IMG/VR virus record: IMGVR_UViG_3300021365_000004
Coordinates: 1-64,000 of that record
DNA from: a virus
Length of the DNA stretch: 64,000 nucleotides
Direction: 5' to 3' (one strand)
Part shown: piece by piece, positions 1-64,000 of the stretch
Position numbering within the stretch: position 1 is the stretch's first letter
Layout: each line of letters opens with the position of its first letter
The notes under the pieces: model-generated
What the model was told of the DNA's origin: nothing
Seen by the model: the letters and a program-made list of their open reading frames with translations, nothing else
The model's database searches: none
Made by a program: the position numbers and the translations under genes

Positions 1-205
1 TAGAACCTTCTACAAGTCCATGTTGAGTTCCTATACCCGAAAGTCCAGCTGCAGTGGTTGGAAGAATTACTTGACACCATGGTAAATCGGGTGTTGCAAT
101 TAGTTGTTTATTGTCGGTATGTATTCCGTGTATACGTACACGAACCCTACCTATCATAAGAGGGTCTTGTCTGTCTTCGACTATACCATAAAAATAATGT
201 TCCAT
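1..205 (-). CDS. 5: gp5 baseplate hub / tail lysozyme, N-terminal fragment
   Basis: Only the first 68 residues lie inside the window; the gene runs off the left edge. The fragment reads as the OB-fold N-terminus of T4 gp5, the central spike of the baseplate hub: a V-E-D-R-x-D-P stretch followed by G-R-V-R-V-R-x-H-G, then an L-P-W-C-Q-V-I-L-P-T segment and S-G-I-G. In T4 this domain sits on the gp27 trimer and precedes the lysozyme domain, which cannot be seen here. The start ATG overlaps the stop of the upstream gp27-like gene by one base (TAATG), indicating translational coupling. Confidence 0.85.
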   Translation of the reverse strand, partial: MEHYFYGIVEDRQDPLMIGRVRVRIHGIHTDNKQLIATPDLPWCQVILPTTAAGLSGIGTQHGLVEGS

Positions 206-1656
206 TAATCTGTCCCCTTCACTGCTTTATCGGATTCTGCTAAGCCTGGTGCATCTGCAATATCCATTGTATAACTTTCTTTAACGCACTCTAAATGCAT
301 TATTCCCGAAGCATTTGCTGGTTCAAAATTTAAACTTAAATCTGTAATCAGATATCTATCATCATTTAGGTTTTCACTTACATTACCATCCAATGTTTCT
401 GCGCCTGGGATTTTTAGTTTGATAACAGTTCCACAAGAGAGGTCGGTTCTCAATGGTATAGTAACTATCATCTTGTGTTGTTCTAGTATTTCTAAGAGAG
501 CTCTTCTCTCTAATTTTGCATTGTCTTTATTTTTAATTCCTTGGAAAACTTCGTCTGATGCAATAGAGTCTGCATTATCAAAGGTGTGATTTGATGTGTA
601 AGTATAATCTACTATGGTTTTAAATTCTCTATTCATTGCAAGGTCTACATCAACTTCAATTGCATCGGGTGATGTTCTATCATCTGTTTGGTTATGAGCA
701 GATAGACTGACTTCATCTTCATCTGTTATAATAAGTGGGAAGCCAGAAAGGTGTGTACCTCTGTCCATGGTTTCCTTGTAATCGTAAATCACATCTTCTT
801 CTAATTTTCTAACTGGGTCATAGACTTTCATTGAAGCACCATATGCCCCACCAATCATAGCTGAAAGAGTATCAAATTGTTGTGGTTTATAATAACTTAG
901 GATTCTACTGTTAAGACCGCCTGGAGCATTCAAATCTTTTTCTGAAGACTCTACATCAGCTGATGTTGGTTTCATTGTAAACTCAACTGGAAACTCCCTT
1001 TGGAACATTCCATCAATCGACCCAAATCTAAACCCGCCGTTAAGTGTCTGATAGAAGAACATAGAGTTTCTCCATCCATCACTCTTTTCAGAATGAGAGG
1101 TGGTAACACACCAATCGATAAATCTATTGACCGTCCAGTTAGGACAAATGAATTGATGGTTTGCTGGAGTTGTCTCTTCGTACAAGTCAAACTCTTCGGG
1201 ATAGAAATGTGTTTCATCTAACAATGCATCTTGTAACATTTGACCCTTTGTACCCCTAAAGGTTTTACTCAATCGTTTTTTGTTTACATAGAATTGTCTA
1301 GGGTCACAGAAGAATAAAACATATGATTGTGTACTTTCTTTAGGTCTCTGAACGTTTGATACTTTATAGATTCTAAATGTCTTATCGATAGTAAATTCTT
1401 TTGGAGCCTCTTCGTCAAATCCTTCCTTTTGTTTAATGGATAAACGCAAGAATTCCTGTCCTGTAAATCTGTAGTTTTTCAGAATATCTAGACCATCGAT
1501 AACCGATGCTTGCCCCGAACAAAACTTTGAGAAGATTGATTCATATAATGTTACACCCACAGTCAAAGCATCGATGACAACTGTCTCTCCATGCTGGTTT
1601 ATTATTGTGAATGCTTCGATGGAAAATCCACCTTCAACAAAATTTCCTTGGGCCAT
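205..1656 (-). CDS. gp27-like baseplate hub protein
   Basis: A 483-residue soluble protein. The first 120 residues follow the pattern of contractile-tail hub proteins of the gp27 fold: a short strand motif L-Y-E-S-I-F near residue 37, a D-G-L-D turn, F-T-G-Q-E-F-L-R-L-S-I, and a Y-V-L-F-F-C-D-P segment near residue 112. It lies directly upstream of gp5, its expected partner, and downstream of gp53 with one-base stop/start overlaps. It is longer than T4 gp27 (391 aa), so an inserted or extended domain is likely. The assignment rests on pattern and position rather than an alignment; a generic virion structural protein is the alternative. Confidence 0.65.
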   Translation of the reverse strand: MAQGNFVEGGFSIEAFTIINQHGETVVIDALTVGVTLYESIFSKFCSGQASVIDGLDILKNYRFTGQEFLRLSIKQKEGFDEEAPKEFTIDKTFRIYKVSNVQRPKESTQSYVLFFCDPRQFYVNKKRLSKTFRGTKGQMLQDALLDETHFYPEEFDLYEETTPANHQFICPNWTVNRFIDWCVTTSHSEKSDGWRNSMFFYQTLNGGFRFGSIDGMFQREFPVEFTMKPTSADVESSEKDLNAPGGLNSRILSYYKPQQFDTLSAMIGGAYGASMKVYDPVRKLEEDVIYDYKETMDRGTHLSGFPLIITDEDEVSLSAHNQTDDRTSPDAIEVDVDLAMNREFKTIVDYTYTSNHTFDNADSIASDEVFQGIKNKDNAKLERRALLEILEQHKMIVTIPLRTDLSCGTVIKLKIPGAETLDGNVSENLNDDRYLITDLSLNFEPANASGIMHLECVKESYTMDIADAPGLAESDKAVKGTD

Positions 1657-2366
1657 TATGAACTCATTATTTTATCAAACTCTTGCACAACCCTTCGAAT
1701 GTATTGTGGTCTGATAATTTTTATTAATCTTTTTGAATCGTTTTTATCGAACTCGTCTTGCCAGAGTGTTACTGAAGTATAACCATTGACGAAGCTGTTT
1801 GACTTTAAACCTTCATCATTTTTGTAATATGCTATACCATCAATTTGATTGATTGCACTTAAAATGGTTGCAGTTTTTTCTGAACCTGTTATTGTATCTC
1901 CACCAGTAAACTCTCTATTACCCTGTACACCAATTCTATTATATGTAGGTTCCACTTTAAGAACGTGTGCAGTGTTACCATCGTTAGAAGTAATCTTTTC
2001 ACCCAGTAAGAATTTACCATTCCCATCGATTATATCAGATGTATTTGCGAAGGTTAGATATTGGCCTGGATATTTTTCAGTTAGAAATGCTTCAAAGGTT
2101 GGAGTGTCTTTATGCCAGTCATAGTATGATTCCATTTCATTAACTAGTAATAGAGTCCAATGTAAATCACCGTTACCATATATTTTGGTTGCAACTACAT
2201 CGGGTCTTTCACCATCTTGCAGTTCATAGTATTCGTAATCAATAACTTTGTGTAAAGCACTTTGGTCTATCTTTGACTTTCTGAAAAAGTCCTTGATAGT
2301 AATCCATCGTCCGTCACTTAGTTTATATTGTGTTGTTGGAAAATTGTTGAAATATTCGTTTGCCAT
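1656..2366 (-). CDS. 53: gp53 baseplate wedge subunit
   Basis: 236 residues. The N-terminus (Y-F-N-N-F-P, then L-S-D-G-R-W-I-T-I-K-D-F-F-R) and the section with Y-E-Y-Y-E-L-Q-D-G-E-R-P-D-V-V-A and Y-G-N-G-D-L-H-W are characteristic of the T4 gp53 wedge family. The C-terminal I-K-I-I-R-P-Q-Y-I-R-R segment is also typical. The middle (about residues 95-175) is an inserted low-similarity region with G-E-K-I-T and T-G-G-D-T-I strands, common in marine phage gp53. gp53 joins wedges to the central hub late in baseplate assembly. It is coupled by overlap to the downstream hub gene. Confidence 0.85.
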   Translation of the reverse strand: MANEYFNNFPTTQYKLSDGRWITIKDFFRKSKIDQSALHKVIDYEYYELQDGERPDVVATKIYGNGDLHWTLLLVNEMESYYDWHKDTPTFEAFLTEKYPGQYLTFANTSDIIDGNGKFLLGEKITSNDGNTAHVLKVEPTYNRIGVQGNREFTGGDTITGSEKTATILSAINQIDGIAYYKNDEGLKSNSFVNGYTSVTLWQDEFDKNDSKRLIKIIRPQYIRRVVQEFDKIMSS

Positions 2367-2369
2367 AGT

Positions 2370-3506
2370 TTAACCCCCACCACCTTGAGCTGTTTTATCT
2401 TTATTTGACGCTGCAACGGTTTCTTGTCTTCTTTCAGCCAATGAGGTCATCCCACCACCTAAGTCTTGTTTCTTTGCTGACTTGGATATTGTCTGATAGT
2501 TTTCCTGTGTGAGTATTTTGATTTCTGTGAAACTTAGTGACATTTTTGTTGACACTGGATACCCATCTTCAAATAGTTTGTTTGAATGTGAGACATTACA
2601 TGATGTACATACCATGGGTAAGAAGTCATCAAATTTAGCTGCAATCGGCCCTTCCCAATGTAATTTAAACATGTTGGGATAGTTGAAATAATTTTCAATT
2701 GCAGTATCACCCTCTGCTTCTCCATATGTGTCGGGTAACATTGCAGTCTTGAACCCCCATACGATATCTTTTACTGCAGTTGCTTCGTCACCATTTCTAG
2801 GAAAGAACTCATAATCAAAAGAAAAATCTCTGAAACCCACTCCTTCGAACATCTGTTCTTCCATAGGGTTGGCTGCTCTTCCAGCAAGGAAGTTGTTTGC
2901 ACCACCAGTGAGCATAGAACCTAGTTTGTTCATACCATCTTGGACTGCTCCCTCTAATGCAGTTCCAGTTGCCTGTAATGTTGAACCATCCATTTTACCA
3001 TTGAATGAATCTTTTATTGCAAGTCCTCGTCTAAGACCAGCACCAACTGACTGTGCTGAGTAGTTTGCTTTCACATCCCCTTCACTTATTTCATCGGGAA
3101 CGTATAATGCAATCTCAAGCTTTTCTGTGTGTAACAAATTTTTGTTATTAGCACCATCTGCGTTCCTAGCAGTTCTAGGTAAAGTTGTGAATATGAGAAA
3201 GTTCTGCAACTCTTCTCCGATAGGGTACTGTAGTTCTCTAACTGTTGTCTCGGGCGACTTCTTAGCTTGTTGTTTTGCTTGTTTCGATGCTTTATTCTTC
3301 TCTAGAGAAGACCGTCTTTTGTCGAGTGTTGCTTGTGCAGCCTCTGCTTGTTGTGCAAGTTGGTCTGCAACTGCACCTAGACTACCTGCGTTGATATTTT
3401 TTAGGTCATAACCCTTTCCACTCAGTTTTGCAGCTGTTCCTTTAAGAGATTTTACTGCACTCTTTGCTTGTGATACTTTATCTAGTATTTTGTTGATATT
3501 CGGCAT
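2370..3506 (-). CDS. 48: gp48 baseplate tail-tube cap protein
   Basis: 378 residues. The N-terminal 90 residues are Lys/Ala/Gln-rich and helical. The C-terminal two thirds has the tail-tube-like fold signature: a Y-P-I-G-E-E-L-Q-N-F-L-I-F opening strand, N-Y-P-N-M-F-K-L-H-W-E-G, and F-E-D-G-Y-P-V-S-T-K-M-S-L-S-F-T-E-I. This matches gp48, which caps the hub and starts tube polymerisation with gp54. It neighbours gp53, as in cyanophages. gp54 is the alternative, but a separate gp54-like gene lies at 6575. The gene begins a minus-strand late operon; no SD abuts the start, and a CATAAATA late element is on the minus strand at 3549-3556. Confidence 0.75.
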   Translation of the reverse strand: MPNINKILDKVSQAKSAVKSLKGTAAKLSGKGYDLKNINAGSLGAVADQLAQQAEAAQATLDKRRSSLEKNKASKQAKQQAKKSPETTVRELQYPIGEELQNFLIFTTLPRTARNADGANNKNLLHTEKLEIALYVPDEISEGDVKANYSAQSVGAGLRRGLAIKDSFNGKMDGSTLQATGTALEGAVQDGMNKLGSMLTGGANNFLAGRAANPMEEQMFEGVGFRDFSFDYEFFPRNGDEATAVKDIVWGFKTAMLPDTYGEAEGDTAIENYFNYPNMFKLHWEGPIAAKFDDFLPMVCTSCNVSHSNKLFEDGYPVSTKMSLSFTEIKILTQENYQTISKSAKKQDLGGGMTSLAERRQETVAASNKDKTAQGGGG

Positions 3507-3516
3507 TCAGAATCCC

Positions 3517-3524
3517 TATAAATA
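3517..3524 (+). promoter_or_regulatory. T4-type late promoter (TATAAATA) driving gp4 operon
   Basis: An exact TATAAATA octamer, the T4 late consensus read by gp55/gp33, lies 29 bp upstream of the gp4 start. It sits in the divergent region between gp48 (minus) and gp4 (plus). Confidence 0.75.
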
Positions 3525-3553
3525 GTTCTTGTTAATTATGGTTACTGTTATTT

Positions 3554-4003
3554 ATGGCATATTCGGGTAAGTTCAAACCAAAGAACTACAAAAAATACAA
3601 AGGAGACCCCACAAAAATCTACTATAGGTCTTTATGGGAAAGAAGATTCATGGTTTACTGTGATGAGAACAGTAATATCTTGGAATGGGGTAGTGAAGAA
3701 ATCATAATTCCGTACATTTCACCACTAGATAAGAGACCACATAGGTACTTTCCCGACTTCTATATAAAGTATAAGAATGCATCAGGCAAAATACTACGTG
3801 AAATCATTGAGGTTAAACCAAAGAAACAAACTAAACCCCCAAAACAACCAAAACGTAAGACACAACGTTACTATAAAGAGGTTGCAACCTATGTTGTCAA
3901 CGAAGCAAAGTTCAAAGCTGCAGAAAGTTTCTGCAAAGATAGGAAACTAGGTTTTCGCATACTAACAGAAGACCACCTACTACCGAGGAAAGAGAAAAAA
4001 TGA
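3554..4003 (+). CDS. 4: gp4 (gp50/65) head completion protein
   Basis: 149 residues, full length for the family. The opening M-A-Y-S-G-K-F-K-P-K-N followed by Y-R-S-L-W-E-R-R-F, I-L-E-W-G-S-E-E-I-I-I-P-Y and R-Y-F-P-D-F-Y-I-K is diagnostic of the T4 gp4 family. The E-W..E-E and F-P-D-F plus E-V-K-P-K residues match the PD-(D/E)XK (TnsA-like) nuclease core, and the protein acts on packaged DNA at the portal during head completion. The stop overlaps the next gene (ATGA). Confidence 0.9.
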   Translation: MAYSGKFKPKNYKKYKGDPTKIYYRSLWERRFMVYCDENSNILEWGSEEIIIPYISPLDKRPHRYFPDFYIKYKNASGKILREIIEVKPKKQTKPPKQPKRKTQRYYKEVATYVVNEAKFKAAESFCKDRKLGFRILTEDHLLPRKEKK

Positions 4004-4581
4004 AAAAATTATATGTATTTGATTTGGATGGGGTCTTGATTGACTCAAAAAGTAACATGGAGAAGTCATTTATCTCCTTACAAACTGGAAAACCATTTGA
4101 AGACTACTTCAAGCATATCGGGAAACCCTTTAAAGACATCTTAACTGAGATAGGTATACTCACTGACCAAGATGAATTGATGGCAGAGTATAATAAAGCA
4201 TCTTCAGCGAACTCCGATATGATAAAGTTTTATGATGGTGTTGAATCACACCTACAAAGTTTAAAGGCTGAAGGTAAAAAGTTAGCGGTTGTAACTTCAA
4301 AGCATTCAGGCAGAGCTCATGCTATTTTGGATGAGTTAGATGTTGAGTTTGATGCAGTCGTTTGTCCCGATAATGATTGGAGAGGTAAACCAGCACCCGA
4401 CCAATTATTGATTGCACTTGCACATTGTAATGTAGACCCAAAAGACGCAGTCTATGTGGGTGACATGCAAGTCGATATGGATTGTGCAGACAGAGCTGGT
4501 GTTGATTTTATTTACGCAGAATATGGATATGGAGATATAGAATGTTGTTGGAACAGAGCAAGTTCAATCGAGTCGGTTTAA
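4000..4581 (+). CDS. HAD-superfamily phosphatase
   Basis: 193 residues with all four HAD motifs: D-L-D-G-V near residue 8 (motif I), V-V-T-S-K near 97 (II), R-G-K-P-A-P-D near 128 (III Lys) and V-G-D-M-Q-V-D-M-D (IV). A helical C1-type cap lies between I and II, as in phosphoglycolate phosphatase and N-acylneuraminate-9-phosphatase. It is coupled to gp4 upstream and overlaps kdsB downstream by 40 bp. Next to a CMP-KDO synthetase, a sugar-phosphate phosphatase role is plausible, but the cap differs from the capless KdsC type, so the substrate is unknown. Confidence 0.8.
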   Translation: MKKLYVFDLDGVLIDSKSNMEKSFISLQTGKPFEDYFKHIGKPFKDILTEIGILTDQDELMAEYNKASSANSDMIKFYDGVESHLQSLKAEGKKLAVVTSKHSGRAHAILDELDVEFDAVVCPDNDWRGKPAPDQLLIALAHCNVDPKDAVYVGDMQVDMDCADRAGVDFIYAEYGYGDIECCWNRASSIESV

Positions 4582-5282
4582 TACCTGCCCGTTGGGGTTC
4601 ATCTAGATTTGAGGGTAAACCCCTTGCATTAATCTGTGGTGAATCTATGATTAAGAGAACCTATGACCGTGCATCGATGTCGAAGAAACTAGACAAGGTC
4701 TACGTGGTTACGGATGATAACAGAATCGAATATCATTGTGAGATATTTAACATCCCTTGTATAAGAGTTGATGATGATTGTGCAACTGGTACAGATAGAT
4801 GTGCAATTGCATCTGAACAAATAGATGCAGATATCTATGTCAACATACAAGGTGATGAACCCTTGATTGACCCCGAAGCAATTGATAGACTATGTGATTA
4901 CTTTAACCCCACACTTGGTGTTGCAAATGCATATGTGTTAATCAAAGAGCCGTATAAGGTAATGGACAACGATGTAGTAAAGGTTGTGTTTGATTCACAT
5001 CATTGTGCAATGTATTACTCACGTCTTGGTATACCTTTCCCACGAGGTGAGGATGCAAAGGTAAATCAACAACTTGGTTTGTATGCATTCAGTAAAGAAC
5101 GTCTACAAGAATTCTCAACATTACCTATGCAGACTTTAGAGAAAGCTGAAAGTGTTGAGATGTTAAGGTTCCTAGAACATGGGTATAAGGTTCTAATGGT
5201 TCATGTAGATGATGTTGGTCTATCAGTAGACACACCCAAAGATATTAAACTAGTAGAAGAGAGGATTAATGCATATAACTGA
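4542..5282 (+). CDS. kdsB: 3-deoxy-manno-octulosonate cytidylyltransferase (CMP-KDO synthetase)
   Basis: 246 residues, the usual KdsB length. It carries the nucleotide-binding start I-P-A-R-W-G-S-S-R-F-E-G-K-P-L, the catalytic N-I-Q-G-D-E-P-L-I loop near residue 106, Q-L-G-L-Y-A-F near 177, and the E-M-L-R-F-L-E-H-G-Y-K-V plus D-T-P-x-D segments. KdsB activates KDO with CTP for LPS inner-core synthesis in the cytoplasm. The active-site loops look intact. It overlaps the HAD gene upstream and the next gene by 14 bp, forming a three-gene module inserted between gp4 and tail genes. A sister sugar-nucleotide specificity (for example another ulosonic acid) is possible. Confidence 0.88.
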   Translation: MLLEQSKFNRVGLIPARWGSSRFEGKPLALICGESMIKRTYDRASMSKKLDKVYVVTDDNRIEYHCEIFNIPCIRVDDDCATGTDRCAIASEQIDADIYVNIQGDEPLIDPEAIDRLCDYFNPTLGVANAYVLIKEPYKVMDNDVVKVVFDSHHCAMYYSRLGIPFPRGEDAKVNQQLGLYAFSKERLQEFSTLPMQTLEKAESVEMLRFLEHGYKVLMVHVDDVGLSVDTPKDIKLVEERINAYN

Positions 5283-5985
5283 AGATAAATTACAAAGTGC
5301 TTTTGAAGAGAAGTCTAAAACATCTATCCCTAAGTTTGCAACCCTAGGTGAATGTAAGCAATGGCACCCATATCATCCTAAGATGTTTGCAAAGAATTTG
5401 CTGGAAACTATACATCATAAAGATGTTGCAATCAATAGAACAGATGAAGATAGTAGAAGAAACGAATCACAGAAATTAGTGTGGTTAATCGACCAATACA
5501 AATCAGTGGGGTTTTACTCTACACCCCAAGCTTGGATTAAACCTAATGGTAGGTGGAGAGTACATCCAGGCTCCGTTCGTGTAAATGCTATGATACAATG
5601 TAAAGCTTATGAATCAAAATTCGTAATTTGGGATGACTCAAATTATCTTCCCGACAATAAACAAGTTACATATCAAGAATGGATAGACCAGTTCCCCATA
5701 CCCGAAGGTAGACATGCAAGGTTTTTTGATGTTGAGGGTATGATTGAATTCCACATATCTGAAGACCGTCCTACAATGTATGAATACTATCTAGACCTTA
5801 GAAAATTATATGACGGCAAACGTCCTAAACTGATAGGAACCTGTGATGATAGTATCAAAGATTTATTCGGAAGTGGCCCAGTGACCGTTCGTGGTCACAT
5901 CACTGAAGATGAGTTAGGTTCCTTCCTAGAACTAAATCCAAATAACAGAAAAGTTACTGAAACTAATTTTACTATTGTAGGCTAA
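5269..5985 (+). CDS. Unrecognised protein in the kdsB module
   Basis: 238 residues, no signal peptide or membrane segment. It contains H-P-Y-H-P-K-M-F-A-K near residue 33, a W-I-K-P-N-G-R-W-R-V-H-P-G-S-V-R block near 95, and many Trp/Tyr/His, suggesting an enzyme or carbohydrate-binding fold, but I do not recognise the family. The start overlaps the end of kdsB, so it is co-translated with it and may act in the same surface-sugar pathway (inference only). Confidence 0.75.
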   Translation: MHITEDKLQSAFEEKSKTSIPKFATLGECKQWHPYHPKMFAKNLLETIHHKDVAINRTDEDSRRNESQKLVWLIDQYKSVGFYSTPQAWIKPNGRWRVHPGSVRVNAMIQCKAYESKFVIWDDSNYLPDNKQVTYQEWIDQFPIPEGRHARFFDVEGMIEFHISEDRPTMYEYYLDLRKLYDGKRPKLIGTCDDSIKDLFGSGPVTVRGHITEDELGSFLELNPNNRKVTETNFTIVG

Positions 5986-5989
5986 AATG

Positions 5990-5997
5990 CATAAATA
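5990..5997 (+). promoter_or_regulatory. Late-type promoter (CATAAATA) abutting the next start codon
   Basis: CATAAATA differs from the T4 late octamer by one base and lies exactly 5 nt before the ATG at 6003. By T4 spacing the transcript would begin at the A of ATG. There is no room for a Shine-Dalgarno on such a message. Confidence 0.6.
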
Positions 5998-6002
5998 GTT
6001 CT

Positions 6003-6575
6003 ATGGTATCTAAAGTATTATCAACTGTAGCAAAAATGTTACCCGAAGAAATAGAATCGGGAACCGAAGATAGTCTGCAATGGTTTAGACAAAACGTCCG
6101 TGATTTAAAAATCAAACCAATAAAGATTATGAAAGGATTAGACACGGTCACTAATACTGGACTGAGACAAGGTGGAGTATACATGTTCCATTATGATGCA
6201 AAGTGGAAAGACACATTGCCGTATTGGGATAAGTATCCAATTGTCGTACCATTAGAATTATATAACAATGGATTTTTAGGAATCAATATCCATTACATCT
6301 CACCTACAATGAGAGTACCTTTGTTAAGTAAGTTATTTGAATTTACTATGGAAGGTGAGGATGATGATAGAATGCTTGTAGACTATGACTTGACCCAAAT
6401 AGAAAGTGGTCTAAGAAATGCCGGGCCGTGTATCAAAAGATATTTAACATCTCATATCGGTGCAAGAATTGTTAAAGTACCAAGAGAACAATGGGAAACA
6501 TTAATGATGATGCCAACAGCACAATTTAATGTAAACGCAAACACTGTATATGCAGACAGTAGAAGGAAAATTTAA
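6003..6575 (+). CDS. Conserved phage protein between gp4 and gp54
   Basis: 190 residues. The central pattern G-G-V-Y-M-F-H-Y-D-A-K, D-T-L-P-Y-W-D-K-Y-P-I-V-V-P-L-E, then G-F-L-G-I-N-I-H-Y-I is shared by many myovirus proteins (usual form F-x-Y-D-P-K-x-K-x-T-L-P-Y-Y-D, G-x-N-x-H-Y-L-P) of unassigned function. I recall it from memory, not a search. Its place beside tail-tube genes suggests a virion or assembly role; gp2 or gp3 equivalents are possible. The start is set by the promoter 5 nt upstream, and the stop overlaps the next ATG. Confidence 0.75.
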   Translation: MVSKVLSTVAKMLPEEIESGTEDSLQWFRQNVRDLKIKPIKIMKGLDTVTNTGLRQGGVYMFHYDAKWKDTLPYWDKYPIVVPLELYNNGFLGINIHYISPTMRVPLLSKLFEFTMEGEDDDRMLVDYDLTQIESGLRNAGPCIKRYLTSHIGARIVKVPREQWETLMMMPTAQFNVNANTVYADSRRKI

Positions 6576-7360
6576 TGAGTATAACAATAGACACATTTAA
6601 AGCAAACTTTGATACAGGTGCAAGAGCAAACCTATTCGATGTTTCTCTTTTATCACCATCAACCCTAGGGTGGCAATTTACAGAAGGTGATATGCTTAGA
6701 TGTAGAAGTGTAGATATGGAAGGTTCATCTTTAGGAACTAATACAAGAGACCAATACAATTCGGGATATGAAATCCCCGATGGAACTGTAGACCAAGGTG
6801 GGTTTGTTGATATATCATTTCTCTGTGACCAATCATTCCATGACCGTGCATTAATAGAAGCATGGCATAATTGGATTTACCAAGGAACGGATGATACAAG
6901 CAGAGTTGGTTCAGCACAGATACCAGTAATGAAATACTTAGATACTTATATCGGTACAATGGAAGTGTATGCATTGAGAAAGGATGAGACAAAGTCAATG
7001 AAATATACGTATTATGATGTGTACCCTTCATCATTTGATGCAATGAATTTTGGTGCAGACGAAGAAGGAATCTTAGAAATTAGTGCAACATTCCAGTATA
7101 GAAACTGGACAACCGAATACCTAGTAGAAGAGAGAAAACCAAACAGAAGCTATCAAGAAGAGTATGAGAAGTTACAAACTAAAAGGAAAGAATTGACTCC
7201 GTTGAAAACTATAAATAGAGGTGGACAAGTTTTAGATGGAGCGCTCACAGCATTAAAAGTTGGGGGACGTTTCAATAAAGAGGCTGACGGATACTTTAAG
7301 AAGTTAAGTCAAGTCGATTCAGCTGCAAACAGATTTAGAAATATATTTGGTGGCGGTTAA
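6575..7360 (+). CDS. 54: gp54-like baseplate tail-tube initiator
   Basis: 261 residues. Residues 1-190 have the tail-tube fold pattern: N-L-F-D-V, C-R-S-V-D-M-E-G-S-S-L-G-T, E-I-P-D-G-T-V-D, F-L-C-D-Q-S-F-H-D-R, I-E-A-W-H-N-W-I-Y and Y-Y-D-V-Y-P-S-S-F-D. A basic and glycine-rich C-terminal tail of about 60 residues distinguishes it from the tube protein gp19 and fits gp54, which caps gp48 and nucleates the tube. gp19 is the alternative. It is coupled to the upstream gene by one base. A TATAAATA octamer at 7210-7217 inside the gene could be a late promoter for gp26. Confidence 0.7.
   Translation: MSITIDTFKANFDTGARANLFDVSLLSPSTLGWQFTEGDMLRCRSVDMEGSSLGTNTRDQYNSGYEIPDGTVDQGGFVDISFLCDQSFHDRALIEAWHNWIYQGTDDTSRVGSAQIPVMKYLDTYIGTMEVYALRKDETKSMKYTYYDVYPSSFDAMNFGADEEGILEISATFQYRNWTTEYLVEERKPNRSYQEEYEKLQTKRKELTPLKTINRGGQVLDGALTALKVGGRFNKEADGYFKKLSQVDSAANRFRNIFGGG
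7210..7217 (+). promoter_or_regulatory. Intragenic late-type promoter upstream of gp26
   Basis: Exact TATAAATA inside the 3' part of gp54, 163 bp before the gp26 start. It could give a separate transcript for gp26, the gp51-like protein, the holin-like protein and gp29. An exact octamer can also occur by chance in AT-rich coding DNA. Confidence 0.4.
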
Positions 7361-7379
7361 TTACAATATGGAGTAAATT

Positions 7380-8087
7380 ATGGGATTACCAATCCAATCA
7401 GCACCCACCTATACGTGTGTGCTACCAAGTGACGGTACTGAGGTAAAGTTTAGACCGTTTCTTGTAAAAGAACAAAAGGTATTGATACTTGCGAGAGAAA
7501 GTGAAGATGCTGTACAGTCATTGAATGCAGTAAAGGAGTTAATCAATGCAGTTACTTTTGATAAAGTAAATGCAGATGAACTTGCAATGATAGATTTAGA
7601 ATATCTATTTTTAAAGGTTCGTGCTGTATCTGTAGGTGAAACGATAGAACTAACGTTACAATGCAGAACTGAAGACTGTACTGGTACTGAGAAAATCGGT
7701 ATCAACTTAGATGAAATTGAAGCTAATGGTGAACAACCTACATCCAATACGGTCATGATAAGTGACACTGTTGGTATCGAAGTTAGAACACCCTTGGTTA
7801 AAGACATCAAGTCTACTAGTTTGAATCAAGCTGATGCAGACGTTGGACTAGATGTAGTTAAGAATTCTATTACATCTATCTTTGATGATGAACAAGTTTA
7901 TGATAAGAGTGACATGAGTAAATCTGATTTAGATGAATTCATTGATTCTCTAACTTATAAGCAGTTAGAATTGTTAGGTGACTGGTTTGACGACCTACCT
8001 AAACTTTCTCATACTGCAGAATGGAAATGTAATGTTTGTGAAAGAGAAAACAAAAGAGTATTAGAAGGTATAAACTCTTTTTTTTAA
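7380..8087 (+). CDS. 26: gp26 baseplate hub assembly protein
   Basis: 235 residues. The N-terminal L-P-S-D-G-T-E-V-K-F-R-P-F-L-V-K-E-Q-K and the following E-S-E-D-A-V-Q-S-L-N-A-V helix are the signature of the T4 gp26 baseplate family. C-terminal Cys pairs (C-N-V-C, and C..C near residue 100) suggest metal binding. A GGAG Shine-Dalgarno lies 6 bases upstream. It overlaps a small gp51-like gene by one base, matching the gp26-gp51 order of T4-like phages. Confidence 0.8.
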   Translation: MGLPIQSAPTYTCVLPSDGTEVKFRPFLVKEQKVLILARESEDAVQSLNAVKELINAVTFDKVNADELAMIDLEYLFLKVRAVSVGETIELTLQCRTEDCTGTEKIGINLDEIEANGEQPTSNTVMISDTVGIEVRTPLVKDIKSTSLNQADADVGLDVVKNSITSIFDDEQVYDKSDMSKSDLDEFIDSLTYKQLELLGDWFDDLPKLSHTAEWKCNVCERENKRVLEGINSFF

Positions 8088-8266
8088 TGGCTCTTTCTCA
8101 TGAGGGATTAGTAAACTATTACAATACTAATTTCCAAATGATGCAACACCACAAATATTCATTGAATGAGTTGGAAGACATGATGCCATGGGAAAGAGAG
8201 ATTTACATTAAGCTCCTTTTGAACCACCTCGAAGAGGAGGCCGAAAGGAATAAACAAAACAGATAA
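8087..8266 (+). CDS. Small gp51-like tail assembly protein (59 aa)
   Basis: A 59-residue ORF starting on the ATG that overlaps the gp26 stop (TAATG). It reads M-A-L-S-H-E-G-L-V-N-Y-Y, then L-E-D-M-M-P-W-E-R-E-I-Y-I-K-L-L-L-N-H. The D-M-x-P-(W/F)-E-R-E-I-Y core is typical of the short protein following gp26-type hub genes, analogous to tail-assembly chaperone extensions. The CDS is well supported by coupling and composition; the gp51 name is tentative because T4 gp51 is much longer. Confidence 0.7.
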   Translation: MALSHEGLVNYYNTNFQMMQHHKYSLNELEDMMPWEREIYIKLLLNHLEEEAERNKQNR

Positions 8267-8284
8267 TAATTAGAGGACACACTA

Positions 8285-8665
8285 ATGAGCGATATGGATA
8301 AATTTCAAGGCGACATGAGTCGTAATGAAGTCGAGATTGACTTGAAAAAGTTTATGAGCATGGTTTCTGAAATCGGAGAACTGAAACAGGAAATCTTTGA
8401 ACTAACTCAAGAAGACAGAAAGAACCCTTGGCAAAAATGGATATTTGCAGCCAAGACAATTGATGCATGGAGAATTATACCTCGTGCATTCCTAGGTATT
8501 TACATGTACCTACTTTATTATGCAACATTTTGGTTTATGGACTTGGCAGACCCAACACTAGAACAGTCGGGATTAATTTCCGTACTAGTCGGTGCTGGAG
8601 CAGCTTGGTTTGGACTATACACTTCAAGTGCAGCGAAAGAACACGGCGACGATAACCCTAACTAG
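8285..8665 (+). CDS. Holin-like small membrane protein
   Basis: 126 residues. An amphipathic acidic N-terminus of about 45 residues is followed by W-R-I-I-P-R-A-F-L-G-I-Y-M-Y-L-L-Y-Y, a first transmembrane segment, and a second (G-L-I-S-V-L-V-G-A-G-A-A-W-F-G-L-Y), ending in a charged tail. This resembles three-TM phage holins that place a W-R/P-R pair before the first membrane helix. It has a good GAGGA Shine-Dalgarno. It lies between gp26 and the tape measure, far from the SleB lysin at 15.4 kb, so a structural membrane role is possible. Confidence 0.6.
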   Translation: MSDMDKFQGDMSRNEVEIDLKKFMSMVSEIGELKQEIFELTQEDRKNPWQKWIFAAKTIDAWRIIPRAFLGIYMYLLYYATFWFMDLADPTLEQSGLISVLVGAGAAWFGLYTSSAAKEHGDDNPN

Positions 8666-8675
8666 GACATAACCA

Positions 8676-10970
8676 ATGGCAGACGAAATAGATAAGAAAG
8701 CACAGGAACTTGCAGATAAACTAGGTAAAGCTTCTGAGGGGTTGAACAAACCTTTCAAAGGTCTAGTGGATAATCTTGCAGAAGTAAACAAGGAGATTGC
8801 AATCTCCGCTGCAGATATTCGTAAGGATACTAGGGACACGTTCTCTGGCTTTCTATCTAAAAAGAAACTTGCCAAAGCAATGGAAGATTTTGACAAGACC
8901 GAGTTCGAAAAGAATAAGGCCAAGTCTACTGCCTCCACCGATGCAAGAGATAAACTTCTCAAAGAAGAACAAGCTGAAATCAATCGTAACAAGACACTCA
9001 ATGAGATGAAACGTAAAGCTGCAGGAAAGCAGTTTGATATTGATAATGATATCACTCATGGAATTGAAGACCGTCTTCAGAAACAAAAAGAGATTGATGA
9101 GATTCAACAAGAGATTGATAAAAAGGAAACTGAAATCAAAAAGTTCCGTGCAGCCAAAATAGAAAAAGCAAACAAAGAGCTTGAAGAAGCCGAAGAAGAG
9201 AGAATCAAGTTAGAAGAAAAATTTACGGAAGATATGAAAAAGGCATCTTCTAGTGAAAGGTTTGATAACTTCTCGGGTGCAATAAAAGACCTTACTGGTG
9301 GACTATTGGATATCGGTGGTATGCTTGATGATGTCACTAAGTTTGGTAACAACTTAAAAACTGTTGGGACTGAGTTTAAGAATTTCGGTAAATTCTTAGG
9401 TGATAAACTTGGTAATCCAGTAGATAAATTAAAAGACCTCTTTTGGGCCCTAGTCGCATCAGCAGGTGCATTCTTTACCACAATGAAAACTTCAGCAAGT
9501 GAAAAGATGAGTGCTATGGGTGAAAAATTCACAGCTGCAAAGGATAGTGTTACTAGTAAAGTTTCTAATGTAAAAAATAAAGTCGGAGAGAAGTTTCAAC
9601 CTGTTAAAGATATGTTCTCTGAGAAAGCAAAACTTTTCCAAGGTAAGATGTCTGACTTAGGTAACACTATGAAGAACGGTGCAAAGACTATGGGCGGTAA
9701 AGGACTCAAAGCAATTAAGATGGCACCTAAGATGTTAATGAAAGGTGCAACAAGGTTTGTATCTCTACTTGCACGAATCCCAGCAATGTTAGCTGCAATC
9801 CCAGCAATACTTGCATCACCGTTTGTACTAATCGGAGCTGGTGTTTTACTTCTTGCAGTTGGATTAGTTCTTATATTCATGAAGTTCAAAGACCAAATCC
9901 TAGAAAAATTTGAAATGATGAAGACTAAGGTAACAGAAGTAGTTACCAACATTGTAGATGGTTTCCTAGAAGTCTGGCAGAAAGTAAAGGACTGGTTCTC
10001 TGATAAGGTGTTCGGTATCAAAAGTTTCTTAGGTCTAACCTCTGAAGAAGAAGAGGCAGAACATGCTAAGAAAGAGGCAATCAAAGAAAAGGAAAAGGAA
10101 AAGGAAAGACTTCAAGAAGAACAAAAAGAAATTGCCATGCAGGCTAAAGAAGCTGAAATTGATGCAAAATTAAAAGCAGAGTATGGTGAAGACGCTCTCA
10201 ACTGGGGTTGGGGTAGAGGTGACTCTGATGCAAAAGATATGAAGAAACAGATGATGGAACAAGCAGAGGCTGATGTTGACCAAGACATAGCAATGGATGC
10301 AATCTCATCTAAGGATTTACTGCAAGAAAGGAATGAATCTGAACAGGATTATTTCAATGTTCAAGATATCATGGATGCAAGACAACAAGAAGTTGAAAAT
10401 AGAGTTAAATTCAGTAACTTAAAAATCAATGGTGAAGATGCAACCGAAGAACAGAAGAGAGAGTTCTATCAAGAAAAAGCAGACAAGGGTGAGTTAGATG
10501 GTCGATTTTTTGAGAACGGATTGAGTTTCGAAAACGGAACAAAAGGGGTAACCACTGAAGAGTTGCTAGAAAGACAAGCAGCTGAAGTCCTAGATATTAA
10601 TAGAGCTCAGAAAGAACTTGATACAAGAGAAGACTACATCCCAGCAAACGCTGGTGACCTTGCAACTCAACAAAGAAGAAATGAACTCCAAGGAAAACAA
10701 ACAGATGATGAATTCTTTGATGAGGGTGAAGGTCTTACAGAGAAAGAGAGAATGGAACTGACTCGTTTAGAGAGAGACCAAGGTGATAGGATTAAAGACT
10801 CAGCAGACCGTGCTAAAGAAATGGGCCCCAAGAGACCCGACCCTAGTATTACATCTGTTGCACAACAAAACACTAATAACAATGTAACCAACAATACGAT
10901 ATCTGCATCACCTAATCCTAGACCCACAGATAGTACTATTAATAGAACTGCAGTTGTAAATCAGAATTAG
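8676..10970 (+). CDS. 29: gp29-like tail tape measure protein
   Basis: 764 residues. Residues 1-190 are Lys/Glu-rich coiled coil. A Gly/Lys region follows, then a hydrophobic segment around residues 360-410 (A-R-I-P-A-M-L-A-A-I-P-A, then L-L-L-A-V-G-L-V-L-I) as in tape measures that later insert in the host membrane. A second charged coiled-coil half and an Asn/Thr/Pro-rich end complete it. Length, architecture and location after gp26 support the tape measure of the tail tube. Its end overlaps by 4 bp the convergent minus-strand gene, with no obvious terminator. Confidence 0.75.
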   Translation: MADEIDKKAQELADKLGKASEGLNKPFKGLVDNLAEVNKEIAISAADIRKDTRDTFSGFLSKKKLAKAMEDFDKTEFEKNKAKSTASTDARDKLLKEEQAEINRNKTLNEMKRKAAGKQFDIDNDITHGIEDRLQKQKEIDEIQQEIDKKETEIKKFRAAKIEKANKELEEAEEERIKLEEKFTEDMKKASSSERFDNFSGAIKDLTGGLLDIGGMLDDVTKFGNNLKTVGTEFKNFGKFLGDKLGNPVDKLKDLFWALVASAGAFFTTMKTSASEKMSAMGEKFTAAKDSVTSKVSNVKNKVGEKFQPVKDMFSEKAKLFQGKMSDLGNTMKNGAKTMGGKGLKAIKMAPKMLMKGATRFVSLLARIPAMLAAIPAILASPFVLIGAGVLLLAVGLVLIFMKFKDQILEKFEMMKTKVTEVVTNIVDGFLEVWQKVKDWFSDKVFGIKSFLGLTSEEEEAEHAKKEAIKEKEKEKERLQEEQKEIAMQAKEAEIDAKLKAEYGEDALNWGWGRGDSDAKDMKKQMMEQAEADVDQDIAMDAISSKDLLQERNESEQDYFNVQDIMDARQQEVENRVKFSNLKINGEDATEEQKREFYQEKADKGELDGRFFENGLSFENGTKGVTTEELLERQAAEVLDINRAQKELDTREDYIPANAGDLATQQRRNELQGKQTDDEFFDEGEGLTEKERMELTRLERDQGDRIKDSADRAKEMGPKRPDPSITSVAQQNTNNNVTNNTISASPNPRPTDSTINRTAVVNQN

Positions 10971-11191
10971 ATTAAGTCTGGGCCTCTAAGGATATCTGCC
11001 TTAGTTACCTTTCGATTGTATTTGGTTTTATCTCTTTGGACTTGAGTACGTCCGTGTGATGGTGTTTCCTTACGAACCTTAACTACTGGTTTCTTCTTAC
11101 CGAAGATTTTATCCCAGTTGTCAGCATATGCTGATTCGTCTGAATTCCTACGTTGTGAACCTTTGCCACCGTGCCATTGTTTGGAAGACAT
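10967..11191 (-). CDS. Conserved small basic protein next to bS21
   Basis: 74 residues from the start M-S-S-K-Q-W-H-G-G-K-G-S; a longer frame exists to 11236 but would overlap rpsU by 41 bp. W-H-G-G-K-G-S-Q-R-R near the start and W-D-K-I-F-G-K-K-K near the middle recall a small protein conserved in T4-like marine phages, from memory. Basic charge suggests nucleic-acid binding. It follows rpsU with a 4-base gap and probably shares its transcript. Confidence 0.65.
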   Translation of the reverse strand: MSSKQWHGGKGSQRRNSDESAYADNWDKIFGKKKPVVKVRKETPSHGRTQVQRDKTKYNRKVTKADILRGPDLI

Positions 11192-11195
11192 GATA

Positions 11196-11429
11196 TCACC
11201 TAAATCCTCGTCTACCCATTGATGCTCTTTTTGCATCTAGTTTCTTACGTCTTTTTAGTTGTTGGTTCTTTTCGTTTTTGATAGTGTTAGGTTTGATATG
11301 ATACTTCCTATCCCTACACTCTTGAACTATACCAGCTCTTTCACAATCCCTTTTAAATCTGCGAAGTAGTTGGTCGAACCCTTCTACGTTCCGATTCTTT
11401 GGATTTATTTTTGGTGTTACACTTGGCAT
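11196..11429 (-). CDS. rpsU: Phage-encoded small ribosomal subunit protein bS21
   Basis: 77 residues, near the normal bS21 size. The core G-F-D-Q-L-L-R-R-F-K-R-D-C-E-R-A-G-I is the classic bS21 helix pair, followed by E-C-R-D-R-K-Y-H-I-K-P and a very basic tail (K-R-R-K-K-L-D-A-K-R) ending R-R-G-F-R. bS21 sits on the 30S platform near the anti-Shine-Dalgarno and affects initiation. Phage bS21 is known from marine T4-like phages, including pelagiphages. The gene lies between a small basic gene and a possible 60-residue gene, just upstream of the tape-measure convergence and downstream of gp32. Confidence 0.92.
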   Translation of the reverse strand: MPSVTPKINPKNRNVEGFDQLLRRFKRDCERAGIVQECRDRKYHIKPNTIKNEKNQQLKRRKKLDAKRASMGRRGFR

Positions 11430-11599
11430 AATATTTCTCTTAAAAAATGTGAAGTCACCCCACGCCTTACAGCAACCCGTTCTTCACCGACCAATCCGCT
11501 ATATGCTATTGACCTTTCCCTTACTGAGTACCCCCAATCTTTTTCCACGGTCTCAGTGATGCAGTCGTCTTTTTTCAAGGACACATTTTGAATATACAC
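11417..11599 (-). CDS. Possible small protein upstream of bS21 (GTG start)
   Basis: A 60-residue frame with a GTG start and a GGGG stretch about 6 bases upstream. It overlaps the rpsU start by 13 bp, which would couple it to bS21 translation. Its composition is protein-like (T-E-T-V-E-K-D-W-G-Y-S-V-R-E-R, G-L-V-G-E-E-R-V-A-V-R-R-G), with no low complexity. I do not recognise it. The alternative is an untranslated rpsU leader. Confidence 0.45.
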   Translation of the reverse strand: MYIQNVSLKKDDCITETVEKDWGYSVRERSIAYSGLVGEERVAVRRGVTSHFLREILCQV

Positions 11600-11626
11600 G
11601 ACTGCCCCAAATAAGAAATCTAACTA

Positions 11627-12526
11627 CTAACTATCAGCAGCCAGTTTCTTAAAGTAGTCCATCGCATCATCTTCTTCTGCTTGAGGAGTAGATTCTGCTG
11701 ATGCAACTACAGGTTCTTCTGCAACTGGAGACGTGTTAACATCTGACCATGGAAGTTCTTCCAAATCATCTGCAACTGACTCAGCTGTAGAGTTAGTTAC
11801 TGCACCTGTTAATCCAAGAACTCTATCGAGTTTCTCTTTTAACTCTTCGTAAGATTTAAACTCACTTGGTGCAATAATTCCACTTAAGCTATGTAGGTTG
11901 TTTACCACATCTACAAGCTTTTGCTCATCATCAAATAAAGGTGCTTGTGTGTCAAACTCTGATTTGTCATAGTTCCAGTAACCATCTACCTTTCTAATTT
12001 TAATCTTAAAGTTTGCACCTTCTTCTCTAAGGTCAAAAGGATTGATTGCTTTCTCATCTTCAAATGCTGGTGAGATTGCTTCCTTGAGTGCTTCAAAGAT
12101 TTTTTTACCAAAACGGTACTTGAACACTTTACCTTCGTTAGCAGGATTTTTAGGGTCTGAGATAACAAGGATGTTAGACACATAGTGTAAACGTCTTTTC
12201 TGTTTACGTGCTTGGTCTTTGTTTGCCTCAACACCAGTATTCCATAACTGAGTATTGTATTCTGATACAGGGTCTTGTTTATTAAGAGTCGTTAAAGACT
12301 TCTCAATATACCAGCCACCTGGCCCTTGGAAACCGTGGTCGAAATATGATACCCATGGCATCTCTTCTCCCTCGGGGGTGGGTAAGAAACGAACTACAGC
12401 GTAACCGTTACCACTCTTATCGAGTTCGGGTTTCCACATAGTGTCGTCTGAGTAGGATTTTTTTTCTCCGCCTGTTGGGGAAGCTGATTCCATTGCAGCT
12501 CTTAGTTTATCTAAACTACTTGACAT
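11627..12526 (-). CDS. 32: gp32 single-stranded DNA-binding protein
   Basis: 299 residues. An N-terminal basic motif (S-S-L-D-K-L-R-A-A-M), the OB core with G-Y-A-V-V-R-F-L-P-T, P-W-V-S-Y-F-D-H-G-F, D-P-V-S-E-Y-N, R-K-Q-K-R-R-L-H-Y-V-S-N-I-L, and a long acidic C-terminus match marine-phage gp32. The protein has no cysteine at all, so the zinc knuckle of T4 gp32 is absent, as in many cyanophage forms. It coats ssDNA and organises replication and recombination. AGGAG lies 6 bases before the start, and an AT-rich leader with repeats lies upstream. Confidence 0.92.
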   Translation of the reverse strand: MSSSLDKLRAAMESASPTGGEKKSYSDDTMWKPELDKSGNGYAVVRFLPTPEGEEMPWVSYFDHGFQGPGGWYIEKSLTTLNKQDPVSEYNTQLWNTGVEANKDQARKQKRRLHYVSNILVISDPKNPANEGKVFKYRFGKKIFEALKEAISPAFEDEKAINPFDLREEGANFKIKIRKVDGYWNYDKSEFDTQAPLFDDEQKLVDVVNNLHSLSGIIAPSEFKSYEELKEKLDRVLGLTGAVTNSTAESVADDLEELPWSDVNTSPVAEEPVVASAESTPQAEEDDAMDYFKKLAADS

Positions 12527-12637
12527 TGTATTCTCCTATTTTATCGTACAATTATATCGCATTTTATTGCATTTTATCATGTATAAAAACCTTAGTTCTT
12601 ATACTCCTATTATAGTACACTCTTACTAATCCTACAA
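12527..12637 (-). promoter_or_regulatory. gp32 leader: sigma70-like -10 and A/T-rich repeated sequence
   Basis: A TATAAT hexamer (12609-12614, minus) with a weak TTGTAG 17 bp upstream could be the gp32 promoter. The roughly 80-nt leader is almost free of structure and contains two AAAATGC-type repeats (plus-strand GCATTTTAT at 12559-12567 and 12569-12577) ending just before the AGGAG site. T4 gp32 represses its own translation by binding such unstructured leader RNA, so this is a plausible autogenous operator (inference). Confidence 0.5.
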
Positions 12638-12726
12638 GAGGGTTTTTGAAATGTACTGTGTATTTAGTCATTCTTGAGCTTGATGTTTTTATACATATAA
12701 TGTTATGTGGCCAATCGGTACATATC

Positions 12727-13317
12727 TTAAGAGCATATCTCTAGGAGTTTCTCTCTGTATTTCTTAACGTCATAACTTATGAATGACTTATACTTGTTTA
12801 TCTTAATGTGTAAGTCGGGGTAGACGACTTTTTCCGAAATCAATCTTTCCCAGTCCTTCGTGAAACCAATTATTTCATCCATGATACAAATGGTCTCTAA
12901 ACTTACATCCTTACTCATATAAGATTTAAGTAGTCTAGGGTGTTGACCGTCAACTACTTTCAGTTGTGTTTGAATCTTGTACTTTCGTATCAAGTCGTTC
13001 ACTTCTGTTTCGAACATATAACTAAGCTTCTGATTTCTCTTCTTCCACTCTCTATATCTCTTATCACATTCTTTATCTAGAAGGTCACCCGCCCAGAAAT
13101 CTTTGTGTGATAGATTTGCAATGTAGAAGTCTTGCAGTTCTTCTTTATACGTTCTGTACAACTTACCAAAATGGTATTTGTCTTTTCTTTTTAAGAAAGA
13201 GTTGATGTCTGACTTCACCTTTCCGTTATACTTAACGAAATCATATCCCTTGGAGTGAAAATGTAATTTTATCCCAAGGTATAAAGTGTATGCATCATAT
13301 CCTTCTCTAGAAGTCAT
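12727..13317 (-). CDS. 59: gp59 loader of the replicative helicase
   Basis: 196 residues, close to T4 gp59 (217). The start M-T-S-R-E-G-Y-D-A-Y-T-L-Y-L-G-I-K-L-H-F, then Y-D-F-V-K-Y-N-G-K-V, F-L-K-R-K-D-K-Y-H-F and Y-I-A-N-L are diagnostic of the gp59 N-terminal domain. It loads gp41 helicase onto gp32-coated forks. It sits just after gp33 and before gp32 in the transcript, with a one-base overlap upstream. The 200 bp between it and gp32 holds the gp32 leader. Confidence 0.9.
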   Translation of the reverse strand: MTSREGYDAYTLYLGIKLHFHSKGYDFVKYNGKVKSDINSFLKRKDKYHFGKLYRTYKEELQDFYIANLSHKDFWAGDLLDKECDKRYREWKKRNQKLSYMFETEVNDLIRKYKIQTQLKVVDGQHPRLLKSYMSKDVSLETICIMDEIIGFTKDWERLISEKVVYPDLHIKINKYKSFISYDVKKYREKLLEICS

Positions 13318-13625
13318 TAAGTAATAATCTTCTTCTCTGCTGGAACTTCAACTCTAGGAGCTTCTTTCTTTCCAGTTGCAATTTCATATGCGTCAGCAAC
13401 ACCTTCGTTTGATTCTGTTGTAAACACATAGTTGTTAAACGTAATTGTCTCGGGATTCTGACATCCTGTTACTGCTACGCCTCTTGCAAAACCCATTCCA
13501 CCTTCGGGATTTTGAACTATCATTTTTGGGTTGGTTAATGTAATAGACGTATCACGTTGACTGTCATACTCACCTACATACTCCCCACTGATTGCCACTA
13601 CTGTGACGATATCACCTTTTTTCAT
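13317..13625 (-). CDS. Conserved small protein, beta-rich (Sm/KOW-like pattern)
   Basis: 102 residues from the start M-K-K-G-D-I-V-T-V-V; a longer frame to 13655 would overlap gp33. The first half (I-S-G-E-Y-V-G-E-Y, T-S-I-T-L-T-N-P-K-M-I-V-Q, G-M-G-F-A-R-G-V-A-V-T-G) matches, from memory, a protein conserved beside gp33/gp59 in marine T4-like phages. The strand pattern resembles an Sm-like barrel, suggesting nucleic-acid contact, but no function is established. Confidence 0.75.
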   Translation of the reverse strand: MKKGDIVTVVAISGEYVGEYDSQRDTSITLTNPKMIVQNPEGGMGFARGVAVTGCQNPETITFNNYVFTTESNEGVADAYEIATGKKEAPRVEVPAEKKIIT

Positions 13626-13632
13626 AATTACC

Positions 13633-13869
13633 TTACTTGTTAAAGAAACTAGCAATAGTTCCTTGTGATGATGAACCCCTATTAATCATTTTCAAATTAG
13701 TTGCTTCAGCTTCTAACTTTTCTTTGAGAGGTTGGGATATTAACCTCTTCGCTGATTCGGGTTCGACTTTGTTATCATCACAAACTTTTATGATTGCTCC
13801 CATAACATCGGTCTTACCACCTATCAATAACTTTTCCACTTGTTCCGTAAATTCTTTTTTACTTATCAA
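13633..13869 (-). CDS. 33: gp33 late-transcription coactivator
   Basis: 78 residues. M-G-A-I-I-K-V-C-D-D-N-K-V-E-P-E-S-A-K-R-L-I then L-K-E-K-L-E-A-E-A matches the short marine-phage gp33 family, including the C-terminal hydrophobic motif that tethers to the sliding clamp (S-F-F-N-K end). gp33 bridges the clamp and RNA polymerase beta flap, with gp55, at TATAAATA late promoters, which are abundant in this window. The only start is TTG, with GGAG placed 7 bases upstream, so the codon choice is real or the start is slightly internal. Confidence 0.8.
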   Translation of the reverse strand: MISKKEFTEQVEKLLIGGKTDVMGAIIKVCDDNKVEPESAKRLISQPLKEKLEAEATNLKMINRGSSSQGTIASFFNK

Positions 13870-13871
13870 TT

Positions 13872-14537
13872 TTATACTCCGTGTAGATTACCATACTGTT
13901 TTCTCAATTTGTACAAATCTTCAACATAGTCCATAGGGTTTGCTGAGAAGATTTGAAACATACCGTTTTCTAAACTCACAATAGCAGTAATCTCTTCGAT
14001 TGGTGTTCCTGTAAGTTCTTCCACCATGATTGCATATGCAGTCATTTGATAGAACCAAGGTTTTGCCATGTACTCTTCCTTGTAGGAAGATGAAGTCTTG
14101 AAATCTATTATAGATAGCATGTCATCAAATACACCAATGCAATCTACTCGTCCAGCCATTTCTAATTTGCGAGACAATAATGGTGCCTCTAATGCAATCG
14201 GTACTATTTCATCTAGTACTGGTTGGACACCTTTAAATCTTTTTTCTTCTATAATGTCTGAGAAGGTGACTTCCTTCTCTTGTCTTAAGTAGTCTTCTAC
14301 TACTTGGTGGAATGATGTACCACGTTTGGCTGCACCAGTTGAGATACGATTGGCTTCTTCTTCACCAACTCGTTCTCTCCACAATCTAATATGGTCTCGG
14401 TTAAGTAATCCGACAACCGTTGTTACACTTGGATAGTGAAAGTCTTCATCACCATTTGTGTAAAATCTCTTACCATCCTTTTGAACGGTATGTAAATCTA
14501 GGTGTTCTAATTCCCATAACTCTAATAAATTACCCAT
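13872..14537 (-). CDS. PD-(D/E)XK exonuclease, MGME1-like
   Basis: 221 residues with the Cas4/RecB-type nuclease motifs in order: G-T-S-F-H near residue 75, A-G-R-V-D-C-I-G near 128, S-I-I-D-F-K-T-S near 144 and Y-Q-M-T-A-Y-A-I near 163. The N-terminal P-S-V-T-T-V-V-G-L-L is typical of MGME1-like phage proteins. It probably degrades or trims single-stranded ends in replication or recombination. A TAGACA-17-TAGAAT promoter ends 6 nt before its ATG, so its mRNA is predicted leaderless. The stop is next to gp33. Confidence 0.85.
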   Translation of the reverse strand: MGNLLELWELEHLDLHTVQKDGKRFYTNGDEDFHYPSVTTVVGLLNRDHIRLWRERVGEEEANRISTGAAKRGTSFHQVVEDYLRQEKEVTFSDIIEEKRFKGVQPVLDEIVPIALEAPLLSRKLEMAGRVDCIGVFDDMLSIIDFKTSSSYKEEYMAKPWFYQMTAYAIMVEELTGTPIEEITAIVSLENGMFQIFSANPMDYVEDLYKLRKQYGNLHGV

Positions 14538-14543
14538 AAGTCT

Positions 14544-14572
14544 ATTCTACTTCTTTCTTGATTGAATGTCTA
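14544..14572 (-). promoter_or_regulatory. Sigma70-like promoter abutting the exonuclease start
   Basis: On the minus strand TAGACA, 17-bp spacer, TAGAAT, then AGACTT and ATG. With normal sigma70 spacing transcription starts at or next to the A of ATG. It overlaps the 3' end of the FmdB-like gene. Confidence 0.65.
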
Positions 14573-14855
14573 GATGCTTTTTAACTATTTCTTTAGTCTT
14601 AACTTCTTTGACTCCACGTTGTCTATGTCTGTCCATAGGTGAGCCTGGGTTTGCAGAAGAAATTTTATTGAGGACTTCTTTGAAGCCATTATCAAGTTTC
14701 ACCCTGTCACCATGACCACCAACAATGCTTGGCGTTCCAAGTATAACTTGTTTGAGGTGTGGGTTGTCTTCTTTGAATTGGTCGAGTTTGGTATAAGACA
14801 TATTATGCTCTTCAATCTCACCAGTTTCATTATTTAAAAAATCATATAGAGGCAT
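14547..14855 (-). CDS. FmdB-like small protein lacking zinc cysteines
   Basis: 102 residues from M-P-L-Y-D-F-L-N-N-E-T-G-E-I-E-E; a longer frame exists to 14933. The start imitates FmdB zinc-ribbon proteins (M-P-x-Y-x-F-x-C-x-x-C-G), but the cysteines are replaced by N and T, so no zinc site remains. G-T-P-S-I-V-G-G-H-G-D-R and N-G-F-K-E-V-L-N-K-I match a family conserved in marine T4-like phages, recalled without a search. Function is unknown. It overlaps the upstream gene by 14 bp. Confidence 0.7.
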   Translation of the reverse strand: MPLYDFLNNETGEIEEHNMSYTKLDQFKEDNPHLKQVILGTPSIVGGHGDRVKLDNGFKEVLNKISSANPGSPMDRHRQRGVKEVKTKEIVKKHLDIQSRKK

Positions 14856-15378
14856 ACATAAACTCGGGTGTTGGTCTTGCAGTCCATACTGCAAAATCTT
14901 TTTTGTATTTGTTGTAGTATTTATGGTAACCATCTATAGATGATTTCATTTTGACATCATCGGGCATACATTGAGGTGGTTCTCTCCATGCACAAAGGTC
15001 AATATTGTTTGGTAACTGGTTTAGTAAATCCAGTAGTTTTTCCTGCGTTAAATGGGCCTTGGCATAACGATGGGTGTACTCCTTACATAAAGCTGCAAAT
15101 AGGTCATATACAAATTGGTAGTGAACTGCATTCTCTCGAACCCATATATTGGATGGGTGATTGACATGTGAAGCCTTGTATAAGTTATCCATTTCACCTT
15201 CAAGTCTCCATCTTTGAATTCTACGTCCACTCGAATCGTCAATATAGTGTTTACCATCTAGCATTCTATGTGCAGTTGACAAGAGTTGGGCATATTCGAT
15301 AATCATCTTAACTACATGTTTGTCACAATGTAGTTTAGCTGCAATTTCGGGTTCTTCGTGTAAGTAAAATATGTTCAT
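14842..15378 (-). CDS. Conserved phage protein, His-rich
   Basis: 178 residues. It opens M-N-I-F-Y-L-H-E-E-P and continues H-C-D-K-H-V-V-K-M-I-I-E-Y-A-Q-L-L-S-T-A-H, with later H-P-S-N-I-W-V-R-E-N and P-P-Q-C-M-P-D. This pattern is common in T4-like phages. The arrangement (M-N-I-(F/W), early His, helical body) faintly recalls pyrimidine-dimer glycosylase-like proteins, but I would not assign that activity. It overlaps the lysin gene by 4 bp. Confidence 0.7.
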   Translation of the reverse strand: MNIFYLHEEPEIAAKLHCDKHVVKMIIEYAQLLSTAHRMLDGKHYIDDSSGRRIQRWRLEGEMDNLYKASHVNHPSNIWVRENAVHYQFVYDLFAALCKEYTHRYAKAHLTQEKLLDLLNQLPNNIDLCAWREPPQCMPDDVKMKSSIDGYHKYYNKYKKDFAVWTARPTPEFMYASI

Positions 15379-15878
15379 TTGTAAAATATGTGATTGTTAA
15401 TGACTACAGTCTCATTTAATGAGTCTGCCCAATAAGGATATACTTGGTCATTATGGTAATGTGTGGCACCTTCAGTAATATCTGCCCACTCACCAAATGC
15501 CAAAGACTGTGCAACCTGTAATGACACCATCCAAGTGTGACTATCTTCGGGTACATCTGCTTTGCCATCACAAAACCACGAAAATTGGCACATATTTCTA
15601 ACTGGCATTGGATTTCCCTTCCAATTAGTCTTCCACTTTGCTTGATAAACGACTCCACAAATAGTATCGGGATAATCTCGGTCTGCAACGCGATTCATCA
15701 CGACTTGTGCAACCGCTATTTTACCAGCAATCGGCTGATTACCTGCTTCGAAGTAAATATTTTTTGCCATACAGACAATTTCACCATTTTCATCGAATGC
15801 ATAAGCTTTCTGAGAGAGGGTGCCAGTCAAAAAACCTAAAATTGCACCAGCAACCAAATAATAATATCTCATTTTCAT
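15375..15878 (-). CDS. SleB-family cell wall hydrolase (endolysin)
   Basis: 167 residues. A signal or signal-anchor segment (residues 4-26, ending A-Y-A) is followed by the SleB domain: M-A-K-N-I-Y-F-E-A-G-N-Q-P near 37, A-V-A-Q-V-V-M-N-R-V near 56, T-I-C-G-V-V-Y-Q near 74, and C-Q-F-S-W-F-C-D-G near 98. The conserved E in Y-F-E-A is the likely catalytic acid. It degrades peptidoglycan at lysis and is exported by its own N-terminus, so a pinholin or SAR-type release is possible. GGAG precedes the start. Confidence 0.9.
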   Translation of the reverse strand: MKMRYYYLVAGAILGFLTGTLSQKAYAFDENGEIVCMAKNIYFEAGNQPIAGKIAVAQVVMNRVADRDYPDTICGVVYQAKWKTNWKGNPMPVRNMCQFSWFCDGKADVPEDSHTWMVSLQVAQSLAFGEWADITEGATHYHNDQVYPYWADSLNETVVINNHIFYK

Positions 15879-16081
15879 GATTTATACTCCACCCAAGCCT
15901 TAAAAACGATTTCTGCCTGTTCTCTAGAAAAACCGAAGTTTTCCCTTAACCATCTTGGGGCTTCAAACATGTTAATTTTACCGCTTTCCTGTAATAGGTC
16001 TAATTCGGGAAACCATTCTGCTGGTTCGAACGGCAAATCTGCCGATGTTAGTTGATTTTGGTTCAAATGAAAATTACTCAT
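15875..16081 (-). CDS. Small hypothetical protein after the lysin region
   Basis: 68 residues, acidic, Trp- and Phe-rich (P-A-E-W-F-P-E-L-D-L-L, A-P-R-W-L-R-E-N-F-G-F, V-F-K-A-W-V-E). It has no membrane segment and no recognised family. ATGA-type overlaps link it to the lysin gene and to the next upstream gene, so it is part of one operon. Confidence 0.65.
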   Translation of the reverse strand: MSNFHLNQNQLTSADLPFEPAEWFPELDLLQESGKINMFEAPRWLRENFGFSREQAEIVFKAWVEYKS

Positions 16082-16323
16082 AAGTTTTCTATCTCCTTCA
16101 GATGGAACTCAACGTCCTCGTCTGATAAATGTCCTAAGACATCACTAGTTACACTAGTATTATAACACAACTCACCGTTTTTGAGAACCGCCATTTCCCA
16201 TAAACCTTGTTTACCGCCATATGACATGTCATGCTTGACTACACTGGCACCGTAACCGTTAGGAAAGAGGTGTACAATCTGTACACCATTCAATTCTAAC
16301 ATTGTGTTCTCTTCAACAATCAT
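16078..16323 (-). CDS. Conserved phage hypothetical protein
   Basis: 81 residues. L-F-P-N-G-Y-G-A-S-V-V, M-S-Y-G-G-K-Q-G-L-W-E-M-A-V-L and the T-S-D-V-L-G-H-L-S-D-E-D-V end are a pattern seen in many unrelated phages (recalled). It probably forms a compact beta domain. Function is unknown. It overlaps both neighbours by 4 bp. Confidence 0.75.
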   Translation of the reverse strand: MIVEENTMLELNGVQIVHLFPNGYGASVVKHDMSYGGKQGLWEMAVLKNGELCYNTSVTSDVLGHLSDEDVEFHLKEIENL

Positions 16324-16487
16324 GTGTTGTCGCCATCTCTATATTTGACATCATTCTTGTCAAACTGTCTACGTGTTTCCCATGGAAACGGTTTGTTGAT
16401 ATGCAACCCTAAAAAGGTTAACACCATCATAAAGGTGCATAGAACGAAACCACCTATCCATGAAATTGTAACTACTTCAGCTTCCAT
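16320..16487 (-). CDS. Small single-pass membrane protein
   Basis: 55 residues from M-E-A-E-V-V-T; the longer frame to 16520 would overlap the upstream gene. One membrane segment (W-I-G-G-F-V-L-C-T-F-M-M-V-L-T-F-L) is followed by a charged cytoplasmic tail. No family recognised. Confidence 0.6.
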   Translation of the reverse strand: MEAEVVTISWIGGFVLCTFMMVLTFLGLHINKPFPWETRRQFDKNDVKYRDGDNT

Positions 16488-16488
16488 A

Positions 16489-16695
16489 TTAAAACCCACT
16501 CGTTGTATGGGCATACTCATCGGGACAATTCAATACCCCACATGGACACCCTGTGAAATCCAATTCCGTTTGGAATGGATTCATGTCAGCAGCGTTGGTA
16601 GTACCATACGTTGCTAGATTCATGACATCGTCGGCTGTCAATTTACCTTCTGTACACGATGCAATTAGTTTTGCACTTTCGTAATCTAAACTCAT
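16489..16695 (-). CDS. Small hypothetical protein
   Basis: 68 residues with a late G-C-P-C-G-V-L-N-C-P cluster that could bind metal. AGGAG stands before the start. It is unrecognised and is the next gene after the 119-residue early protein. Confidence 0.6.
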   Translation of the reverse strand: MSLDYESAKLIASCTEGKLTADDVMNLATYGTTNAADMNPFQTELDFTGCPCGVLNCPDEYAHTTSGF

Positions 16696-16704
16696 ATCAT
16701 TCTC

Positions 16705-17064
16705 CTAAGAATTTGCATTGTAGTCGGGTTTAATATTACCCTCTACAATCATTTGTGCGAGTTCCGTAGCATTGTAGGATTTACCACCCACGTGCCATGA
16801 ATACTCATTAAGAGGGACGTGTCCATCCTTCCAGTTATAGATTGTAACCGCTTCACGGTCATAATCATACTCTTCCATACCTTCTTCTTCAAAGTACTTC
16901 ACAGTTAGACACCATTCACAATTAACTTTTGCATATGGGTCTGCATCCATGTAAGTCGGTTTTCCTAAAAGACTTACAAGGGTATCATAGGTGGTTGTTA
17001 AGTATCCTTTGAGAGAGGTGCCACCAACACCTGTATCATCTACTTCATATTCTTTTATAATCAT
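16705..17064 (-). CDS. Conserved phage hypothetical protein
   Basis: 119 residues. L-G-K-P-T-Y-M-D-A-D-P-Y-A-K-V-N-C-E-W and V-T-I-Y-N-W-K-D-G with W-H-V-G-G-K-S recur in small early phage proteins (from memory). It is acidic with a beta-rich pattern; no function is known. It overlaps the upstream gene by one base. Confidence 0.7.
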   Translation of the reverse strand: MIIKEYEVDDTGVGGTSLKGYLTTTYDTLVSLLGKPTYMDADPYAKVNCEWCLTVKYFEEEGMEEYDYDREAVTIYNWKDGHVPLNEYSWHVGGKSYNATELAQMIVEGNIKPDYNANS

Positions 17065-17594
17065 TACGCTACCTCGTTCTTTAAATTATTTTCTAACCAC
17101 TCACCGAGAGCTTTCTCACTCTCAAGAGTAGTACCATCTACCATGATGTATTCAACATGGTACGTAGCCACATCTGTTGTGCATGTAGCATCTGCATCAT
17201 AAGTCCAAACTTGGACTCTTGATAAAATCTCTTTTTTCATGTAACCATAGTCACCGTTCTCAGTGACCTTCTTGCAAGTCCAATTACCTTCGGCATTCTT
17301 CTCAAGAATGTAAGGTGACTCCCACTTCTCAATGTGGTTGTACACATCCTTCTCATCAATGAGTTCCCAATTGAGGACGTATGCCTCAGCCATCTCATTC
17401 TTCTGCGTGTGAAGGAATGCAGTCTCGTCTACAAGACCTTGTAAATATTCCGTGTTAAGGAAATCGATATCTGTAATCAGATAGGACGAACCACCCTTAA
17501 ACTTCCAGTACGGTTCAGAGACACCATGCACATAACCCTCGTCATGAGCTGCATAGTTTTCTTTGTACTGGGTTTGGATGATTAGATTTAACAT
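17064..17594 (-). CDS. Hypothetical early protein
   Basis: 176 residues. It opens M-L-N-L-I-I-Q-T-Q-Y-K-E-N-Y-A-A-H and has G-E-P/S-E-P-Y-W-K-F-K-G-G-S-S-Y near residue 30. It is acidic with many Trp and Tyr. It is the first gene after the consensus promoter at 17627-17656, with an AGGAAAG Shine-Dalgarno in a roughly 25-nt leader. No family recognised beyond a feeling of wide phage distribution. Confidence 0.7.
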   Translation of the reverse strand: MLNLIIQTQYKENYAAHDEGYVHGVSEPYWKFKGGSSYLITDIDFLNTEYLQGLVDETAFLHTQKNEMAEAYVLNWELIDEKDVYNHIEKWESPYILEKNAEGNWTCKKVTENGDYGYMKKEILSRVQVWTYDADATCTTDVATYHVEYIMVDGTTLESEKALGEWLENNLKNEVA

Positions 17595-17626
17595 ATTTAC
17601 TTTCCTATTTAATTTCCTATACTGTT

Positions 17627-17656
17627 AGTATATCAAAAAGCCAGAGCCATTGTCAA
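17627..17656 (-). promoter_or_regulatory. Early sigma70 promoter TTGACA-18-TATACT
   Basis: Minus strand: perfect -35 TTGACA (preceded by CC) and TATACT, with an 18-bp spacer that ends in a T-run (TTTTTGA). It shares the spacer style and flanks with 18594, 18933 and 40835, showing a repeated early-promoter module. It drives the 176-residue gene. Confidence 0.8.
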
Positions 17657-17905
17657 GGCATTCTTGAATAGAAACAGCAGTCCTACTGCATTGAGTAATA
17701 TCAATGCTCTATCGTTCCATAAGAATGACACCCATAACCAAAGTGCAATTCCAATCATGGAAAGACCTAAGTCATAATGTGCCATACCATCGATACCTCG
17801 AAGGGACATCGCTGCTAGAACAAAAACAGATGCAACCCACTTAACATACCAATCCGTGGTATGCTTTGGAGTTACACTGTCCTTAAGTTGTTTTGAATTT
17901 TTCAT
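17633..17905 (-). CDS. Small membrane protein
   Basis: 90 residues. Two to three hydrophobic segments (W-V-A-S-V-F-V-L-A-A-M, G-L-S-M-I-G-I-A-L-W-L-W-V-S, A-L-I-L-L-N-A-V-G-L-L) after a charged N-terminus. Its 3' end overlaps the -10 element of the following early promoter. Unrecognised. Confidence 0.6.
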   Translation of the reverse strand: MKNSKQLKDSVTPKHTTDWYVKWVASVFVLAAMSLRGIDGMAHYDLGLSMIGIALWLWVSFLWNDRALILLNAVGLLFLFKNALTMALAF

Positions 17906-18312
17906 ATTAAGTAATGAGGCCCATGTTGGTTACTTCTAGATACTGGGTATCCACCTTCCATAAAGAGGTTACCTCTTGCTTTGTTCAATGCTGGAGTTTG
18001 CCATCCAGCAGCTGCAAGAACGTCACCCACTTTGAACGTGACTTCCTTTTCAACGATACCATTCACTCTTTCCATTTTTCTGACTTTAGTGAATTCTTTC
18101 TTGTTGACAAATCCCCAAACAGAATCTTGATTACCACTGTTGCAGATAATCTTGATATACTTCCTACCCGCTGAATTAACTCTCCAGTTGTAGTAGTCTA
18201 ATGATGGGAATGCTTCAAGATGTACAGCATTTAATTGCTCACAAAGTGTCTCACACAACTCTAAGAGTTCTTGTTCTTGATTCACTTCGTTGACTAATTC
18301 TGATAATTTCAT
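17902..18312 (-). CDS. Hypothetical early protein
   Basis: 136 residues. A helical N-terminal half (L-S-E-L-V-N-E-V-N, E-L-L-E-L-C-E-T-L) is followed by a beta-rich half with Y-I-K-I-I and V-W-G-F-V-N-K. Not recognised. It is linked by short overlaps to both neighbours. Confidence 0.65.
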   Translation of the reverse strand: MKLSELVNEVNQEQELLELCETLCEQLNAVHLEAFPSLDYYNWRVNSAGRKYIKIICNSGNQDSVWGFVNKKEFTKVRKMERVNGIVEKEVTFKVGDVLAAAGWQTPALNKARGNLFMEGGYPVSRSNQHGPHYLI

Positions 18313-18563
18313 TACGCTGCCTCCAACATTGATAAAGGAACTGAATATCTACCTTTTGGTAGTTCTACAGTTGCCCTTGAAATCTTGACTTTGATTAAAG
18401 TCCCCAAAGTCCTTTTAGTCTTTTGGACTACATAGACTTTTGCACCTTCGACCAAAGAGGTCTTGGCATTCAGTTTCTTCACTTCATTACAAAGTGCGAT
18501 AACCTCATTCAACTCTGCCATAGAGGTCAATGAAGTGATTTTAGTTTTTAATGATTGGTTCAT
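18312..18563 (-). CDS. Small hypothetical early protein
   Basis: 83 residues. The start at 18563 is chosen because AAGGAG lies 6 bases upstream; a frame to 18593 is longer but has no such site. It has a helical start and V-Y-V-V-Q-K-T-K-R-T strands. It is the first gene after the promoter at 18594-18623. Unrecognised. Confidence 0.65.
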   Translation of the reverse strand: MNQSLKTKITSLTSMAELNEVIALCNEVKKLNAKTSLVEGAKVYVVQKTKRTLGTLIKVKISRATVELPKGRYSVPLSMLEAA

Positions 18564-18593
18564 AGTGTCTCCTTGATTTTTCATTATATACAT

Positions 18594-18623
18594 AGTATAC
18601 CAAAAAGCTTAGCCTGCTGTCAA
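18594..18623 (-). promoter_or_regulatory. Early sigma70 promoter TTGACA-18-TATACT
   Basis: Minus strand consensus -35 and TATACT with an 18-bp spacer ending TTTTTGG. It overlaps the end of the upstream 95-residue gene and gives a leader of about 25 nt with AAGGAG. Confidence 0.8.
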
Positions 18624-18896
18624 GGCCTCGGTAGCACGTTCTTTGACGTATGTAAGTACTGCTTTCTTTTCAAGGGGGGTTAGGTCGTCCACTGAATTAA
18701 ACCTAGAATAGGTCAATCCTACAGTGGTCATTTTGTTGCCTGCAGTGACCGCTGCATTCCATAGTTTTAATGACTCTTCATCATTGCCTGCATGTAGTTC
18801 TCCTACTTCACACATGGTTATGATTTCTCGACCCATCTTAACAATGGCCATTTGGGATTCGGGGGACGTGTATATACTATCACGATGCTTTCTCAT
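18609..18896 (-). CDS. Hypothetical early protein
   Basis: 95 residues, mostly helical (A-I-V-K-M-G-R-E-I-I-T, L-K-L-W-N-A-A-V-T-A-G, L-T-Y-V-K-E-R-A). AAGGAG is present in the leader of the promoter at 18933. Unrecognised. Confidence 0.65.
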   Translation of the reverse strand: MRKHRDSIYTSPESQMAIVKMGREIITMCEVGELHAGNDEESLKLWNAAVTAGNKMTTVGLTYSRFNSVDDLTPLEKKAVLTYVKERATEALTAG

Positions 18897-18932
18897 GTTG
18901 TAACTCCTTAAGTTATTTCTTTATTGGAGTAC

Positions 18933-18962
18933 AGTATATCAAAAAGCGGGGGGTGCTGTCTA
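18933..18962 (-). promoter_or_regulatory. Early sigma70-like promoter TAGACA-18-TATACT
   Basis: Minus strand TAGACA, 18-bp spacer with a G/C patch and TTTTTGA end, TATACT. It drives the 95-residue gene with a roughly 30-nt leader holding AAGGAG. Confidence 0.75.
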
Positions 18963-18968
18963 GGCCTT

Positions 18969-19214
18969 TTATAGACTCTTTTGTATTTCGTCCAGTTCTT
19001 TAAGTTTCTTGTTTATGATGTCTACTCTATTGGGCCAATAGATATAGTCCTTGTCTGAATCCTTTGCAAGATTCTCAAGTAGGGGTCTCACAAAATTATC
19101 AAGTTTGTTGATTACATCCGTTGCAGTTGTAGTCTTCTCGATAATCTTTGTATCAATGGCTGCAAGTTCATCTGCATCCATCGCTGTAAATCCGAAGTCG
19201 TTGTATTCTGTCAT
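18969..19214 (-). CDS. Conserved small T4-like phage protein
   Basis: 81 residues. F-G-F-T-A-M-D-A-D-E-L-A at the start, P-L-L-E-N-L-A-K near residue 48 and Y-I-Y-W-P-N-R-V-D near 58 match a small helical protein common to marine T4-like phages (recalled). A TATAAATA octamer lies 5 nt before the ATG, so a leaderless late message is predicted. Confidence 0.75.
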   Translation of the reverse strand: MTEYNDFGFTAMDADELAAIDTKIIEKTTTATDVINKLDNFVRPLLENLAKDSDKDYIYWPNRVDIINKKLKELDEIQKSL

Positions 19215-19219
19215 AGTAT

Positions 19220-19227
19220 TATTTATA
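19220..19227 (-). promoter_or_regulatory. Late promoter TATAAATA abutting a start codon
   Basis: Exact T4 late octamer on the minus strand, 5 nt before ATG at 19214. T4 late transcription starts 6 nt after the octamer, here the A of ATG. Confidence 0.7.
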
Positions 19228-19228
19228 A

Positions 19229-19816
19229 CTAATCAGTGTGTAAATGATAGTAAACATCCTTTAAAGTTTCCTTGTCACTCTGCACATCTTGGTAGTTTGC
19301 ATGTGCTTGTAATGTCACGTCTGCAATCTCATAGTCGGGATAGGACGTAATTAGCTTGTAAATAAACCCAGCAACATCTTGGTGTTTAACACTAGGTAGG
19401 TTCTCATCGTTGAGAAGTCCTAGGTTTAGATTAGTCATTTTGTATCTCTTCTTAGAGTTGTACTGATAATTGTTTGCAAGGTGATTGAGTTGTGCTTTCT
19501 CTGATGCGTACATGTAACCTTTAGATATGTTTGGTTGAGCTGCACGGCTAGAGATATTAATAATAGTCTTAGTCTTCTCTAACTCCCATGCCTCATGAGC
19601 AATATCTAGAATCTTAGCTTGGTCTTGGTGTGCAAGATTGATTAAAACATCCATAGGTTTATGACCTCTGAATCCCCAAAAGTTTACTCCATTCATTGTG
19701 ATATCATCACATCTGACTGGTGTGACTTCGATGGTGTTTCCTCTATACGGTGTTGCTTCTAATGTTCTTTTAATTACAGCTGCAAGACCACTACTTCCTG
19801 TTATTACTACTCTCAT
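19229..19816 (-). CDS. Short-chain dehydrogenase-like NAD(P)-binding protein
   Basis: 195 residues from M-R-V-V-I-T-G-S-S-G-L; three residues upstream are an alternative start. It shows a Rossmann glycine motif at the N-terminus, D-V-L-I-N-L-A near residue 60 (NNAG-like position), I-I-N-I-S-S-R near 87 and a Y-A-S-E-K catalytic-type Y-x-x-x-K near 104. It is shorter than typical SDRs (about 250), so substrate regions are reduced. It overlaps the radical SAM gene by 26 bp, suggesting one pathway, but the substrate is unknown. Confidence 0.75.
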   Translation of the reverse strand: MRVVITGSSGLAAVIKRTLEATPYRGNTIEVTPVRCDDITMNGVNFWGFRGHKPMDVLINLAHQDQAKILDIAHEAWELEKTKTIINISSRAAQPNISKGYMYASEKAQLNHLANNYQYNSKKRYKMTNLNLGLLNDENLPSVKHQDVAGFIYKLITSYPDYEIADVTLQAHANYQDVQSDKETLKDVYYHLHTD

Positions 19817-20753
19817 AATATTCACTCACTATGTCGAAAGATTGCTTACCGAACAAGCTACCATCGACACTGCACTTGTTACATGGGGACATACTTCTGT
19901 CACCCTTCATTAATTTCTTTCTAATTTTATTCATAGGTTTAGAGAACCATACATTATGTAGGGTTTCTGATAACAAGTTGCCTACAACATGCTCTCTACC
20001 CCAATCGTTGGAACAGAATAAAACATCACCATTCCAATCAACAAACATTTTATAAAAAGGATAATGACACGGTTTACCTTGTAGCGCTTCAATTGTACTC
20101 TCCTCAATTCCTACCCAGTCCATAACTCCACTACGATTGTTTAATATCAATCCATGTGTTTCGAAATCACCCCAGTGCATTCTGTATTTGTATTTCTCTT
20201 CGGGGATGGTTTTCATTATCTCATCAAAGTGTTCTATCTGTTCGACTCCGTCATAGAGATTGATGTAGAGTAAATCTAATCCACTGAACTCAAATAACTC
20301 TTCTGCATATTCTCTAGTGAGTTTATCTCCGTTAGTGTTACACTCTAGTGTTGCATAAGGAACTGCTGTCCTAAAGGTGTGAACGATTTCTCTGAACCTT
20401 GGGTTAAGTAAATTCTCTCCGTATCCACTTAAGGATATCTTACCTTTAAATCCATTCTTATGTAATTCATCTCCAATGGTCTTTGCAGCCTTGGGTGTCA
20501 TATGTAAATTTCTATTTGGAAACACTTCGGGATTTGCACGTGGACAAAATGAACATGTCCTATTGCATAACTCTGTGGTGTTAACTTCGACTGTAAGAAT
20601 AGAACTGAGTTCGTTTAATTGGTCTTGGTCTTGTCGACCCCAATGTTTCTTTTCCTGTTCTCTACGGTGTTCTAAAAAATCGTACTGGTCAACAGCCATT
20701 ATTGGGATGTTACGTTTCGACACGTCTACACCTAATATGTCTTTCTTCTCCAT
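19791..20753 (-). CDS. Radical SAM protein with SPASM-like C-terminus
   Basis: 320 residues from the chosen start (the frame is open to 20801, and an internal ATG at 20702 avoids overlap; the start is uncertain). Motif C-N-R-T-C-S-F-C gives the CxxxCxxC iron-sulfur site. S-L-S-G-Y-G-E-N-L supplies the SAM-binding GGE-like strand. The C-terminal region has C-H-Y-P-F, D-V-L-F-C-S-N-D-W and S-P-C-N-K-C, a SPASM-like cluster region for one auxiliary iron-sulfur cluster. Such proteins modify peptides or small substrates. Co-translated with the SDR-like gene. Related genes occur in cyanophages (memory). Confidence 0.85.
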   Translation of the reverse strand: MEKKDILGVDVSKRNIPIMAVDQYDFLEHRREQEKKHWGRQDQDQLNELSSILTVEVNTTELCNRTCSFCPRANPEVFPNRNLHMTPKAAKTIGDELHKNGFKGKISLSGYGENLLNPRFREIVHTFRTAVPYATLECNTNGDKLTREYAEELFEFSGLDLLYINLYDGVEQIEHFDEIMKTIPEEKYKYRMHWGDFETHGLILNNRSGVMDWVGIEESTIEALQGKPCHYPFYKMFVDWNGDVLFCSNDWGREHVVGNLLSETLHNVWFSKPMNKIRKKLMKGDRSMSPCNKCSVDGSLFGKQSFDIVSEYYESSNNRK

Positions 20754-21162
20754 CCAAAACCTGTTCTTGGTAAGAAAACTCGATTGTGTCGCCAACGTCA
20801 ATTACTCCTTCAGTAAAATACTTGGGTATGATAAAAAACTGTGCTGACTTCTCTTTTGAAATCTTACAGCTCTTTGGGTCACCATGTCTGTTGTATAGAT
20901 ACGGTCTAATGTGTAATCCATCTTGGTCTCTGTCGTGTGCTGAGAAAATTAACTCATTACCATCAAGGTAAAGATTTACATAGGGGGTGTCGTATTGGAT
21001 TCCTAAACGGATTGTATATTCAAGGGGGAAGTTTAAACGTAGAACGTCATCTTCAATATCTTGAAAACGTTCTACGTATCTGTGACTTACTTTGTCTAAT
21101 TCAAGGGGTAGTACTTCTGATTCCTTAGAAGTATCCACCGTCTCGCACAGTATCATTGTCAT
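20710..21162 (-). CDS. Unrecognised protein upstream of radical SAM
   Basis: 150 residues; the start at 21162 follows AAGGAAG. Beta-rich sequence with L-E-Y-T-I-R-L-G-I, Y-V-N-L-Y-L-D-G-N-E-L-I-F and H-I-R-P-Y-L-Y-N. It could be a small carbohydrate- or peptide-binding barrel. It overlaps both neighbours (about 40 bp each side), unusual in length but both flanking frames also look coding. No family recognised. Confidence 0.6.
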   Translation of the reverse strand: MTMILCETVDTSKESEVLPLELDKVSHRYVERFQDIEDDVLRLNFPLEYTIRLGIQYDTPYVNLYLDGNELIFSAHDRDQDGLHIRPYLYNRHGDPKSCKISKEKSAQFFIIPKYFTEGVIDVGDTIEFSYQEQVLDGEERHIRCRRVET

Positions 21163-22648
21163 TATCACTTCCTTCATCACTGTCGACTGCTGATACGAAT
21201 GACCCATCATCCTGTAGTGATTGTATTAATTCATCTGTTTGGTCTTGGAAGGACTCAATCATTTGTGCTTTAGTTTGAGACTTATCAAGTGTAAAGTTCA
21301 ACTCATCTGCAGCTGTAACAATACCTTTCTTAGTCATTGCTTCAAGTTCTGCACTTGATGGGATTGTAATCTCATCGTATGGCTCTTCTTCGAATGATTC
21401 GTTGAATTGTTTTTCATCGATATCATCTTGAACCTTTTGGTCAATCTTTGCTTGTGCAGCTGCAAGTAATTCCTCTTCACTATCATATGAAGGGATTGCT
21501 TTTTCAGCTGGTGCTTTTACTGAGTCACCAGTCTGTAGAGTTTCTGCTCTTGGTTTAAAGTTACCACCAGTGATTACTGGTTTTGCAAATTCAGATTCAG
21601 TTCTTGTATCTTCTTCCTGTACTGAGAACTCTGAACCTAATGGTTCTACTTCGTCTGATACTTCAAACCCTTGGTCTTCTTCGTACTCATCGAATGCTTG
21701 TTTAGTTTCCGCTACCTTCTCATTGAAAGCTTCATCGGTTGAGATTGCTTCATCCCACTCTTCGGGTGTTGCATTATCGATTGATTGATAGGACTCATCT
21801 GTAATCTCTTCTACGAATTCATCTGCCTGAGCAACTTCTTCTACTCTTGCAACTTCATCAAAGAAAGACTCGGTTGTATTCCCACTTGGTTGATATCTTG
21901 TATCAGACTGTGGTGTATTTAAAGGAACGAAAGGTTCGACTTCTGTCGGGTCAACGAATGATGTTTCATTTACTTCTACGTCTGTTCCAACAACAACTGT
22001 ATCTTCTGTAGCAGGATTCATTGCACGTGCAAGACCCATGTTACCTGTTGCCTTACTAGGTTTTGCTAAAGGGGTTTGTTGTACAGCGGGTGGTTGTGGA
22101 ATTTCGTATCCATGTTTCTTGGCAAGTACTGCTACTTCCTCAGCAGACATTTCAACAAAACCATCTTTGTTTAATGTACCTTGTTTAACACCGATAACTC
22201 CATCACCGTTTAAGTCAACACCAATTCCATGTGATGCAAGAACAGCTTCAAGTTGTGCAATCTTATTGTTTGCTTCTTTCCTTGCAACTCTTTCGTCTGC
22301 AAGTCTTTGCTGTTGTTCTTGTTGTGATTTTTCGAATGCCTCTGCTTTTGCAAGTTGGTCTGCAGCGATAAGTTCTTGAGACCTACGTTGTGCATTCTCG
22401 ACAATCTGATTGTACTCTGCTAATCCAGCAGCGTACTCTTCAGTCACAGTATGCAATGGTACGAGTTCACCTTGGGTGACCTTTCCACTTTGCAAATGCG
22501 ATTGGATTAGTGCATTGATAACACTAGCACTATTAACGGTAAACCCTACTTTGTAGTCAGCAATCCTTTGTTGGATTCTTTCTAACTCTGTTGGTTCGGG
22601 TTTTTCTTGTGCAAACTGTGAGACAGTTTGGGGTTCATTTGTTGCCAT
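21125..22648 (-). CDS. Large acidic protein with an EF-hand-like loop
   Basis: 507 residues, strongly acidic after residue 200. Residues 80-135 are Gln/Glu/Ala coiled coil. A D-L-N-G-D-G-V-I-G loop near residue 144 matches a calcium-binding EF-hand/dockerin loop, and M-S-A-E-E-V-A-V-L-A-K-K-H-G-Y follows. The rest is a long Glu/Asp/Ser/Thr disordered region. A virion-associated or assembly protein is plausible. AATAAATA (late-like) lies 4 nt before the start. Confidence 0.7.
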   Translation of the reverse strand: MATNEPQTVSQFAQEKPEPTELERIQQRIADYKVGFTVNSASVINALIQSHLQSGKVTQGELVPLHTVTEEYAAGLAEYNQIVENAQRRSQELIAADQLAKAEAFEKSQQEQQQRLADERVARKEANNKIAQLEAVLASHGIGVDLNGDGVIGVKQGTLNKDGFVEMSAEEVAVLAKKHGYEIPQPPAVQQTPLAKPSKATGNMGLARAMNPATEDTVVVGTDVEVNETSFVDPTEVEPFVPLNTPQSDTRYQPSGNTTESFFDEVARVEEVAQADEFVEEITDESYQSIDNATPEEWDEAISTDEAFNEKVAETKQAFDEYEEDQGFEVSDEVEPLGSEFSVQEEDTRTESEFAKPVITGGNFKPRAETLQTGDSVKAPAEKAIPSYDSEEELLAAAQAKIDQKVQDDIDEKQFNESFEEEPYDEITIPSSAELEAMTKKGIVTAADELNFTLDKSQTKAQMIESFQDQTDELIQSLQDDGSFVSAVDSDEGSDNDNDTVRDGGYF

Positions 22649-22760
22649 AATTTATTTATTCTCCATGGAGCAGAACTAGACTAGAAAGTTGTTTACTGAA
22701 GTTAAATTGTATCTAACTTCCCTTATAATATGTATAGTCTCGGTCTACTCTTATATTTAG

Positions 22761-23276
22761 TTAACAATTAATCTCGGGAAAGGCATCTTTCACGATTTTT
22801 GAAGTGATGTTAGGGAATGCCCAAACACCATCTTTGACTAGGTCAAGTAGTTCAGCTTCCTCTTTAGGAATACCTTCTAGAAGACCAATCCACATTGCTT
22901 CTCTCTTAGTTGCAGAGATTTGTTCCGTAACAAAATACTGGAACAACCTATGTTCAAATCTAAGTGATGTTTCTGTTAAATCAGAGCTAGGTGCTGAGTT
23001 CTCTCTGTAAGGTGTTTTACCTTCGGGTAAGACGGATGAAATATTCTCATCGAATTGCCACTGCAATACTTTCTTAACTCCACCATTAGTTTCATTGAAT
23101 ACTTTCAATCCGTTAACTGCTTGCTCTGGATTACTCTCAGCAACAATATTTGCTTGACATAATATTTCATATACATCTGCATTTTTCTGAAGTGTTGCTC
23201 TTTCGGTAATCAACTTCATTTTAGGTTTATTGGGAGCTCCTTTAGGTCGCCCTCTTCCTCTTTTTTTCTCGGTCAT
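22761..23276 (-). CDS. Conserved marine T4-like protein (DUF6433-like)
   Basis: 171 residues. A basic AT-hook-like start (K-K-R-G-R-G-R-P-K-G) precedes a helical domain with V-F-N-E-T-N-G-G-V-K-K-V-L-Q-W-Q-F, L-P-E-G-K-T-P-Y and K-R-E-A-M-W-I-G-L-L-E-G-I-P. I recognise this as a conserved cyanophage-type family (I believe DUF6433, not searched). The R-G-R-P motif suggests DNA contact. It follows RNase H with a 4-bp overlap. Confidence 0.75.
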   Translation of the reverse strand: MTEKKRGRGRPKGAPNKPKMKLITERATLQKNADVYEILCQANIVAESNPEQAVNGLKVFNETNGGVKKVLQWQFDENISSVLPEGKTPYRENSAPSSDLTETSLRFEHRLFQYFVTEQISATKREAMWIGLLEGIPKEEAELLDLVKDGVWAFPNITSKIVKDAFPEINC

Positions 23277-24109
23277 AATGTAAAATCCTCTACATGATTT
23301 AACAACTGGTCTAGTCTATGAGTTCTTAGATAGTCGAATACTTTACCCCTTACAGGTTCAGTCTCATCAAACTCTTCTAAGATATTCTGTTCTATCTCAG
23401 CTGGTATAAACTCTAAGTCAATTAAAGTTTGGTTTCTTAAATAGTTACGATAGTATTTATCGTCACTCTCAATTGTAATTCTTAAGTACTTATCTTTGAT
23501 AGGTTTCCTTAAGGGTGTCTGTCTAATACCTAGGTCTAAACAATCATCATTAGATAGAATGTTTGGAACTCCATCTGACTTATCACCAGTAAGAATATGT
23601 TCTCTCAAAAATAAATCGGGGTCTTGACAATCAATCATCTTATTGAGATTGGGACTCCATTGAGTTACATATGGGTATTTATGCAATTGCTGAAAGTCTT
23701 TATCTCCACTGACAATGAGTACATCTTCCTTTGCATGTTTAGTCAACACTGCAATGATGTCATCAGCTTCACACTTCTCAACATACATGTAACGGTATGG
23801 AAAGTTCTCTTTGATTTCCATCTTAACTTTGTGAAGGGTATCGAATATCATACCCCAATCTTTATCGTCAGCCTCTCTAGACTTTTTACGATTTGCTTTG
23901 TACTGTGGATAGAAGTCACGTCTCCACGGATTGGCTGCATCCGTGCAAAGAGTTATCTCACCATAGTCGCCTGAGTATTTCTTTTGATAGTTTCTGACTG
24001 AGTTTAGAATCATGTGTCTCAACATGTCCTCACTCATTTCTCCACCATTCATTTTTAATTGTGCCATTAGACCAGCAATGATGGTCTGAGTAAAGTCTAT
24101 AAGTATCAT
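23273..24109 (-). CDS. rnh: T4-type RNase H (5'-3' exonuclease, FEN family)
   Basis: 278 residues (T4: 305). It has M-I-L-I-D-F-T-Q near the start, T-L-C-T-D-A-A-N-P-W-R-R-D-F-Y-P-Q-Y-K near residue 53, the metal-site segment E-K-C-E-A-D-D-I-I-A near 113, I-V-S-G-D-K-D-F-Q-Q-L near 133 and T-G-D-K-S-D-G-V-P near 174. These are the acidic clusters of flap/5' nucleases. It removes RNA primers on the lagging strand. Operon: 237-residue gene, rnh, DUF6433-like gene, all overlapping, downstream of an early promoter at 24826. Confidence 0.92.
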   Translation of the reverse strand: MILIDFTQTIIAGLMAQLKMNGGEMSEDMLRHMILNSVRNYQKKYSGDYGEITLCTDAANPWRRDFYPQYKANRKKSREADDKDWGMIFDTLHKVKMEIKENFPYRYMYVEKCEADDIIAVLTKHAKEDVLIVSGDKDFQQLHKYPYVTQWSPNLNKMIDCQDPDLFLREHILTGDKSDGVPNILSNDDCLDLGIRQTPLRKPIKDKYLRITIESDDKYYRNYLRNQTLIDLEFIPAEIEQNILEEFDETEPVRGKVFDYLRTHRLDQLLNHVEDFTL

Positions 24110-24819
24110 TTAATCACTTTTAATAATAATGTATTTTTGGTAATCAAGTCGTTTCCGTTTTTCAACTTCGACCTAGGAATCTCATCCATAAATCCACGAG
24201 CAATAATATTACCACCTGTTACCAGTCTATCAAGCAACTTGTAATCTGTCAAGGTCTTTTCTTTACATAAGTCATAACCTGTAATTCTAGAACCTTTAAC
24301 TGCAAGGTGGCCACTGAAATGTGTAAACTTCTTAGATGCAGTATTGTATGTGAACAAGTCTAATGCTCTTGGTATCTCTTCCTTGTCTATAGACTTGTAA
24401 CCTTCCCACTCCTCTAAGAACGGAAGCTTCCTTACCATCCTCTTAGGGGTCATAGGTTTAATTCTACGTACTGGTTTGTACTCGTCACAATACTTATCGA
24501 TATCGGATTCGATACTCTCTAAGAATTTGATGTAGTCTTTCTTTTGTTTCTTGGTAAGGAAATTGAAAGCTTCTTCTAACTGTTCACAACCTTCTTCGTT
24601 CTTAACTTCTAATTGTGCTTGAAGTGTTTTACCTTTCATGAAGGTAATTACTTTAGAACTATAATCTAGTTGCTTAAGATATTTGTACATTGAGAAGGAG
24701 CTCTTCTTATCGTCCACAAAGGAATCGATTTGGAACTCAACTTCATCATAGGCATCGATTGCTTTCTCGCGCATTCGGTCTTGGATATTAATTTTTTTGG
24801 GTTCAGTTTTCATAATCAT
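24106..24819 (-). CDS. Conserved hypothetical protein upstream of rnh
   Basis: 237 residues, basic and helical. The C-terminal third has beta character with F-S-G-H-L-A-V-K-G-S-R-I-T-G-Y-D, reminiscent of a cyanophage protein (memory). ATG at 24819 lies exactly 6 nt after the TATACT of a consensus promoter, which fixes the start and predicts a leaderless mRNA; a second ATG follows two codons later. Function is unknown. Confidence 0.7.
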   Translation of the reverse strand: MIMKTEPKKINIQDRMREKAIDAYDEVEFQIDSFVDDKKSSFSMYKYLKQLDYSSKVITFMKGKTLQAQLEVKNEEGCEQLEEAFNFLTKKQKKDYIKFLESIESDIDKYCDEYKPVRRIKPMTPKRMVRKLPFLEEWEGYKSIDKEEIPRALDLFTYNTASKKFTHFSGHLAVKGSRITGYDLCKEKTLTDYKLLDRLVTGGNIIARGFMDEIPRSKLKNGNDLITKNTLLLKVIK

Positions 24820-24825
24820 GTCAGC

Positions 24826-24855
24826 AGTATATAATAAAGCTTAGTGCATTGTCAA
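24826..24855 (-). promoter_or_regulatory. Early promoter TTGACA-18-TATACT abutting start codon
   Basis: Minus strand consensus elements, then GCTGAC and ATG. The predicted start site is the A of ATG. It drives the rnh operon. Confidence 0.8.
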
Positions 24856-24868
24856 GTCTGTTTATAAA

Positions 24869-26251
24869 TTAACTATCATCCCTTTCATCACGTTTGTTTG
24901 TAATCATGAACTTACGTGCTGGATTTATCATTAAGTTTGCACGTTGCATAAGGTCACGGTTCGCAAGAAACGGTATTGCACCTCTAGTATCTAAACTAAC
25001 TTCTTGCTCATATATAGTGTTTAGAAAGTTTAACTCAAGTTCTACGACTGGTCTGTCTTCAGCTGGTTTTAATAAAGTAACCATTCTCTTTAGTGGTTTC
25101 TTATACTTAACACCTTCCGTTGTCCATGTAACTATCTTACCGTTAACCTTTAAATCTTCTGCATGAAGTGAACAAGCTGAAACTGAATTACCTGTATCTA
25201 ACTTCACTGTCATCTCTTGACCTTCGACTTCAATGGTTTCTAATACACCACACTCTGTTGGTGACTTCTTCCATATGTCTCGGTCTTTATAAATCTTAAG
25301 AACCATCTTAACAATGTCCTCACCGATAACACTAGAGATTCCTTCAGTGCCTGGCGAATGATTTACTTCTAATAAGAATGGTGGTTCAGTCTTTCTGTTT
25401 TTGCTAGGAATAAAGTCGACACCACACCATTGTCCGTTGACGGCTTTGCTAGCTCTTAGACAAACATCCTTTTCCAGTTCTGTCAATGTAACTGATTGTG
25501 CATCTGCACCTTGGGATACATTACTTCTGAAATCATCTGTAATTTTGTTTCGTCTCATTGCACCAACGATTTCTCTGTTGACAATGACAACACGTACATC
25601 GTAATCTGATTCGATATACTCTTGTAATAGAATATCACAGTAGGGGTCAATCTTATAAATCAAGCTGACCTGTGATTGTAATGAACGTTCTGTTTCGATT
25701 AATAGAACACCCACACCTTTAGAACCCTGTAATGTTTTAAGTATCATCGGGAAGTTATTATCTAATGCTTCGTGAGCTCTATCTACAGTCTCGGGTTCAT
25801 CGTTTGGAATCAATACGGTACGTGGTTGGTTTAGACCTATCTCTTGCAGTCTCAGATACGTTCTAAACTTGTCTGAACAAACTTCGATACATTCCCTAGG
25901 GTTACACGTTGCAATGCCGTAGCGTTCAATCTGAGAGATTAAATCAAGGTAGGAATCTTTAGTGTTTACTGCACCACGAATCATAACTAATGTGTCTGCA
26001 TCAATCTCGAATCCTTTCTCATCGTCTGCATTGTGAATAGTAATCTTACCACTATCCTCATCACGTTCTAAGTATGCACCATTGATACGCACGTTGTAAA
26101 CATCCATACCCATCTTCTCTGCAACCCCAACTATCTTACCACTGGTAGATTTCTTTGATTGTTTCTTGGGACGTTCTGCAAGAACGACAAGGCGATAGGG
26201 GTCGGACTTCTTGATGTCTTCTTCGACTATCAGCTCATTAAATGATTTCAT
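24869..26251 (-). CDS. RimK-like ATP-grasp ligase fused to RimB-like protease
   Basis: 460 residues from M-K-S-F-N-E-L-I-V-E-E (starts at 26263 and 26293 are possible). Residues ~85-320 are an ATP-grasp ligase like RimK, which adds glutamates to ribosomal protein bS6: a D-K-F-R-T-Y-L-R-L preface, K-T-L-Q-G-S-K-G-V-G-V glycine loop, L-L-Q-E-Y-I-E, and E-V-N-H-S-P-G metal ligands. Residues ~334-455 match RimB-type retropepsin-like proteases (K-L-D-T-G-N-S-V-S-A-C, R-x(n)-L-A-N-R-D-L-M). Two usually separate enzymes acting on bS6 are joined. The N-terminal peptide resembles T4 capsid-targeting sequences. Other ATP-grasp substrates are possible. Confidence 0.85.
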   Translation of the reverse strand: MKSFNELIVEEDIKKSDPYRLVVLAERPKKQSKKSTSGKIVGVAEKMGMDVYNVRINGAYLERDEDSGKITIHNADDEKGFEIDADTLVMIRGAVNTKDSYLDLISQIERYGIATCNPRECIEVCSDKFRTYLRLQEIGLNQPRTVLIPNDEPETVDRAHEALDNNFPMILKTLQGSKGVGVLLIETERSLQSQVSLIYKIDPYCDILLQEYIESDYDVRVVIVNREIVGAMRRNKITDDFRSNVSQGADAQSVTLTELEKDVCLRASKAVNGQWCGVDFIPSKNRKTEPPFLLEVNHSPGTEGISSVIGEDIVKMVLKIYKDRDIWKKSPTECGVLETIEVEGQEMTVKLDTGNSVSACSLHAEDLKVNGKIVTWTTEGVKYKKPLKRMVTLLKPAEDRPVVELELNFLNTIYEQEVSLDTRGAIPFLANRDLMQRANLMINPARKFMITNKRDERDDS

Positions 26252-26591
26252 CTTTGTTGCCATTCCTATGCAATTCCACAAAGTGTTCAGCATCTACTAA
26301 CACTAAGGGTTTATGTCTGTTTCTTTTTATGACCACAAGTGGTTCATACCCTTTACAATTCTCTGAAGCTTGCTCGTATGCTTTCCATACGTTGACTGTT
26401 TCTTGGTTTTTACATTCAATGGAATAGGGGAACTTCTCTCGGGACTCACGTCCCATTATAATATCTTCCCCTTGTGAACCCATGGGTCTAGACTCTAAGT
26501 CTTCTTCGTGAAGGTTAAGAGTGTCCACCATAAGTTGAGCAAACCATTGTTGTAGTTTACGACCTTTAGCTTTTGCTGACGATGTCTTCAT
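26238..26591 (-). CDS. PD-(D/E)XK nuclease, Holliday-junction resolvase-like
   Basis: 117 residues. The pattern G-R-K-L-Q-Q-W-F-A-Q-L-M (helix), R-P-M-G-S-Q-G-E-D-I-I-M (D of the core) and Y-S-I-E-C-K-N-Q-E (E-x-K) followed by W-K-A-Y-E-Q-A forms an endonuclease-like core as in archaeal-type resolvases and VRR-NUC relatives. The role is probably DNA junction or branch cleavage. It overlaps the HesB gene by 26 bp. Confidence 0.75.
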   Translation of the reverse strand: MKTSSAKAKGRKLQQWFAQLMVDTLNLHEEDLESRPMGSQGEDIIMGRESREKFPYSIECKNQETVNVWKAYEQASENCKGYEPLVVIKRNRHKPLVLVDAEHFVELHRNGNKDEII

Positions 26592-26892
26592 TAAATGTAA
26601 TACTCACTCCACATCCACACGATGCTATTTCATTTGGATTCTGAAACGTAAATGTTTCATTCAATCCTTGTTTCTCATAATCCAATGTCATTCCTTTTAG
26701 AAAGGGTTGACTCATTGTATCTATTAAAAATTTAAACTTACCGTAATCTATTTCTAGGTCACCGTCTTTATATTCGTCTCTGATAAAAACATATTCATAG
26801 CCACTGCAACCACCACCAGTAACACCCATTCTAACTGAGTCCACTTTCTTCTCTATAAGCTTTGCAATTGCAATGTCTGTGACTTCTATCAT
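26566..26892 (-). CDS. HesB/IscA/ErpA-type iron-sulfur carrier
   Basis: 108 residues, full length. The A-type carrier cysteines are present: G-G-G-C-S-G-Y-E-Y near residue 29 and A-S-C-G-C-G-V-S near 92. It transfers Fe-S clusters to apoproteins; likely clients here include the phage radical SAM protein. Such genes occur in marine cyano- and pelagiphages. TATAAATA lies 6 nt before the start, giving a predicted leaderless late message. Confidence 0.9.
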   Translation of the reverse strand: MIEVTDIAIAKLIEKKVDSVRMGVTGGGCSGYEYVFIRDEYKDGDLEIDYGKFKFLIDTMSQPFLKGMTLDYEKQGLNETFTFQNPNEIASCGCGVSITFNEDIVSKS

Positions 26893-26898
26893 AAGAAG

Positions 26899-26906
26899 TA
26901 TTTATA
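26899..26906 (-). promoter_or_regulatory. Late promoter TATAAATA abutting HesB start
   Basis: Exact octamer, 6 nt before ATG, within a 16-bp inverted repeat (GAAGTAT..ATACTTC, 26894-26909) that also spans the stop of the carbamoyltransferase C-terminal gene. Confidence 0.65.
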
Positions 26907-27546
26907 CTTCTGACTCCCACACACCATCCTGTTCTGTGTCATTTTTTAAATCTTTTGATTTCTTAGGTCGAATCAATTCGTATGGAATACCATCTGGCTG
27001 GTCTTCGGGTACGTAAAGGAATCCAATGTCGGAACGGTTACACGTATCGATTGCATCAAAGATTGTTTCTACTAAAGATTCTCCACCTAAATTAAATGAT
27101 GTATTAAATACAATGGGGGTGCCATTCTTTTCACCCAAGGCTTTAATTAAATTGTAATAATTTTTATTCTGCTCTTGAGTAACCGTTTGGATTCTACATG
27201 TACCATCTGCATGAACGATAGCAGGAATCTCTTCGTATGCTTTCTTCTTACATTGAATTGCAAATGACATATAAGGTGACTCTTCTAACTGCAACATCTC
27301 AAAATATTCATGTGCATGTTCTTTTAATACAGTACCAGCAAACGGTCTATAATATTCTCTCTTCTTAATTGTATTAACAATTTGTTTTGCATCGGGATTA
27401 GTAGGGTCAAATAAAATACTACGGTTACCTAATGCACGTGGGCCCCATTCAGAACTACCTTGGAACATTGCAACAACTTGTTTTTCTTCAACCAATAATC
27501 TGACTGCTTCGTCTTGGTCTCTAATGATTTCTAATATTCTACTCAC
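26902..27546 (-). CDS. Carbamoyltransferase C-terminal domain subunit (GTG start)
   Basis: 214 residues matching the C-terminal domain of NodU/TobZ carbamoyltransferases: M-F-Q-G-S-S-E-W-G-P-R-A-L-G-N-R-S-I-L near residue 29, K-K-R-E-Y-Y-R-P-F-A near 61, V-H-A-D-G-T-C-R near 111 and N-T-S-F-N-L-G-G-E near 148. The GTG start overlaps the stop of the N-terminal gene by 8 bp in a different frame. In most bacteria both domains are one chain of about 550-600 residues. Here they would associate as two subunits. Confidence 0.82.
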   Translation of the reverse strand: MSRILEIIRDQDEAVRLLVEEKQVVAMFQGSSEWGPRALGNRSILFDPTNPDAKQIVNTIKKREYYRPFAGTVLKEHAHEYFEMLQLEESPYMSFAIQCKKKAYEEIPAIVHADGTCRIQTVTQEQNKNYYNLIKALGEKNGTPIVFNTSFNLGGESLVETIFDAIDTCNRSDIGFLYVPEDQPDGIPYELIRPKKSKDLKNDTEQDGVWESEV

Positions 27547-28762
27547 TGTCTGTTTCCTCTGTTGTTACTTCTTCTGTTACTGGTTCGAAGTATTCGTTTT
27601 CTAAATGATAATGCAACCAAAATGCAGCTCCAACTGCAGTACCACCATCGTGGGGTACAGGGTCAACGAATATATTTAATTCGGGAAACTCTTGTAGGTA
27701 TCTGTAATTGTTTGTACAGTTTAATGAGAAGCCACCACTGAGAACTAAGTTCTTACAGTCGGGATTTAATTCTATTGCACGTCTGATAACACTACATGCA
27801 TTATTAAATGATTCCTCTTCACACATCTGTGCAACGATATGTCTATCAAATCTATCGGGTCTGTCTTCGTACAGTCTTCCGTATGATGCCATACCCATGA
27901 CCTTACCCGCTGCACGTCCATGAATGTCTGCACCGAAGGCATAACTCATGTTACTGAAGTTCATACCGCTAGAAGGGAAGCTAGTGAACGTGAGAGGTAG
28001 TCCATCTATCTCTGTCTCCAAGTCTGTCAGACAATGAGCTGAGTCATAGTACATGTTAGGAAAGTATTGAGATGCAAGGTCACCTAACATACGGTGATTA
28101 GACATCTTCTTCCACTGGGGAACAATAGTCTTAGTGTCAAAGTCACACTTCCAAATGGATTCAATCTCTTGATAGTTCGGATGTGTCTCATGATAGCACT
28201 TAGCACCACCACCGTCCCATGCAATTGCTATTGCATTCTCACCCTTTTCAAAGAAAGGACTGAGATAATAACCACTGTATGCATGATACATGTGATGTTC
28301 TGTGTCAAAGTGATACTGGTCTACGTCAAAGAACTGTTTACACATCTCATCATGAATGGTTTCATCCATTTCTTCGTGCCAGTCTTCTTTAAGTCCCACT
28401 TTGGGATAGGCTTTAATTAATTCTTGGATTCTTGCTTCGGTTAATTGTTCCTTTGCAAGTGCATCTGCAAACTCTATTGCAATGAGACGATTATCCATGA
28501 GATAATCTTTATCCATTTCGAGTTTCATGTCACGTCTATCGAAAGATGCGAAGACTAACTCACCCTGTACGTTACCTTCCTCATCCACCAATGAATCTGC
28601 AAGACCTTTAGAGTCGATTACATGTAAGTGAGGTGCATCTAAAGTCGGTGAATAATACTTTTCACGTCTTTCTCTTTCTTCTTCGAAGAGTTCTACTACC
28701 TCTCCATCTTCCATGATACATAAACTGGTATCATGGCTGGAATTAATTCCAATTATTCTCAT
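27539..28762 (-). CDS. Carbamoyltransferase N-terminal domain (NodU/TobZ type)
   Basis: 407 residues. It opens with I-I-G-I-N-S-S-H-D-T-S and has E-E-E-R near residue 28, H-H-M-Y-H-A-Y-S-G-Y near 155, A-W-D-G-G-G near 180, G-K-V-M-G-M-A-S-Y-G near 285 and N-L-V-L-S-G-G-F-S-L-N-C near 343, the ASKHA/Kae1-like core that binds iron, ATP and carbamoyl adenylate. It ends with an acidic Glu/Thr tail and stops just before the partner gene. Phages carry these genes possibly for modifying nucleotides or surface sugars. SD AAAGGA lies 9 bases before ATG. Confidence 0.88.
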   Translation of the reverse strand: MRIIGINSSHDTSLCIMEDGEVVELFEEERERREKYYSPTLDAPHLHVIDSKGLADSLVDEEGNVQGELVFASFDRRDMKLEMDKDYLMDNRLIAIEFADALAKEQLTEARIQELIKAYPKVGLKEDWHEEMDETIHDEMCKQFFDVDQYHFDTEHHMYHAYSGYYLSPFFEKGENAIAIAWDGGGAKCYHETHPNYQEIESIWKCDFDTKTIVPQWKKMSNHRMLGDLASQYFPNMYYDSAHCLTDLETEIDGLPLTFTSFPSSGMNFSNMSYAFGADIHGRAAGKVMGMASYGRLYEDRPDRFDRHIVAQMCEEESFNNACSVIRRAIELNPDCKNLVLSGGFSLNCTNNYRYLQEFPELNIFVDPVPHDGGTAVGAAFWLHYHLENEYFEPVTEEVTTEETDSE

Positions 28763-28778
28763 AATATATCCTTTGTTG

Positions 28779-28958
28779 TTACTCTACAGTGTCTTCATTG
28801 CCACGGTAGAAAGTTATTATAGCCTTTGGGTCGACAAATTTGTCGTGAATGAGTTGGCTCACCATCTCTTCACGTCCACTTCTTTGTCCACTACGGAACA
28901 CAAAGTAAACGAGTGCAGATATAAACCCGATATGTATTAATATTAATTCAGTACTCAT
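28779..28958 (-). CDS. Small membrane protein (59 aa)
   Basis: 59 residues too short for a 60-residue cutoff. It begins M-S-T-E-L-I-L-I-H-I-G-F-I-S-A-L-V-Y-F-V-F (one membrane segment), then a basic and polar tail. A late-like ACTAAATA lies 5 nt before ATG. It ends 16 bp before the carbamoyltransferase start. Confidence 0.6.
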   Translation of the reverse strand: MSTELILIHIGFISALVYFVFRSGQRSGREEMVSQLIHDKFVDPKAIITFYRGNEDTVE

Positions 28959-28962
28959 GGTT

Positions 28963-29097
28963 TTATTTAGTTCTCCTGTAAGATAGGTATTTTTTCAGTT
29001 GATAATGGACGAATATAAAGAGTGTAAACCATAATCCTAGGGTTACACAGAATGCAAACACGTAAAAAGGTAGAAAAAGAATATCAAAGAAACTCAT
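28963..29097 (-). CDS. Tiny membrane peptide (44 aa)
   Basis: 44 residues: M-S-F-F-D-I-L-F-L-P-F-Y-V-F-A-F-C then a Trp-containing hydrophobic stretch and a basic tail (L-K-K-Y-L-S-Y-R-R-T-K). AAAAGGA lies upstream. The start overlaps the preceding small gene by 14 bp. A holin or host-membrane effector is possible; function is unknown. Confidence 0.55.
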   Translation of the reverse strand: MSFFDILFLPFYVFAFCVTLGLWFTLFIFVHYQLKKYLSYRRTK

Positions 29098-29251
29098 TTT
29101 CAATAAATCCTTTTATTTGTGGTAGGTTATACCATGTGGAAGAGTACAATCGAACCGAATTCGGTGTCTCTACGATGAAACGTGGTACACCAGCGGGACT
29201 TCTGTCTTTAAATATTCTACATCCTAGGTACGACACTAAAAATAATCTCAT
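29084..29251 (-). CDS. Small hypothetical protein (55 aa)
   Basis: 55 residues (M-R-L-F-L-V-S-Y-L-G-C-R-I-F, later V-P-R-F-I-V-E-T, L-P-Q-I-K-G-F-I-E). A strong AGGGAG site lies 9 bases upstream. It may be cytoplasmic. Unrecognised. Confidence 0.55.
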   Translation of the reverse strand: MRLFLVSYLGCRIFKDRSPAGVPRFIVETPNSVRLYSSTWYNLPQIKGFIENEFL

Positions 29252-29257
29252 AAGTTA

Positions 29258-29545
29258 CTATCTCCCTATGTGTTTGACCTCATTCCGAGGTATTACTTGA
29301 TACGCACCCTTATTATAAGACGGTGCAATGGTATACTCGGACGAGATACGTTGACGTTCTTCTTTACTTAGGGTATTTGATGTCTTAGGGGAATCACAAG
29401 GTGACGCCGACGGATAGTATACACTCTCACGCACGTAAGGAGCTACCGTTTTCACACTCACATTCCAATTATAATCCTTAGCGGTCTTAGTACGAGTCTT
29501 CCATGCATTGGTTTTACGTTTCTTACCACTAAAAGAGTGTGTCAT
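29258..29545 (-). CDS. Conserved small basic phage protein
   Basis: 95 residues from M-T-H-S-F-S-G-K-K-R-K-T (the frame extends to 29626 but would overlap the lipoprotein gene). The start and the end Y-N-K-G-A-Y-Q-V-I-P-R-N-E-V-K-H-I-G-R match, from memory, a small protein found in marine T4-like phages. It is basic, Tyr- and Ser-rich, with no membrane segment. Confidence 0.7.
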   Translation of the reverse strand: MTHSFSGKKRKTNAWKTRTKTAKDYNWNVSVKTVAPYVRESVYYPSASPCDSPKTSNTLSKEERQRISSEYTIAPSYNKGAYQVIPRNEVKHIGR

Positions 29546-29556
29546 TGAACCATGCC

Positions 29557-29772
29557 TCATGATATATGACACGTAGGACATATACACATCAAATATTGTT
29601 CGAATGTATCCAACTCTAATAACCACTCACAGGCTTCGTATCGTTCTAATCGTTCCTCTAAGGGTGTACGGTAGGGGTCATTGATGATTTCTTCTATTTC
29701 AATTGCTTTATCCAATGTACTGCAAGAGGTCATAGTGAATACTGATAGTATCGTAATTAAATATTTTTTCAT
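29557..29772 (-). CDS. Small lipoprotein-like protein
   Basis: 71 residues. The N-terminus M-K-K-Y-L-I-T-I-L-S-V-F-T-M-T-S-C is a signal with Cys at 17, a loose lipobox (M-T-S-C). The mature part is acidic and ends with C-I-C-P-T-C. ATG is 6 nt downstream of a TATAAT hexamer, so a leaderless mRNA is predicted. A lysis or exclusion role is possible. Confidence 0.6.
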   Translation of the reverse strand: MKKYLITILSVFTMTSCSTLDKAIEIEEIINDPYRTPLEERLERYEACEWLLELDTFEQYLMCICPTCHIS

Positions 29773-29778
29773 AAGTCT

Positions 29779-29807
29779 ATTATACCATAAAACTGGGGGG
29801 ATGGGAA
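29779..29807 (-). promoter_or_regulatory. Sigma70-like promoter abutting a start codon
   Basis: Minus strand TTCCCA (weak -35), 17 bp, TATAAT, AGACTT, ATG. The discriminator is identical to that of the exonuclease promoter at 14544. Confidence 0.55.
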
Positions 29808-29886
29808 TACGGTTTCACGCATGTCGTGTAAGTATTTGTGGACTTGGTGATGTTCGATTCCCTGTCCCTACCCCGAGTGAGTGCAA

Positions 29887-29918
29887 TTAGATGCCTAAGC
29901 ATGACTTAGGTCTCTAAT
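29887..29918 (-). terminator. Hairpin at the end of a small membrane gene
   Basis: CCTAAG-loop-CTTAGG extended outward by ATTAGA/TCTAAT with a two-base mismatch gives a 32-nt stem-loop overlapping the stop of the 77-residue gene. No T-run follows, so termination or RNA protection is only likely. Confidence 0.45.
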
Positions 29919-30147
29919 TAGATGCAACACCCCTATTATAAAAATGTCTACGTATGATATACACACGTGTGTATGCAACACCTGTCATCCATGCAGTAAT
30001 GGTACTACCTATGGTGAGTGTGTCTGTCCATTCGAGTAGGTCAATACAGACATAGAGACCCAATAGATTCAATGGATAGTTAATTAACAAGCCAGTGAAG
30101 ACTGTGGTAAAGGTTTCTTTGTGTATTCTTCGTGATTTAGGACTCAT
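29914..30147 (-). CDS. Conserved small membrane protein (DUF7220-like)
   Basis: 77 residues with two membrane segments. T-T-V-F-T-G-L-L-I-N-Y-P-L-N-L-L-G and T-I-G-S-T-I-T-A-W-M-T-G-V-A-Y-T-R-V-Y with a final R-R-H-F match a small membrane family common in phages (I believe DUF7220). Function is unknown. A 4-bp overlap links it to the upstream gene. Confidence 0.75.
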   Translation of the reverse strand: MSPKSRRIHKETFTTVFTGLLINYPLNLLGLYVCIDLLEWTDTLTIGSTITAWMTGVAYTRVYIIRRHFYNRGVASN

Positions 30148-30404
30148 ACCTTAACCACTCCCTTGTTCTTTTGTATTGCATACTTACTATCTGTAGGTAC
30201 ACGTCTTGTCTCTAAGACCTCTGTCATATAATCTATGAACATTTGACCACCTTTAAATCTAGGGGGTGGGTATAAGTTGTCTTCGTTTGCTATAAAGAAG
30301 ATACACATCTTTGCAACATCTTCGAATGCTACTGCACGTCCATTATATAAGAGTATTCTATCCTTCTCGGATTTACTCCCTTGTATTATTTTGAATTTAC
30401 TCAT
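30144..30404 (-). CDS. Hypothetical small protein
   Basis: 86 residues, basic. I-L-L-Y-N-G-R-A-V-A-F-E-D-V-A-K and Y-P-P-P-R-F-K-G-G are notable. Not recognised. There is no Shine-Dalgarno; the sequence before ATG is a T-run and GGTAAA. Confidence 0.6.
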   Translation of the reverse strand: MSKFKIIQGSKSEKDRILLYNGRAVAFEDVAKMCIFFIANEDNLYPPPRFKGGQMFIDYMTEVLETRRVPTDSKYAIQKNKGVVKV

Positions 30405-30516
30405 AAAAATTTACCAAAAAAAAAATTTACTGTGGTCATATAGAATGCTTCATAGAGCTATAGAGGTAGGGGGTTGAGTTGCTGCCCAGATACCCTAGGA
30501 GTCCCACAGCACTGTT
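30405..30516. other. AT-rich gap with homopolymer run
   Basis: Holds an A-run of about 11 bases flanked by two AAATTTAC copies (plus strand) and no convincing ORF. It may carry a termination signal for the upstream small gene. Confidence 0.4.
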
Positions 30517-30696
30517 CTAAGAGGCTTTCCGTAGTTCGACTACGTGTTGGGCCTCCTCTAACTCTGCACACACTCTGAGCGCCTCTCTGAGACTCACAGG
30601 TTTCTCTGTACGCTTAAGTAACTCATGTGACCCATCTATATTGGTCACCTTCGTATCTATACTGTATACATCTACAGTATTCCATTTCGTTGACAT
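30517..30696 (-). CDS. Small hypothetical early protein (59 aa)
   Basis: 59 residues: M-S-T-K-W-N-T-V-D-V-Y-S, later E-K-P-V-S-L-R-E-A-L-R-V-C-A-E-L-E-E. A GGAG site overlaps the 8 nt between the TATAAT of a perfect promoter and ATG, so the 5' leader is only a base or two and the GGAG is mostly promoter DNA. Unrecognised. Confidence 0.6.
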   Translation of the reverse strand: MSTKWNTVDVYSIDTKVTNIDGSHELLKRTEKPVSLREALRVCAELEEAQHVVELRKAS

Positions 30697-30704
30697 AACT
30701 CTCC

Positions 30705-30733
30705 ATTATAACATATTAGCGTGCTCTTGTCAA
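30705..30733 (-). promoter_or_regulatory. Perfect consensus promoter TTGACA-17-TATAAT
   Basis: Ideal sigma70 elements at ideal spacing on the minus strand, placed just downstream of a strong hairpin. It drives the 59-residue gene. Confidence 0.85.
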
Positions 30734-30735
30734 GG

Positions 30736-30772
30736 CCCCTAGGAAACCCTGCTATAGCAGGGCCTAGAGGGG
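30736..30772 (-). terminator. Nested inverted repeat upstream of an early promoter
   Basis: The inner palindrome CCCTGCTATAGCAGGG (30747-30762) is nested in CCCCTAGG..CCTAGaGGGG arms. It could end transcription from the upstream genes or insulate the promoter. No T-run follows on the minus strand, so a protein-binding or cruciform site is an alternative. Confidence 0.5.
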
Positions 30773-30884
30773 TGGCGCTTCTCATCACCACGCGTGCTTT
30801 CGGTAACAACCCACTGAGACTTAACTCTTAGCAATCCACGGTACAATCCTCAGTTCAACTCCCATGTTTCTATTCTATACACCT
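30773..30884. other. Noncoding stretch
   Basis: Together with the flanking hairpin and promoters this forms about 200 bp without a supported gene between the 59- and 74-residue genes. I see no tRNA or ORF in it. Confidence 0.5.
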
Positions 30885-30913
30885 AGTATACCATCAATGA
30901 AAGGGTTTTGCAA
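30885..30913 (-). promoter_or_regulatory. Weak sigma70-like promoter TTGCAA-17-TATACT
   Basis: Minus strand; lies over the 3' end of the 74-residue gene and would transcribe the hairpin region toward 30517. Confidence 0.4.
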
Positions 30914-31118
30914 CCCCCTTTATGACGATTTCTTCTAGTTCTATGCAGTCTATAATCTCGATACCCAGACGCTCAAGCACCATCGCACACATAGTCTCCC
31001 AACTAGCGTTACAGCTAACAGGGTCACTATCACATGCATACGACATCTCTACGTCATTAAGCTCTATAGAGACAGGTATATTGGATGCTAGATGCACACC
31101 ATTCAGTCCGTTATACAT
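30894..31118 (-). CDS. Hypothetical early protein
   Basis: 74 residues, acidic: I-P-V-S-I-E-L-N-D-V-E-M-S-Y, S-W-E-T-M-C-A-M-V-L-E-R-L-G-I-E, then a short C-terminal strand. The start overlaps by one base the stop of the 32-residue gene. Unrecognised. Confidence 0.6.
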   Translation of the reverse strand: MYNGLNGVHLASNIPVSIELNDVEMSYACDSDPVSCNASWETMCAMVLERLGIEIIDCIELEEIVIKGVAKPFH

Positions 31119-31216
31119 TAGATGATTTCCCCTAGCGTAATAAGAACCAATAGTCCTATAATAGGTTGAATGAAGTCTGCATCAAGCAGTCCGTGTTGTT
31201 TAATAATCTTTATCAT
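31118..31216 (-). CDS. Tiny hydrophobic peptide (32 aa), leaderless
   Basis: 32 residues: M-I-K-I-I-K-Q-H-G-L-L-D-A-D-F then a hydrophobic segment (I-I-G-L-L-V-L-I-T-L-G). The ATG is exactly 6 nt after a perfect TATAAT and its discriminator ATACGT is identical to that at 40829-40834. Its stop overlaps the next ATG. It is short but positional evidence is good. Confidence 0.5.
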   Translation of the reverse strand: MIKIIKQHGLLDADFIQPIIGLLVLITLGEII

Positions 31217-31222
31217 ACGTAT

Positions 31223-31251
31223 ATTATACCAAGATAGCGGGTCATTGTCAA
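31223..31251 (-). promoter_or_regulatory. Perfect consensus promoter TTGACA-17-TATAAT abutting ATG
   Basis: Ideal minus-strand sigma70 promoter, then ATACGT and ATG. It marks the right end of the minus early cluster at a divergent region. Confidence 0.85.
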
Positions 31252-31566
31252 GGCTTCTCGCCGAAGTTCTGCGGATTTCTTTGAGTTCCCGCAAGAAAGT
31301 GTAGTTGCTCAGAAGAATTTACTGCAAGAAAGTGTAGTTTCCCTAGCGAAATCAATGCGCCAGCCTTGCTATTACGGGCTTTCTGTGATATACTCTGAGC
31401 CCCTCTGACCCCTCTGAGGTGCCTTGACCCCCAACTAAATATGTGATTAAGGTCTCCGAACACAAGCACCGAAACCCACTTTATTCCACTTTCTCACACT
31501 CCAACTAAATACCATTATTATTACACACTTTGACACACTATACCACACATTATATTAGAGTCCACC
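31252..31566. repeat. Divergent noncoding region with direct repeats
   Basis: About 315 bp between divergent genes with no supported ORF. It has a 16-bp exact direct repeat (31291-31306 and 31324-31339, period 33), a tandem 9-bp repeat CCCCTCTGA (31400-31417), and two (C/T)CCAACTAAATA copies near 31431 and 31500. A TTGACA at 31530 with AT-rich DNA 15-17 bp later may be the plus-strand promoter for the gene at 31567. A regulator or initiator binding region is plausible. Confidence 0.5.
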
Positions 31567-32208
31567 ATGATACCCTTTGAATTATATTCAATCACCCCCT
31601 CAGTCCCCCTCTATGGGGAAATCTTTCGTATTCCTAACTACTACTCTGAGAAGGAACTGACACATATAAGAGAGCGTATAGCACATGATGTGAATAAGAT
31701 AGGTGGGTATGTACCCGATACTTGTTATCCATCTATGAAAATAGAGTATACCACTGACCCACAATCTAAGTTTGTCTCTGAGAAGTCTCAATGGTTATTG
31801 GATAATTGGTCTCTTATACGTGAATTGACTGAGATAGATGACATTCAATACCATGGGGATAACACTAAGGTTCCTCAATGGGTTGATGAGTCTGCACGTG
31901 GTTCTCCCCCCTATAATAAGCTTTATCCCCCTCATACGGATATGGGAAGCAGGAAGTTGCTGACGATACTTGTTCCTTTAAGTGATATGGGTGACCCTAC
32001 GAAGTTTCATGGTATTACCTCTGATAAGTCTAAGCCCGTGTCTCGTGTATGGTGTCATGAGTGGGGTGTGAATGATGCTTATATGTTTAGACCGTCTCAA
32101 AGGTCGTGGCATTCCTATCAAAATACTATGGGGATTGATAGGTGGATTAGTAATGTGAATTTGATTGGTGAGTTGGTTGTTGGGGAACTAGCAAACGATA
32201 ATAATTAA
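31567..32208 (+). CDS. 2OG-Fe(II) oxygenase-like protein (plus strand)
   Basis: 213 residues. The double-stranded beta-helix ligands are visible: P-P-H-T-D-M-G near residue 121 (H-x-D), then L-L-T-I-L-V-P-L, and distal H in S-W-H-S-Y near 178 with R in I-D-R-W-I-S. It probably hydroxylates an unknown substrate. It is the only plus-strand gene in the 11-64 kb region and ends convergently, overlapping the next oxygenase by 4 bp. Divergence from its neighbours suggests independent acquisition. Confidence 0.72.
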   Translation: MIPFELYSITPSVPLYGEIFRIPNYYSEKELTHIRERIAHDVNKIGGYVPDTCYPSMKIEYTTDPQSKFVSEKSQWLLDNWSLIRELTEIDDIQYHGDNTKVPQWVDESARGSPPYNKLYPPHTDMGSRKLLTILVPLSDMGDPTKFHGITSDKSKPVSRVWCHEWGVNDAYMFRPSQRSWHSYQNTMGIDRWISNVNLIGELVVGELANDNN

Positions 32209-32912
32209 TCTATCTCTATATGTAGAAAAGACTCTAAGGCTCGTTCCTCGTGGTATATACTGGGTGGGTTTAATGTTGTTGATGACATGTGACCGTCTAT
32301 GTGAATGTCGAATGCTTGAGAACATCTAGCCTCCTGTCTCGTGTTGGAGTCTACGGAATGCACGATGAGTGGACTAAACAAATGCAAGTCACCTCTTATG
32401 TTTTCTACCCATCCCTTACCTTGATACCATGTACCGTATTCTCTATGGTCGTTATGACTAAGGAATATATTACCGCTAATCATGTGTTGGTTTACGATAG
32501 GAATGATGTGTTGTTGTGACTTATCTATTTCCCAATCGTGTTCCCCTATTTGATTTAACTCTAGACCCGCGTGAATGTGGGGTCTTATGCCTTCGCCTTT
32601 GTCCCATCGATTACACCAACTCTTAATAAACACATCCTTGCAGTCTCGTGTGTCTACGAATGACATGATTCTTTCTATGAGATTGATACCCAGTTCGTCT
32701 TCGATAAGAGGTATCCAGTTATAGGTGGAATGTAGTGCAGTGAGACCAGTGTATCCATCGGAGTCTGCCCATACGATATTCTCGGGTGAGAATTCTTCGA
32801 TAAGTTGTGTGTGATGTGTAGAAATAAGTTCTACAATGGAGTCACATTCGACTTCACTGTAGAACTTTGGTATGACTATGTGATAGTCTTCGGATTGTCT
32901 TATAGAACCCAC
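32205..32912 (-). CDS. 2OG-Fe(II) oxygenase-like protein
   Basis: 235 residues. R-P-H-I-H-A-G-L-E supplies the first ligands (H-x-H/D position), S-G-N-I-F-L-S a core strand, and G-D-L-H-L-F-S-P-L-I-V-H-S-V-D with a following R-x-x-x-R-C the distal His and 2OG Arg. An aspartate in the H-x-D is replaced by His in H-I-H, so activity is less certain. It overlaps the glycosyltransferase-like gene upstream by 13 bp. Confidence 0.68.
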   Translation of the reverse strand: MGSIRQSEDYHIVIPKFYSEVECDSIVELISTHHTQLIEEFSPENIVWADSDGYTGLTALHSTYNWIPLIEDELGINLIERIMSFVDTRDCKDVFIKSWCNRWDKGEGIRPHIHAGLELNQIGEHDWEIDKSQQHIIPIVNQHMISGNIFLSHNDHREYGTWYQGKGWVENIRGDLHLFSPLIVHSVDSNTRQEARCSQAFDIHIDGHMSSTTLNPPSIYHEERALESFLHIEID

Positions 32913-33778
32913 AGTTCAAGATACCTGTCGGATTTAGGGTCTTTCCCTTCTCCTTTTAAATGTAGAAAGCTACATTGTTGACTGATATCTCTGTACTCGT
33001 GTTCAAAGGTAATGAATTGTGCTTGTTGGTCTCCACCAAGTCCTCTCCATTCTCCTTCATTCTCGAATGATGGTCGTACATTGGTTTCCCATTTCTGATT
33101 CATTTCCAAGTTTGCAAACTCATCACCAATAATGTATTGACCTACGATACCATGGTTAGTGTTTAACACCATACCTTTGTTCTCTGCAATTTGGTCTTCG
33201 ATGTATTGCTGTACGTTTGCACCATACTTTTCTTGAATGCCTGCTTTGTCAGCGAGGAAATTGTCGATAATGTACTTACCATCACCTTGTACCCAGCCAC
33301 AGAAATGTGGGAAGTATTGAGTATCCCCATCTTCCATCCAGTTTCTTTCTTGAAAGAAGAATGATGTATTATTCTCTTTGATAGCTGCAGTTTCTTCATC
33401 TGTGAAGGTGAAGTTGCATTCGTCTGTAGTACCTTTAGAAGGTAGACCTTCGTATATGACGGATGTACACATTTGTCTTGCAACGACTCTTGCATTGACA
33501 TAGGTACACTTAGATTCTTCTCTAAGTCCCTTCATATCTCCGTCCCATAGTAAGACTTGATACCATTCGTCATGAATGATTTCGGGGTCTTTCATTAATG
33601 GGATAACACGGATGCCTTCATCAAGACCTGTAGGGTCATCGGTATAGCAAGATAACCTTGCGATGGACATACCGTCATTTGTTAGACTTCTCTGTCTGTC
33701 TAACGATAACTTTAATCGATTTACATCTTCAGATGTAACTCCAAGACCATCGGTCTTAATTGTAACCACTTCAAACAT
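32900..33778 (-). CDS. Glycosyltransferase-like protein
   Basis: 292 residues. The first 85 residues follow a phage glycosyltransferase pattern: F-E-V-V-T-I-K, V-N-R-L-K-L-S-L-D-R-Q, L-S-C-Y-T-D-D-P-T-G-L and V-I-P-L-M, with W-Y-Q-V-L-L-W-D. C-terminal half has N-T-N-H-G-I-V-G-Q-Y near residue 213. I infer a nucleotide-sugar type fold from memory of related phage proteins. It is downstream of the TTGACG-17-TATAAT promoter with AGGAG before ATG. Coupling to an oxygenase suggests a glycan-modification pathway. Confidence 0.55.
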   Translation of the reverse strand: MFEVVTIKTDGLGVTSEDVNRLKLSLDRQRSLTNDGMSIARLSCYTDDPTGLDEGIRVIPLMKDPEIIHDEWYQVLLWDGDMKGLREESKCTYVNARVVARQMCTSVIYEGLPSKGTTDECNFTFTDEETAAIKENNTSFFFQERNWMEDGDTQYFPHFCGWVQGDGKYIIDNFLADKAGIQEKYGANVQQYIEDQIAENKGMVLNTNHGIVGQYIIGDEFANLEMNQKWETNVRPSFENEGEWRGLGGDQQAQFITFEHEYRDISQQCSFLHLKGEGKDPKSDRYLELWVL

Positions 33779-33850
33779 TTAACACTCCTATAAAAATAAT
33801 ATATTTGATTTCTGATTTTATTTAGGGTATAAAAAACCCTTCATACTTCT

Positions 33851-33879
33851 ATTATAAGATATATGAAGGGTCTCGTCAA
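33851..33879 (-). promoter_or_regulatory. Early promoter TTGACG-17-TATAAT
   Basis: Minus strand, near-perfect. A roughly 60-nt leader with a small GGGT..ACCC hairpin leads to the glycosyltransferase-like gene. Confidence 0.75.
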
Positions 33880-33883
33880 CTGG

Positions 33884-33997
33884 CTATTTAAACATTTCTT
33901 CTACAAGAACGTGTATGTCACCACTCTTCATCATATCGTTAAATTTGTCTGCTAGTGTCCTAAGATACGAGGCAGACAATGATGCGTAATATTGCAT
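33884..33997 (-). CDS. Tiny peptide (37 aa)
   Basis: 37 residues: M-Q-Y-Y-A-S-L-S-A-S-Y-L-R-T-L-A-D-K-F then an acidic helix ending M-F-K. AGGAGATAAAA before ATG is the best Shine-Dalgarno in the region, which argues for translation despite the size. Confidence 0.55.
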   Translation of the reverse strand: MQYYASLSASYLRTLADKFNDMMKSGDIHVLVEEMFK

Positions 33998-34078
33998 TTT
34001 TATCTCCTATATTTGTCGTAACAATCTGATACTCGGACTTCGAACTTAATCTACTTACTCTTGTATCGTACTTGTTAC

Positions 34079-34108
34079 ATAAGTGTGACATTTATGTGTC
34101 ACACTTAT
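34079..34108 (-). terminator. Strong hairpin after the outer membrane protein gene
   Basis: A perfect 12-bp stem (ATAAGTGTGACA / TGTCACACTTAT) with a 6-nt loop lies 20 bp past the outer membrane protein stop. Only a short A/T stretch follows. It probably terminates or stabilises that transcript. Confidence 0.65.
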
Positions 34109-34127
34109 ATATAGGTGAATCAACAAC

Positions 34128-34769
34128 TTAGAAGTTGTATAGTAATCCTACTGATATACTATCTGCAACTTGGTCTTCGAACACATCTTGACCAATCATA
34201 CCTGTTAAGGTAAAACTCTCATTCAAGTCATAACTCACATTGAGTTGACCGAATGTATCTTCACTGTCATATAGACCACCAACCAATGTTACGTCCAATA
34301 CTGGAATGAACCATAGGTCATATCCAATCTCGGCATAGTTATCATTCGTATCAATATCTTGATAGTATGATAAGGATAGGTTGCCAATATCTGCAGCTGC
34401 ATATAACTCTTCAAAAGATTCCACTGACCCATCGTATGTATATCTGATATACCCAACGTTCAATGTTACCTTGTCGGTTATAGGTAGTAATAGACCACCA
34501 TAGAAATCTGTCTCACTGGTTGCATCATCAAACTCAACGTCTGAGTTCCATGCACCAACATATAGTCCAGTTCCCTCGTGAAGAACCAAACCACCGACTG
34601 ACAATGCTGGTTGGTTTCCTTGTGAGACACCTCTCCATACATAGTCTGATTTATAACCTATCTCACCAGTGAAAGAAAATGATGGTGTTGATTCCACCCC
34701 TGCTCTTTCATCTGCTAAGACTCCAAATGACATTACTGTAAACAATAATGTTGCTAATATATTTTTCAT
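34128..34769 (-). CDS. Outer-membrane beta-barrel protein, TIGR02001/Gcw_chp-like
   Basis: 213 residues from M-K-N-I-L-A-T-L-L-F; AAAGGAG is 7 bases upstream. A signal peptide is cleaved near V-L-A. The mature protein alternates short amphipathic strands: F-T-G-E-I-G-Y-K-S-D-Y-V-W-R-G-V-S-Q, L-Y-V-G-A-W-N-S-D-V, D-F-Y-G-G-L-L-L and a C-terminal aromatic end L-L-Y-N-F, typical of Gcw_chp porin-like bacterial proteins. It is rare for a phage. It might alter the host surface, block superinfection or aid nutrient entry. Probably acquired from a proteobacterium. Confidence 0.8.
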   Translation of the reverse strand: MKNILATLLFTVMSFGVLADERAGVESTPSFSFTGEIGYKSDYVWRGVSQGNQPALSVGGLVLHEGTGLYVGAWNSDVEFDDATSETDFYGGLLLPITDKVTLNVGYIRYTYDGSVESFEELYAAADIGNLSLSYYQDIDTNDNYAEIGYDLWFIPVLDVTLVGGLYDSEDTFGQLNVSYDLNESFTLTGMIGQDVFEDQVADSISVGLLYNF

Positions 34770-34782
34770 ATATTCTCCTTTT

Positions 34783-34810
34783 TTTATTATCATGATTTTA
34801 TTATCATGAT
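34783..34810. repeat. 14-bp tandem repeat in the outer membrane protein leader
   Basis: Two perfect head-to-tail copies of TTTATTATCATGAT lie between tRNA-Ala and the Shine-Dalgarno of the outer membrane protein gene. Likely a slippage duplication; it may affect leader structure. Confidence 0.6.
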
Positions 34811-34816
34811 TAGTAC

Positions 34817-34892
34817 TGGTGGAGCTAGAGGGAATCGAACCCACGACCTACTGATTGCAAACCAGTCGCTCTCCCAACTGAGCTATAGCCCC
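34817..34892 (-). tRNA. tRNA-Ala (UGC)
   Basis: 76 nt cloverleaf with encoded CCA. Acceptor GGGGCTA/TAGCTCC, D arm GCTC..GAGC, anticodon loop TTTGCAA, T loop TTCGATT. The T stem has one U-U mismatch. It serves GCN Ala codons and is near an OMP gene and a small gene. Confidence 0.93.
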
Positions 34893-34898
34893 AGTAAA

Positions 34899-35060
34899 CT
34901 ATTCTTTAATTTGTTTTGTCTTTCTTGACTTATAGACTTTCTTTTTAGACTCGTCTATGTTAGGTGTAGATTTATCGTCTGCAACAAAACGACCTTTCTC
35001 GTCTCTTGCTCTGACCCATTCAAATCCTAACCAGTCTGTGAATTTATCCCAAAATGCCAT
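34899..35060 (-). CDS. Small basic protein (53 aa)
   Basis: 53 residues: M-A-F-W-D-K-F-T-D-W-L-G-F-E-W then a Lys-rich tail. GGAG precedes ATG. It ends just before tRNA-Ala. Unrecognised. Confidence 0.6.
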   Translation of the reverse strand: MAFWDKFTDWLGFEWVRARDEKGRFVADDKSTPNIDESKKKVYKSRKTKQIKE

Positions 35061-35074
35061 AAATTACTTCTCCT

Positions 35075-35704
35075 TTACACCGTTTTATAGTGTACGTTAC
35101 CTGCTACCGATATCCTTTCACCTTGTGGGTCATGGAATGGGTAGACAGAATGATTCAACCACGATGGGAAGATAAGTATATCTCCCTTCTCGGGGTAATG
35201 TGACATGGATGTCCAATTCATAAAATTGTTCTCTCCATAATGTAAGTCTATATGACCAGCAAGTGGTCTAGACTCTTTCGTTGTGGCCCTATCAAATTGA
35301 TTATTGATAGCGACATCTCGTTTGATGGTGTTCTTTGTGTAGAATACGAAACTAAACATACCATCATGTGCATGAATAGGATTGTATTCAAATTCTTTCT
35401 GTAGATTAACCCAAAGGCCCTCTATTTGCAGCTGTTCACTGTAAACTTCCATACCTATCTGTTGGGCCCATGTCACTACATGGTCTAGAATGTGACTCTT
35501 TGTATTCTCGGTTACTACATCTTCAATGGATACTTGTGTATCAACTCTACCAGCAAGTAAGTCTGCACCTATCTTGTGGTCTTTGTTGTATCTACGTGAT
35601 TCTATATCTCGATTAACTTCATCGATGACATCCATATCCATCTTTCCAACCCAAACTGGTGGGCCGAATGGTGTGATGAGTTCACCTTCAGGGCTATTCT
35701 TCAT
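35075..35704 (-). CDS. 2OG-Fe(II) oxygenase (2OG-FeII_Oxy_5 type)
   Basis: 209 residues from M-K-N-S-P-E-G-E-L (AGAGG upstream). G-L-W-V-N-L-Q, N-P-I-H-A-H-D-G-M-F-S-F-V-F-Y (H-x-H-D), and F-P-S-W-L-N-H-S-V-Y-P-F with R-I-S-V-A-G-N match the common phage dioxygenase family whose final H and R bind iron and 2OG. Substrate unknown. It is part of a run of related but divergent oxygenases. Confidence 0.82.
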   Translation of the reverse strand: MKNSPEGELITPFGPPVWVGKMDMDVIDEVNRDIESRRYNKDHKIGADLLAGRVDTQVSIEDVVTENTKSHILDHVVTWAQQIGMEVYSEQLQIEGLWVNLQKEFEYNPIHAHDGMFSFVFYTKNTIKRDVAINNQFDRATTKESRPLAGHIDLHYGENNFMNWTSMSHYPEKGDILIFPSWLNHSVYPFHDPQGERISVAGNVHYKTV

Positions 35705-35933
35705 CTGACCTCTTTTCAGTAAGGACTGCATGTGGCAATCCATTCTTTCTTCTTCTCACGAACTCGTTTGCAATCTTCTGACGCAATTTACCTTTCCCTC
35801 GTTGTGTAAGTATCTTATTGTATTCTTCAATAAGCTCTTTCAGTGGAGTAGATTTCATATAATAATGTGTTACTGAAACTTTTCCTGTTCCACGTGCAAC
35901 GGTTTTTTGGGTTGGTTTAAATTTTGTCGGCAT
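35694..35933 (-). CDS. Conserved small basic protein
   Basis: 79 residues from M-P-T-K-F-K-P-T-Q-K. It continues H-Y-Y-M-K-S-T-P-L-K-E-L-I-E-E-Y-N and K-L-R-Q-K-I-A-N-E-F-V-R-R, matching a small protein of marine T4-like phages (memory). Basic and helical; possible nucleic-acid binding. Overlaps both neighbours by 11-17 bp. Confidence 0.65.
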   Translation of the reverse strand: MPTKFKPTQKTVARGTGKVSVTHYYMKSTPLKELIEEYNKILTQRGKGKLRQKIANEFVRRRKNGLPHAVLTEKRSDEE

Positions 35934-36090
35934 TTTGCTCCTTGGTTCGGGGTTTATGTTTAACATGCCAGTCATGACTACAATATGCATCACAAAAAAC
36001 ATGCACTGGTTTTTGGTTGATTGGTGTGTGGTATTTGACTTGTGTCATATCTAGTTCTTTTTTACACTCACTACATTTAATCTTGTTCAT
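35917..36090 (-). CDS. Small zinc-finger-like protein
   Basis: 57 residues from M-N-K-I-K-C-S-E-C-K-K (the frame extends three codons further). C-S-E-C near residue 6 and C-D-A-Y-C-S-H near 34 form a four-cysteine zinc site. It may bind DNA or RNAP. Overlaps the oxygenase upstream. Confidence 0.65.
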   Translation of the reverse strand: MNKIKCSECKKELDMTQVKYHTPINQKPVHVFCDAYCSHDWHVKHKPRTKEQNADKI

Positions 36091-36721
36091 CGAAGTCACT
36101 TCCTTCTTCGTTATGTCGTTTAAACCATATTGCTAGAACGTATCTTTCACCTTGAAAGAGAGGTTCCACTCCATGCCACCTTTCAGTGGAATTGTTGAAT
36201 GCAACCATGGTTCCTGTTCGTGGTTGTAAGATATGTCCTTCGACATTCAAACGTCCACCTTGATAATTGTCATTCAACATAAAGATTGTTGTACCTGTAT
36301 CATCTTGGTCTGCTTCATCTTTATGCCATTGGAACATTGTATCCGTTGGATATTTCATTATCGTAGCATACGTTATTTCTCCAAACTCTGCAGTTTTAGG
36401 AAGATATGGCTCCACTAAGTCTAGAACTTCCTCGAATGGTGTAGTACCTTGTTCCAGTACAGTCACATCGTGTCCAGTACGTGGATGTTCGTATCTCCAT
36501 GATTTATCCATAACAGACAGTTCTTTGGCACATATCTGTCCATTATCCTCTTGGAAAACTTCGGATATTACCATTCTATCCATTACATTTATAATAACAT
36601 CACATGACTCTTGTGTCAATACGCTATCTGCAATCATTAGTAGATTGGATGCAGTCTCCTCATACTCATGTGAAGCATCTTTGACTACTTGTGTACTGAC
36701 TACTAGTTTTCGTATCGGCAT
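36077..36721 (-). CDS. 2OG-Fe(II) oxygenase (prolyl-4-hydroxylase-like)
   Basis: 214 residues. F-Q-W-H-K-D-E-A-D supplies H-x-D, then I-F-M-L-N-D-N-Y-Q-G-G-R-L-N-V-E-G and F-N-N-S-T-E-R-W-H-G-V-E-P-L with G-E-R-Y. All ligands of the P4H fold are present. It is coupled by one base to the next oxygenase. Substrate unknown. Confidence 0.85.
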   Translation of the reverse strand: MPIRKLVVSTQVVKDASHEYEETASNLLMIADSVLTQESCDVIINVMDRMVISEVFQEDNGQICAKELSVMDKSWRYEHPRTGHDVTVLEQGTTPFEEVLDLVEPYLPKTAEFGEITYATIMKYPTDTMFQWHKDEADQDDTGTTIFMLNDNYQGGRLNVEGHILQPRTGTMVAFNNSTERWHGVEPLFQGERYVLAIWFKRHNEEGSDFDEQD

Positions 36722-37419
36722 TATCTGTCTCTATGATTTGGTACAGGGTGGAAGAATCTCACGTATGAGTATCTCCATTTGTCTTCACAATATTTGGTGT
36801 AATCATCTATCCATGCACCATGTAATTTGTTACCAGTGAAAATAACACATGTGTTGTATTTGGCTGGTATGATGTAATCAATCTCAAACTCTTCTTCAAC
36901 TGGATATAGAACACCCATATGTTCCATGTTGGTAATCCACTCACCTTTATATACTGCAGTTCCACCGCTCTCTTCTTTATCCATGTATACTAACATATTC
37001 AATGTGGACTTATCATCGGGTGTGATGAAATCACTGTCGATGTGTGGGTAGTGTTGCATTCTAGTATCAAACTCTGTTATTGTTTGAAAACAATTAAACT
37101 CATGAATCTGTTTGTAGTCATAGTCTCCTGTCCACCAGTATTTTCTACATAGTTCTAGGATTCTATCCATTTCATTAATCCCGACTCTAGTAGGATGTCC
37201 TATCTTGTCTGTAATACGACAATCATTGTATACGGTACCATTGGGTGAATCTCTTTCTGTAGAGTATTTCCACATAGGGTACTGTCTACTTGAGATGTGG
37301 TCATATATGTCTTCGGGGTTCTCAAAGAAATCGTGTATTGTGAGAACACCATTCTCGAATTCATAATCTAGTTTGGGGTTGATTGCATACAGCTCATCAA
37401 GTGCGTAAGTCTTTTTCAT
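36721..37419 (-). CDS. 2OG-Fe(II) oxygenase-like protein
   Basis: 232 residues. H-Y-P-H-I-D-S-D-F gives H-x-D near residue 125, followed by L-V-Y-M-D-K-E-E-S-G-G-T-A-V-Y and F-T-G-N-K-L-H-G-A-W with R-Y-S-Y-V. Iron and 2OG ligands look intact. An AATAAATA element lies 5 nt before ATG, predicting a leaderless late transcript that begins a pair of oxygenases. Confidence 0.78.
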   Translation of the reverse strand: MKKTYALDELYAINPKLDYEFENGVLTIHDFFENPEDIYDHISSRQYPMWKYSTERDSPNGTVYNDCRITDKIGHPTRVGINEMDRILELCRKYWWTGDYDYKQIHEFNCFQTITEFDTRMQHYPHIDSDFITPDDKSTLNMLVYMDKEESGGTAVYKGEWITNMEHMGVLYPVEEEFEIDYIIPAKYNTCVIFTGNKLHGAWIDDYTKYCEDKWRYSYVRFFHPVPNHRDR

Positions 37420-37424
37420 AATAT

Positions 37425-37432
37425 TATTTATT
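37425..37432 (-). promoter_or_regulatory. Late-like element AATAAATA abutting a start codon
   Basis: One mismatch to the T4 late octamer, 5 nt before ATG at 37419. Confidence 0.45.
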
Positions 37433-38183
37433 TGCCGTCAAAAAGGTGACGATATGACATATTGTCACCAGTAGTATTGCTGTTGAATTGTTCTCTTAGT
37501 TTAAGGTTGAATGATAGTGAATATCTCAGTTCTTTGCTTTCTGATTCCATAGACGGTGGAACAGCATGCATCAAATAAGACGGCCAAAGTAGGAAATCAC
37601 CAGCCGTTGGGTAGAACATCATATCAGACTGAAATCCAGTACATCCAGTAAACTCCATATGGGGTTTATCATTGAACGTTCTCAAATCCTCAACTCCATT
37701 ATGTACATGACATGCAGCCATGTTAGGATTCCAAAACTTGATTGGTCTGTCGGATGAATTGATATACCATGTACCACTCATATGTGAATCTACGTGATTG
37801 TGTATTTCGTGTTGATGCTCTGCATCATATCTGTTGACCCATGCAAACAGATGTATATCGTCTCTGCAGTATTGTCTAACATCTCTATCGAATTGTGTTC
37901 TTACGAACTCGATATAGGTATCTTTGATTGTGTTTGAGAAATCCTTGAACCATGGTAAGATATGAGTTTGAGTTCTTATGTCCTCATCAAAGTATGATGT
38001 GTAATTAGACAACTTGTCCTTGTTACTCTTTCCAGCAACATGGTCAATCAACTTGTCTATATCTCTCTTCACCAAGCCTGGTGAGTAATCTAATTGACCC
38101 CTCAAGAATGGTGTCGCAAACATAGGTATCACCCTATGTCGTGCTGGTTGAAACTTCTGTTGGTCTTGTTTCGCTGGTTTCAT
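37428..38183 (-). CDS. 2OG-Fe(II) oxygenase-like protein
   Basis: 251 residues. W-V-N-R-Y, H-E-I-H-N-H-V-D-S-H-M-S-G-T-W-Y-I near residue 127 and F-L-L-W-P-S-Y-L-M-H-A-V-P-P with R-Y-S-L-S-F-N match the same phage dioxygenase family as 35075. It overlaps the small membrane gene upstream. Confidence 0.8.
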   Translation of the reverse strand: MKPAKQDQQKFQPARHRVIPMFATPFLRGQLDYSPGLVKRDIDKLIDHVAGKSNKDKLSNYTSYFDEDIRTQTHILPWFKDFSNTIKDTYIEFVRTQFDRDVRQYCRDDIHLFAWVNRYDAEHQHEIHNHVDSHMSGTWYINSSDRPIKFWNPNMAACHVHNGVEDLRTFNDKPHMEFTGCTGFQSDMMFYPTAGDFLLWPSYLMHAVPPSMESESKELRYSLSFNLKLREQFNSNTTGDNMSYRHLFDGK

Positions 38184-38425
38184 AGTTTAATCGCCAATAA
38201 TAGTAAAATTGATATTAGTAATATGTTTGTCATGAAGATACCGATTGCAAGAATGGTATGATACCAAATCCATCTTGTCTTGTACGCATTCTCAATTGAT
38301 ATGTCGTTGGGGTCAACATCATCTTCCATCATGTCGATTTTTTTAGGTTCTATCGACACATCATACACGATTTCTTTATCTTCTTGCCAAGCCCAATCTA
38401 CAAATTTGTCAAACCACTTAGTCAT
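38180..38425 (-). CDS. Small C-terminal-anchored membrane protein
   Basis: 81 residues. An acidic soluble part is followed by one C-terminal membrane segment (T-I-L-A-I-G-I-F-M-T-N-I-L-L-I). It lies between spanin genes and oxygenases. Unrecognised. Confidence 0.6.
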   Translation of the reverse strand: MTKWFDKFVDWAWQEDKEIVYDVSIEPKKIDMMEDDVDPNDISIENAYKTRWIWYHTILAIGIFMTNILLISILLLLAIKL

Positions 38426-38963
38426 CCGCCTTCTCTATTTTAACTGCAACCCCCTTCTCATTTCCTTTCGGGGTTTTGATAGTAACGTTTCTGTAGTATA
38501 CAACTACTTCACCTAATTGCTTTATGTATCGTTTGAGTTCTTGCATGTTTGCACTCATGACCTCATAGTCTCCTATGGTAGTCGCAACGAATACAACCTC
38601 ACCACCATTCTGTTCTTTCATTTCATCTAAGAAATAATCAAGGTGTGTGTAACCAACTGGCCACTCGGGATTGTCTCTGTCCTCAAGGTTACATGTCTTA
38701 GGACGTTTAAGTTGTTCTACACCCTCTTCATCGAACTTCTTAGGGTCAAATGATAGGGTCTTTCTGCATAGGTTATCTTTCTTTGCCTCTGATACAACAA
38801 ACCATGTAGGTGCAGTCATTTCAATAGGTCTTGGTAATGTAGGTTGAATGATATCTATTTCAATAGGTGCAGATACAACCTCAATCTGCTTGGTTCCTAA
38901 TAAACTACAACCACTAATCGTCGCGATTAGACTCGTCAAGATTATAAATTTCTTGTGTATCAT
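38418..38963 (-). CDS. Candidate outer-membrane spanin lipoprotein
   Basis: 181 residues. M-I-H-K-K-F-I-I-L-T-S-L-I-A-T-I-S-G-C is a lipoprotein signal (I-S-G-C). A Pro-rich linker follows (P-T-L-P-R-P-I-E-M-T-A-P). Near the end Y-E-V-M-S-A-N-M-Q-E-L-K-R-Y-I-K-Q then Y-Y-R-N resembles phage o-spanin-type proteins. Its start is embedded 50 bp inside the upstream i-spanin-like gene, the classic overlapping layout. Confidence 0.65.
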   Translation of the reverse strand: MIHKKFIILTSLIATISGCSLLGTKQIEVVSAPIEIDIIQPTLPRPIEMTAPTWFVVSEAKKDNLCRKTLSFDPKKFDEEGVEQLKRPKTCNLEDRDNPEWPVGYTHLDYFLDEMKEQNGGEVVFVATTIGDYEVMSANMQELKRYIKQLGEVVVYYRNVTIKTPKGNEKGVAVKIEKADD

Positions 38964-39297
38964 CTTCTATTCCCTCAAATACTCTATCAGTTCCACGATT
39001 GAACTTACCTGTCATTATACCAGGCTTTGCAACTGCAAGAGCGTTTAAATTATGTCTTTGGAATATCTGTAGATACTCCGCCTTTTCTGCTTCAATCGAT
39101 GCATTTTTACGACTCATGTTTTGTAATGCTTTACCCTGTTTCTCAAACTGTTCTTTCATTACTTCCATAGCACGTTGTTGTTCTTCTACTGCAGCTTCTA
39201 ACTTAATGTTATTTTGGGTAAGTGTTTGATTCTCATTATACAAAAAGAAACAAAACAATCCCACTGCTACTAGAAGACCCATAGTTAATTGATTCAT
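38914..39297 (-). CDS. Candidate inner-membrane spanin (Rz-like)
   Basis: 127 residues: an N-terminal membrane anchor (T-M-G-L-L-V-A-V-G-L-F-C-F-F-L), a coiled coil (residues 28-80) and a C-terminal N-L-N-A-L-A-V-A-K-P-G-I-M plus N-R-G-T-D-R-V-F-E-G-I-E-D-D-T, a pattern repeated in phage spanin-like proteins. It fuses inner and outer membranes at lysis with the overlapping lipoprotein. Confidence 0.65.
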   Translation of the reverse strand: MNQLTMGLLVAVGLFCFFLYNENQTLTQNNIKLEAAVEEQQRAMEVMKEQFEKQGKALQNMSRKNASIEAEKAEYLQIFQRHNLNALAVAKPGIMTGKFNRGTDRVFEGIEDDTQEIYNLDESNRDD

Positions 39298-39557
39298 TAA
39301 TCTATCTCCTCTATTTTTACTTCAAGTCCTTTGACCGAACGTATCTCTACTACGTTCTTGGTTTCATAGTCTTTGAATTTTAAATGTTTCGGTCTATTAA
39401 TCATGACATTTCTTGATACATATTCCGACTTGTACATATTACCACCTTCCGATTGACGGTAGATTGTAATCTTGTATTCTGCTTTGAATAGGGATTTCAG
39501 CCATTCCCAAATGACCCATACCCCTCTACGCATGAATACTCCTATCTTTTTAAGCAT
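39297..39557 (-). CDS. Hypothetical small protein near spanins
   Basis: 86 residues, basic, with an amphipathic Trp-rich N-terminus (V-W-V-I-W-E-W-L-K-S-L-F) and a beta-rich rest. Overlaps both neighbours. Possibly part of the lysis cassette, by position only. Confidence 0.55.
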   Translation of the reverse strand: MLKKIGVFMRRGVWVIWEWLKSLFKAEYKITIYRQSEGGNMYKSEYVSRNVMINRPKHLKFKDYETKNVVEIRSVKGLEVKIEEID

Positions 39558-40182
39558 AGTCTATCCATCCTGTTATTATTTTCTTCTCTCCCTTCAATGG
39601 TGGGTTGCCTCTATGCATATGCGTAAAACCAGCAGGCCACAATACAATGTCACCTCTCTTTGGTTTGATACGTAATGATTGATATAGGAATTCTAACTCA
39701 CCCCCCTCTTCCACGTCATTTAGGAAGATTGCCCATGCCAGTAGGGATTTACTGCTTGATGGACAATTACAATGTTCACAATGCCAGACATGATATCCTT
39801 GTTGTGGTAGTGTCTTTTGAATCTTTGCACCACTGACCATAAGACCCCTGTAGTTGTCTCGGACTGGGTACTTGTCAAACCAACTATCAATTACCCCACC
39901 TTCCTCTTCGAAGATGTCTAGTAATCGATTCATCTGACCACCGAAATATGATTCGGGTACTGAAGTGATGCTGATTGCATCGTCTGATTTGGATGTAATG
40001 ATTTGTGTATCGTAGGACTTTCTTGGTAGTGTTAAACCACGGTCTTCACACTTCTGATATATGTCTAACACATAGTCAATAAACTCATCCGTGGCAAAAC
40101 CTTGGTATAACAGAACATGCTCACCCAAGTCTTCTATAGTTCGTTCTTGTTCTTGTTGTTGTCGATGTATTTCTCGTCTCAT
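39550..40182 (-). CDS. 2OG-Fe(II) oxygenase (P4H-like)
   Basis: 210 residues. W-H-C-E-H near residue 133 (metal-ligand H region), L-L-A-W-A-I-F-L-N-D-V-E-E-G-G-E-L-E-F, G-D-I-V-L-W-P-A-G-F-T-H-M-H-R-G-N-P and K-I-I-T-G-W match phage P4H-like dioxygenases. The H-x-D aspartate is replaced by Glu-like spacing (H-C-E), a possible variant ligand. Confidence 0.78.
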   Translation of the reverse strand: MRREIHRQQQEQERTIEDLGEHVLLYQGFATDEFIDYVLDIYQKCEDRGLTLPRKSYDTQIITSKSDDAISITSVPESYFGGQMNRLLDIFEEEGGVIDSWFDKYPVRDNYRGLMVSGAKIQKTLPQQGYHVWHCEHCNCPSSSKSLLAWAIFLNDVEEGGELEFLYQSLRIKPKRGDIVLWPAGFTHMHRGNPPLKGEKKIITGWIDYA

Positions 40183-40195
40183 AATTTTTATATAC

Positions 40196-40221
40196 CAAAA
40201 AGTATGGAATTAATCCATACT
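40196..40221 (-). terminator. Intrinsic terminator after tRNA-Arg
   Basis: On the minus strand AGTATGGA-TTAAT-TCCATACT, a perfect 8-bp stem, is followed by TTTTT. It fits a rho-independent terminator of the HAD/tRNA-Arg transcript. Confidence 0.65.
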
Positions 40222-40246
40222 CTTATTTAGTGTCACTGTAAAACGG

Positions 40247-40323
40247 TGGCACCCCCGAGAGGACTTGAACCTCTAACCTACAGCTTAGAAGGCTGTTGCT
40301 CTATCCAGTTGAGCTACAAGGGC
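40247..40323 (-). tRNA. tRNA-Arg (UCU)
   Basis: 77 nt including CCA. Anticodon stem ACAGC/GCTGT with loop CTTCTAA, T arm AGAGG-TTCAAGT-CCTCT. It reads AGA/AGG, codons frequent in these AT-rich phage genes. The first acceptor pair is G-U. Confidence 0.92.
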
Positions 40324-40324
40324 A

Positions 40325-40828
40325 TTATTCACCGTTTCTTAACTCTTTCAACTGTGCAATAGTATCTTCTGCACTCGTGTGAAGGATACCTATTCCACCA
40401 TGTTCTACCCATGCATCAAGGTTCTTTTGTCTGTCATCAATAAGGACACTCCCTTTGATTGCAAACATACCTTTTTGACTACCAGTCATAGTACAAGTGA
40501 CTACCACTGTTGGACTGACATGTTCTCTAATCCACTCATTCTTGTCGTAAACGACCAATTCTCTGTTAATCACACCAGCTGCAGTTAGGATTTCCCAAGG
40601 CAATCCAGTGTGTCTTACATACCCAACCAAATCATACATATCAGGCATAGGTGGTAAGTTTCTGAACAATCTCTTGTTCGTTAACTCTTCCTTCCTTTCG
40701 TCATAATCGTTATGACCTTGGTCGGTGTTAGGGAACTCTCTCCCTGTCAATGTTTCAACTCCAGTGTTGAAATCGGCTAGTACTCCATCCATATCGATGA
40801 AGATTCTCTTTACTCTTTTATTTTCCAT
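40325..40828 (-). CDS. 5'(3')-deoxyribonucleotidase-like HAD protein
   Basis: 167 residues from M-E-N-K-R-V-K-R-I-F-I-D. D-M-D-G-V-L-A-D-F (motif I) is followed by a short cap, L-T-A-A-G (II), a K before M-F-A-I (III) and V-L-I-D-D-R-Q-K-N (IV). This matches NT5C-type nucleotidases of phages, which hydrolyse dNMPs. ATG lies exactly 6 nt after a TATACT promoter; the frame open to 40864 runs through the promoter and is not used. Confidence 0.8.
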   Translation of the reverse strand: MENKRVKRIFIDMDGVLADFNTGVETLTGREFPNTDQGHNDYDERKEELTNKRLFRNLPPMPDMYDLVGYVRHTGLPWEILTAAGVINRELVVYDKNEWIREHVSPTVVVTCTMTGSQKGMFAIKGSVLIDDRQKNLDAWVEHGGIGILHTSAEDTIAQLKELRNGE

Positions 40829-40834
40829 ACGTAT

Positions 40835-40864
40835 AGTATAACCTAAAACAGGGGCCATTGTCAA
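40835..40864 (-). promoter_or_regulatory. Early promoter TTGACA-18-TATACT abutting ATG
   Basis: Minus strand consensus -35, TATACT, ATACGT, ATG. Same discriminator as the promoter at 31223. Confidence 0.8.
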
Positions 40865-40876
40865 GGCATTTCGGGC

Positions 40877-41320
40877 CTATTCCCAAAATATTTTGTATAG
40901 TTTTTCTTCCTTTGCATATGCCTCACGCTCCCATGGTTGACGGCTATAAGGGGTTGTGGAATAGTCTTTTTTCTTCCAATTCTGTTTAATTGGACTCAAT
41001 TGTCCTGTAATGAACTGTTTTGCATGGACTAATTCGTGTGCAAGGTTCAACATCTGCTCCTCTAAGGAGAACTTTAGATGCCCTGAGCATCGTGCTAGGT
41101 CGATTTGAACCCCATTTCGGTCTCCATAACAGTGTGCATAAGCTGATTCTTCTAGGGTGGTTAGAACGTTTAGTTCTATTCTTATATCTTTACGTAATCT
41201 GGGCGATAAATAGGCAATACATGACTTAATATAAGTTCTGATACGCCGTTTTTGTGCAATTTGACCATTAATTTGAATGTCAATCAAAGGGTATATTTCC
41301 TTTCTCTGTAGTCGTGCCAT
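40877..41320 (-). CDS. SprT/zincin-like metallopeptidase
   Basis: 147 residues. L-A-H-E-L-V-H-A-K-Q near residue 94 gives the H-E-x-x-H zinc site, and P-W-E-R-E-A-Y-A-K-E near 129 supplies a possible third ligand. Small zincins of this type in phages are unassigned. It may process host or phage proteins early, under the promoter at 41322-41351. Confidence 0.72.
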   Translation of the reverse strand: MARLQRKEIYPLIDIQINGQIAQKRRIRTYIKSCIAYLSPRLRKDIRIELNVLTTLEESAYAHCYGDRNGVQIDLARCSGHLKFSLEEQMLNLAHELVHAKQFITGQLSPIKQNWKKKDYSTTPYSRQPWEREAYAKEEKLYKIFWE

Positions 41321-41321
41321 A

Positions 41322-41351
41322 ATTATATCAAAATTGCTAGGTCATTGTCAA
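41322..41351 (-). promoter_or_regulatory. Early promoter TTGACA-18-TATAAT at the metallopeptidase start
   Basis: Consensus elements on the minus strand. ATG follows the hexamer after only one base, so either a shifted -10 (GATATA) is used and the mRNA is leaderless, or transcription starts inside the gene. Confidence 0.6.
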
Positions 41352-41355
41352 GGCC

Positions 41356-41505
41356 TTATTCGTCTTCTTCTAACTCCTCTTGCATATCCTCGTCAATCTC
41401 TGCACCACAGAAGGGACAATGGTCTATTCCATATGGGTGTGCATCCATCTCATGAATGACTAAACATTCAGATTTACAATCCGAACAATGTATCCTAATC
41501 TTCAA
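41356..41505 (-). CDS. Small zinc-ribbon protein (49 aa, TTG start)
   Basis: 49 residues with C-S-D-C near residue 7 and C-P-F-C near 32, a zinc ribbon, then an acidic tail. The TTG start has GGAGAAAAA upstream and overlaps the preceding gene by 11 bp. It could contact RNA polymerase or ribosome; unknown. Confidence 0.6.
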   Translation of the reverse strand: MKIRIHCSDCKSECLVIHEMDAHPYGIDHCPFCGAEIDEDMQEELEEDE

Positions 41506-41740
41506 TTTTTTCTCCTACTATTTCATTAAAAAAGTTGTCATTTGACTTGGTTTTCCCATCAATAACACCATAAGGCAGTGTTCTACCCTCGGGTATGTCA
41601 TTATTGAAGAAATCCTCTCCACATGTATATACTCTGACTTCGACTAAGTCCTTATCGACTGTACGTGCAATATGCTCTAATCTCATATCATCAGCCGTTT
41701 GTTGATGTGGTCTTCGTAAGTATACGTGAACAGAATTCAT
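41495..41740 (-). CDS. Hypothetical protein beside glutaredoxin
   Basis: 81 residues. V-H-V-Y-L-R-R-P at the start and R-V-Y-T-C-G-E-D, L-P-Y-G-V-I-D-G-K later give a thioredoxin-like strand feel but no CxxC. Coupled by one base to the glutaredoxin gene. Confidence 0.6.
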   Translation of the reverse strand: MNSVHVYLRRPHQQTADDMRLEHIARTVDKDLVEVRVYTCGEDFFNNDIPEGRTLPYGVIDGKTKSNDNFFNEIVGEKIED

Positions 41741-41961
41741 TAGTCTTTTACAAACTCTGCAAGTTGGTCATATCCACCAATAGCATTTCCATCCACTCTG
41801 ATTTGTGGAAATGTTCGTGCAGTTGGAAATTCCTCAAAGAGTTCTTCTCTAGTGAAATCAGTATCCAACTGTTTATAAGTGTATTCTAGTCCTTTCTGTT
41901 CACATAAAGCTTTTGCTTTATCACAGAATGGACATTGTGTTTTTCCAAATATTTCTATCAT
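41740..41961 (-). CDS. grx: Glutaredoxin
   Basis: 73 residues. M-I-E-I-F-G-K-T-Q-C-P-F-C-D gives the CPFC redox site, with T-F-P-Q-I-R-V-D-G near 49 (cis-Pro) and G-G-Y-D-Q-L near 62. It reduces ribonucleotide reductase NrdA/NrdB located just upstream. Confidence 0.9.
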   Translation of the reverse strand: MIEIFGKTQCPFCDKAKALCEQKGLEYTYKQLDTDFTREELFEEFPTARTFPQIRVDGNAIGGYDQLAEFVKD

Positions 41962-41962
41962 A

Positions 41963-42574
41963 TTAAAATCCCGTTATTCTTGTTAAATGTTTAAATTCCA
42001 CACACTTAGAACATTCCCCACATTGATTTGGGTAACCCAAAGCGCATGAATTGACTAGTGTTCTGATTTCTGACGGTATTGAATTCCACTGGTTTAACTT
42101 AGTCTGACCACCTAATGGTGGGTAAAGTCTGTAGTTGTGGTTCTTATTCATCAATCTCGCATAGAACTCAAACACCATTTGAAATTCCCATGCACGTGGT
42201 ACCCATGGCCAATCAGAATGATGCTTGTGGTCATCAGCATAATTTATCATTCCACTGTTGACACCCCAATAGTATTCCTCTATATGTGGGAACTGAGTCA
42301 ACGCACTTAAACATGCGACTGACCAGTGTCGTGCAGAATGAAAGTATTCTTCTGACCTTTCTTCATGGTCATATTTAGGATGCTTATGAGTAATCAAATC
42401 AACATCCAGTATATCACATATTTGTGTAATATTACTATGTAGTTGATTTGCTGTCGTGATAGGATTGTCCCATAGTGAATGCAGGGCAATAGGTTTCTTA
42501 CCTTTCTCTACACACCAGTTCAATAATGCAGTGGATTCAACTCCACCACTAAACATAACAACACAATCGTGCAT
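41963..42574 (-). CDS. QueC-like PP-loop ATPase (SGGVES variant)
   Basis: 203 residues. The PP-loop reads M-F-S-G-G-V-E-S-T-A-L-L, with E replacing the usual D of SGGxDS. A C-terminal C-A-L-G-Y-P-N-Q-C-G-E-C-S-K-C matches the QueC zinc site. QueC makes preQ0, used in tRNA queuosine or DNA deazaguanine modification. No other queuosine or dpdA gene is visible here. Asparagine-synthetase-like amidation is an alternative. Confidence 0.75.
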   Translation of the reverse strand: MHDCVVMFSGGVESTALLNWCVEKGKKPIALHSLWDNPITTANQLHSNITQICDILDVDLITHKHPKYDHEERSEEYFHSARHWSVACLSALTQFPHIEEYYWGVNSGMINYADDHKHHSDWPWVPRAWEFQMVFEFYARLMNKNHNYRLYPPLGGQTKLNQWNSIPSEIRTLVNSCALGYPNQCGECSKCVEFKHLTRITGF

Positions 42575-42882
42575 TACTCTTCCTTAATAAAAATCCCATC
42601 GACCATACGTCCCTTACGGTCTTTGATGTCATGATATGCAACATTTAGACAATGTTGTAGACCTAGTCCATTTCTAGCTGCAATGTTAATTAATACGACA
42701 ATGATGTCACCAATATCATCGGCTACATCTTTTTCTTTACAGACATTGTCCGATAGTTCACCCACCTCTTGGATAAGTTTACATACTTGGTCTTTATCTG
42801 TTGCACCTTCAATAAGGTTTCTGTCGTAGTGCCATTTTTCAATGCGTTCAATTACTGATAGTAAATCTATGTCGGTAGTCAT
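42574..42882 (-). CDS. mazG: MazG-like nucleotide pyrophosphohydrolase
   Basis: 102 residues. K-L-I-Q-E-V-G-E-L-S-D-N near residue 35 and V-A-D-D-I-G-D-I-I-V-V-L near 54 form the MazG metal site. It hydrolyses nucleoside triphosphates or related alarmone-like nucleotides. It is common in marine phages. Overlaps QueC-like and NrdB genes by one base. Confidence 0.87.
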   Translation of the reverse strand: MTTDIDLLSVIERIEKWHYDRNLIEGATDKDQVCKLIQEVGELSDNVCKEKDVADDIGDIIVVLINIAARNGLGLQHCLNVAYHDIKDRKGRMVDGIFIKEE

Positions 42883-43979
42883 TATAACTCAAAATCCTCA
42901 AATGTAGAATCATCTACGTCCTGTTTGATGCCACCAATAAGATAGGATTCAATCTCCGTCTCTTGTGGGGCGTTTTGCAATCCTCTACTATTGAACCAAT
43001 GATTAGTCCATGGTAGTGGGTTGTTCGTTGATGAGATATCGAACAGTGGGTTGAGTCCCAATGCACGTAATCTCTTGTTTGCTGTGTATTCTACGTACTG
43101 ACCAAGCAGTGCAGTAGATAGTCCAATCATAGAACCGTCCTTAAATAAGAAGTCTGCCCATTCTTTCTCTTGGTCTACTGCATCACGGTACATTGCATAT
43201 ACCTCATCCTCAGTCTCTTCCATAATCTTCAACATATCTTTATCGTTCTCTTGGTTCTTATATGCTTTCAGAATGTGTTGTGTGATTGCTAGATGTTGTG
43301 CTTCATCCCTTGCAATAAGAGATATAATCTTTGCACTTCCTTCCATCTGTTTTAACTCTCCGAATGCAAATGAACATGCAAAGGATACGAAGAATCTAAT
43401 TCCCTCTAAGATGTTAACTGATACTAGTGCAAGGTATAATGCTTTCTTAAGCTCATATTCATCTACTTTAAGACCTAGTAATTTACGTCTTCCTAGTTCA
43501 ATAAACTTGTCGTATTTTTCTGTTACCTGTTCTGCTCTAGCTACGATTGCTGGTTCATCTAGTATTGTGTCAAATATCTGACTAGGGTCACTATATACAT
43601 TTTTTATAATATGAGTGTAACTTCGTGAATGAATAGTCTCCATGAAGTCCCATGTAATAATACAAGACTCAAGTTCAGGCAAGCTCACAAACGGTAAAAA
43701 TGCTATGGATGGAGCTCGTCCTTGAACTGAGTCGAGTAAAGTTTGATACCTCAAGTTAGAGGTAAAGATGTGTTTTTGTGCATCAGATAGATTCTGATAA
43801 TCACTTCTATCTTTCTGTAAGGATACCTCTTCGGGTCTCCAAAAGAAGCTCAATTGTGTCTGTGTTAGTTTGTCAAATATTGGATATTTGAATGTGTCAA
43901 ATCTTTGGGTGTTTAACTCTTCCCCGAAAAACATAGATTCTTTTGTGAAGTCTACGTTCTTTTTATTAAATACTGTCAT
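42882..43979 (-). CDS. nrdB: Ribonucleotide reductase class Ia beta subunit NrdB
   Basis: 365 residues from M-T-V-F-N-K-K-N-V. Metal-site helices: L-P-E-L-E-S-C-I-I-T-W-D-F-M-E-T-I-H-S-R-S-Y near residue 105 (E..E..H) and I-A-R-D-E-A-Q-H-L near 224. The radical Tyr is in the S-Y-T-H region. It makes dNTPs with NrdA and Grx. A dioxygenase gene separates it from nrdA. Confidence 0.93.
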   Translation of the reverse strand: MTVFNKKNVDFTKESMFFGEELNTQRFDTFKYPIFDKLTQTQLSFFWRPEEVSLQKDRSDYQNLSDAQKHIFTSNLRYQTLLDSVQGRAPSIAFLPFVSLPELESCIITWDFMETIHSRSYTHIIKNVYSDPSQIFDTILDEPAIVARAEQVTEKYDKFIELGRRKLLGLKVDEYELKKALYLALVSVNILEGIRFFVSFACSFAFGELKQMEGSAKIISLIARDEAQHLAITQHILKAYKNQENDKDMLKIMEETEDEVYAMYRDAVDQEKEWADFLFKDGSMIGLSTALLGQYVEYTANKRLRALGLNPLFDISSTNNPLPWTNHWFNSRGLQNAPQETEIESYLIGGIKQDVDDSTFEDFEL

Positions 43980-44919
43980 TTCTTTTTCTTCCACGTGTGT
44001 CTAGTTCAAAATCATCATAATTGTTAGTAAATGCACTTTTTTCATCTATATGATTAAAGTATACATCTGAGAACTCACTGAACCATTTCTTTGTTTCTTT
44101 GACATGCTCCTCATTGTTCTCATCTGCATATCTATTTGGTCTACCATCAAAGTCTAGTGCTAAATGTTCAGGGCAACCTGTATGCATTGCATTTATTTGG
44201 TTTAACTTACTGTCCTCATTCCAAAAATGTAGGAACATGTGATAGGAGTAATCACCCACTAGGTAATCTCTCCAGTGTATAACATTAGGCCCTTGGTATA
44301 GTAAAACGTCTCCAGGCTCTAGTGTTATTGGAATTCCCTTCCTTGCTCTATGTGGTAATCCTTGAGACATTTCAAACACCTCATCCATACTTGGAGAATC
44401 AACATAGTTACCATCATTCTGTACCCAAATCTTCCATGGTGCATTGTCATCTGTTTGGTAATCTAAACAAATTGTTGCACTTATTTCACATGATGGTCTA
44501 TCAGTATGAGCTCTTAGATATGCACCCCTCTCATACTTTCTAGAATATGAGTATGTTTCTCTTAGACCCATGTCAATAACATTGTTCAGCTTTTCCTTTA
44601 GCCATCTATGTAGGGAAACTGCCATCGGAGTACAATAGTTTGCACGTGATTTACCTAGTGAATCTTTTGGTGAGTTTTGGGTAATCTCCGTTTCTCTTTT
44701 GAAGATTGCATCATCCCACTCTTTGTTATGCTCAATAGTTTTCCATGCATCTAGTGACATGTTGATGATATCTTTGGGAATGAAATCTCTTAGAACTACG
44801 AACCTGTCCTTCATTAAAGACCACGTCTCGGGTGTAGTTCTACCAGTTAGAAGTTTACCTTCTTGTTCTAAGTCCTTTATACAATATTCTACAGTCTTTT
44901 TCTCAAATGGCACAGGCAT
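43966..44919 (-). CDS. 2OG-Fe(II) oxygenase between nrdA and nrdB
   Basis: 317 residues from M-P-V-P-F-E-K-K-T. Y-L-R-A-H-T-D-R-P-S-C-E-I-S near 150 gives H-x-D; W-K-I-W-V-Q, L-E-P-G-D-V-L-L-Y and N-V-I-H-W-R-D complete the dioxygenase core. It overlaps nrdA by 17 bp and nrdB by 14 bp, so it is made with the reductase. Substrate unknown; a link to nucleotide metabolism is only positional. Confidence 0.82.
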   Translation of the reverse strand: MPVPFEKKTVEYCIKDLEQEGKLLTGRTTPETWSLMKDRFVVLRDFIPKDIINMSLDAWKTIEHNKEWDDAIFKRETEITQNSPKDSLGKSRANYCTPMAVSLHRWLKEKLNNVIDMGLRETYSYSRKYERGAYLRAHTDRPSCEISATICLDYQTDDNAPWKIWVQNDGNYVDSPSMDEVFEMSQGLPHRARKGIPITLEPGDVLLYQGPNVIHWRDYLVGDYSYHMFLHFWNEDSKLNQINAMHTGCPEHLALDFDGRPNRYADENNEEHVKETKKWFSEFSDVYFNHIDEKSAFTNNYDDFELDTRGRKRNDSI

Positions 44920-47191
44920 CGCAATCATCCTCACTTTCTGTAAAGTCACTCTGTGCAAGAGGTTCCTCTACTACATCTTCTACTTTACCGTCCATAGTAT
45001 TTTGGTAATAAGAAGTTTTCCATCCATACTTATATGTATTCAGTAAATCTCTAGCCATTACTGAAACTGGTACTTCACCCTTGTCATAATTCTCGGGGTT
45101 GTAAGACCAATTGCCACTAATTGCTTGGTCAAAGAACTTTTGCATCACTGCAAGTACTTTGATATACCCTTCGTTACTATCCATGTCCCATAATAATGTG
45201 TAATTATTCTTTAATAAACTATATTGTGGAACTACCTGTTTTAGGGTGCCTTTTTTACTTTTCTTGACACTAAGGTAATCTCTTGGGGGTTCAACTCCAT
45301 TCGTTGCATTAGAGACCACGCTAGAGGACTCTGAAGGCATCTGTGCAGTCAATGTGGAGTGTCTTAGACCATGCACTTTAATACATGTTCTTAGTTTATC
45401 CCAGTCACAGTTTAACACATTTGGTGTGATACTGTCAACATCCTTTTTGTAGGTGTCGATAGGTAGTATACCCTGTGAATACTTAGTTCTATCGAAGTAA
45501 TCACACGCACCTTTCTCAGATGCAATTTGATTAGATGACTTCAGTAATTCGTACTGGAATCTCTCCGTTAGTTCATGTACTATTCTATGTGCTTCGGGGT
45601 CATCATACTTAACCTTGTTTTTCGCAAGGAAATGTGCGAGTCCAATGTATCCAATACCAAGACTTCTTCTTGCAAGTGTTGACCTTTCTGCAGCGACAAC
45701 TGGATATTGTTGATAATCTATTAATTCTTCTAGCCCTCTAACTGCAAGGTCACATAGACTACCAAGCTCATCATAGTTCTTGATAATGCCTACGTTAATT
45801 GCAGATAGAATACATAACGCAATCTCACCTTCCCCATCGATATGACTGATAGGGTCGGTGGGTAGTGTTATCTCTTGACATAGGTTACTCATGTTAACCT
45901 TGTCGACAAAACTACTATGCGTATTGCAATGGTCGATATTCATAATGTAAATACGGCCAGTCTCTGCTCGTTCTTTTAATAAACTTGTAAATAATTCTCT
46001 TGCACTAATTTTCTTCTTAGGAATACTAGTTGCACGTTCGTACTTTTCATAGAGTTCATTGAACTCGGGTGTACCAAATGCTTCATACAATCCTTTAACA
46101 TCATGTGGAGAGAACAATGTAATCTCCTCATTCTTTAGGAATCTTTGATAGAAAAGTTCTGACAGCTGTATAGAGTAGTCTAACTTTCTTACTCTGTTGT
46201 CTTCGGTGCCTTTGTTGTTTTTAAGTACCAAGATGTCTTCGATTTCTGCATGCCAGATTGGAAAGTGTACCGTTGCGCTTCCACCTCTGACTCCGTTTTG
46301 GGTACAGCTTCTAACGGTTGCTTCAAATTTTTTAAGAAATGGTATGACTCCAGTATGCTGGACTTCTCCACCTCTAATTTTACTACCAAGTCCCCTAATT
46401 CTTCCTGCGTTGATTCCAATACCAGCTCTCTGAGCAACGTACTTACCGATTGCCATGTCACTGGAGAAGATTGAGTCGAGGGTGTCGTCTGAGTCAACGA
46501 GAACACAACTTGCAAATTGTCGAAGTGGTGTTCTAACCCCTGCCATAATGGGGGTTGGGATGTTAATTTTAAATTGTGATATTGCATCGTAATATCCTTT
46601 GACATATTGTAACCTACTTTCTCCATAGTTTCTGAATAATGTCATAGCAATCATCATATACATGAACTGTGGTGTCTCATATAATGTATTACTAGACCTG
46701 TCTTGTACCAAATACTTGTCTACTATCTGTTGTAGACCAGCATAAGTAAAATCTAAATCTCTGTTGTGTCTGATAAATTTAGCACATTGTTCTATCTCTT
46801 CATCTGTGTAGTGGTTAAGGATGTCCTTATCATACACACCAATTTCAATGTTTCTTTTGATGATGTCTAATAGTGGTGGATAGATTTCTGAATCTTTCCA
46901 TTTAGTATTGAACACCTGTTTCTGCACTCCAAACAATAGTAATCTGGCTGCAACGAACTGATAGTTCGGATTCTCTAGTGATATCAAATCACTTGCACTC
47001 TTCACTAGAATTTGTTGAATATCTTTTGTGGTGATTCCATCAAAGAACTGTAGACCACTGTTCATTTCTACAGATGACTCTGACACACCTGTAATTCCTT
47101 TACAAGCTTTCTCCATCATCCTATGGATTTTATCTAAGTTGATATTAGTTTTACTACCATCGGACTTAATTACTTTAAACTCTGCATTCAT
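44903..47191 (-). CDS. nrdA: Ribonucleotide reductase class Ia alpha subunit NrdA
   Basis: 762 residues, full length. Features in order: ATP-cone (V-I-K-S-D-G-S near the start), Q-R-A-G-I-G-I-N-A-G-R near residue 255, N-L-C-Q-E-I-T near 430 (active-site Cys), C-I-L-S-A-I-N, P-S-E-S-S near 613 and C-terminal C-D-A-C-A-I, the redox pair that Grx reduces. It converts NDPs to dNDPs. Coupled to primase upstream. Confidence 0.95.
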   Translation of the reverse strand: MNAEFKVIKSDGSKTNINLDKIHRMMEKACKGITGVSESSVEMNSGLQFFDGITTKDIQQILVKSASDLISLENPNYQFVAARLLLFGVQKQVFNTKWKDSEIYPPLLDIIKRNIEIGVYDKDILNHYTDEEIEQCAKFIRHNRDLDFTYAGLQQIVDKYLVQDRSSNTLYETPQFMYMMIAMTLFRNYGESRLQYVKGYYDAISQFKINIPTPIMAGVRTPLRQFASCVLVDSDDTLDSIFSSDMAIGKYVAQRAGIGINAGRIRGLGSKIRGGEVQHTGVIPFLKKFEATVRSCTQNGVRGGSATVHFPIWHAEIEDILVLKNNKGTEDNRVRKLDYSIQLSELFYQRFLKNEEITLFSPHDVKGLYEAFGTPEFNELYEKYERATSIPKKKISARELFTSLLKERAETGRIYIMNIDHCNTHSSFVDKVNMSNLCQEITLPTDPISHIDGEGEIALCILSAINVGIIKNYDELGSLCDLAVRGLEELIDYQQYPVVAAERSTLARRSLGIGYIGLAHFLAKNKVKYDDPEAHRIVHELTERFQYELLKSSNQIASEKGACDYFDRTKYSQGILPIDTYKKDVDSITPNVLNCDWDKLRTCIKVHGLRHSTLTAQMPSESSSVVSNATNGVEPPRDYLSVKKSKKGTLKQVVPQYSLLKNNYTLLWDMDSNEGYIKVLAVMQKFFDQAISGNWSYNPENYDKGEVPVSVMARDLLNTYKYGWKTSYYQNTMDGKVEDVVEEPLAQSDFTESEDDCDACAI

Positions 47192-48225
47192 ATTTTCTTG
47201 TACTCCATTAGTTTTAGTTTTGCCGAAAGACCTTCAAATGTACAAGTATTAATGATACCTACTATTTCACTTTGTTCCAATCCACTTACTATCATATCGT
47301 TTATATCTTTACAATCTGCAATACGTTTGTCGTCCCATATGCAAACTTTATAACCTAACTCAATTACCTCTTCTAGCTTTTTGAGTATCTCTTCATTACG
47401 TGGTTCATTATCATAAATGATAATTGAATTATCTTTGATACCATCGTCTATTTTTTTAAAGTCACTTCCCCCGACTGCGATACTGTTGGGAAGGAATAAA
47501 CTATCTATAGGGCCTTCGGTGACATAGATAGTTTTTGTTTTGTCCACATTTTGTATGTTATAGATGAGTGGAACGTCATCTAGGAGTCTCATAGTAAGAT
47601 ATCGTAATGGTGAGTCATTGATTGCTCTGCCCGATACTCCTACAAGTTCCCCATCCTCTCTAAAGAATGGTATTACTATCCGTGGGTCGTTTCCAAGGAC
47701 TCTATCCTTATACTTATCTGATAACAAACTTAGAGTTTGTGCAGAGTCGACATACCACAGCTCATCAATCTTATCATTAGGGACTAGTCTCTTTTCGAGG
47801 TAGTCACGTGCAACATGTTTCTCTTTTGCTGGAAACATAATTGCCGACAAGTCAACTTTCTTCATATTTAGTAATTCTGTTTTTGGAGTGAACTTGAAAA
47901 CGTTTGCACTTGGCATCTTATGATTAGATGCGTGTTTTTTAGGTTTCTTACCACTCTCTGTTAACCATTCCTTGATGTACTCTTTATGTAGTACAGGGAA
48001 ATGGTCTTTGATAAAGGTCACACTTGAAGTAGATTTACCACAATTATGACACTTAAATATAAAACTTTGTTCTACGACAAAGTGATATCCACGAGCCTTA
48101 TGCTTATTCTTCTGTGAATCACCACAGTATAAACACCTGTGATTCAACGTTGTGTCTCCTTTCCATTTTGCAAGTTCTAACGAACCTACGCACATGGAGA
48201 GGTATTTTCTCTCTAACCATAGCAT
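47188..48225 (-). CDS. 61: DNA primase gp61
   Basis: 345 residues from M-L-W-L-E-R-K-Y. A zinc ribbon (C-L-Y-C...C-H-N-C-G) in the first 60 residues, R-G-Y-H-F, V-G-V-S-G-R-A, and the Toprim motif Y-V-T-E-G-P-I-D-S-L-F near residue 240 followed by I-I-I-Y-D-N-E-P-R match T4 gp61-type DnaG primases. It makes primers for the lagging strand. The ATG at 48225 is fixed by a TTGTAA-17-TATAAT promoter ending 6 nt upstream; an ATG at 48240 lies inside the promoter. Confidence 0.9.
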   Translation of the reverse strand: MLWLERKYLSMCVGSLELAKWKGDTTLNHRCLYCGDSQKNKHKARGYHFVVEQSFIFKCHNCGKSTSSVTFIKDHFPVLHKEYIKEWLTESGKKPKKHASNHKMPSANVFKFTPKTELLNMKKVDLSAIMFPAKEKHVARDYLEKRLVPNDKIDELWYVDSAQTLSLLSDKYKDRVLGNDPRIVIPFFREDGELVGVSGRAINDSPLRYLTMRLLDDVPLIYNIQNVDKTKTIYVTEGPIDSLFLPNSIAVGGSDFKKIDDGIKDNSIIIYDNEPRNEEILKKLEEVIELGYKVCIWDDKRIADCKDINDMIVSGLEQSEIVGIINTCTFEGLSAKLKLMEYKKI

Positions 48226-48231
48226 ACATTC

Positions 48232-48260
48232 ATTATACATGAATCCATGCTAAATTACAA
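48232..48260 (-). promoter_or_regulatory. Sigma70-like promoter TTGTAA-17-TATAAT abutting primase ATG
   Basis: Minus strand elements, then GAATGT and ATG. Predicted +1 at the A of ATG. It should drive primase, nrdA, oxygenase, nrdB, mazG, QueC-like and grx. Confidence 0.7.
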
Positions 48261-48277
48261 GGTGTTTTTTAGGATTA

Positions 48278-48463
48278 TTATCCGTCTATAAGTGCTTGAA
48301 CACGTGCTACTTCGGTGTCCCAAGCTGCTTTAGATGTGTCATAAGATGTCTGAGCAAGAGCTCTACCATCTGTTCCTTCAGCAGGAGCTCCGTCCATAGA
48401 AGGTTCAGTTGCTACCAATTCTGCCATAAACTCTACTAAAGTCATACTATCTGAAATTGCCAT
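48278..48463 (-). CDS. Small hypothetical protein, structural region
   Basis: 61 residues, Ala/Ser/Thr/Asp-rich, helical ends (L-V-E-F-M-A-E-L-V-A, W-D-T-E-V-A-R-V-Q-A-L). Weak resemblance in composition to the 128-residue protein at 61321. Unrecognised. Confidence 0.55.
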   Translation of the reverse strand: MAISDSMTLVEFMAELVATEPSMDGAPAEGTDGRALAQTSYDTSKAAWDTEVARVQALIDG

Positions 48464-48912
48464 TATTCTTGTTCTCCAGTTGTTGATTCCATTTCTGCTT
48501 CCATTTCTTCGAGTTCCATGATGAAGTTAGTCCAGTCATTTGACCAATCATCTTCTTCAGTTCTAATCCATTCACCTGCTACAGGGTCGTAACATGCATC
48601 CGTGTCAATGTTAGTAGACAAGTTATACTCATCTTCTTCCATATCGTTTGGTTGCATCCAACACTGATAAATACAATCCCAATAAGCATCTTCTCCAAAT
48701 CCTTCAGGGCATGGGTGAGTAGGTGTCTCGGGGTGGATGTAATCACCTTCAGTAGATTCTACAAATACTACAGAATAGTCTTCAACATTCTCTTCTTTAT
48801 GTGGTATTTGTCCAAGTGTATGTTCGATGTCTAGCAACATTCCACGAATGTCGTATATCATCTGTTCTATTTTTAAACGAGGGTCTAAATTGGGTTTGTT
48901 TGTGTCGGCCAT
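48463..48912 (-). CDS. Acidic hypothetical protein, late gene
   Basis: 149 residues from M-A-D-T-N-K-P-N-L-D (GGAG upstream). Very acidic, with several Trp/Cys (D-C-I-Y-Q-C-W-M-Q) and C-terminal Glu/Met runs. A TATAAATA octamer at 48929 makes it a late gene. Unrecognised. Confidence 0.6.
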   Translation of the reverse strand: MADTNKPNLDPRLKIEQMIYDIRGMLLDIEHTLGQIPHKEENVEDYSVVFVESTEGDYIHPETPTHPCPEGFGEDAYWDCIYQCWMQPNDMEEDEYNLSTNIDTDACYDPVAGEWIRTEEDDWSNDWTNFIMELEEMEAEMESTTGEQE

Positions 48913-48928
48913 TGATTTCTCCAAGAAA

Positions 48929-48936
48929 TATTTATA
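48929..48936 (-). promoter_or_regulatory. Late promoter TATAAATA with a short leader
   Basis: Exact octamer 16 nt before the start at 48912. The transcript carries a GGAG Shine-Dalgarno, a contrast to the leaderless late genes. Confidence 0.7.
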
Positions 48937-48943
48937 CTTTTAT

Positions 48944-50119
48944 TTAGTTTTTTTGAAGGTTCTCGACCTTCTTTTTCGGTACCTGTAGAACAATTCTTTG
49001 GGTTTCTCTCAACTTTTTAGTGTGACCCTTACCCTGTAACAGTCCTAGTGATGTGACTAGTAACAGGATTGCTAGCGGGTCAAACACAAAGATTAGCATG
49101 TAAATTACCCACCTTACGGCATTGTCAAGGTACTTGACACTGTCCTCTTGTCCATACATTACCTCTGCAATATACTTAATTGGGCCTACTTCACGTTCTA
49201 ATGAGAGTATAATCTGTTTACTCTCGAACATATCGTCTTTGTATCCATCTATGATATCATAAGACTCATCAATCAACAAGTTGAATTCGTCTGTTTTTTG
49301 TATAATCTCATCTGCATCACCAGTAGATGATTGTTGCAGTCTTTTAATCTCTGCATTTGCATCATCGATTGTCTTCTGCGCTTGAGCTCTATACTTATCA
49401 ATGTTACTCTGTTGTTCTGATATGTCATCCCTTATCTGTTCTCTCTGAGATGATTGTTGGTCAAATAGAGTGTTTGCCTGTTCAACATAGTCTATGGTTT
49501 CTGATTCACTTTGTCTAAAAACACCCCCTTCATCGGTAGTGATGACTTCAACACCTTTGTTCCTAAGAGTGGATACAGCCGTGTCTAGCGAGGTCACAGT
49601 ACCCCTTAGAGATGTTATCTGACCTTGTGCATAGTCTATATCCCCTTGAACTCTGGCCCATGCACCATCTCTGATAGTTTCCTGTTGTTTAATAGACTCT
49701 GATACATCTATCTTTCCACCACCAAGATTGTCTATTCTATCTTGATATGTTTGTATCTTGTTCTGTTCCCTTGCAATCTGATTCTCGATACGAGTAACAA
49801 CGGACTGTGCTTGTGCAGTATCACCTGTTTGTTCTGAGTGTGCTTTTGATAGGTATCCAAATATACCTAGTGATGTGATTAACATGAGAACAAATACTGC
49901 AAACACTAGATAGTATTTCATGTAGTTGAGTTTTTCCCATGCAAGATGCAGATAGGCTGCGGTGACAACTTTACCGAATTCTAAAGCACCTGCCATAATT
50001 ACGATACCCATGAAAGCACCAGCAAATATTGTTGCAAGTCCTAACACTGAGAAATATGCAGCTATAGATGCAATTCCTAAAGACGTAATTACCGCGAGGT
50101 AATTCAAAAATCTGTTCAT
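48944..50119 (-). CDS. Membrane protein with long coiled coil
   Basis: 391 residues. Three N-terminal membrane segments (T-S-L-G-I-A-S-I-A-A-Y, F-A-G-A-F-M-G-I-V-I, Y-Y-L-V-F-A-V-F-V-L), a roughly 200-residue coiled coil, and a C-terminal hydrophobic helix (W-V-I-Y-M-L-I-F-V-F-D-P-L-A-I-L-L). This architecture is shared by a protein of marine T4-like phages (memory). It may be injected or sit in the membrane during infection. Confidence 0.7.
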   Translation of the reverse strand: MNRFLNYLAVITSLGIASIAAYFSVLGLATIFAGAFMGIVIMAGALEFGKVVTAAYLHLAWEKLNYMKYYLVFAVFVLMLITSLGIFGYLSKAHSEQTGDTAQAQSVVTRIENQIAREQNKIQTYQDRIDNLGGGKIDVSESIKQQETIRDGAWARVQGDIDYAQGQITSLRGTVTSLDTAVSTLRNKGVEVITTDEGGVFRQSESETIDYVEQANTLFDQQSSQREQIRDDISEQQSNIDKYRAQAQKTIDDANAEIKRLQQSSTGDADEIIQKTDEFNLLIDESYDIIDGYKDDMFESKQIILSLEREVGPIKYIAEVMYGQEDSVKYLDNAVRWVIYMLIFVFDPLAILLLVTSLGLLQGKGHTKKLRETQRIVLQVPKKKVENLQKN

Positions 50120-50122
50120 AAT

Positions 50123-50317
50123 CTATCTCTTAATGTTTCTTCTCAAGAGACCGAATAGAGCATTCGGTTCATACTTCTTATTCCTCTTCTTGAAACCGAT
50201 ACTACTTGCATCAGTTGAAACAGCTGCACCTGTGGCATTCATAGGTGCATCTTCGGTCTGAAGGTTGTCTTCAACCTTCTTCTTGTTCACATCAAATAGT
50301 GTACTAATATACGTCAT
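50123..50317 (-). CDS. Small hypothetical protein
   Basis: 64 residues, basic C-terminus (F-K-K-R-N-K-K-Y, L-L-R-R-N-I-K-R). It overlaps the upstream gene by 14 bp. Unrecognised. Confidence 0.55.
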   Translation of the reverse strand: MTYISTLFDVNKKKVEDNLQTEDAPMNATGAAVSTDASSIGFKKRNKKYEPNALFGLLRRNIKR

Positions 50318-50888
50318 TTTCTGTTACCAATACCCTGTCTTCGTTTGCGTAGCCGATATAAACATCAATGCCGAAGACTTTTGAATGATGTTCTGTTATT
50401 TCGACTGCAGTTTTATGTGGATGTACCACATCTAATTGTTCGAGTGTTCGTCTTAAGTGATACTGACCACCAACATGGAGTTTTCCGACTGACATGGATT
50501 CTTCTAGAACCTCTGAATCAACCTTACCTAATTCTTTTAGGTGTCTGTAAAACTTTTCACACAGTTCTTCCATTTGGTCTTCATCTAACTCATTTGTTTC
50601 TTTTAACATGAGTAATGCAACAGCATATGATGCAAATTGTGATTTACCAAATGGTACCTTGTTTATAATTTTCTTTAGATTCCATACTAAACGATGGAGA
50701 GGTGTCAAGGAAGCTTTCTCTGCAGCTGATTCGGGGTTGTTGTCGACATTCTTACCATCGACTTTTATCTGTTTTATCCTCGTTCCATTCTTGTCGATAA
50801 ACCCAAATTTATATGCCTGCATTTTCTCCCAAGGTGTAGTCAACATCTTGAGTATTCTAAAGACTATTAAAGTATCTATGATTCTCAT
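50304..50888 (-). CDS. Conserved phage protein, likely virion-associated
   Basis: 194 residues. M-R-I-I-D-T-L-I-V-F-R-I-L-K-M-L-T-T-P-W, A-Y-K-F-G-F-I-D-K-N-G, L-T-P-L-H-R-L-V-W-N-L-K-K, and F-A-S-Y-A-V-A-L-L-M-L-K-E recur in many T4-like and other phages. Function unassigned. ATG is 5 nt from a late-like CCTAAATA element. Confidence 0.75.
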   Translation of the reverse strand: MRIIDTLIVFRILKMLTTPWEKMQAYKFGFIDKNGTRIKQIKVDGKNVDNNPESAAEKASLTPLHRLVWNLKKIINKVPFGKSQFASYAVALLMLKETNELDEDQMEELCEKFYRHLKELGKVDSEVLEESMSVGKLHVGGQYHLRRTLEQLDVVHPHKTAVEITEHHSKVFGIDVYIGYANEDRVLVTENDVY

Positions 50889-50893
50889 ATATC

Positions 50894-50901
50894 TATTTAG
50901 G
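50894..50901 (-). promoter_or_regulatory. Late-like element CCTAAATA abutting a start codon
   Basis: Two mismatches to TATAAATA, 5 nt before ATG at 50888, in the 25-bp space after tRNA-Thr. Confidence 0.4.
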
Positions 50902-50913
50902 TGATTTGAGCAG

Positions 50914-50989
50914 TGGAGCTCCCAAACCGATTCGAACGGTTGACCTACTGATTACAAATCAGTTGCTCTACCAGCTGAGCTATGGGAGC
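50914..50989 (-). tRNA. tRNA-Thr (UGU)
   Basis: 76 nt with encoded CCA. GCTCCCA/TGGGAGC acceptor, ACTGA-TTTGTAA-TCAGT anticodon arm, AACCG-TTCGAAT-CGGTT T arm. It directly abuts the preceding gene stop. Confidence 0.95.
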
Positions 50990-51361
50990 TTACAATTCTC
51001 TCAATCTTTGTGCAATCACATCATCAATTGGTAGTTCAGGCCTGAAATCCTGTGTGATGTAATCTAAGTATAGTAATAGAGTTTTGATTGAAGACCAGTA
51101 TCTATCTTCTTTGATTTTAAAATTCAACATTCTCATACATGCATCGTATCCAAATACGTTGAATAGACATATGAGATGATTGAGTAACAGGCGTTCTCTT
51201 AGTTCCCCACTTTCATGGTATCTAAAGAGTAATCTTTTAAAGTATCTAAATCTACGTAAGTCCTCTTGGAAGTCTTCCATGTCCTCACATTGAGGGTCAT
51301 CATAGTGCTTCAGAGCAAATGCAGAAAAGTTTTTAGCAGTTAGTTTGTCAAATAGACTCAT
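50990..51361 (-). CDS. Conserved marine phage protein (DUF7207-like)
   Basis: 123 residues. F-R-Y-F-K-R-L-L-F-R-Y, L-R-E-R-L-L-L-N-H-L-I-C-L-F-N-V-F-G match a conserved T4-like family (memory, possibly DUF7207). Helical; probably a virion or assembly factor. TATAAT lies 5 nt before ATG but no -35 is visible. Confidence 0.7.
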   Translation of the reverse strand: MSLFDKLTAKNFSAFALKHYDDPQCEDMEDFQEDLRRFRYFKRLLFRYHESGELRERLLLNHLICLFNVFGYDACMRMLNFKIKEDRYWSSIKTLLLYLDYITQDFRPELPIDDVIAQRLREL

Positions 51362-51375
51362 AATGTATTATAAAG

Positions 51376-51411
51376 TTAGTTGGTCTACCAGTATTTAGTA
51401 GACGCAACTAA
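51376..51411 (-). terminator. Stem-loop after the 132-residue gene
   Basis: TTAGTTG-GTCTAC / GTAGAC-(G)-CAACTAA, 13 bp with one bulge and a 9-nt loop, right after the stop of the gene at 51417. It probably ends or processes the 61-51 kb transcript. Confidence 0.6.
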
Positions 51412-51416
51412 AGGAG

Positions 51417-51815
51417 TTAGACCAATGAACCGTATACTTTATAGCTGTTGTTCATCAATCTCTCATATTTCACTTTGAGTGAAATTATTTTTTCTTCTTT
51501 TTCAAACTCATCGATAGGGGTATCGACTGTCTTCCCGAAAGTCTCACCATATTGAGAGAATGAAAGGTCAAACTCACCACTTTCATTGAACTCCACGTCA
51601 TCATATTGCTTACATGATAGTCCTACGTGAGAAAGTTTTGCCTTCATTTGTTCTACTGCAGCTTGTGGGTTCATGTATTCTGAACTAGCACAATGTCCTA
51701 GTACTGCATTAATTTTTGCTTTCACAGATGAATCATCAATGTCGTATGGGGCATGCTCATCTCCAGGCCAAGCATTGAATTGCTGTTCTGCCATGAATTG
51801 ATTGAATTTTTTCAT
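51417..51815 (-). CDS. Conserved protein with capsid-targeting-like start
   Basis: 132 residues starting M-K-K-F-N-Q-F-M-A-E-Q, which mimics T4 internal-protein targeting peptides (M-K-x-Y/F-x-E/Q-F-x-A-E). The rest matches a small structural protein of cyanophages (N-P-Q-A-A-V-E-Q-M-K-A-K-L, V-G-L). AGGAAAAA precedes ATG. May be packaged in the head. Confidence 0.65.
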   Translation of the reverse strand: MKKFNQFMAEQQFNAWPGDEHAPYDIDDSSVKAKINAVLGHCASSEYMNPQAAVEQMKAKLSHVGLSCKQYDDVEFNESGEFDLSFSQYGETFGKTVDTPIDEFEKEEKIISLKVKYERLMNNSYKVYGSLV

Positions 51816-51827
51816 AATTTTTTCCTA

Positions 51828-52055
51828 TTATTGATTGTCGTAGTAGTTTTTATTTAACTCACCACGAACTATTGTTTCACCGACTTTTCTACACTTAATG
51901 TAGACTCTCTCTGTATTACCGCCAATCGATGTAAACGTTCTAATACCATTTGCTACAGTTCCATTGGATTCGGAGTATGTATCTGCAGTTGATTTATCTG
52001 CAGAGTTTTCATACTCCCAAATTCCGTTAGAGCCCGATACTGCCACCCAAGCCAT
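51828..52055 (-). CDS. Small virion protein candidate
   Basis: 75 residues. M-A-W-V-A-V-S-G-S-N-G-I-W-E-Y and T-E-R-V-Y-I-K-C-R-K match a small structural protein of marine phages (memory). Beta-rich, Ser/Thr/Asn-rich. Confidence 0.65.
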   Translation of the reverse strand: MAWVAVSGSNGIWEYENSADKSTADTYSESNGTVANGIRTFTSIGGNTERVYIKCRKVGETIVRGELNKNYYDNQ

Positions 52056-52064
52056 TTAAGACTC

Positions 52065-52637
52065 TTATGCTACTGCAGTAATCGTTCCAGCTGCGGTACC
52101 GATACCTGCGACTGAAGTGATTGTAGAAACTGTTGAAGTTCCTTTATCTTTAATTGTACCACCGTTCAATGCAACTGCGTTAGCACCAATACTTAATACG
52201 TCATCCGCTGCAATCGCTGCATTCGCTGCACCGTATGTAATTGAGAATGTAAGTTCGTTAGAACCTGTTCCACTTGCATATGATAGTACGTGTGGGCCTC
52301 TTCCACTTCCACTACCTTGGTTACCGTTAGTAACTGATAGTTGAGGTGTTCCAGTAACGTCTACTGCTTCGTTAAATATAACTTTGGCAGATAGTGTTCC
52401 ACCAGCAGATACGTCCCATGCAGTTGATACCCAATCGATATCAGTGATATCAGCAGCACCCAAAGCAGTTGTTAGACCAGAGCTTGACCATGCCACTAGG
52501 ACTTCAGTCAATGTTCTACTTCCCACAACCTTCTTCAGTTCCCAACCGTGTGGTTTTGCTGATGTGTTTGTTTTATCCGCGTCACTCAACCAGTTAGGTT
52601 TTGATTCAGTTCCACTTGTATGTCCCCATAGTGCCAT
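52065..52637 (-). CDS. Ig-like virion surface protein
   Basis: 190 residues. N-terminal A-L-W-G-H-T-S-G-T-E-S-K-P-N-W-L matches phage structural proteins. Residues 85-170 form an Ig-like domain of the SwmB type: V-I-F-N-E-A-V-D-V-T-G-T-P-Q-L, L-S-Y-A-S-G-T-G-S-N-E-L-T-F-S-I, A-L-N-G-G-T-I-K-D. A head decoration or fibre role is likely. AGAGGA precedes ATG. Confidence 0.7.
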   Translation of the reverse strand: MALWGHTSGTESKPNWLSDADKTNTSAKPHGWELKKVVGSRTLTEVLVAWSSSGLTTALGAADITDIDWVSTAWDVSAGGTLSAKVIFNEAVDVTGTPQLSVTNGNQGSGSGRGPHVLSYASGTGSNELTFSITYGAANAAIAADDVLSIGANAVALNGGTIKDKGTSTVSTITSVAGIGTAAGTITAVA

Positions 52638-52650
52638 TTTAATTTCCTCT

Positions 52651-53196
52651 TTATTTTGCGACTCTTAATATAGTATCAAAAGTCTTTTTAAATGTTTTTA
52701 CATCTTTTTGTAATAGACGAGAGTATTTATCACGCAAGGCAGGCTTAACAGACATTAAAGCGTCATAAACTTTCTCTGCATCCGCTGCTTTTACCTTTAA
52801 CTTTTTCATGTCATCGGTTCTAATCTCGGTATCACGTTTAGTATCAACCATTTTCGATAGTTGTACTAAGATGTTTGCATCGGGTCTTAATTGCATTCCC
52901 GCTGCCTTTGAGTTAAAAGCATCGATAGCTCTATCGATAACTTCATCCTCTTGTGCTTCCGAATACTTTCCACCAGCCATAGTGCTGATTTTCTGTATCA
53001 TGGCACGCAATTCTTTTTCTGATTTTGCCTTTGATACTGCACGTGCAATCTTCTTATTGCCACCGTCACTCATCATTGCAAAATCTGAAGCCTTCTCCAT
53101 TACGGCATTGGTCTTCTTTGCAGCGTCTTTGATGTACCCTAATTTTTTAAGTTTTTCCTTAAAAATTTTGTATCTTGCATCACCTTTGACGCTCAT
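52651..53196 (-). CDS. Helical basic protein, unrecognised
   Basis: 181 residues, Lys/Ala-rich helices, no motif. Possible internal head protein by position in the 51-61 kb cluster; no direct evidence. Confidence 0.6.
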   Translation of the reverse strand: MSVKGDARYKIFKEKLKKLGYIKDAAKKTNAVMEKASDFAMMSDGGNKKIARAVSKAKSEKELRAMIQKISTMAGGKYSEAQEDEVIDRAIDAFNSKAAGMQLRPDANILVQLSKMVDTKRDTEIRTDDMKKLKVKAADAEKVYDALMSVKPALRDKYSRLLQKDVKTFKKTFDTILRVAK

Positions 53197-53197
53197 T

Positions 53198-54259
53198 TTA
53201 CTTCATTCCTTTGGTTAACATCTTATCTATTTGTGGTGTGGTGTAATCACCATTTGTAGGGTCTCCATATGAAGATTTACCTATGACCACTCTTAGAAAG
53301 TCGTTTACCTGCTTTTTATTTCCTTTGATTCTTACGTGTTTACCTAAAACTGCAGCTTTAAGTTTAAATCTTCTCGCTGCTTTTGCAATTTCCATTCCAT
53401 GATAGTTTTGGTCAGATGGACTACTGAACTTTTTGTTCTTTGGGTCTACAGTAATGTCCTGTACTTCTTCTGCAAACATGTTTAGGTATGATTCACCTAT
53501 GTTATCACCTTGCTTAAGATATTTCTTTGCCTTAACTCTGTCATGGTAAAAGAACTGGTAATTCTTCTTAGTCTTGTCATCTCTTACGATGTAACTCTTA
53601 GGGCCCATCTTGACGACTTTACCCATGTACTTTGCACCGTCTGCTTGATAGTAATCTACTTCTGTACCAACTTTGATTGAGTTCTTAGTCTCTGCACCCA
53701 TACCATGTTTTGCAAGAACTCTATAGTTCTCTGATATAGTACTTTCATCAAGGATTGACATTATGAAGTCTTCTGCATCATGTTTACCACTGACTTCACC
53801 AGTTTGTGATGCCCAACCTAGTAATTCATCTTCTACCTTTTTAGGTAAATCTTTATTGTTGTTTCTGAATTTGTCAATATCACGTTTATATTTTGTGATA
53901 AGTTTTTTCCAGTCGTTATCTCTTGGGAACATTTTGATTACTTTTTTGTAATCTTCTGATACCATTTCACCTTCTGATATAGTTCCTTCGTTTGCATACT
54001 TAAGTGCAGACTGTACTTCTTTTGATTTAAGAATCTTATCACCAAAGAACTTCTTAATTTCTTTAGCTGCAATATCCATTGCACCACTCATGTCAAGTGC
54101 AACTTCTACTGCTTTCTTGACTTCGGGGTCACTGACTTTGTTTCTTCTGAAATAGGTAGAAACTTCTCTACCAGTAAGTTTCATCTTACCATAAGGGCCT
54201 AAAGGATTAACTTTCCCATCCTTGTCTAGTACCTTCTTTGCTTCGTGAAATAAATTCAT
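53198..54259 (-). CDS. Unrecognised basic protein of the 51-61 kb cluster
   Basis: 353 residues from M-N-L-F-H-E-A-K-K-V-L (the frame to 54340 overlaps the upstream gene). Lys-rich, with an SH3-like strand stretch near residue 205 (K-V-G-T-E-V-D-Y-Y, Y-M-G-K-V-V-K-M-G-P). The N-terminus fits loosely a capsid-targeting peptide. Function unknown. Confidence 0.6.
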   Translation of the reverse strand: MNLFHEAKKVLDKDGKVNPLGPYGKMKLTGREVSTYFRRNKVSDPEVKKAVEVALDMSGAMDIAAKEIKKFFGDKILKSKEVQSALKYANEGTISEGEMVSEDYKKVIKMFPRDNDWKKLITKYKRDIDKFRNNNKDLPKKVEDELLGWASQTGEVSGKHDAEDFIMSILDESTISENYRVLAKHGMGAETKNSIKVGTEVDYYQADGAKYMGKVVKMGPKSYIVRDDKTKKNYQFFYHDRVKAKKYLKQGDNIGESYLNMFAEEVQDITVDPKNKKFSSPSDQNYHGMEIAKAARRFKLKAAVLGKHVRIKGNKKQVNDFLRVVIGKSSYGDPTNGDYTTPQIDKMLTKGMK

Positions 54260-54260
54260 T

Positions 54261-55493
54261 CTACTCTCCAAATATTGCGTATGACAAGATAGCATCTTGC
54301 ATAATGATTTCTGCCATCTCTTCTCTAAACATTGTATCACCTTGGAAATCTTTCGAAAACTTATCGTGCATTCTGTTTGTTAATACAATATTCTCTTCGT
54401 AACCCATAACTTCACACTTCTTTAAGTGTCCTTGTATAAGTTTACCGTATTTTTGTGAATCGGGAAATTCTTTCTCCGTCTTCATTAATTTATCTAGGTC
54501 TTTTAAAATTTTATTTAACTTAGGTGCCTTATAGATGAATGGTTTTTCATTACCGTGTTTTGCTATAAGAGCATCTACTTGTTTGTAGTAATCTCTACTT
54601 GCCTCAGTAACAGGCTGCTTTAGATTTTTTTTTTCATCTCCAAGTTTAATGAATTTTTTACTTGGTTTTGCTTCGTCTAAACCTTCACTGAATGCAGCCA
54701 TAAGAATCTTTTCAAATCCTTTGTCTTCTTTAATACCTAGTTTTTTAATTTCAGATGCAATCTTCTTGTTGATGTCACCAACTTCTTTAGTTGCAACTGG
54801 GCCTTGTGCAACTAGTCGTGCTTTTTGCATAAGAAGGTCTGAGTATTTTGCATACTTTCCAGCCTTCTCGTTAAATGTTTCTGATTCTGCGACACCGTCA
54901 ATTGGTGTTGGTAGGACTTCTTCAATTTTAACTGATTCGTTTTTCGTTGGCCCGTTGACCTTACCCCTATACTTTTTAACAATCTTTTGTACATTTCTAT
55001 CAGAAATAAATTTGTCTAAAGACTTTTCATCACCATAAAATTCTAAAGAATTTGGTTCATCAGATGCACCATCAAAACTAGTTACATGCATTTTCTTAAT
55101 TTTACTAATTAGTTTATCTATAACTGTTAATTCATCTTTGGAAATTTTACCCTTTGTTTCGATATATAAACTAGCTTCATGACCTCTACGGTCTTTATTT
55201 TTGAAGTTTTTCATATCTCGAACATCTTCGTCTATCTTTGACTCGTGTGCATGAGGTTTGTCACCTTTCTTTTGATGGTGTTCATTTTTCTCATCTTTTC
55301 CATCCCAATTCTTATCGATGTAATCATAGAATTCTTTCTCTTTGTCACCTTTAAGTTCTGCTGGTGATGTAACACCAAACTTCTTAAGTGCAGCTTGGAA
55401 AAACTTCTTGTAGTCTCCACTCTCTAATACAATTGCATTGGCAGCTGCAAGTAAGTCTGCAGATAAACCATGTCCTAGTCCTTCAAATTTCAT
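54261..55493 (-). CDS. Unrecognised protein with phage K-F-F helical motif
   Basis: 410 residues. Residues 20-75 hold D-Y-K-K-F-F-Q-A-A-L-K-K-F-G-V and K-E-F-Y-D-Y-I-D-K-N-W-D-G, a short helical element I associate with several marine-phage proteins. The rest is Lys/Glu-rich. Probably packaged or structural (inference). Confidence 0.6.
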   Translation of the reverse strand: MKFEGLGHGLSADLLAAANAIVLESGDYKKFFQAALKKFGVTSPAELKGDKEKEFYDYIDKNWDGKDEKNEHHQKKGDKPHAHESKIDEDVRDMKNFKNKDRRGHEASLYIETKGKISKDELTVIDKLISKIKKMHVTSFDGASDEPNSLEFYGDEKSLDKFISDRNVQKIVKKYRGKVNGPTKNESVKIEEVLPTPIDGVAESETFNEKAGKYAKYSDLLMQKARLVAQGPVATKEVGDINKKIASEIKKLGIKEDKGFEKILMAAFSEGLDEAKPSKKFIKLGDEKKNLKQPVTEASRDYYKQVDALIAKHGNEKPFIYKAPKLNKILKDLDKLMKTEKEFPDSQKYGKLIQGHLKKCEVMGYEENIVLTNRMHDKFSKDFQGDTMFREEMAEIIMQDAILSYAIFGE

Positions 55494-56086
55494 TGTTCTA
55501 ATTCCCCTTTTTCGAAGTAGTCAAACATTTTTTCTTTACCTTGTTCATCAAGACGTAAAGACTTTGCAAGTCTACCTAACATGTTTTTTTCTGTTAATTT
55601 TTCAACTGTCTTTTCGAGAGATGTGTTCTCTTCTTTAACTTCAACTTCATCTTTGAGAGGTTTAACGCCTGCATCTCTGAACATTGCCAATAGTTTATTG
55701 TTGGTAGGTAGTGTAATCTTTTTCTCTTTACCTAACTGAACAATTAACTTTTCGAATCCTTTTGGGTTTTGTTTCTGCATTGATTGGACTACTTTGACAC
55801 CAGTCATAGATAGCATCTTTGCAACACCGTATTGTGAATCTTTATCACCTTTAAGATTGAATAACTTATCAATCATTGCACCAGCAGATGCTTCTAATAG
55901 AATATCTTCTTCTATCTCTTCTACTTCGGGAAGCGTATCTTCCGAAAAGAATGTTGACAATTCTTGGTCTATTTCATCGGAAATAATTTGCTCAGCAGTC
56001 TTTTCTACTGTACCTTCTTTACGTGGTTCAATATAGTTACGAACCTCGTCTAGTTTTTCTTTCCAATTTTCTGATTTATAACTCAT
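55490..56086 (-). CDS. Unrecognised acidic helical protein
   Basis: 198 residues, with acidic linker (E-E-I-E-E-D-I-L-L-E) and helical repeats. CATAAATA lies 5 nt before ATG, predicting a leaderless late message heading this operon part. Confidence 0.6.
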   Translation of the reverse strand: MSYKSENWKEKLDEVRNYIEPRKEGTVEKTAEQIISDEIDQELSTFFSEDTLPEVEEIEEDILLEASAGAMIDKLFNLKGDKDSQYGVAKMLSMTGVKVVQSMQKQNPKGFEKLIVQLGKEKKITLPTNNKLLAMFRDAGVKPLKDEVEVKEENTSLEKTVEKLTEKNMLGRLAKSLRLDEQGKEKMFDYFEKGELEQ

Positions 56087-56091
56087 AGTCT

Positions 56092-56099
56092 TATTTATG
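56092..56099 (-). promoter_or_regulatory. Late-type element CATAAATA abutting a start codon
   Basis: Same variant as at 5990; 5 nt before ATG at 56086. Confidence 0.5.
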
Positions 56100-56394
56100 T
56101 AATTCGTATCCTAACAACAAGATTTCCTTGTCCTTTTATCAACCTGTGGTAGGTCATTCTTGGGATATAATACTCTTCTCCTTGGTTTAATTGTATAGGT
56201 AACTCATCATCATGTTGTAACGACCAGCCTTTTCCACTTAGAACACTGACCACCCTTGATTCTTTATCACGGTGCCATACTAGTTCTTCATCTTCAACAC
56301 TTTCTGTGAACTCTCTGATAACATATGGTACACCTGTACCATGTTGTTCTTCTATTTTTTCTGTGTATGGTTTAGTCGTCAAGTTCGTGGACAT
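56095..56394 (-). CDS. Cupin-fold small protein
   Basis: 99 residues from M-S-T-N-L-T-T-K. W-H-R-D-K-E-S-R-V-V-S-V-L-S-G-K-G-W and Y-Y-I-P-R-M-T-Y-H-R-L are cupin motifs 1 and 2 with metal-type His. A T4-like marine phage cupin; substrate unknown. The C-terminal beta strand is complete. Confidence 0.75.
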   Translation of the reverse strand: MSTNLTTKPYTEKIEEQHGTGVPYVIREFTESVEDEELVWHRDKESRVVSVLSGKGWSLQHDDELPIQLNQGEEYYIPRMTYHRLIKGQGNLVVRIRIT

Positions 56395-56632
56395 AGTTGT
56401 CTGTCTTTTCCTTATATCCATAGTATCCAAAGTCATTTGGTTCTAAATCAAATATCTTATCAACATAGTTCTCTGCGAGATTCTCAGCATATGTTTCTGA
56501 GTGGTCGTGAACCTTCCTTGTTGCATATTCGTTGTTTGTTAAACTGCTAAGGTCAACTTCCCAGCCCTTGTCTGTCTTATAGACTTCTGCTTTTCTATCA
56601 TCCCTTAAATAACTGTGATATAATTCTCTCAT
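56372..56632 (-). CDS. Small hypothetical protein
   Basis: 86 residues from M-R-E-L-Y-H-S-Y-L. Acidic, Tyr-rich. Overlaps the cupin gene by 23 bp. Unrecognised. Confidence 0.55.
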   Translation of the reverse strand: MRELYHSYLRDDRKAEVYKTDKGWEVDLSSLTNNEYATRKVHDHSETYAENLAENYVDKIFDLEPNDFGYYGYKEKTDNYVHELDD

Positions 56633-56657
56633 AATATAACCTACACCTATATTTAGA

Positions 56658-57194
56658 CTACCAAAAAAAATCTCCCCCACCACTCAAACCTAATTGTTTT
56701 GCGTAGTACGGTAGTCGACATGCCCAATAGCCTGCCGTAGTCTTATCGTTCTTTGTGTCACATTGGTGTCTTGCAACAAAAGATGCTCTTGCCTTCTTGT
56801 TATTCAGTTTTACTTTCAACCCTGTGGTATCACCCCATGATATCTTCTTAATCTTATCACCGTCTTTTACATAGACATAGTATTTTTTGGAGCCACCAAC
56901 CTTTGGTGAGTTCAGTTTAACGTCTTTCTTGTCTTCTTCTTCCATAATCATAGGACAATCTAAAGGAACAATGTTCCCTTCGTATACTTCGAATTGACCT
57001 AGGTCTGTTTCTATGATTTGTTTGTCGACTTCTGTGAGTGTGTACCTGTCTTCAGCAACAAGCTTTCGTGCTTCTTTGATGATTTCAAAATACATCATTG
57101 AACCTAATCTGAATGGGTTATCTGTAAGGTTGATACCTTCTGACTGCAAAGACTCTAATGTTTCGTCTATTGCGACTTCTCTCAACGTTTTCAT
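56658..57194 (-). CDS. DUF5872-like C-terminal domain protein
   Basis: 178 residues. The C-terminal 75 residues (K-K-Y-Y-V-Y-V-K-D-G, S-W-G-D-T-T-G-L-K, A-R-A-S-F-V-A-R-H-Q-C-D-T-K, A-G-Y-W-A-C-R-L-P) are a widely shared phage and large-virus module with C..C and R-H, recalled as DUF5872. The N-terminus has helical structure. Possibly a DNA-binding or packaged protein. Confidence 0.72.
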   Translation of the reverse strand: MKTLREVAIDETLESLQSEGINLTDNPFRLGSMMYFEIIKEARKLVAEDRYTLTEVDKQIIETDLGQFEVYEGNIVPLDCPMIMEEEDKKDVKLNSPKVGGSKKYYVYVKDGDKIKKISWGDTTGLKVKLNNKKARASFVARHQCDTKNDKTTAGYWACRLPYYAKQLGLSGGGDFFW

Positions 57195-57625
57195 TAGTCG
57201 TCTAGTTCACCATTAGCTGCTATATCTGAATATGTAATTAATGCTCTTCTTGCCTTTACAATACCGTCATTAACATCCATCATGTATGTTGACTTACCAT
57301 ATTGTAATTTATTCATACCTTTATATGCTTGTTCTAATAACTTATCAATTCTTTTAACATCAGCTACTTCTTTTTTTGAATTAAATTTCTCTGTTAAGTC
57401 TTCGGTAACTTCTTCTTTTAGTTTCTCTTCCTTCTGATAAGGATATCCCTTTAATGGATTAGGGTACTTAGTAGAGAAGTGTTTCTTTTGTATTGCTTCA
57501 TTAACATCTTTGATTTGTGATAGGTATTTTTCTACCTGTTGGCCTGGTGTATCGTCTTGATACGCCTTTCTAATTTCATCGGTACCCACTTCGTGTACTC
57601 CGTTATCTGTTTTGTTTCCGCTCAT
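57194..57625 (-). CDS. Hypothetical protein in the packaged-protein cluster
   Basis: 143 residues, charged and helical. Overlaps the next gene upstream by 4 bp. Unrecognised. Confidence 0.6.
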   Translation of the reverse strand: MSGNKTDNGVHEVGTDEIRKAYQDDTPGQQVEKYLSQIKDVNEAIQKKHFSTKYPNPLKGYPYQKEEKLKEEVTEDLTEKFNSKKEVADVKRIDKLLEQAYKGMNKLQYGKSTYMMDVNDGIVKARRALITYSDIAANGELDD

Positions 57626-58575
57626 TTGATACCTCTTAATTTCAGTAATGTCTTAAAACTTTCTGATTGTGCTTCAGACTTCTTTCTGTCTGCATCACGT
57701 TTTGCTTGAATTTGTTTGTCTGCAGTCTCTTTCTCTTTCTGACCATCAACTCTTTCTTGTTCTCTTTCGTGTCTTTTAGTCAATGCTTCAAGTTCATCCT
57801 CTTGTCTCTGTTTGAGTCTTTCGAGTTCACCTGCCTGTTTTGCTTTTAACTCCGCTGCATCTACAGCTGCATCTTCGAATAGTTCATCACCTTCTAGATT
57901 GTCACCGAACTTAAGAAATAGTTTACCTTTCTCTTGTTTCTTATCAGTAACCTTATGTTTAATCATTGCACCGATTGTGTTGATGAGACCAATACCTTTT
58001 TCGGGATTCTTTTTGAGTTCATCTTCCATTTTTTGACCAACCTTTTTCATGATTAAATCAATAATTTCATGAGCACTGGTAACTAGTTTTCCTTCTTGGA
58101 CTGACTCAGATGCACCAGCTTTCTTTGCAAGGTCTTTATCTGCACCACCCCATGTTCCTTTACCTTTAGTAATGAAAGAGTTTACTCTTGCATGTCCCCA
58201 TTGCTCTGGAGTAGTGCCTGGCCTGTGACCAGTCTTCCATGCAGCGACACCTCTGTTATAAACCTGTTGTAGAATACCTTTAGAGATACCCGATTTATCC
58301 GCTTTCTTTGCAAGTGACTTACCAGCATCTTCGTACATATCTTTATACTTCTTAGTGTGTTTGGAAGGTTTAGTTTCTGCATCATGGTCGCCAGGTGCAG
58401 GGCCGTCTTTCTTCTGTGCAAAATGAGCTGCACGTTTTTGTTTGGTGGATTTAGACATTTCATCACCATCAGCATCCTTTGCATAATACTTAGATGGTTG
58501 AGTACCTTTACGGTCTTCAATATCTTTATCTTGTTTAACTTTTCTTTCGTTAAGTATTGATTCTAATATGTCCAT
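57622..58575 (-). CDS. DUF5824-type polyvalent-like protein
   Basis: 317 residues. It starts M-D-I-L-E-S-I-L-N-E-R, similar to a T4 Alt-type targeting peptide. Residues 95-150 hold V-A-A-W-K-T-G-H-R-P-G-T-T-P-E-Q-W-G-H-A-R and F-I-T-K-G, typical of DUF5824. The C-terminal third is a coiled coil of E-R-E-Q-E-R type. ATG is 5 nt after GATAAATA. I infer a head-packaged multidomain protein. Confidence 0.68.
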   Translation of the reverse strand: MDILESILNERKVKQDKDIEDRKGTQPSKYYAKDADGDEMSKSTKQKRAAHFAQKKDGPAPGDHDAETKPSKHTKKYKDMYEDAGKSLAKKADKSGISKGILQQVYNRGVAAWKTGHRPGTTPEQWGHARVNSFITKGKGTWGGADKDLAKKAGASESVQEGKLVTSAHEIIDLIMKKVGQKMEDELKKNPEKGIGLINTIGAMIKHKVTDKKQEKGKLFLKFGDNLEGDELFEDAAVDAAELKAKQAGELERLKQRQEDELEALTKRHEREQERVDGQKEKETADKQIQAKRDADRKKSEAQSESFKTLLKLRGIK

Positions 58576-58580
58576 AGTAC

Positions 58581-58588
58581 TATTTATC
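58581..58588 (-). promoter_or_regulatory. Late-type element GATAAATA abutting a start codon
   Basis: 5 nt before ATG at 58575, one mismatch to TATAAATA. Confidence 0.5.
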
Positions 58589-59870
58589 GTTTTTTAGCAT
58601 CTAGTTCTGCTTGTTTCCATGCAAGTGCTGTCTTATTACTCGGGAATGAACCAGTCCAACCGAGTAGTTTTGAATATAGTTTAGTAGTTTTAGCTTCTAA
58701 TGATTTAACATCATCATCGTTTGAAATCTCTACAAAGTCTCTACCGAATACCTTTTGTAGTTCTTTTGAATTCTTTTGTGCATTATCCCAATCTTGTTTT
58801 ACAATTGCAGATGGTAGTTTTCTAGCTCTTTTTGCATTTCTTTTTTGTGCATTGTCCAATGATGCACTAACAAACAACATCTTAGAATCATACCCAAGTT
58901 TATCTAACTGGGTTTTATATGCTTTAACTTTGGATATGTTTGCACTTGTAGTGTCGAATATCATTCCAAGTCTACCACCGATATAGGCATTCATATTCTT
59001 TGTAGTGATATCCTTTGCCCTTGCACGAATTGGGTCAACCTTGTCGAAGTCTGCACCTCTAAGGTCAAGAGACATTCCTGCTTTCTTTAATCCGTTCTCG
59101 AATGCCTTATCTGTATTGACCAGTTTAAGACCAAGAGCTCTTAATGATAACTTATTTACAACTGTCGACTTACCACTTCCAGGCCCACCACTAAAGAAAA
59201 CTGCTTTAAACGTTCCTTGGTCATAGACCCCTTCGTTGATTAAATCTTCAATCATATAGTCGGGTAGTGTGGACTCTACGATACCCATTCCTTTACGGAT
59301 ATCTTTGTATAGTTGTTCTATATCTTTCTTGTTCTTGGTTGGAACACCTTGTGCAAATGCTTTGAAATCACCCTGTTCTGCAAGAGCTCTCAACTTAGAT
59401 GCACTCATTCCACTTAAGTCATCTGCATCGGGGTCTCTCTCCCCTGCTGATACGATTTCAATCTCATCGAATTTGTAATAACCGTGTCTTGCTTTAACTC
59501 CGTTGTACTTCTTAAGTAACATTTCGAATTCTTTGATTCTATCAGAACCAACTACCATCTTGACACGTGTGAACTTTTGTCTTTGTAACTCGTTTGCAAT
59601 TTCAAATACAGTACGTGCTTGTACGTCTGCAACTATCCTACCAAAGAACTTCTTAAGATATCTTACTTTAACCTTGTGGTCTAATGGATTTTTCTTTTTG
59701 TCGTTTGAGTGAGAAGAGAAAAGCATAGGTTGATATCCACCACCAGCTTCTTTCTTAAGTTTGTCTACTAACTTTGCATGACCAGTTGTGGGTGGATTGA
59801 ATCTACCGAATGTGAATACCACACCTTTGTCTTTTGCTTCTGTTAGAAATTTTCCGAATGTCTTTTTCAT
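58584..59870 (-). CDS. Nucleotidyltransferase fused to P-loop kinase
   Basis: 428 residues. N-terminal domain: V-F-T-F-G-R-F-N-P-P-T-T-G-H (HxGH-type, here T-G-H) and L-S-G-M-S-A-S-K-L-R-A-L near residue 155, the ISxxxLR of NMN-adenylyltransferase-like enzymes. C-terminal domain: F-F-S-G-G-P-G-S-G-K-S-T-V near residue 235 (Walker A), then D-T-T-S-A-N. This arrangement resembles NadR-like or nucleotide kinase-ligase fusions. M-K-K-T-F-G-K-F-L-T-E start resembles a capsid-targeting peptide. It overlaps a 66-residue gene by 4 bp. Confidence 0.82.
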   Translation of the reverse strand: MKKTFGKFLTEAKDKGVVFTFGRFNPPTTGHAKLVDKLKKEAGGGYQPMLFSSHSNDKKKNPLDHKVKVRYLKKFFGRIVADVQARTVFEIANELQRQKFTRVKMVVGSDRIKEFEMLLKKYNGVKARHGYYKFDEIEIVSAGERDPDADDLSGMSASKLRALAEQGDFKAFAQGVPTKNKKDIEQLYKDIRKGMGIVESTLPDYMIEDLINEGVYDQGTFKAVFFSGGPGSGKSTVVNKLSLRALGLKLVNTDKAFENGLKKAGMSLDLRGADFDKVDPIRARAKDITTKNMNAYIGGRLGMIFDTTSANISKVKAYKTQLDKLGYDSKMLFVSASLDNAQKRNAKRARKLPSAIVKQDWDNAQKNSKELQKVFGRDFVEISNDDDVKSLEAKTTKLYSKLLGWTGSFPSNKTALAWKQAELDAKKR

Positions 59871-60067
59871 TTCATTTTCTCTCGGTCTTGGTCTACCATG
59901 TCATCCATTTTATCGATGTTTTCATAACCATCTTTTGAAGTGTCGTATTCGAATGCTTTTTCGGGGTCACCCACTACCCAGTCATCATCTTTAAACTTGA
60001 TATCTGTTTGAGCAGGATACTTTGGTAATGCAAACTCTTCTTCTAAAAATTGTTTAAATGATTTCAT
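59867..60067 (-). CDS. Small protein with targeting-like N-terminus
   Basis: 66 residues starting M-K-S-F-K-Q-F-L-E-E-E-F, the clearest capsid-targeting-like peptide here. The rest is acidic (Y-E-N-I-D-K-M-D-D-M). Overlaps both neighbours, so it is in the same operon as the fusion enzyme and the ligase-like gene. Possibly an internal head protein. Confidence 0.6.
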   Translation of the reverse strand: MKSFKQFLEEEFALPKYPAQTDIKFKDDDWVVGDPEKAFEYDTSKDGYENIDKMDDMVDQDREKMK

Positions 60068-61269
60068 TACTTGTCCCAGTTCTTAATTGCTGTAAAGTTA
60101 TTAAATGCAAATTCCATTCTGTCGACAAGCTTTACAGCCTTACCACTTCTATCGATTGCAACATAACCTTCGGGGTTAACTGCTTCGAATCCTTTGTCCG
60201 TTTTCTTGAATGTTCCGATGCTCTTTACTCTATTTAGAGCAACGATTATGATTTGTTTTGCAGACACCAAGTGACCCATGAAACTAGTAAGATTTGTGAT
60301 AAACTTTTTAAGACTTTTCAACTCTCTTAAAAGGTCTTGACCAATTTCTGTTTTGATTAGTTTATGTTTCTCTGTCTTAACACCACCGACAACTTTATCT
60401 TTCCAGTAACCGTCAAAGTGTTTAATGTATCCGTCAAATGTTGGATTGAATTTACCTTGTCTGATTAATGAGTTGCAGTATGTCTTATAAGATGCACCAG
60501 CACCCTTCTTTGTGATTGTTGATTGTATTTCTTGAAACTTCTGTAGGTCTTTCCTAGTGATACCATGAAATGCTTTACCTGTTGCAGTCAATTCTTGAGT
60601 CAATCCAAGCGTTTCCTTTGCAGTCATTGTACTGTTACCACTGACATCTTTATACGTTGCATCATCTAACCACACATCTGTGCTACTTCCCAACTTAGAT
60701 ATGTTTGCACCAAATGATGCACTCAATCCTTCAATAGTTGAACCTTCGTATGTGGTGTGAAATACAATACCCATCTTAGAGTTTGCGATTACTTTACCAA
60801 GTTGTGATTCTTCATCAACTGCATAGAGGATTGTGTTGGGTTGGAAAGTGATGTACGACTTACCATCTATCGTCTGTGTTTTCTTGTCGTTAGTGTACAT
60901 CAAGTCACCTTGCATGACTGTATTCCAAGATAGTTTAGATAAGTATTTGAATGAGGTTAGGAATTTTTCTTTAAGTTGGCCACCTAGGTCGGGACTATTC
61001 TTTATTTCATCTTCTGAGGTATAAAATAAAGGAGTCTTATTGAATAGGGATTTCTTTGCAACAAAGAATTGATTTGTCTCGGGATGTCTTCCACAAAAGA
61101 TAGCAGGAGCTCCATCCCACTTAACAGTCATATTAACTTTAGAGTTAGAATGACCTTTCATCATGTCTCTTAGACCTTGAAGAAAGTTAATTGCACCACG
61201 ACCACCATCAATACCTTGATTGATGATTTCGTCTTCTAGATGTTCTAAATGTAAGTTTTTTGCACTCAT
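60067..61269 (-). CDS. Ligase-like conserved protein (DUF6267-like)
   Basis: 400 residues. L-H-L-E-H-L-E-D-E-I at the start, then V-K-W-D-G-A-P-A-I-F-C-G near residue 48, which matches the K-x-D-G adenylation motif of RNA/DNA ligases; Q-G-D-L-M-Y near 120 and G-I-V-F-H-T-T-Y near 165 could be motifs III-like and IV-like. K-T-E-K-H-K-L-I-K later gives Lys pairs. I recall this family as DUF6267 in T4-like phages. Ligase activity is inference. ATG is 7 nt after TATAAT in a TAGACA-17-TATAAT promoter. Confidence 0.7.
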   Translation of the reverse strand: MSAKNLHLEHLEDEIINQGIDGGRGAINFLQGLRDMMKGHSNSKVNMTVKWDGAPAIFCGRHPETNQFFVAKKSLFNKTPLFYTSEDEIKNSPDLGGQLKEKFLTSFKYLSKLSWNTVMQGDLMYTNDKKTQTIDGKSYITFQPNTILYAVDEESQLGKVIANSKMGIVFHTTYEGSTIEGLSASFGANISKLGSSTDVWLDDATYKDVSGNSTMTAKETLGLTQELTATGKAFHGITRKDLQKFQEIQSTITKKGAGASYKTYCNSLIRQGKFNPTFDGYIKHFDGYWKDKVVGGVKTEKHKLIKTEIGQDLLRELKSLKKFITNLTSFMGHLVSAKQIIIVALNRVKSIGTFKKTDKGFEAVNPEGYVAIDRSGKAVKLVDRMEFAFNNFTAIKNWDK

Positions 61270-61276
61270 AGTAGGT

Positions 61277-61305
61277 ATTATACACCAATTTGGTGTCCTT
61301 GTCTA
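61277..61305 (-). promoter_or_regulatory. Sigma70-like promoter TAGACA-17-TATAAT abutting ATG
   Basis: Minus strand, 7 nt to the start of the ligase-like gene. A late-like CATAAATA (61307-61314) lies upstream on the same strand, so the gene may have early and late transcription. Confidence 0.7.
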
Positions 61306-61320
61306 CTATTTATGTATTTT

Positions 61321-61707
61321 TTAGCTGTCTGCTAGAGTTGTATCACCAGCATCGACTCTTGATTGAAGGTGTGCAATGTCGGCTGCATAAGAAGTGATTG
61401 ATGCTTGCATTGTTGTAACTAAATCTGCATTAACTTCAAGGGCGTTAGCACCTCCAATTTCAGTATCAATATATTCAGCATACATATCTACGAATAGTTG
61501 GTCTAAATCGTCTTCGTTAACACCTTGTGCATTATGCCATTGTAGGAATCCTGCTCTACCAGCTCCTGTCCACTCTGCTGGAGAAGTTTCTGATTTGGAT
61601 TGGCCCACAAAATAAGTTTTGTTTACACCGTTATGCCAATCTAGTTTATCCTCTAGTTTTGCTTTTGTAGCTTGTTGAACAGCAATTAGGTCTGTGAGTT
61701 CTGACAT
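61321..61707 (-). CDS. Hypothetical protein, late structural type
   Basis: 128 residues, Ala/Thr/Asp-rich with helical ends (Q-Q-A-T-K-A-K-L-E-D-K-L-D-W). GGAG lies 8 bases upstream. Unrecognised; perhaps a small fibre or decoration protein. Confidence 0.6.
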   Translation of the reverse strand: MSELTDLIAVQQATKAKLEDKLDWHNGVNKTYFVGQSKSETSPAEWTGAGRAGFLQWHNAQGVNEDDLDQLFVDMYAEYIDTEIGGANALEVNADLVTTMQASITSYAADIAHLQSRVDAGDTTLADS

Positions 61708-61734
61708 TTATATCTCCGTATGTATTTACAGAAT

Positions 61735-61742
61735 TATTTATG
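61735..61742 (-). promoter_or_regulatory. Late-type element CATAAATA with leader
   Basis: 27 nt upstream of the 128-residue gene, followed by a leader with GGAG. Confidence 0.4.
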
Positions 61743-61914
61743 TTTTAGAGAGCGGTGTGGAGTGTAGTTTATCCTCGATTTTATCGATTTTCTTTGATAT
61801 TTTCTTAGTTGCAGAATCGTCTGAAGCTTTCTTAGCTTCACGAAGTTTCTTTTTTAACGCAATCTTTTCTTCAATTGCACTAATCACATCTGAGGATTTC
61901 AAGTTAGTAGTCAT
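61738..61914 (-). CDS. Small coiled-coil protein
   Basis: 58 residues from M-T-T-N-L-K-S-S-D. Highly charged helix with K-K-L-R-E-A-K-K and I-S-K-K-I-D-K-I. TATAAATA lies 11 nt upstream. Unrecognised. Confidence 0.6.
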   Translation of the reverse strand: MTTNLKSSDVISAIEEKIALKKKLREAKKASDDSATKKISKKIDKIEDKLHSTPLSKT

Positions 61915-61925
61915 AATATCATATG

Positions 61926-61933
61926 TATTTATA
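61926..61933 (-). promoter_or_regulatory. Late promoter TATAAATA
   Basis: Exact octamer 11 nt before the small coiled-coil gene, overlapping the end of the lipoprotein gene. Confidence 0.65.
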
Positions 61934-63443
61934 GCATTGACGAACACCTATTGTACGCTTCCGTCCCACTAGTAAATTCTAGTTCTTCTCTTGTATCCCA
62001 ATCCCAAGATTTACATTCTTCTATAAGGGAACCACCTCTCATCTGTTGTCTAAACTGCCACAGATTGATTTGTGAGTTACCACCTTCGTAAATATGGAAA
62101 TCGTTATCGTACAGTAAGTATAGGTTACTTTGTGACCCACTCATGGTCATATCAATCTCAGTGATATCTGTATATAACTGAACCAATTCTGTTGGATTTC
62201 TGTTTGCCATAAGATTGACTATATTTTCATCAAAGTATGGATTGGCATCAACGGAATGTATTCTAAATTCAAAGTCACTTGTTGAACCACTCCCACCACT
62301 ATGAACAACACTTCTCCATCCGTCTCTGACAGCAAGTTCAAGTGAACTATCACCTACAAATCTTACAAAGGTTTTCTCATAGTTGTAACCATCCACCTCT
62401 TTTTGTTGTTCTATAGATATGTGTATCCTATGTCCACTGACAATAGTTTCACTCTCTTTGTTTTCATGATAGTTTTCTGATATGATTACTGAAGCATTGG
62501 CTTCAAGATTTGCAACTGTGATTGTAATTGGATTGCCGTCGACATCTAAAATTTGTCCTTGGGAATTGCCTCTTACTTCATTGAAGTTGTGCATTCTCCT
62601 ATAGGAGAACCATTCGTCTTGTTGTTCTCCTACGGTTTCATTCTGCAAGTCGAATGTTACGTCTGTAAAAGTCTCGTTGTTTAAAATCTTTGTGATGATA
62701 TCTTCATTTAAGATACCTCTGAATCCCATATTGTATTGTTCTTTGAGAACGGTCTCAACCGTGTGTAGTGTAGTAAGAAAGTCTACAACCTTTTCACCTA
62801 TGGCTTGTTGTGTGGTGTCTCCCGAAGCTATGAAATCATCATAGAAATAGTATCTACTGATATTGAAATTTGATTCTAGATTATAGAGGAATGTGTCTAC
62901 TGACCCTTGAAGTGAATATGCAACATCGTTTGCAGTAGAACCACAACCATCTGCAACTGATATATCAGTATTCAATTGTGAATTGATTGCAGTAAGTAAC
63001 ATGGTAGTGAATGGTGTCACATTTGCTTTGTATGTACTATCTCCATGTGGGAAATACAACATGGTGTATGCACTTTCTACATATCCTCTTGTTGAGTCAT
63101 ATGCACCTATTGGAACTTGTGCAACCCTCGGGCGGGATAATCCACATGCAGTGGTGAAGTTGCTTATTGCACTAAAGTCTGATACTTGGAACTCGTACTC
63201 ATTGGTATCAGCATTCCATACGCCCGAGGGTTCACCATCATCCTGTGTTAAGTTGAAATTGAAATCAACAAACACGTTGGCTCCCTCTACATATCCATCG
63301 ATTACTTTGGTTCCGTAAATCGGGGATGATGAAACTGGTGGGGTTGATAAAGACTGCAATTGTTGGAGTTCGGGGGATGATGTTCCACCACCACCACAAC
63401 CAACTAAACATGCTAGTACTGGTATAGTAATTAATTTTTTCAT
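61929..63443 (-). CDS. Large phage lipoprotein
   Basis: 504 residues from M-K-K-L-I-T-I-P-V-L-A-C-L-V-G-C with lipobox L-V-G-C and a Gly run, so it should be lipidated and exported. Residues 45-75 read K-V-I-D-G-Y-V-E-G-A-N-V-F-V-D-F-N and D-D-G-E-P-S-G-V, a beta domain common in bacterial lipoproteins. The rest is not recognised. A consensus early-type promoter lies upstream and GAGAGG precedes ATG. Superinfection exclusion or surface change is plausible. Confidence 0.75.
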   Translation of the reverse strand: MKKLITIPVLACLVGCGGGGTSSPELQQLQSLSTPPVSSSPIYGTKVIDGYVEGANVFVDFNFNLTQDDGEPSGVWNADTNEYEFQVSDFSAISNFTTACGLSRPRVAQVPIGAYDSTRGYVESAYTMLYFPHGDSTYKANVTPFTTMLLTAINSQLNTDISVADGCGSTANDVAYSLQGSVDTFLYNLESNFNISRYYFYDDFIASGDTTQQAIGEKVVDFLTTLHTVETVLKEQYNMGFRGILNEDIITKILNNETFTDVTFDLQNETVGEQQDEWFSYRRMHNFNEVRGNSQGQILDVDGNPITITVANLEANASVIISENYHENKESETIVSGHRIHISIEQQKEVDGYNYEKTFVRFVGDSSLELAVRDGWRSVVHSGGSGSTSDFEFRIHSVDANPYFDENIVNLMANRNPTELVQLYTDITEIDMTMSGSQSNLYLLYDNDFHIYEGGNSQINLWQFRQQMRGGSLIEECKSWDWDTREELEFTSGTEAYNRCSSML

Positions 63444-63468
63444 AAGACCTCTCATAATCTATAGTCTT

Positions 63469-63498
63469 ATTATACTACAATATCCTAGGTTTTGTCAA
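63469..63498 (-). promoter_or_regulatory. Early promoter TTGACA-18-TATAAT for the lipoprotein
   Basis: Minus strand perfect hexamers. A leader of about 20 nt with GAGAGG follows. It overlaps the end of the oxygenase gene. Confidence 0.8.
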
Positions 63499-64000
63499 CG
63501 GGCTTTTCCTTGGGGTCATATCTAACCTTGGTCTTGATTTGAGATTGTTACGAGATATGTCCTTAAGTGAATCCTCTTCGATAAGTTCAGTCCTTACTAA
63601 TCCTTCTGAAGTCACATCGGGTGTAAGTTTAATGTTACCCGACAATGTGATTCTAGGTTCAGCACACTTGTTGGGTGATACTGCATGAAAAATTGTTGAA
63701 GGGAAGATATACAATGTCCCTTTATCTTTAATTTGTGGTACATAGACTTGATGGGCTTCATAAGCTGCAAGTAAATTCTTTAGACATGCATCACTATTGG
63801 TTGCATATCTATTTTTAAATACAATATGAGAGTTCCCAGTTTCATGTACATAACACCATGAGAAGTCACTATACCTATCACCTTGATGGTCATGGGAATC
63901 TTGAAATCCACCCTCTTCATATACATTAATCCAAGGTACTTCGAAGTTACTGGTAATGACACACTTGGGCCCAAGCAAATCTAAGAACTGTTGGAACTCG
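63475..64000 (-). CDS. 2OG-Fe(II) oxygenase, 5'-truncated by window edge
   Basis: At least 174 residues are in the window; the frame is open to the right edge, so the true start lies outside. V-P-W-I-N-V-Y near residue 20, F-Q-D-S-H-D-H-Q-G-D-R (H-D-H metal site), H-I-V-F, L-Y-I-F-P-S-T-I-F-H-A-V-S-P and R-I-T-L-S-G-N match the same dioxygenase family as 35075 and 37428, followed by a basic tail. Substrate unknown. Confidence 0.78.
   Translation of the reverse strand, partial: EFQQFLDLLGPKCVITSNFEVPWINVYEEGGFQDSHDHQGDRYSDFSWCYVHETGNSHIVFKNRYATNSDACLKNLLAAYEAHQVYVPQIKDKGTLYIFPSTIFHAVSPNKCAEPRITLSGNIKLTPDVTSEGLVRTELIEEDSLKDISRNNLKSRPRLDMTPRKSPLTKPRIL

Follow-up and report, generated by a model that had tools for sequence, protein, structure and literature searches.

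A Gcw_chp/TorF-family outer-membrane beta-barrel gene conserved beside tRNA-Ala in marine T4-like phages, with a possible role in the uptake of nitrogen nutrients

The IMG/VR virus record IMGVR_UViG_3300021365_000004 comprises 145,922 bases, of which bases 1-64000 constitute the window, that is, the whole 64,000-nucleotide stretch of DNA analysed here. On its minus strand, positions 34128-34769 hold an open reading frame of 213 residues, exactly where a sequence-only reading of the window had located a phage-encoded outer-membrane beta-barrel of the Gcw_chp/TIGR02001 type. ORFs were called by simple scripts, and the GTG listed as the start of this one (34844) falls within a tRNA gene; the ATG at 34769 is directly preceded by the Shine-Dalgarno site AGGAGA (34774-34779, minus strand), a start context that is seen again in the genes of the relatives. 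The protein begins with MKNILATLLFTVMSFGVLA, followed by D, which by inspection is a signal peptide (residues 1-19, encoded by 34713-34769 on the minus strand), and a similar hydrophobic leader opens all eight distinct phage relatives (8/8). At the other end, the C-terminus SVGLLYNF, again by inspection, fits the signal motif for barrel assembly. Immediately upstream, on the same strand, a tRNA-Ala(tgc) gene (34817-34892) stops 47 nt before the start codon, and behind it lies a 53-aa gene (34899-35060, minus strand) with no match in INPHARED. The signal peptide, the Shine-Dalgarno site and the position just after a tRNA, all of them part of the sequence-only reading, are thus borne out, but its mention of an own terminator is doubtful, because the 15-bp RNA hairpin found 3' of the stop codon (34076-34111, minus strand) is followed by no U-run and was not called by the terminator scan. 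The 108-nt post-stop stretch that includes this hairpin has a folding z of -2.95, and among the related loci L004 shares the hairpin, of which L007 has a version altered in sequence. Further downstream, a possible small ORF of 37 aa (33884-33997, minus strand) keeps its reading frame and the motif MMKSG in L004, L007 and L009, according to an alignment read by eye.

The barrel identity of the protein is well supported. It scores 59.8 bits against PF09694 (Gcw_chp; cut-off 24) and 98 bits against TIGR02001, the 'TorF family putative porin' (cut-off 47.15), so that both curated cut-offs are passed, and PHROG yielded no convincing match (best E 0.094). An AlphaFold2 model, built on an 8-row alignment, predicts a barrel of 12 strands with moderate confidence (pLDDT 70.2, pTM 0.64), in which the surface loops would be mostly very short. 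When this model was compared with known structures by VIA-align, the top match was KdgM (4pr7; Z 19.9, rmsd 2.2, 162 aligned residues), followed by VhGalP (Z 18.1), NanC (Z 17.9) and other barrels with Z up to 17.6; KdgM was also ranked first by Foldseek (E 2e-6), and the viral structures matched were other phage proteins of low identity, several of them named outer-membrane proteins. The predicted 12-stranded fold would therefore liken the protein to the KdgM/NanC monomeric porins (Z 17.6-19.9 over 162-179 residues), from which it differs in its acidity and in sequence, with 10-12% identity and no match to their sequence family: Pfam at E<=1 returns Gcw_chp alone, and phmmer against the PDB sequences found nothing. 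In the mature phage proteins (n=8), the net charge ranges from -14 to -28 and the number of basic residues from 2 to 10. This acidity is not specific to them, since the bacterial groups are likewise acidic (median net charge -15 to -33). With the bacterial Gcw_chp/TIGR02001 porins, the phage protein shares the sequence family, above both cut-offs, the signal peptide and the size; unlike them, it is encoded by a T4-like phage, belongs to a deep clade of its own and has its gene away from glnK-amtB.

The record encodes a T4-type DNA polymerase, helicase, clamp loader, portal, tail sheath, scaffold and terminase. Its portal matches those of the OM43 phage Melnitz (56.3% identity) and Pelagibacter phage Mosig (56.2%), the large terminase shows 55.9% identity to 'Phage C48C1', and a CHASE2-cyclase, encoded together with CsgG and a FecR-domain protein, is related to proteins of HTVC008M (39.7%) and Melnitz (33.3%). 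These core genes and similarities place the phage, as judged from its sequence, among the marine T4-like phages near the pelagimyophage/Melnitz group (Melnitz, Mosig, HTVC008M), with which it shares the T4-like core genes, CsgG and the CHASE2-cyclase. The genes for CsgG, the FecR-domain protein and the cyclase occupy one stretch outside the window (L015:13146-18784, minus strand, corresponding to record bases 77146-82784), in which the CHASE2-nucleotidyl cyclase measures 634 aa; it is striking to find a membrane cyclase encoded by phages. Other features of the record lie closer to the barrel gene. A minus-strand cluster of the 2OG-Fe(II) oxygenase type spans 32205-40182, its members at 35075, 36077, 37428 and 39550 being above the Pfam cut-offs, the one at 32205 under the cut-off and the one at 36721 a DUF6445 protein. 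A carbamoyltransferase (26902-28762) is present as two ORFs, N-terminal (27539-28762) and C-terminal (26902-27546), whose halves match separately in the related loci that reach that region, and 24869-26293 encodes an ATP-grasp protein of the RimK type, the C-terminal part of which weakly matches a zinc-protease family, under the cut-off.

The barrel gene occurs in 12 other IMG/VR contigs at 41-100% identity, and a repeat of the viral scan with the 8-row alignment returned the same 12. Its neighbourhood is conserved in them: tRNA-Ala lies directly upstream in 10 of the 12 loci, and the remaining two (L012 and L013) have it on the downstream side, separated from the barrel gene by the 53-aa gene. 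This 53-aa gene accompanies the barrel/tRNA pair in 12/12 loci, as does the gene for the protein at 32900-33778, the identity of which goes down to 27-31% in L012 and L013. The GC content of the barrel gene is phage-like (38.5 vs 38.2%). Furthermore, the phage barrel genes are under purifying selection, given that dN/dS is around 0.13-0.4 in the pairs compared and every value is below 1. By the Nei-Gojobori method, dN/dS was 0.021/0.054 for P0001-L004, 0.146/0.739 for P0001-L007, 0.048/0.370 for L010-L011, 0.227/1.208 for L009-L010, 0.080/0.368 for L012-L013 and a saturated 0.368/2.029 for P0001-L009; in the alignment (A3), the rows of L012 and L013 end 4 residues before the true C-terminus.

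Is the family known from isolated phages? INPHARED gave four matching contigs, all named Acinetobacter phage MD-2021a (CAKLQF020000008.1 and three more), and no other isolate with a Gcw_chp gene. The one of the four that was inspected (H2) has the chromosomal genes catABC/pca around its Gcw_chp gene, so these hits look like mislabelled bacterial contigs and the occurrence in isolated phages was rejected on that record. Bases 1-50000 of Melnitz, in which nrdA, nrdB and a tRNA-Arg(tct) are present, contain no match to the barrel protein nor to most of its near neighbours. A published phage Gcw_chp porin was not found in the literature searched, where the term 'TorF family putative porin' appeared, in the portions of text covered, as a mention in proteomics. 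The conserved phage outer-membrane gene is real, and within the databases searched this is the only phage group with the Gcw_chp family.

The eight distinct phage proteins form one clade, supported and deep, in every tree. In the 85-row tree, from which L087, L100 and L109 were left out as long branches, this clade pairs with a bacterial clade of 26 rows (support 98/92) at a point where long branches meet; 24 of those rows are amt-linked and the other two lie at contig edges. A direct descent of the phage protein from this glnK-amtB-linked clade, favoured by the trees at first, was then not accepted because of the long-branch warning and because clade profiles and BLAST favour other clades. 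The phage proteins score 38-58 bits against the profile of the amt clade, compared with 79-103 for clade c9, 78-91 for c14 and 70-82 for c12, and BLAST also pointed to clades other than the amt-linked one. Constraint tests for joining the phage clade gave p = 0.0196 with c12 and p = 0.0483 with c14, and in a tree without the amt clade the phage proteins stand alone. A search of genome contigs added one partial relative, from a Rhodobiaceae MAG (L014). The host, which the sequence-only reading had proposed to deduce from the closest bacterial homologues, could not be fixed in that way, as none of the bacterial groups sampled is closely related: even the best matches cover only part of the protein, at about 30-44% identity.

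What the bacterial relatives do offer is a recurrent genomic context. The phage alignment has matches in 191 of the 398 genomes from the phylum of G001, and a first set of 60 loci with flanks was drawn from them: 40 from near the top of the match list, with a few listed matches (e.g., second copies) skipped, and 20 hand-picked lower ones, chosen partly for full-length matches and small genomes. In 14 of these 60 loci (6/40 near the top of the list and 8/20 hand-picked), PII and/or Amt is encoded no more than two genes away and without exception on the same strand. Given how the 40 and the 20 were chosen, this is not an unbiased rate; the other 46 relatives are not beside glnK/amtB. Independently, Pfam assigned 8 of 116 neighbours to P-II and 4 to Ammonium_transp. 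A second set consisted of 17 loci. The order of G245, in which 43 of 78 genomes match, contributed 16 of these, and the examination covered 24 of its 43 matching genomes. In this second set Amt is found within two genes on the same strand in 15/17 loci, the remaining two (L138 and L152) being cut by contig ends, and L109, from the same order, is a counter-example that lacks glnK/amtB though its downstream sequence is available. The linkage appears in several clades and in both gene orders; since it is found in c12 (3/12), c9 (2/9), c5 (1/5) and c3 (2/3) but in none of c14 (0/14), it is a widespread, not universal, feature of the Gcw_chp family. In three bacterial loci (L101, L102 and L107), double arrays of porin-glnK-amtB-second porin-glnK are found, in which the second porin is a diverged paralogue.

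Because bacterial relatives often adjoin ammonium-uptake genes, the phage protein may help nitrogen uptake, and the suggestion of the sequence-only reading that such a protein may change uptake finds in this linkage an indirect argument. The explanation that we tentatively prefer, with somewhat less than even confidence, is that the gene is a phage version of the Gcw_chp/TorF porin that raises the uptake of small, perhaps cationic nitrogen nutrients; by analogy with the bacterial relatives, we infer such nutrients as the substrate. In an infected Gram-negative marine host, the barrel protein would be expressed and exported, and the barrel-assembly machinery of the host would insert it into the outer membrane, where it may act as a small, passive, acidic channel. 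Through this channel, small nitrogen nutrients, perhaps cationic ones like ammonium or amines, would pass to the periplasm, from which the host's own AmtB would carry them across the inner membrane, so that the phage would widen the outer-membrane step only and the extra nitrogen might benefit the synthesis of phage DNA and protein. In a more doubtful version, a phage branch of Gcw_chp, distinct from the bacterial ones and fixed beside tRNA-Ala in a group of marine Melnitz/pelagimyophage-like phages, would serve nitrogen acquisition as a channel on its own, reliant on the AmtB of the host. The family scores, the predicted 12-strand fold near monomeric porins, the linkage, the acidity and the dN/dS values speak for a nitrogen channel, as do the published bacterial nlmA-glnK-amtB operon and viral glnK-amtB-ompL module described below. 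Against it counts that PII and Amt are missing from the phage and the related viral records tested: P-II was found in 0/3 and Ammonium_transp in 0/11 such records (most of them fragments), and tblastn detected neither in the phage record nor in the 12 related loci. Also on that side stand the 46 of 60 unlinked relatives in the first set and the well-scoring clade c14 with its 0/14, the acidity shared by the bacterial groups, and the clade profiles that contradict kinship with the amt clade.

Several other functions have to be weighed. KdgM and NanC, the nearest folds, carry acidic sugars, and the name 'TorF' given by NCBI presumably refers to a tor gene; together with the fact that the highest-scoring bacterial clades for the phage proteins are for the most part without amt linkage, this is compatible with a nutrient channel for a non-nitrogen substrate (e.g., TMAO, an organic acid or a sugar); in that case only other branches of this large family would have the tie to ammonium. 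Such a channel is unlikely, as the strong acidity of the phage protein is ill-suited to anionic substrates and the amt linkage recurs across several clades. The likely outer-membrane location would also suit a change of the cell surface by which a phage receptor is masked or displaced, preventing superinfection or the adsorption of progeny to debris; the blocking of receptors had been suggested in the sequence-only reading as well. The lambdoid Lc/NmpC proteins are phage porins with this receptor-masking or exclusion action, and the barrel diverges faster than some of its neighbours (43% identity in L012, vs 83% for the protein at 42882-43994). Nevertheless, the modelled surface loops are mostly very short, the gene is under purifying selection and its relatives are common bacterial porins, all of which speaks against receptor masking, rated here as improbable. 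Lower still must be rated an alteration of outer-membrane permeability for lysis or envelope remodelling, as proposed for phage CsgG pores: this phage does encode CsgG, and a lysis-related role is put forward for the curli pores of Melnitz in the part of PMC9004378 covered, but the model predicts a porin-like barrel of 12 strands rather than a large pore, and the scan of neighbouring genes brought up none for lysis. Finally, a passenger acquired with the tRNA gene (a common site of acquired DNA) and of no benefit to the phage was rejected as highly improbable, since 12 other contigs retain the gene, at identities as low as 41% and with its neighbourhood conserved, every dN/dS is below 1 and the GC content is phage-like.

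The phage barrel can also be set beside three systems already described. The closest in theme is the viral glnK-amtB-ompL module: according to the portions of PMC8115048 covered, some marine viruses carry glnK-amtB followed by ompL, a porin gene of unknown substrate, a T4-like one carries glnK-amtB and no extra gene, and the module is traced to Bacteroidetes. As in that module, a marine virus here encodes an outer-membrane porin; the tie to ammonium is direct there, whereas the porin described here is of the Gcw_chp family and comes without glnK or amtB. In bacteria, the passages covered of PMC3023670 describe the nlmA-glnK-amtB operon of Herbaspirillum seropedicae as NtrC-dependent and induced by nitrogen limitation, with NlmA detected in membrane extracts and placed most probably in the periplasm. 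Its gene order resembles that of the bacterial loci with a co-oriented Gcw_chp gene, a context that the phage gene does not have. The third is the CsgG curli pore, whose genes are reported in Melnitz and the pelagimyophages in the sections covered of PMC9004378 and PMC7029224; the word 'porin' is absent from both main texts. CsgG is likewise a phage-encoded outer-membrane pore, also present in this record, but it belongs to an unrelated family and has another gene position.

The barrel gene is a variation on the nutrient-uptake genes already known from viruses. The products of viral nutrient genes are, as a rule, inner-membrane transporters, regulators or enzymes; if the explanation preferred here were true, ocean phages would re-equip the outer membrane of their hosts, and direct tests would become possible both of how ammonium passes the outer membrane and of what the uncharacterised Gcw_chp/TorF family does. 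For the bacterial members of this family, the recurring linkage to glnK-amtB is already a concrete functional lead.
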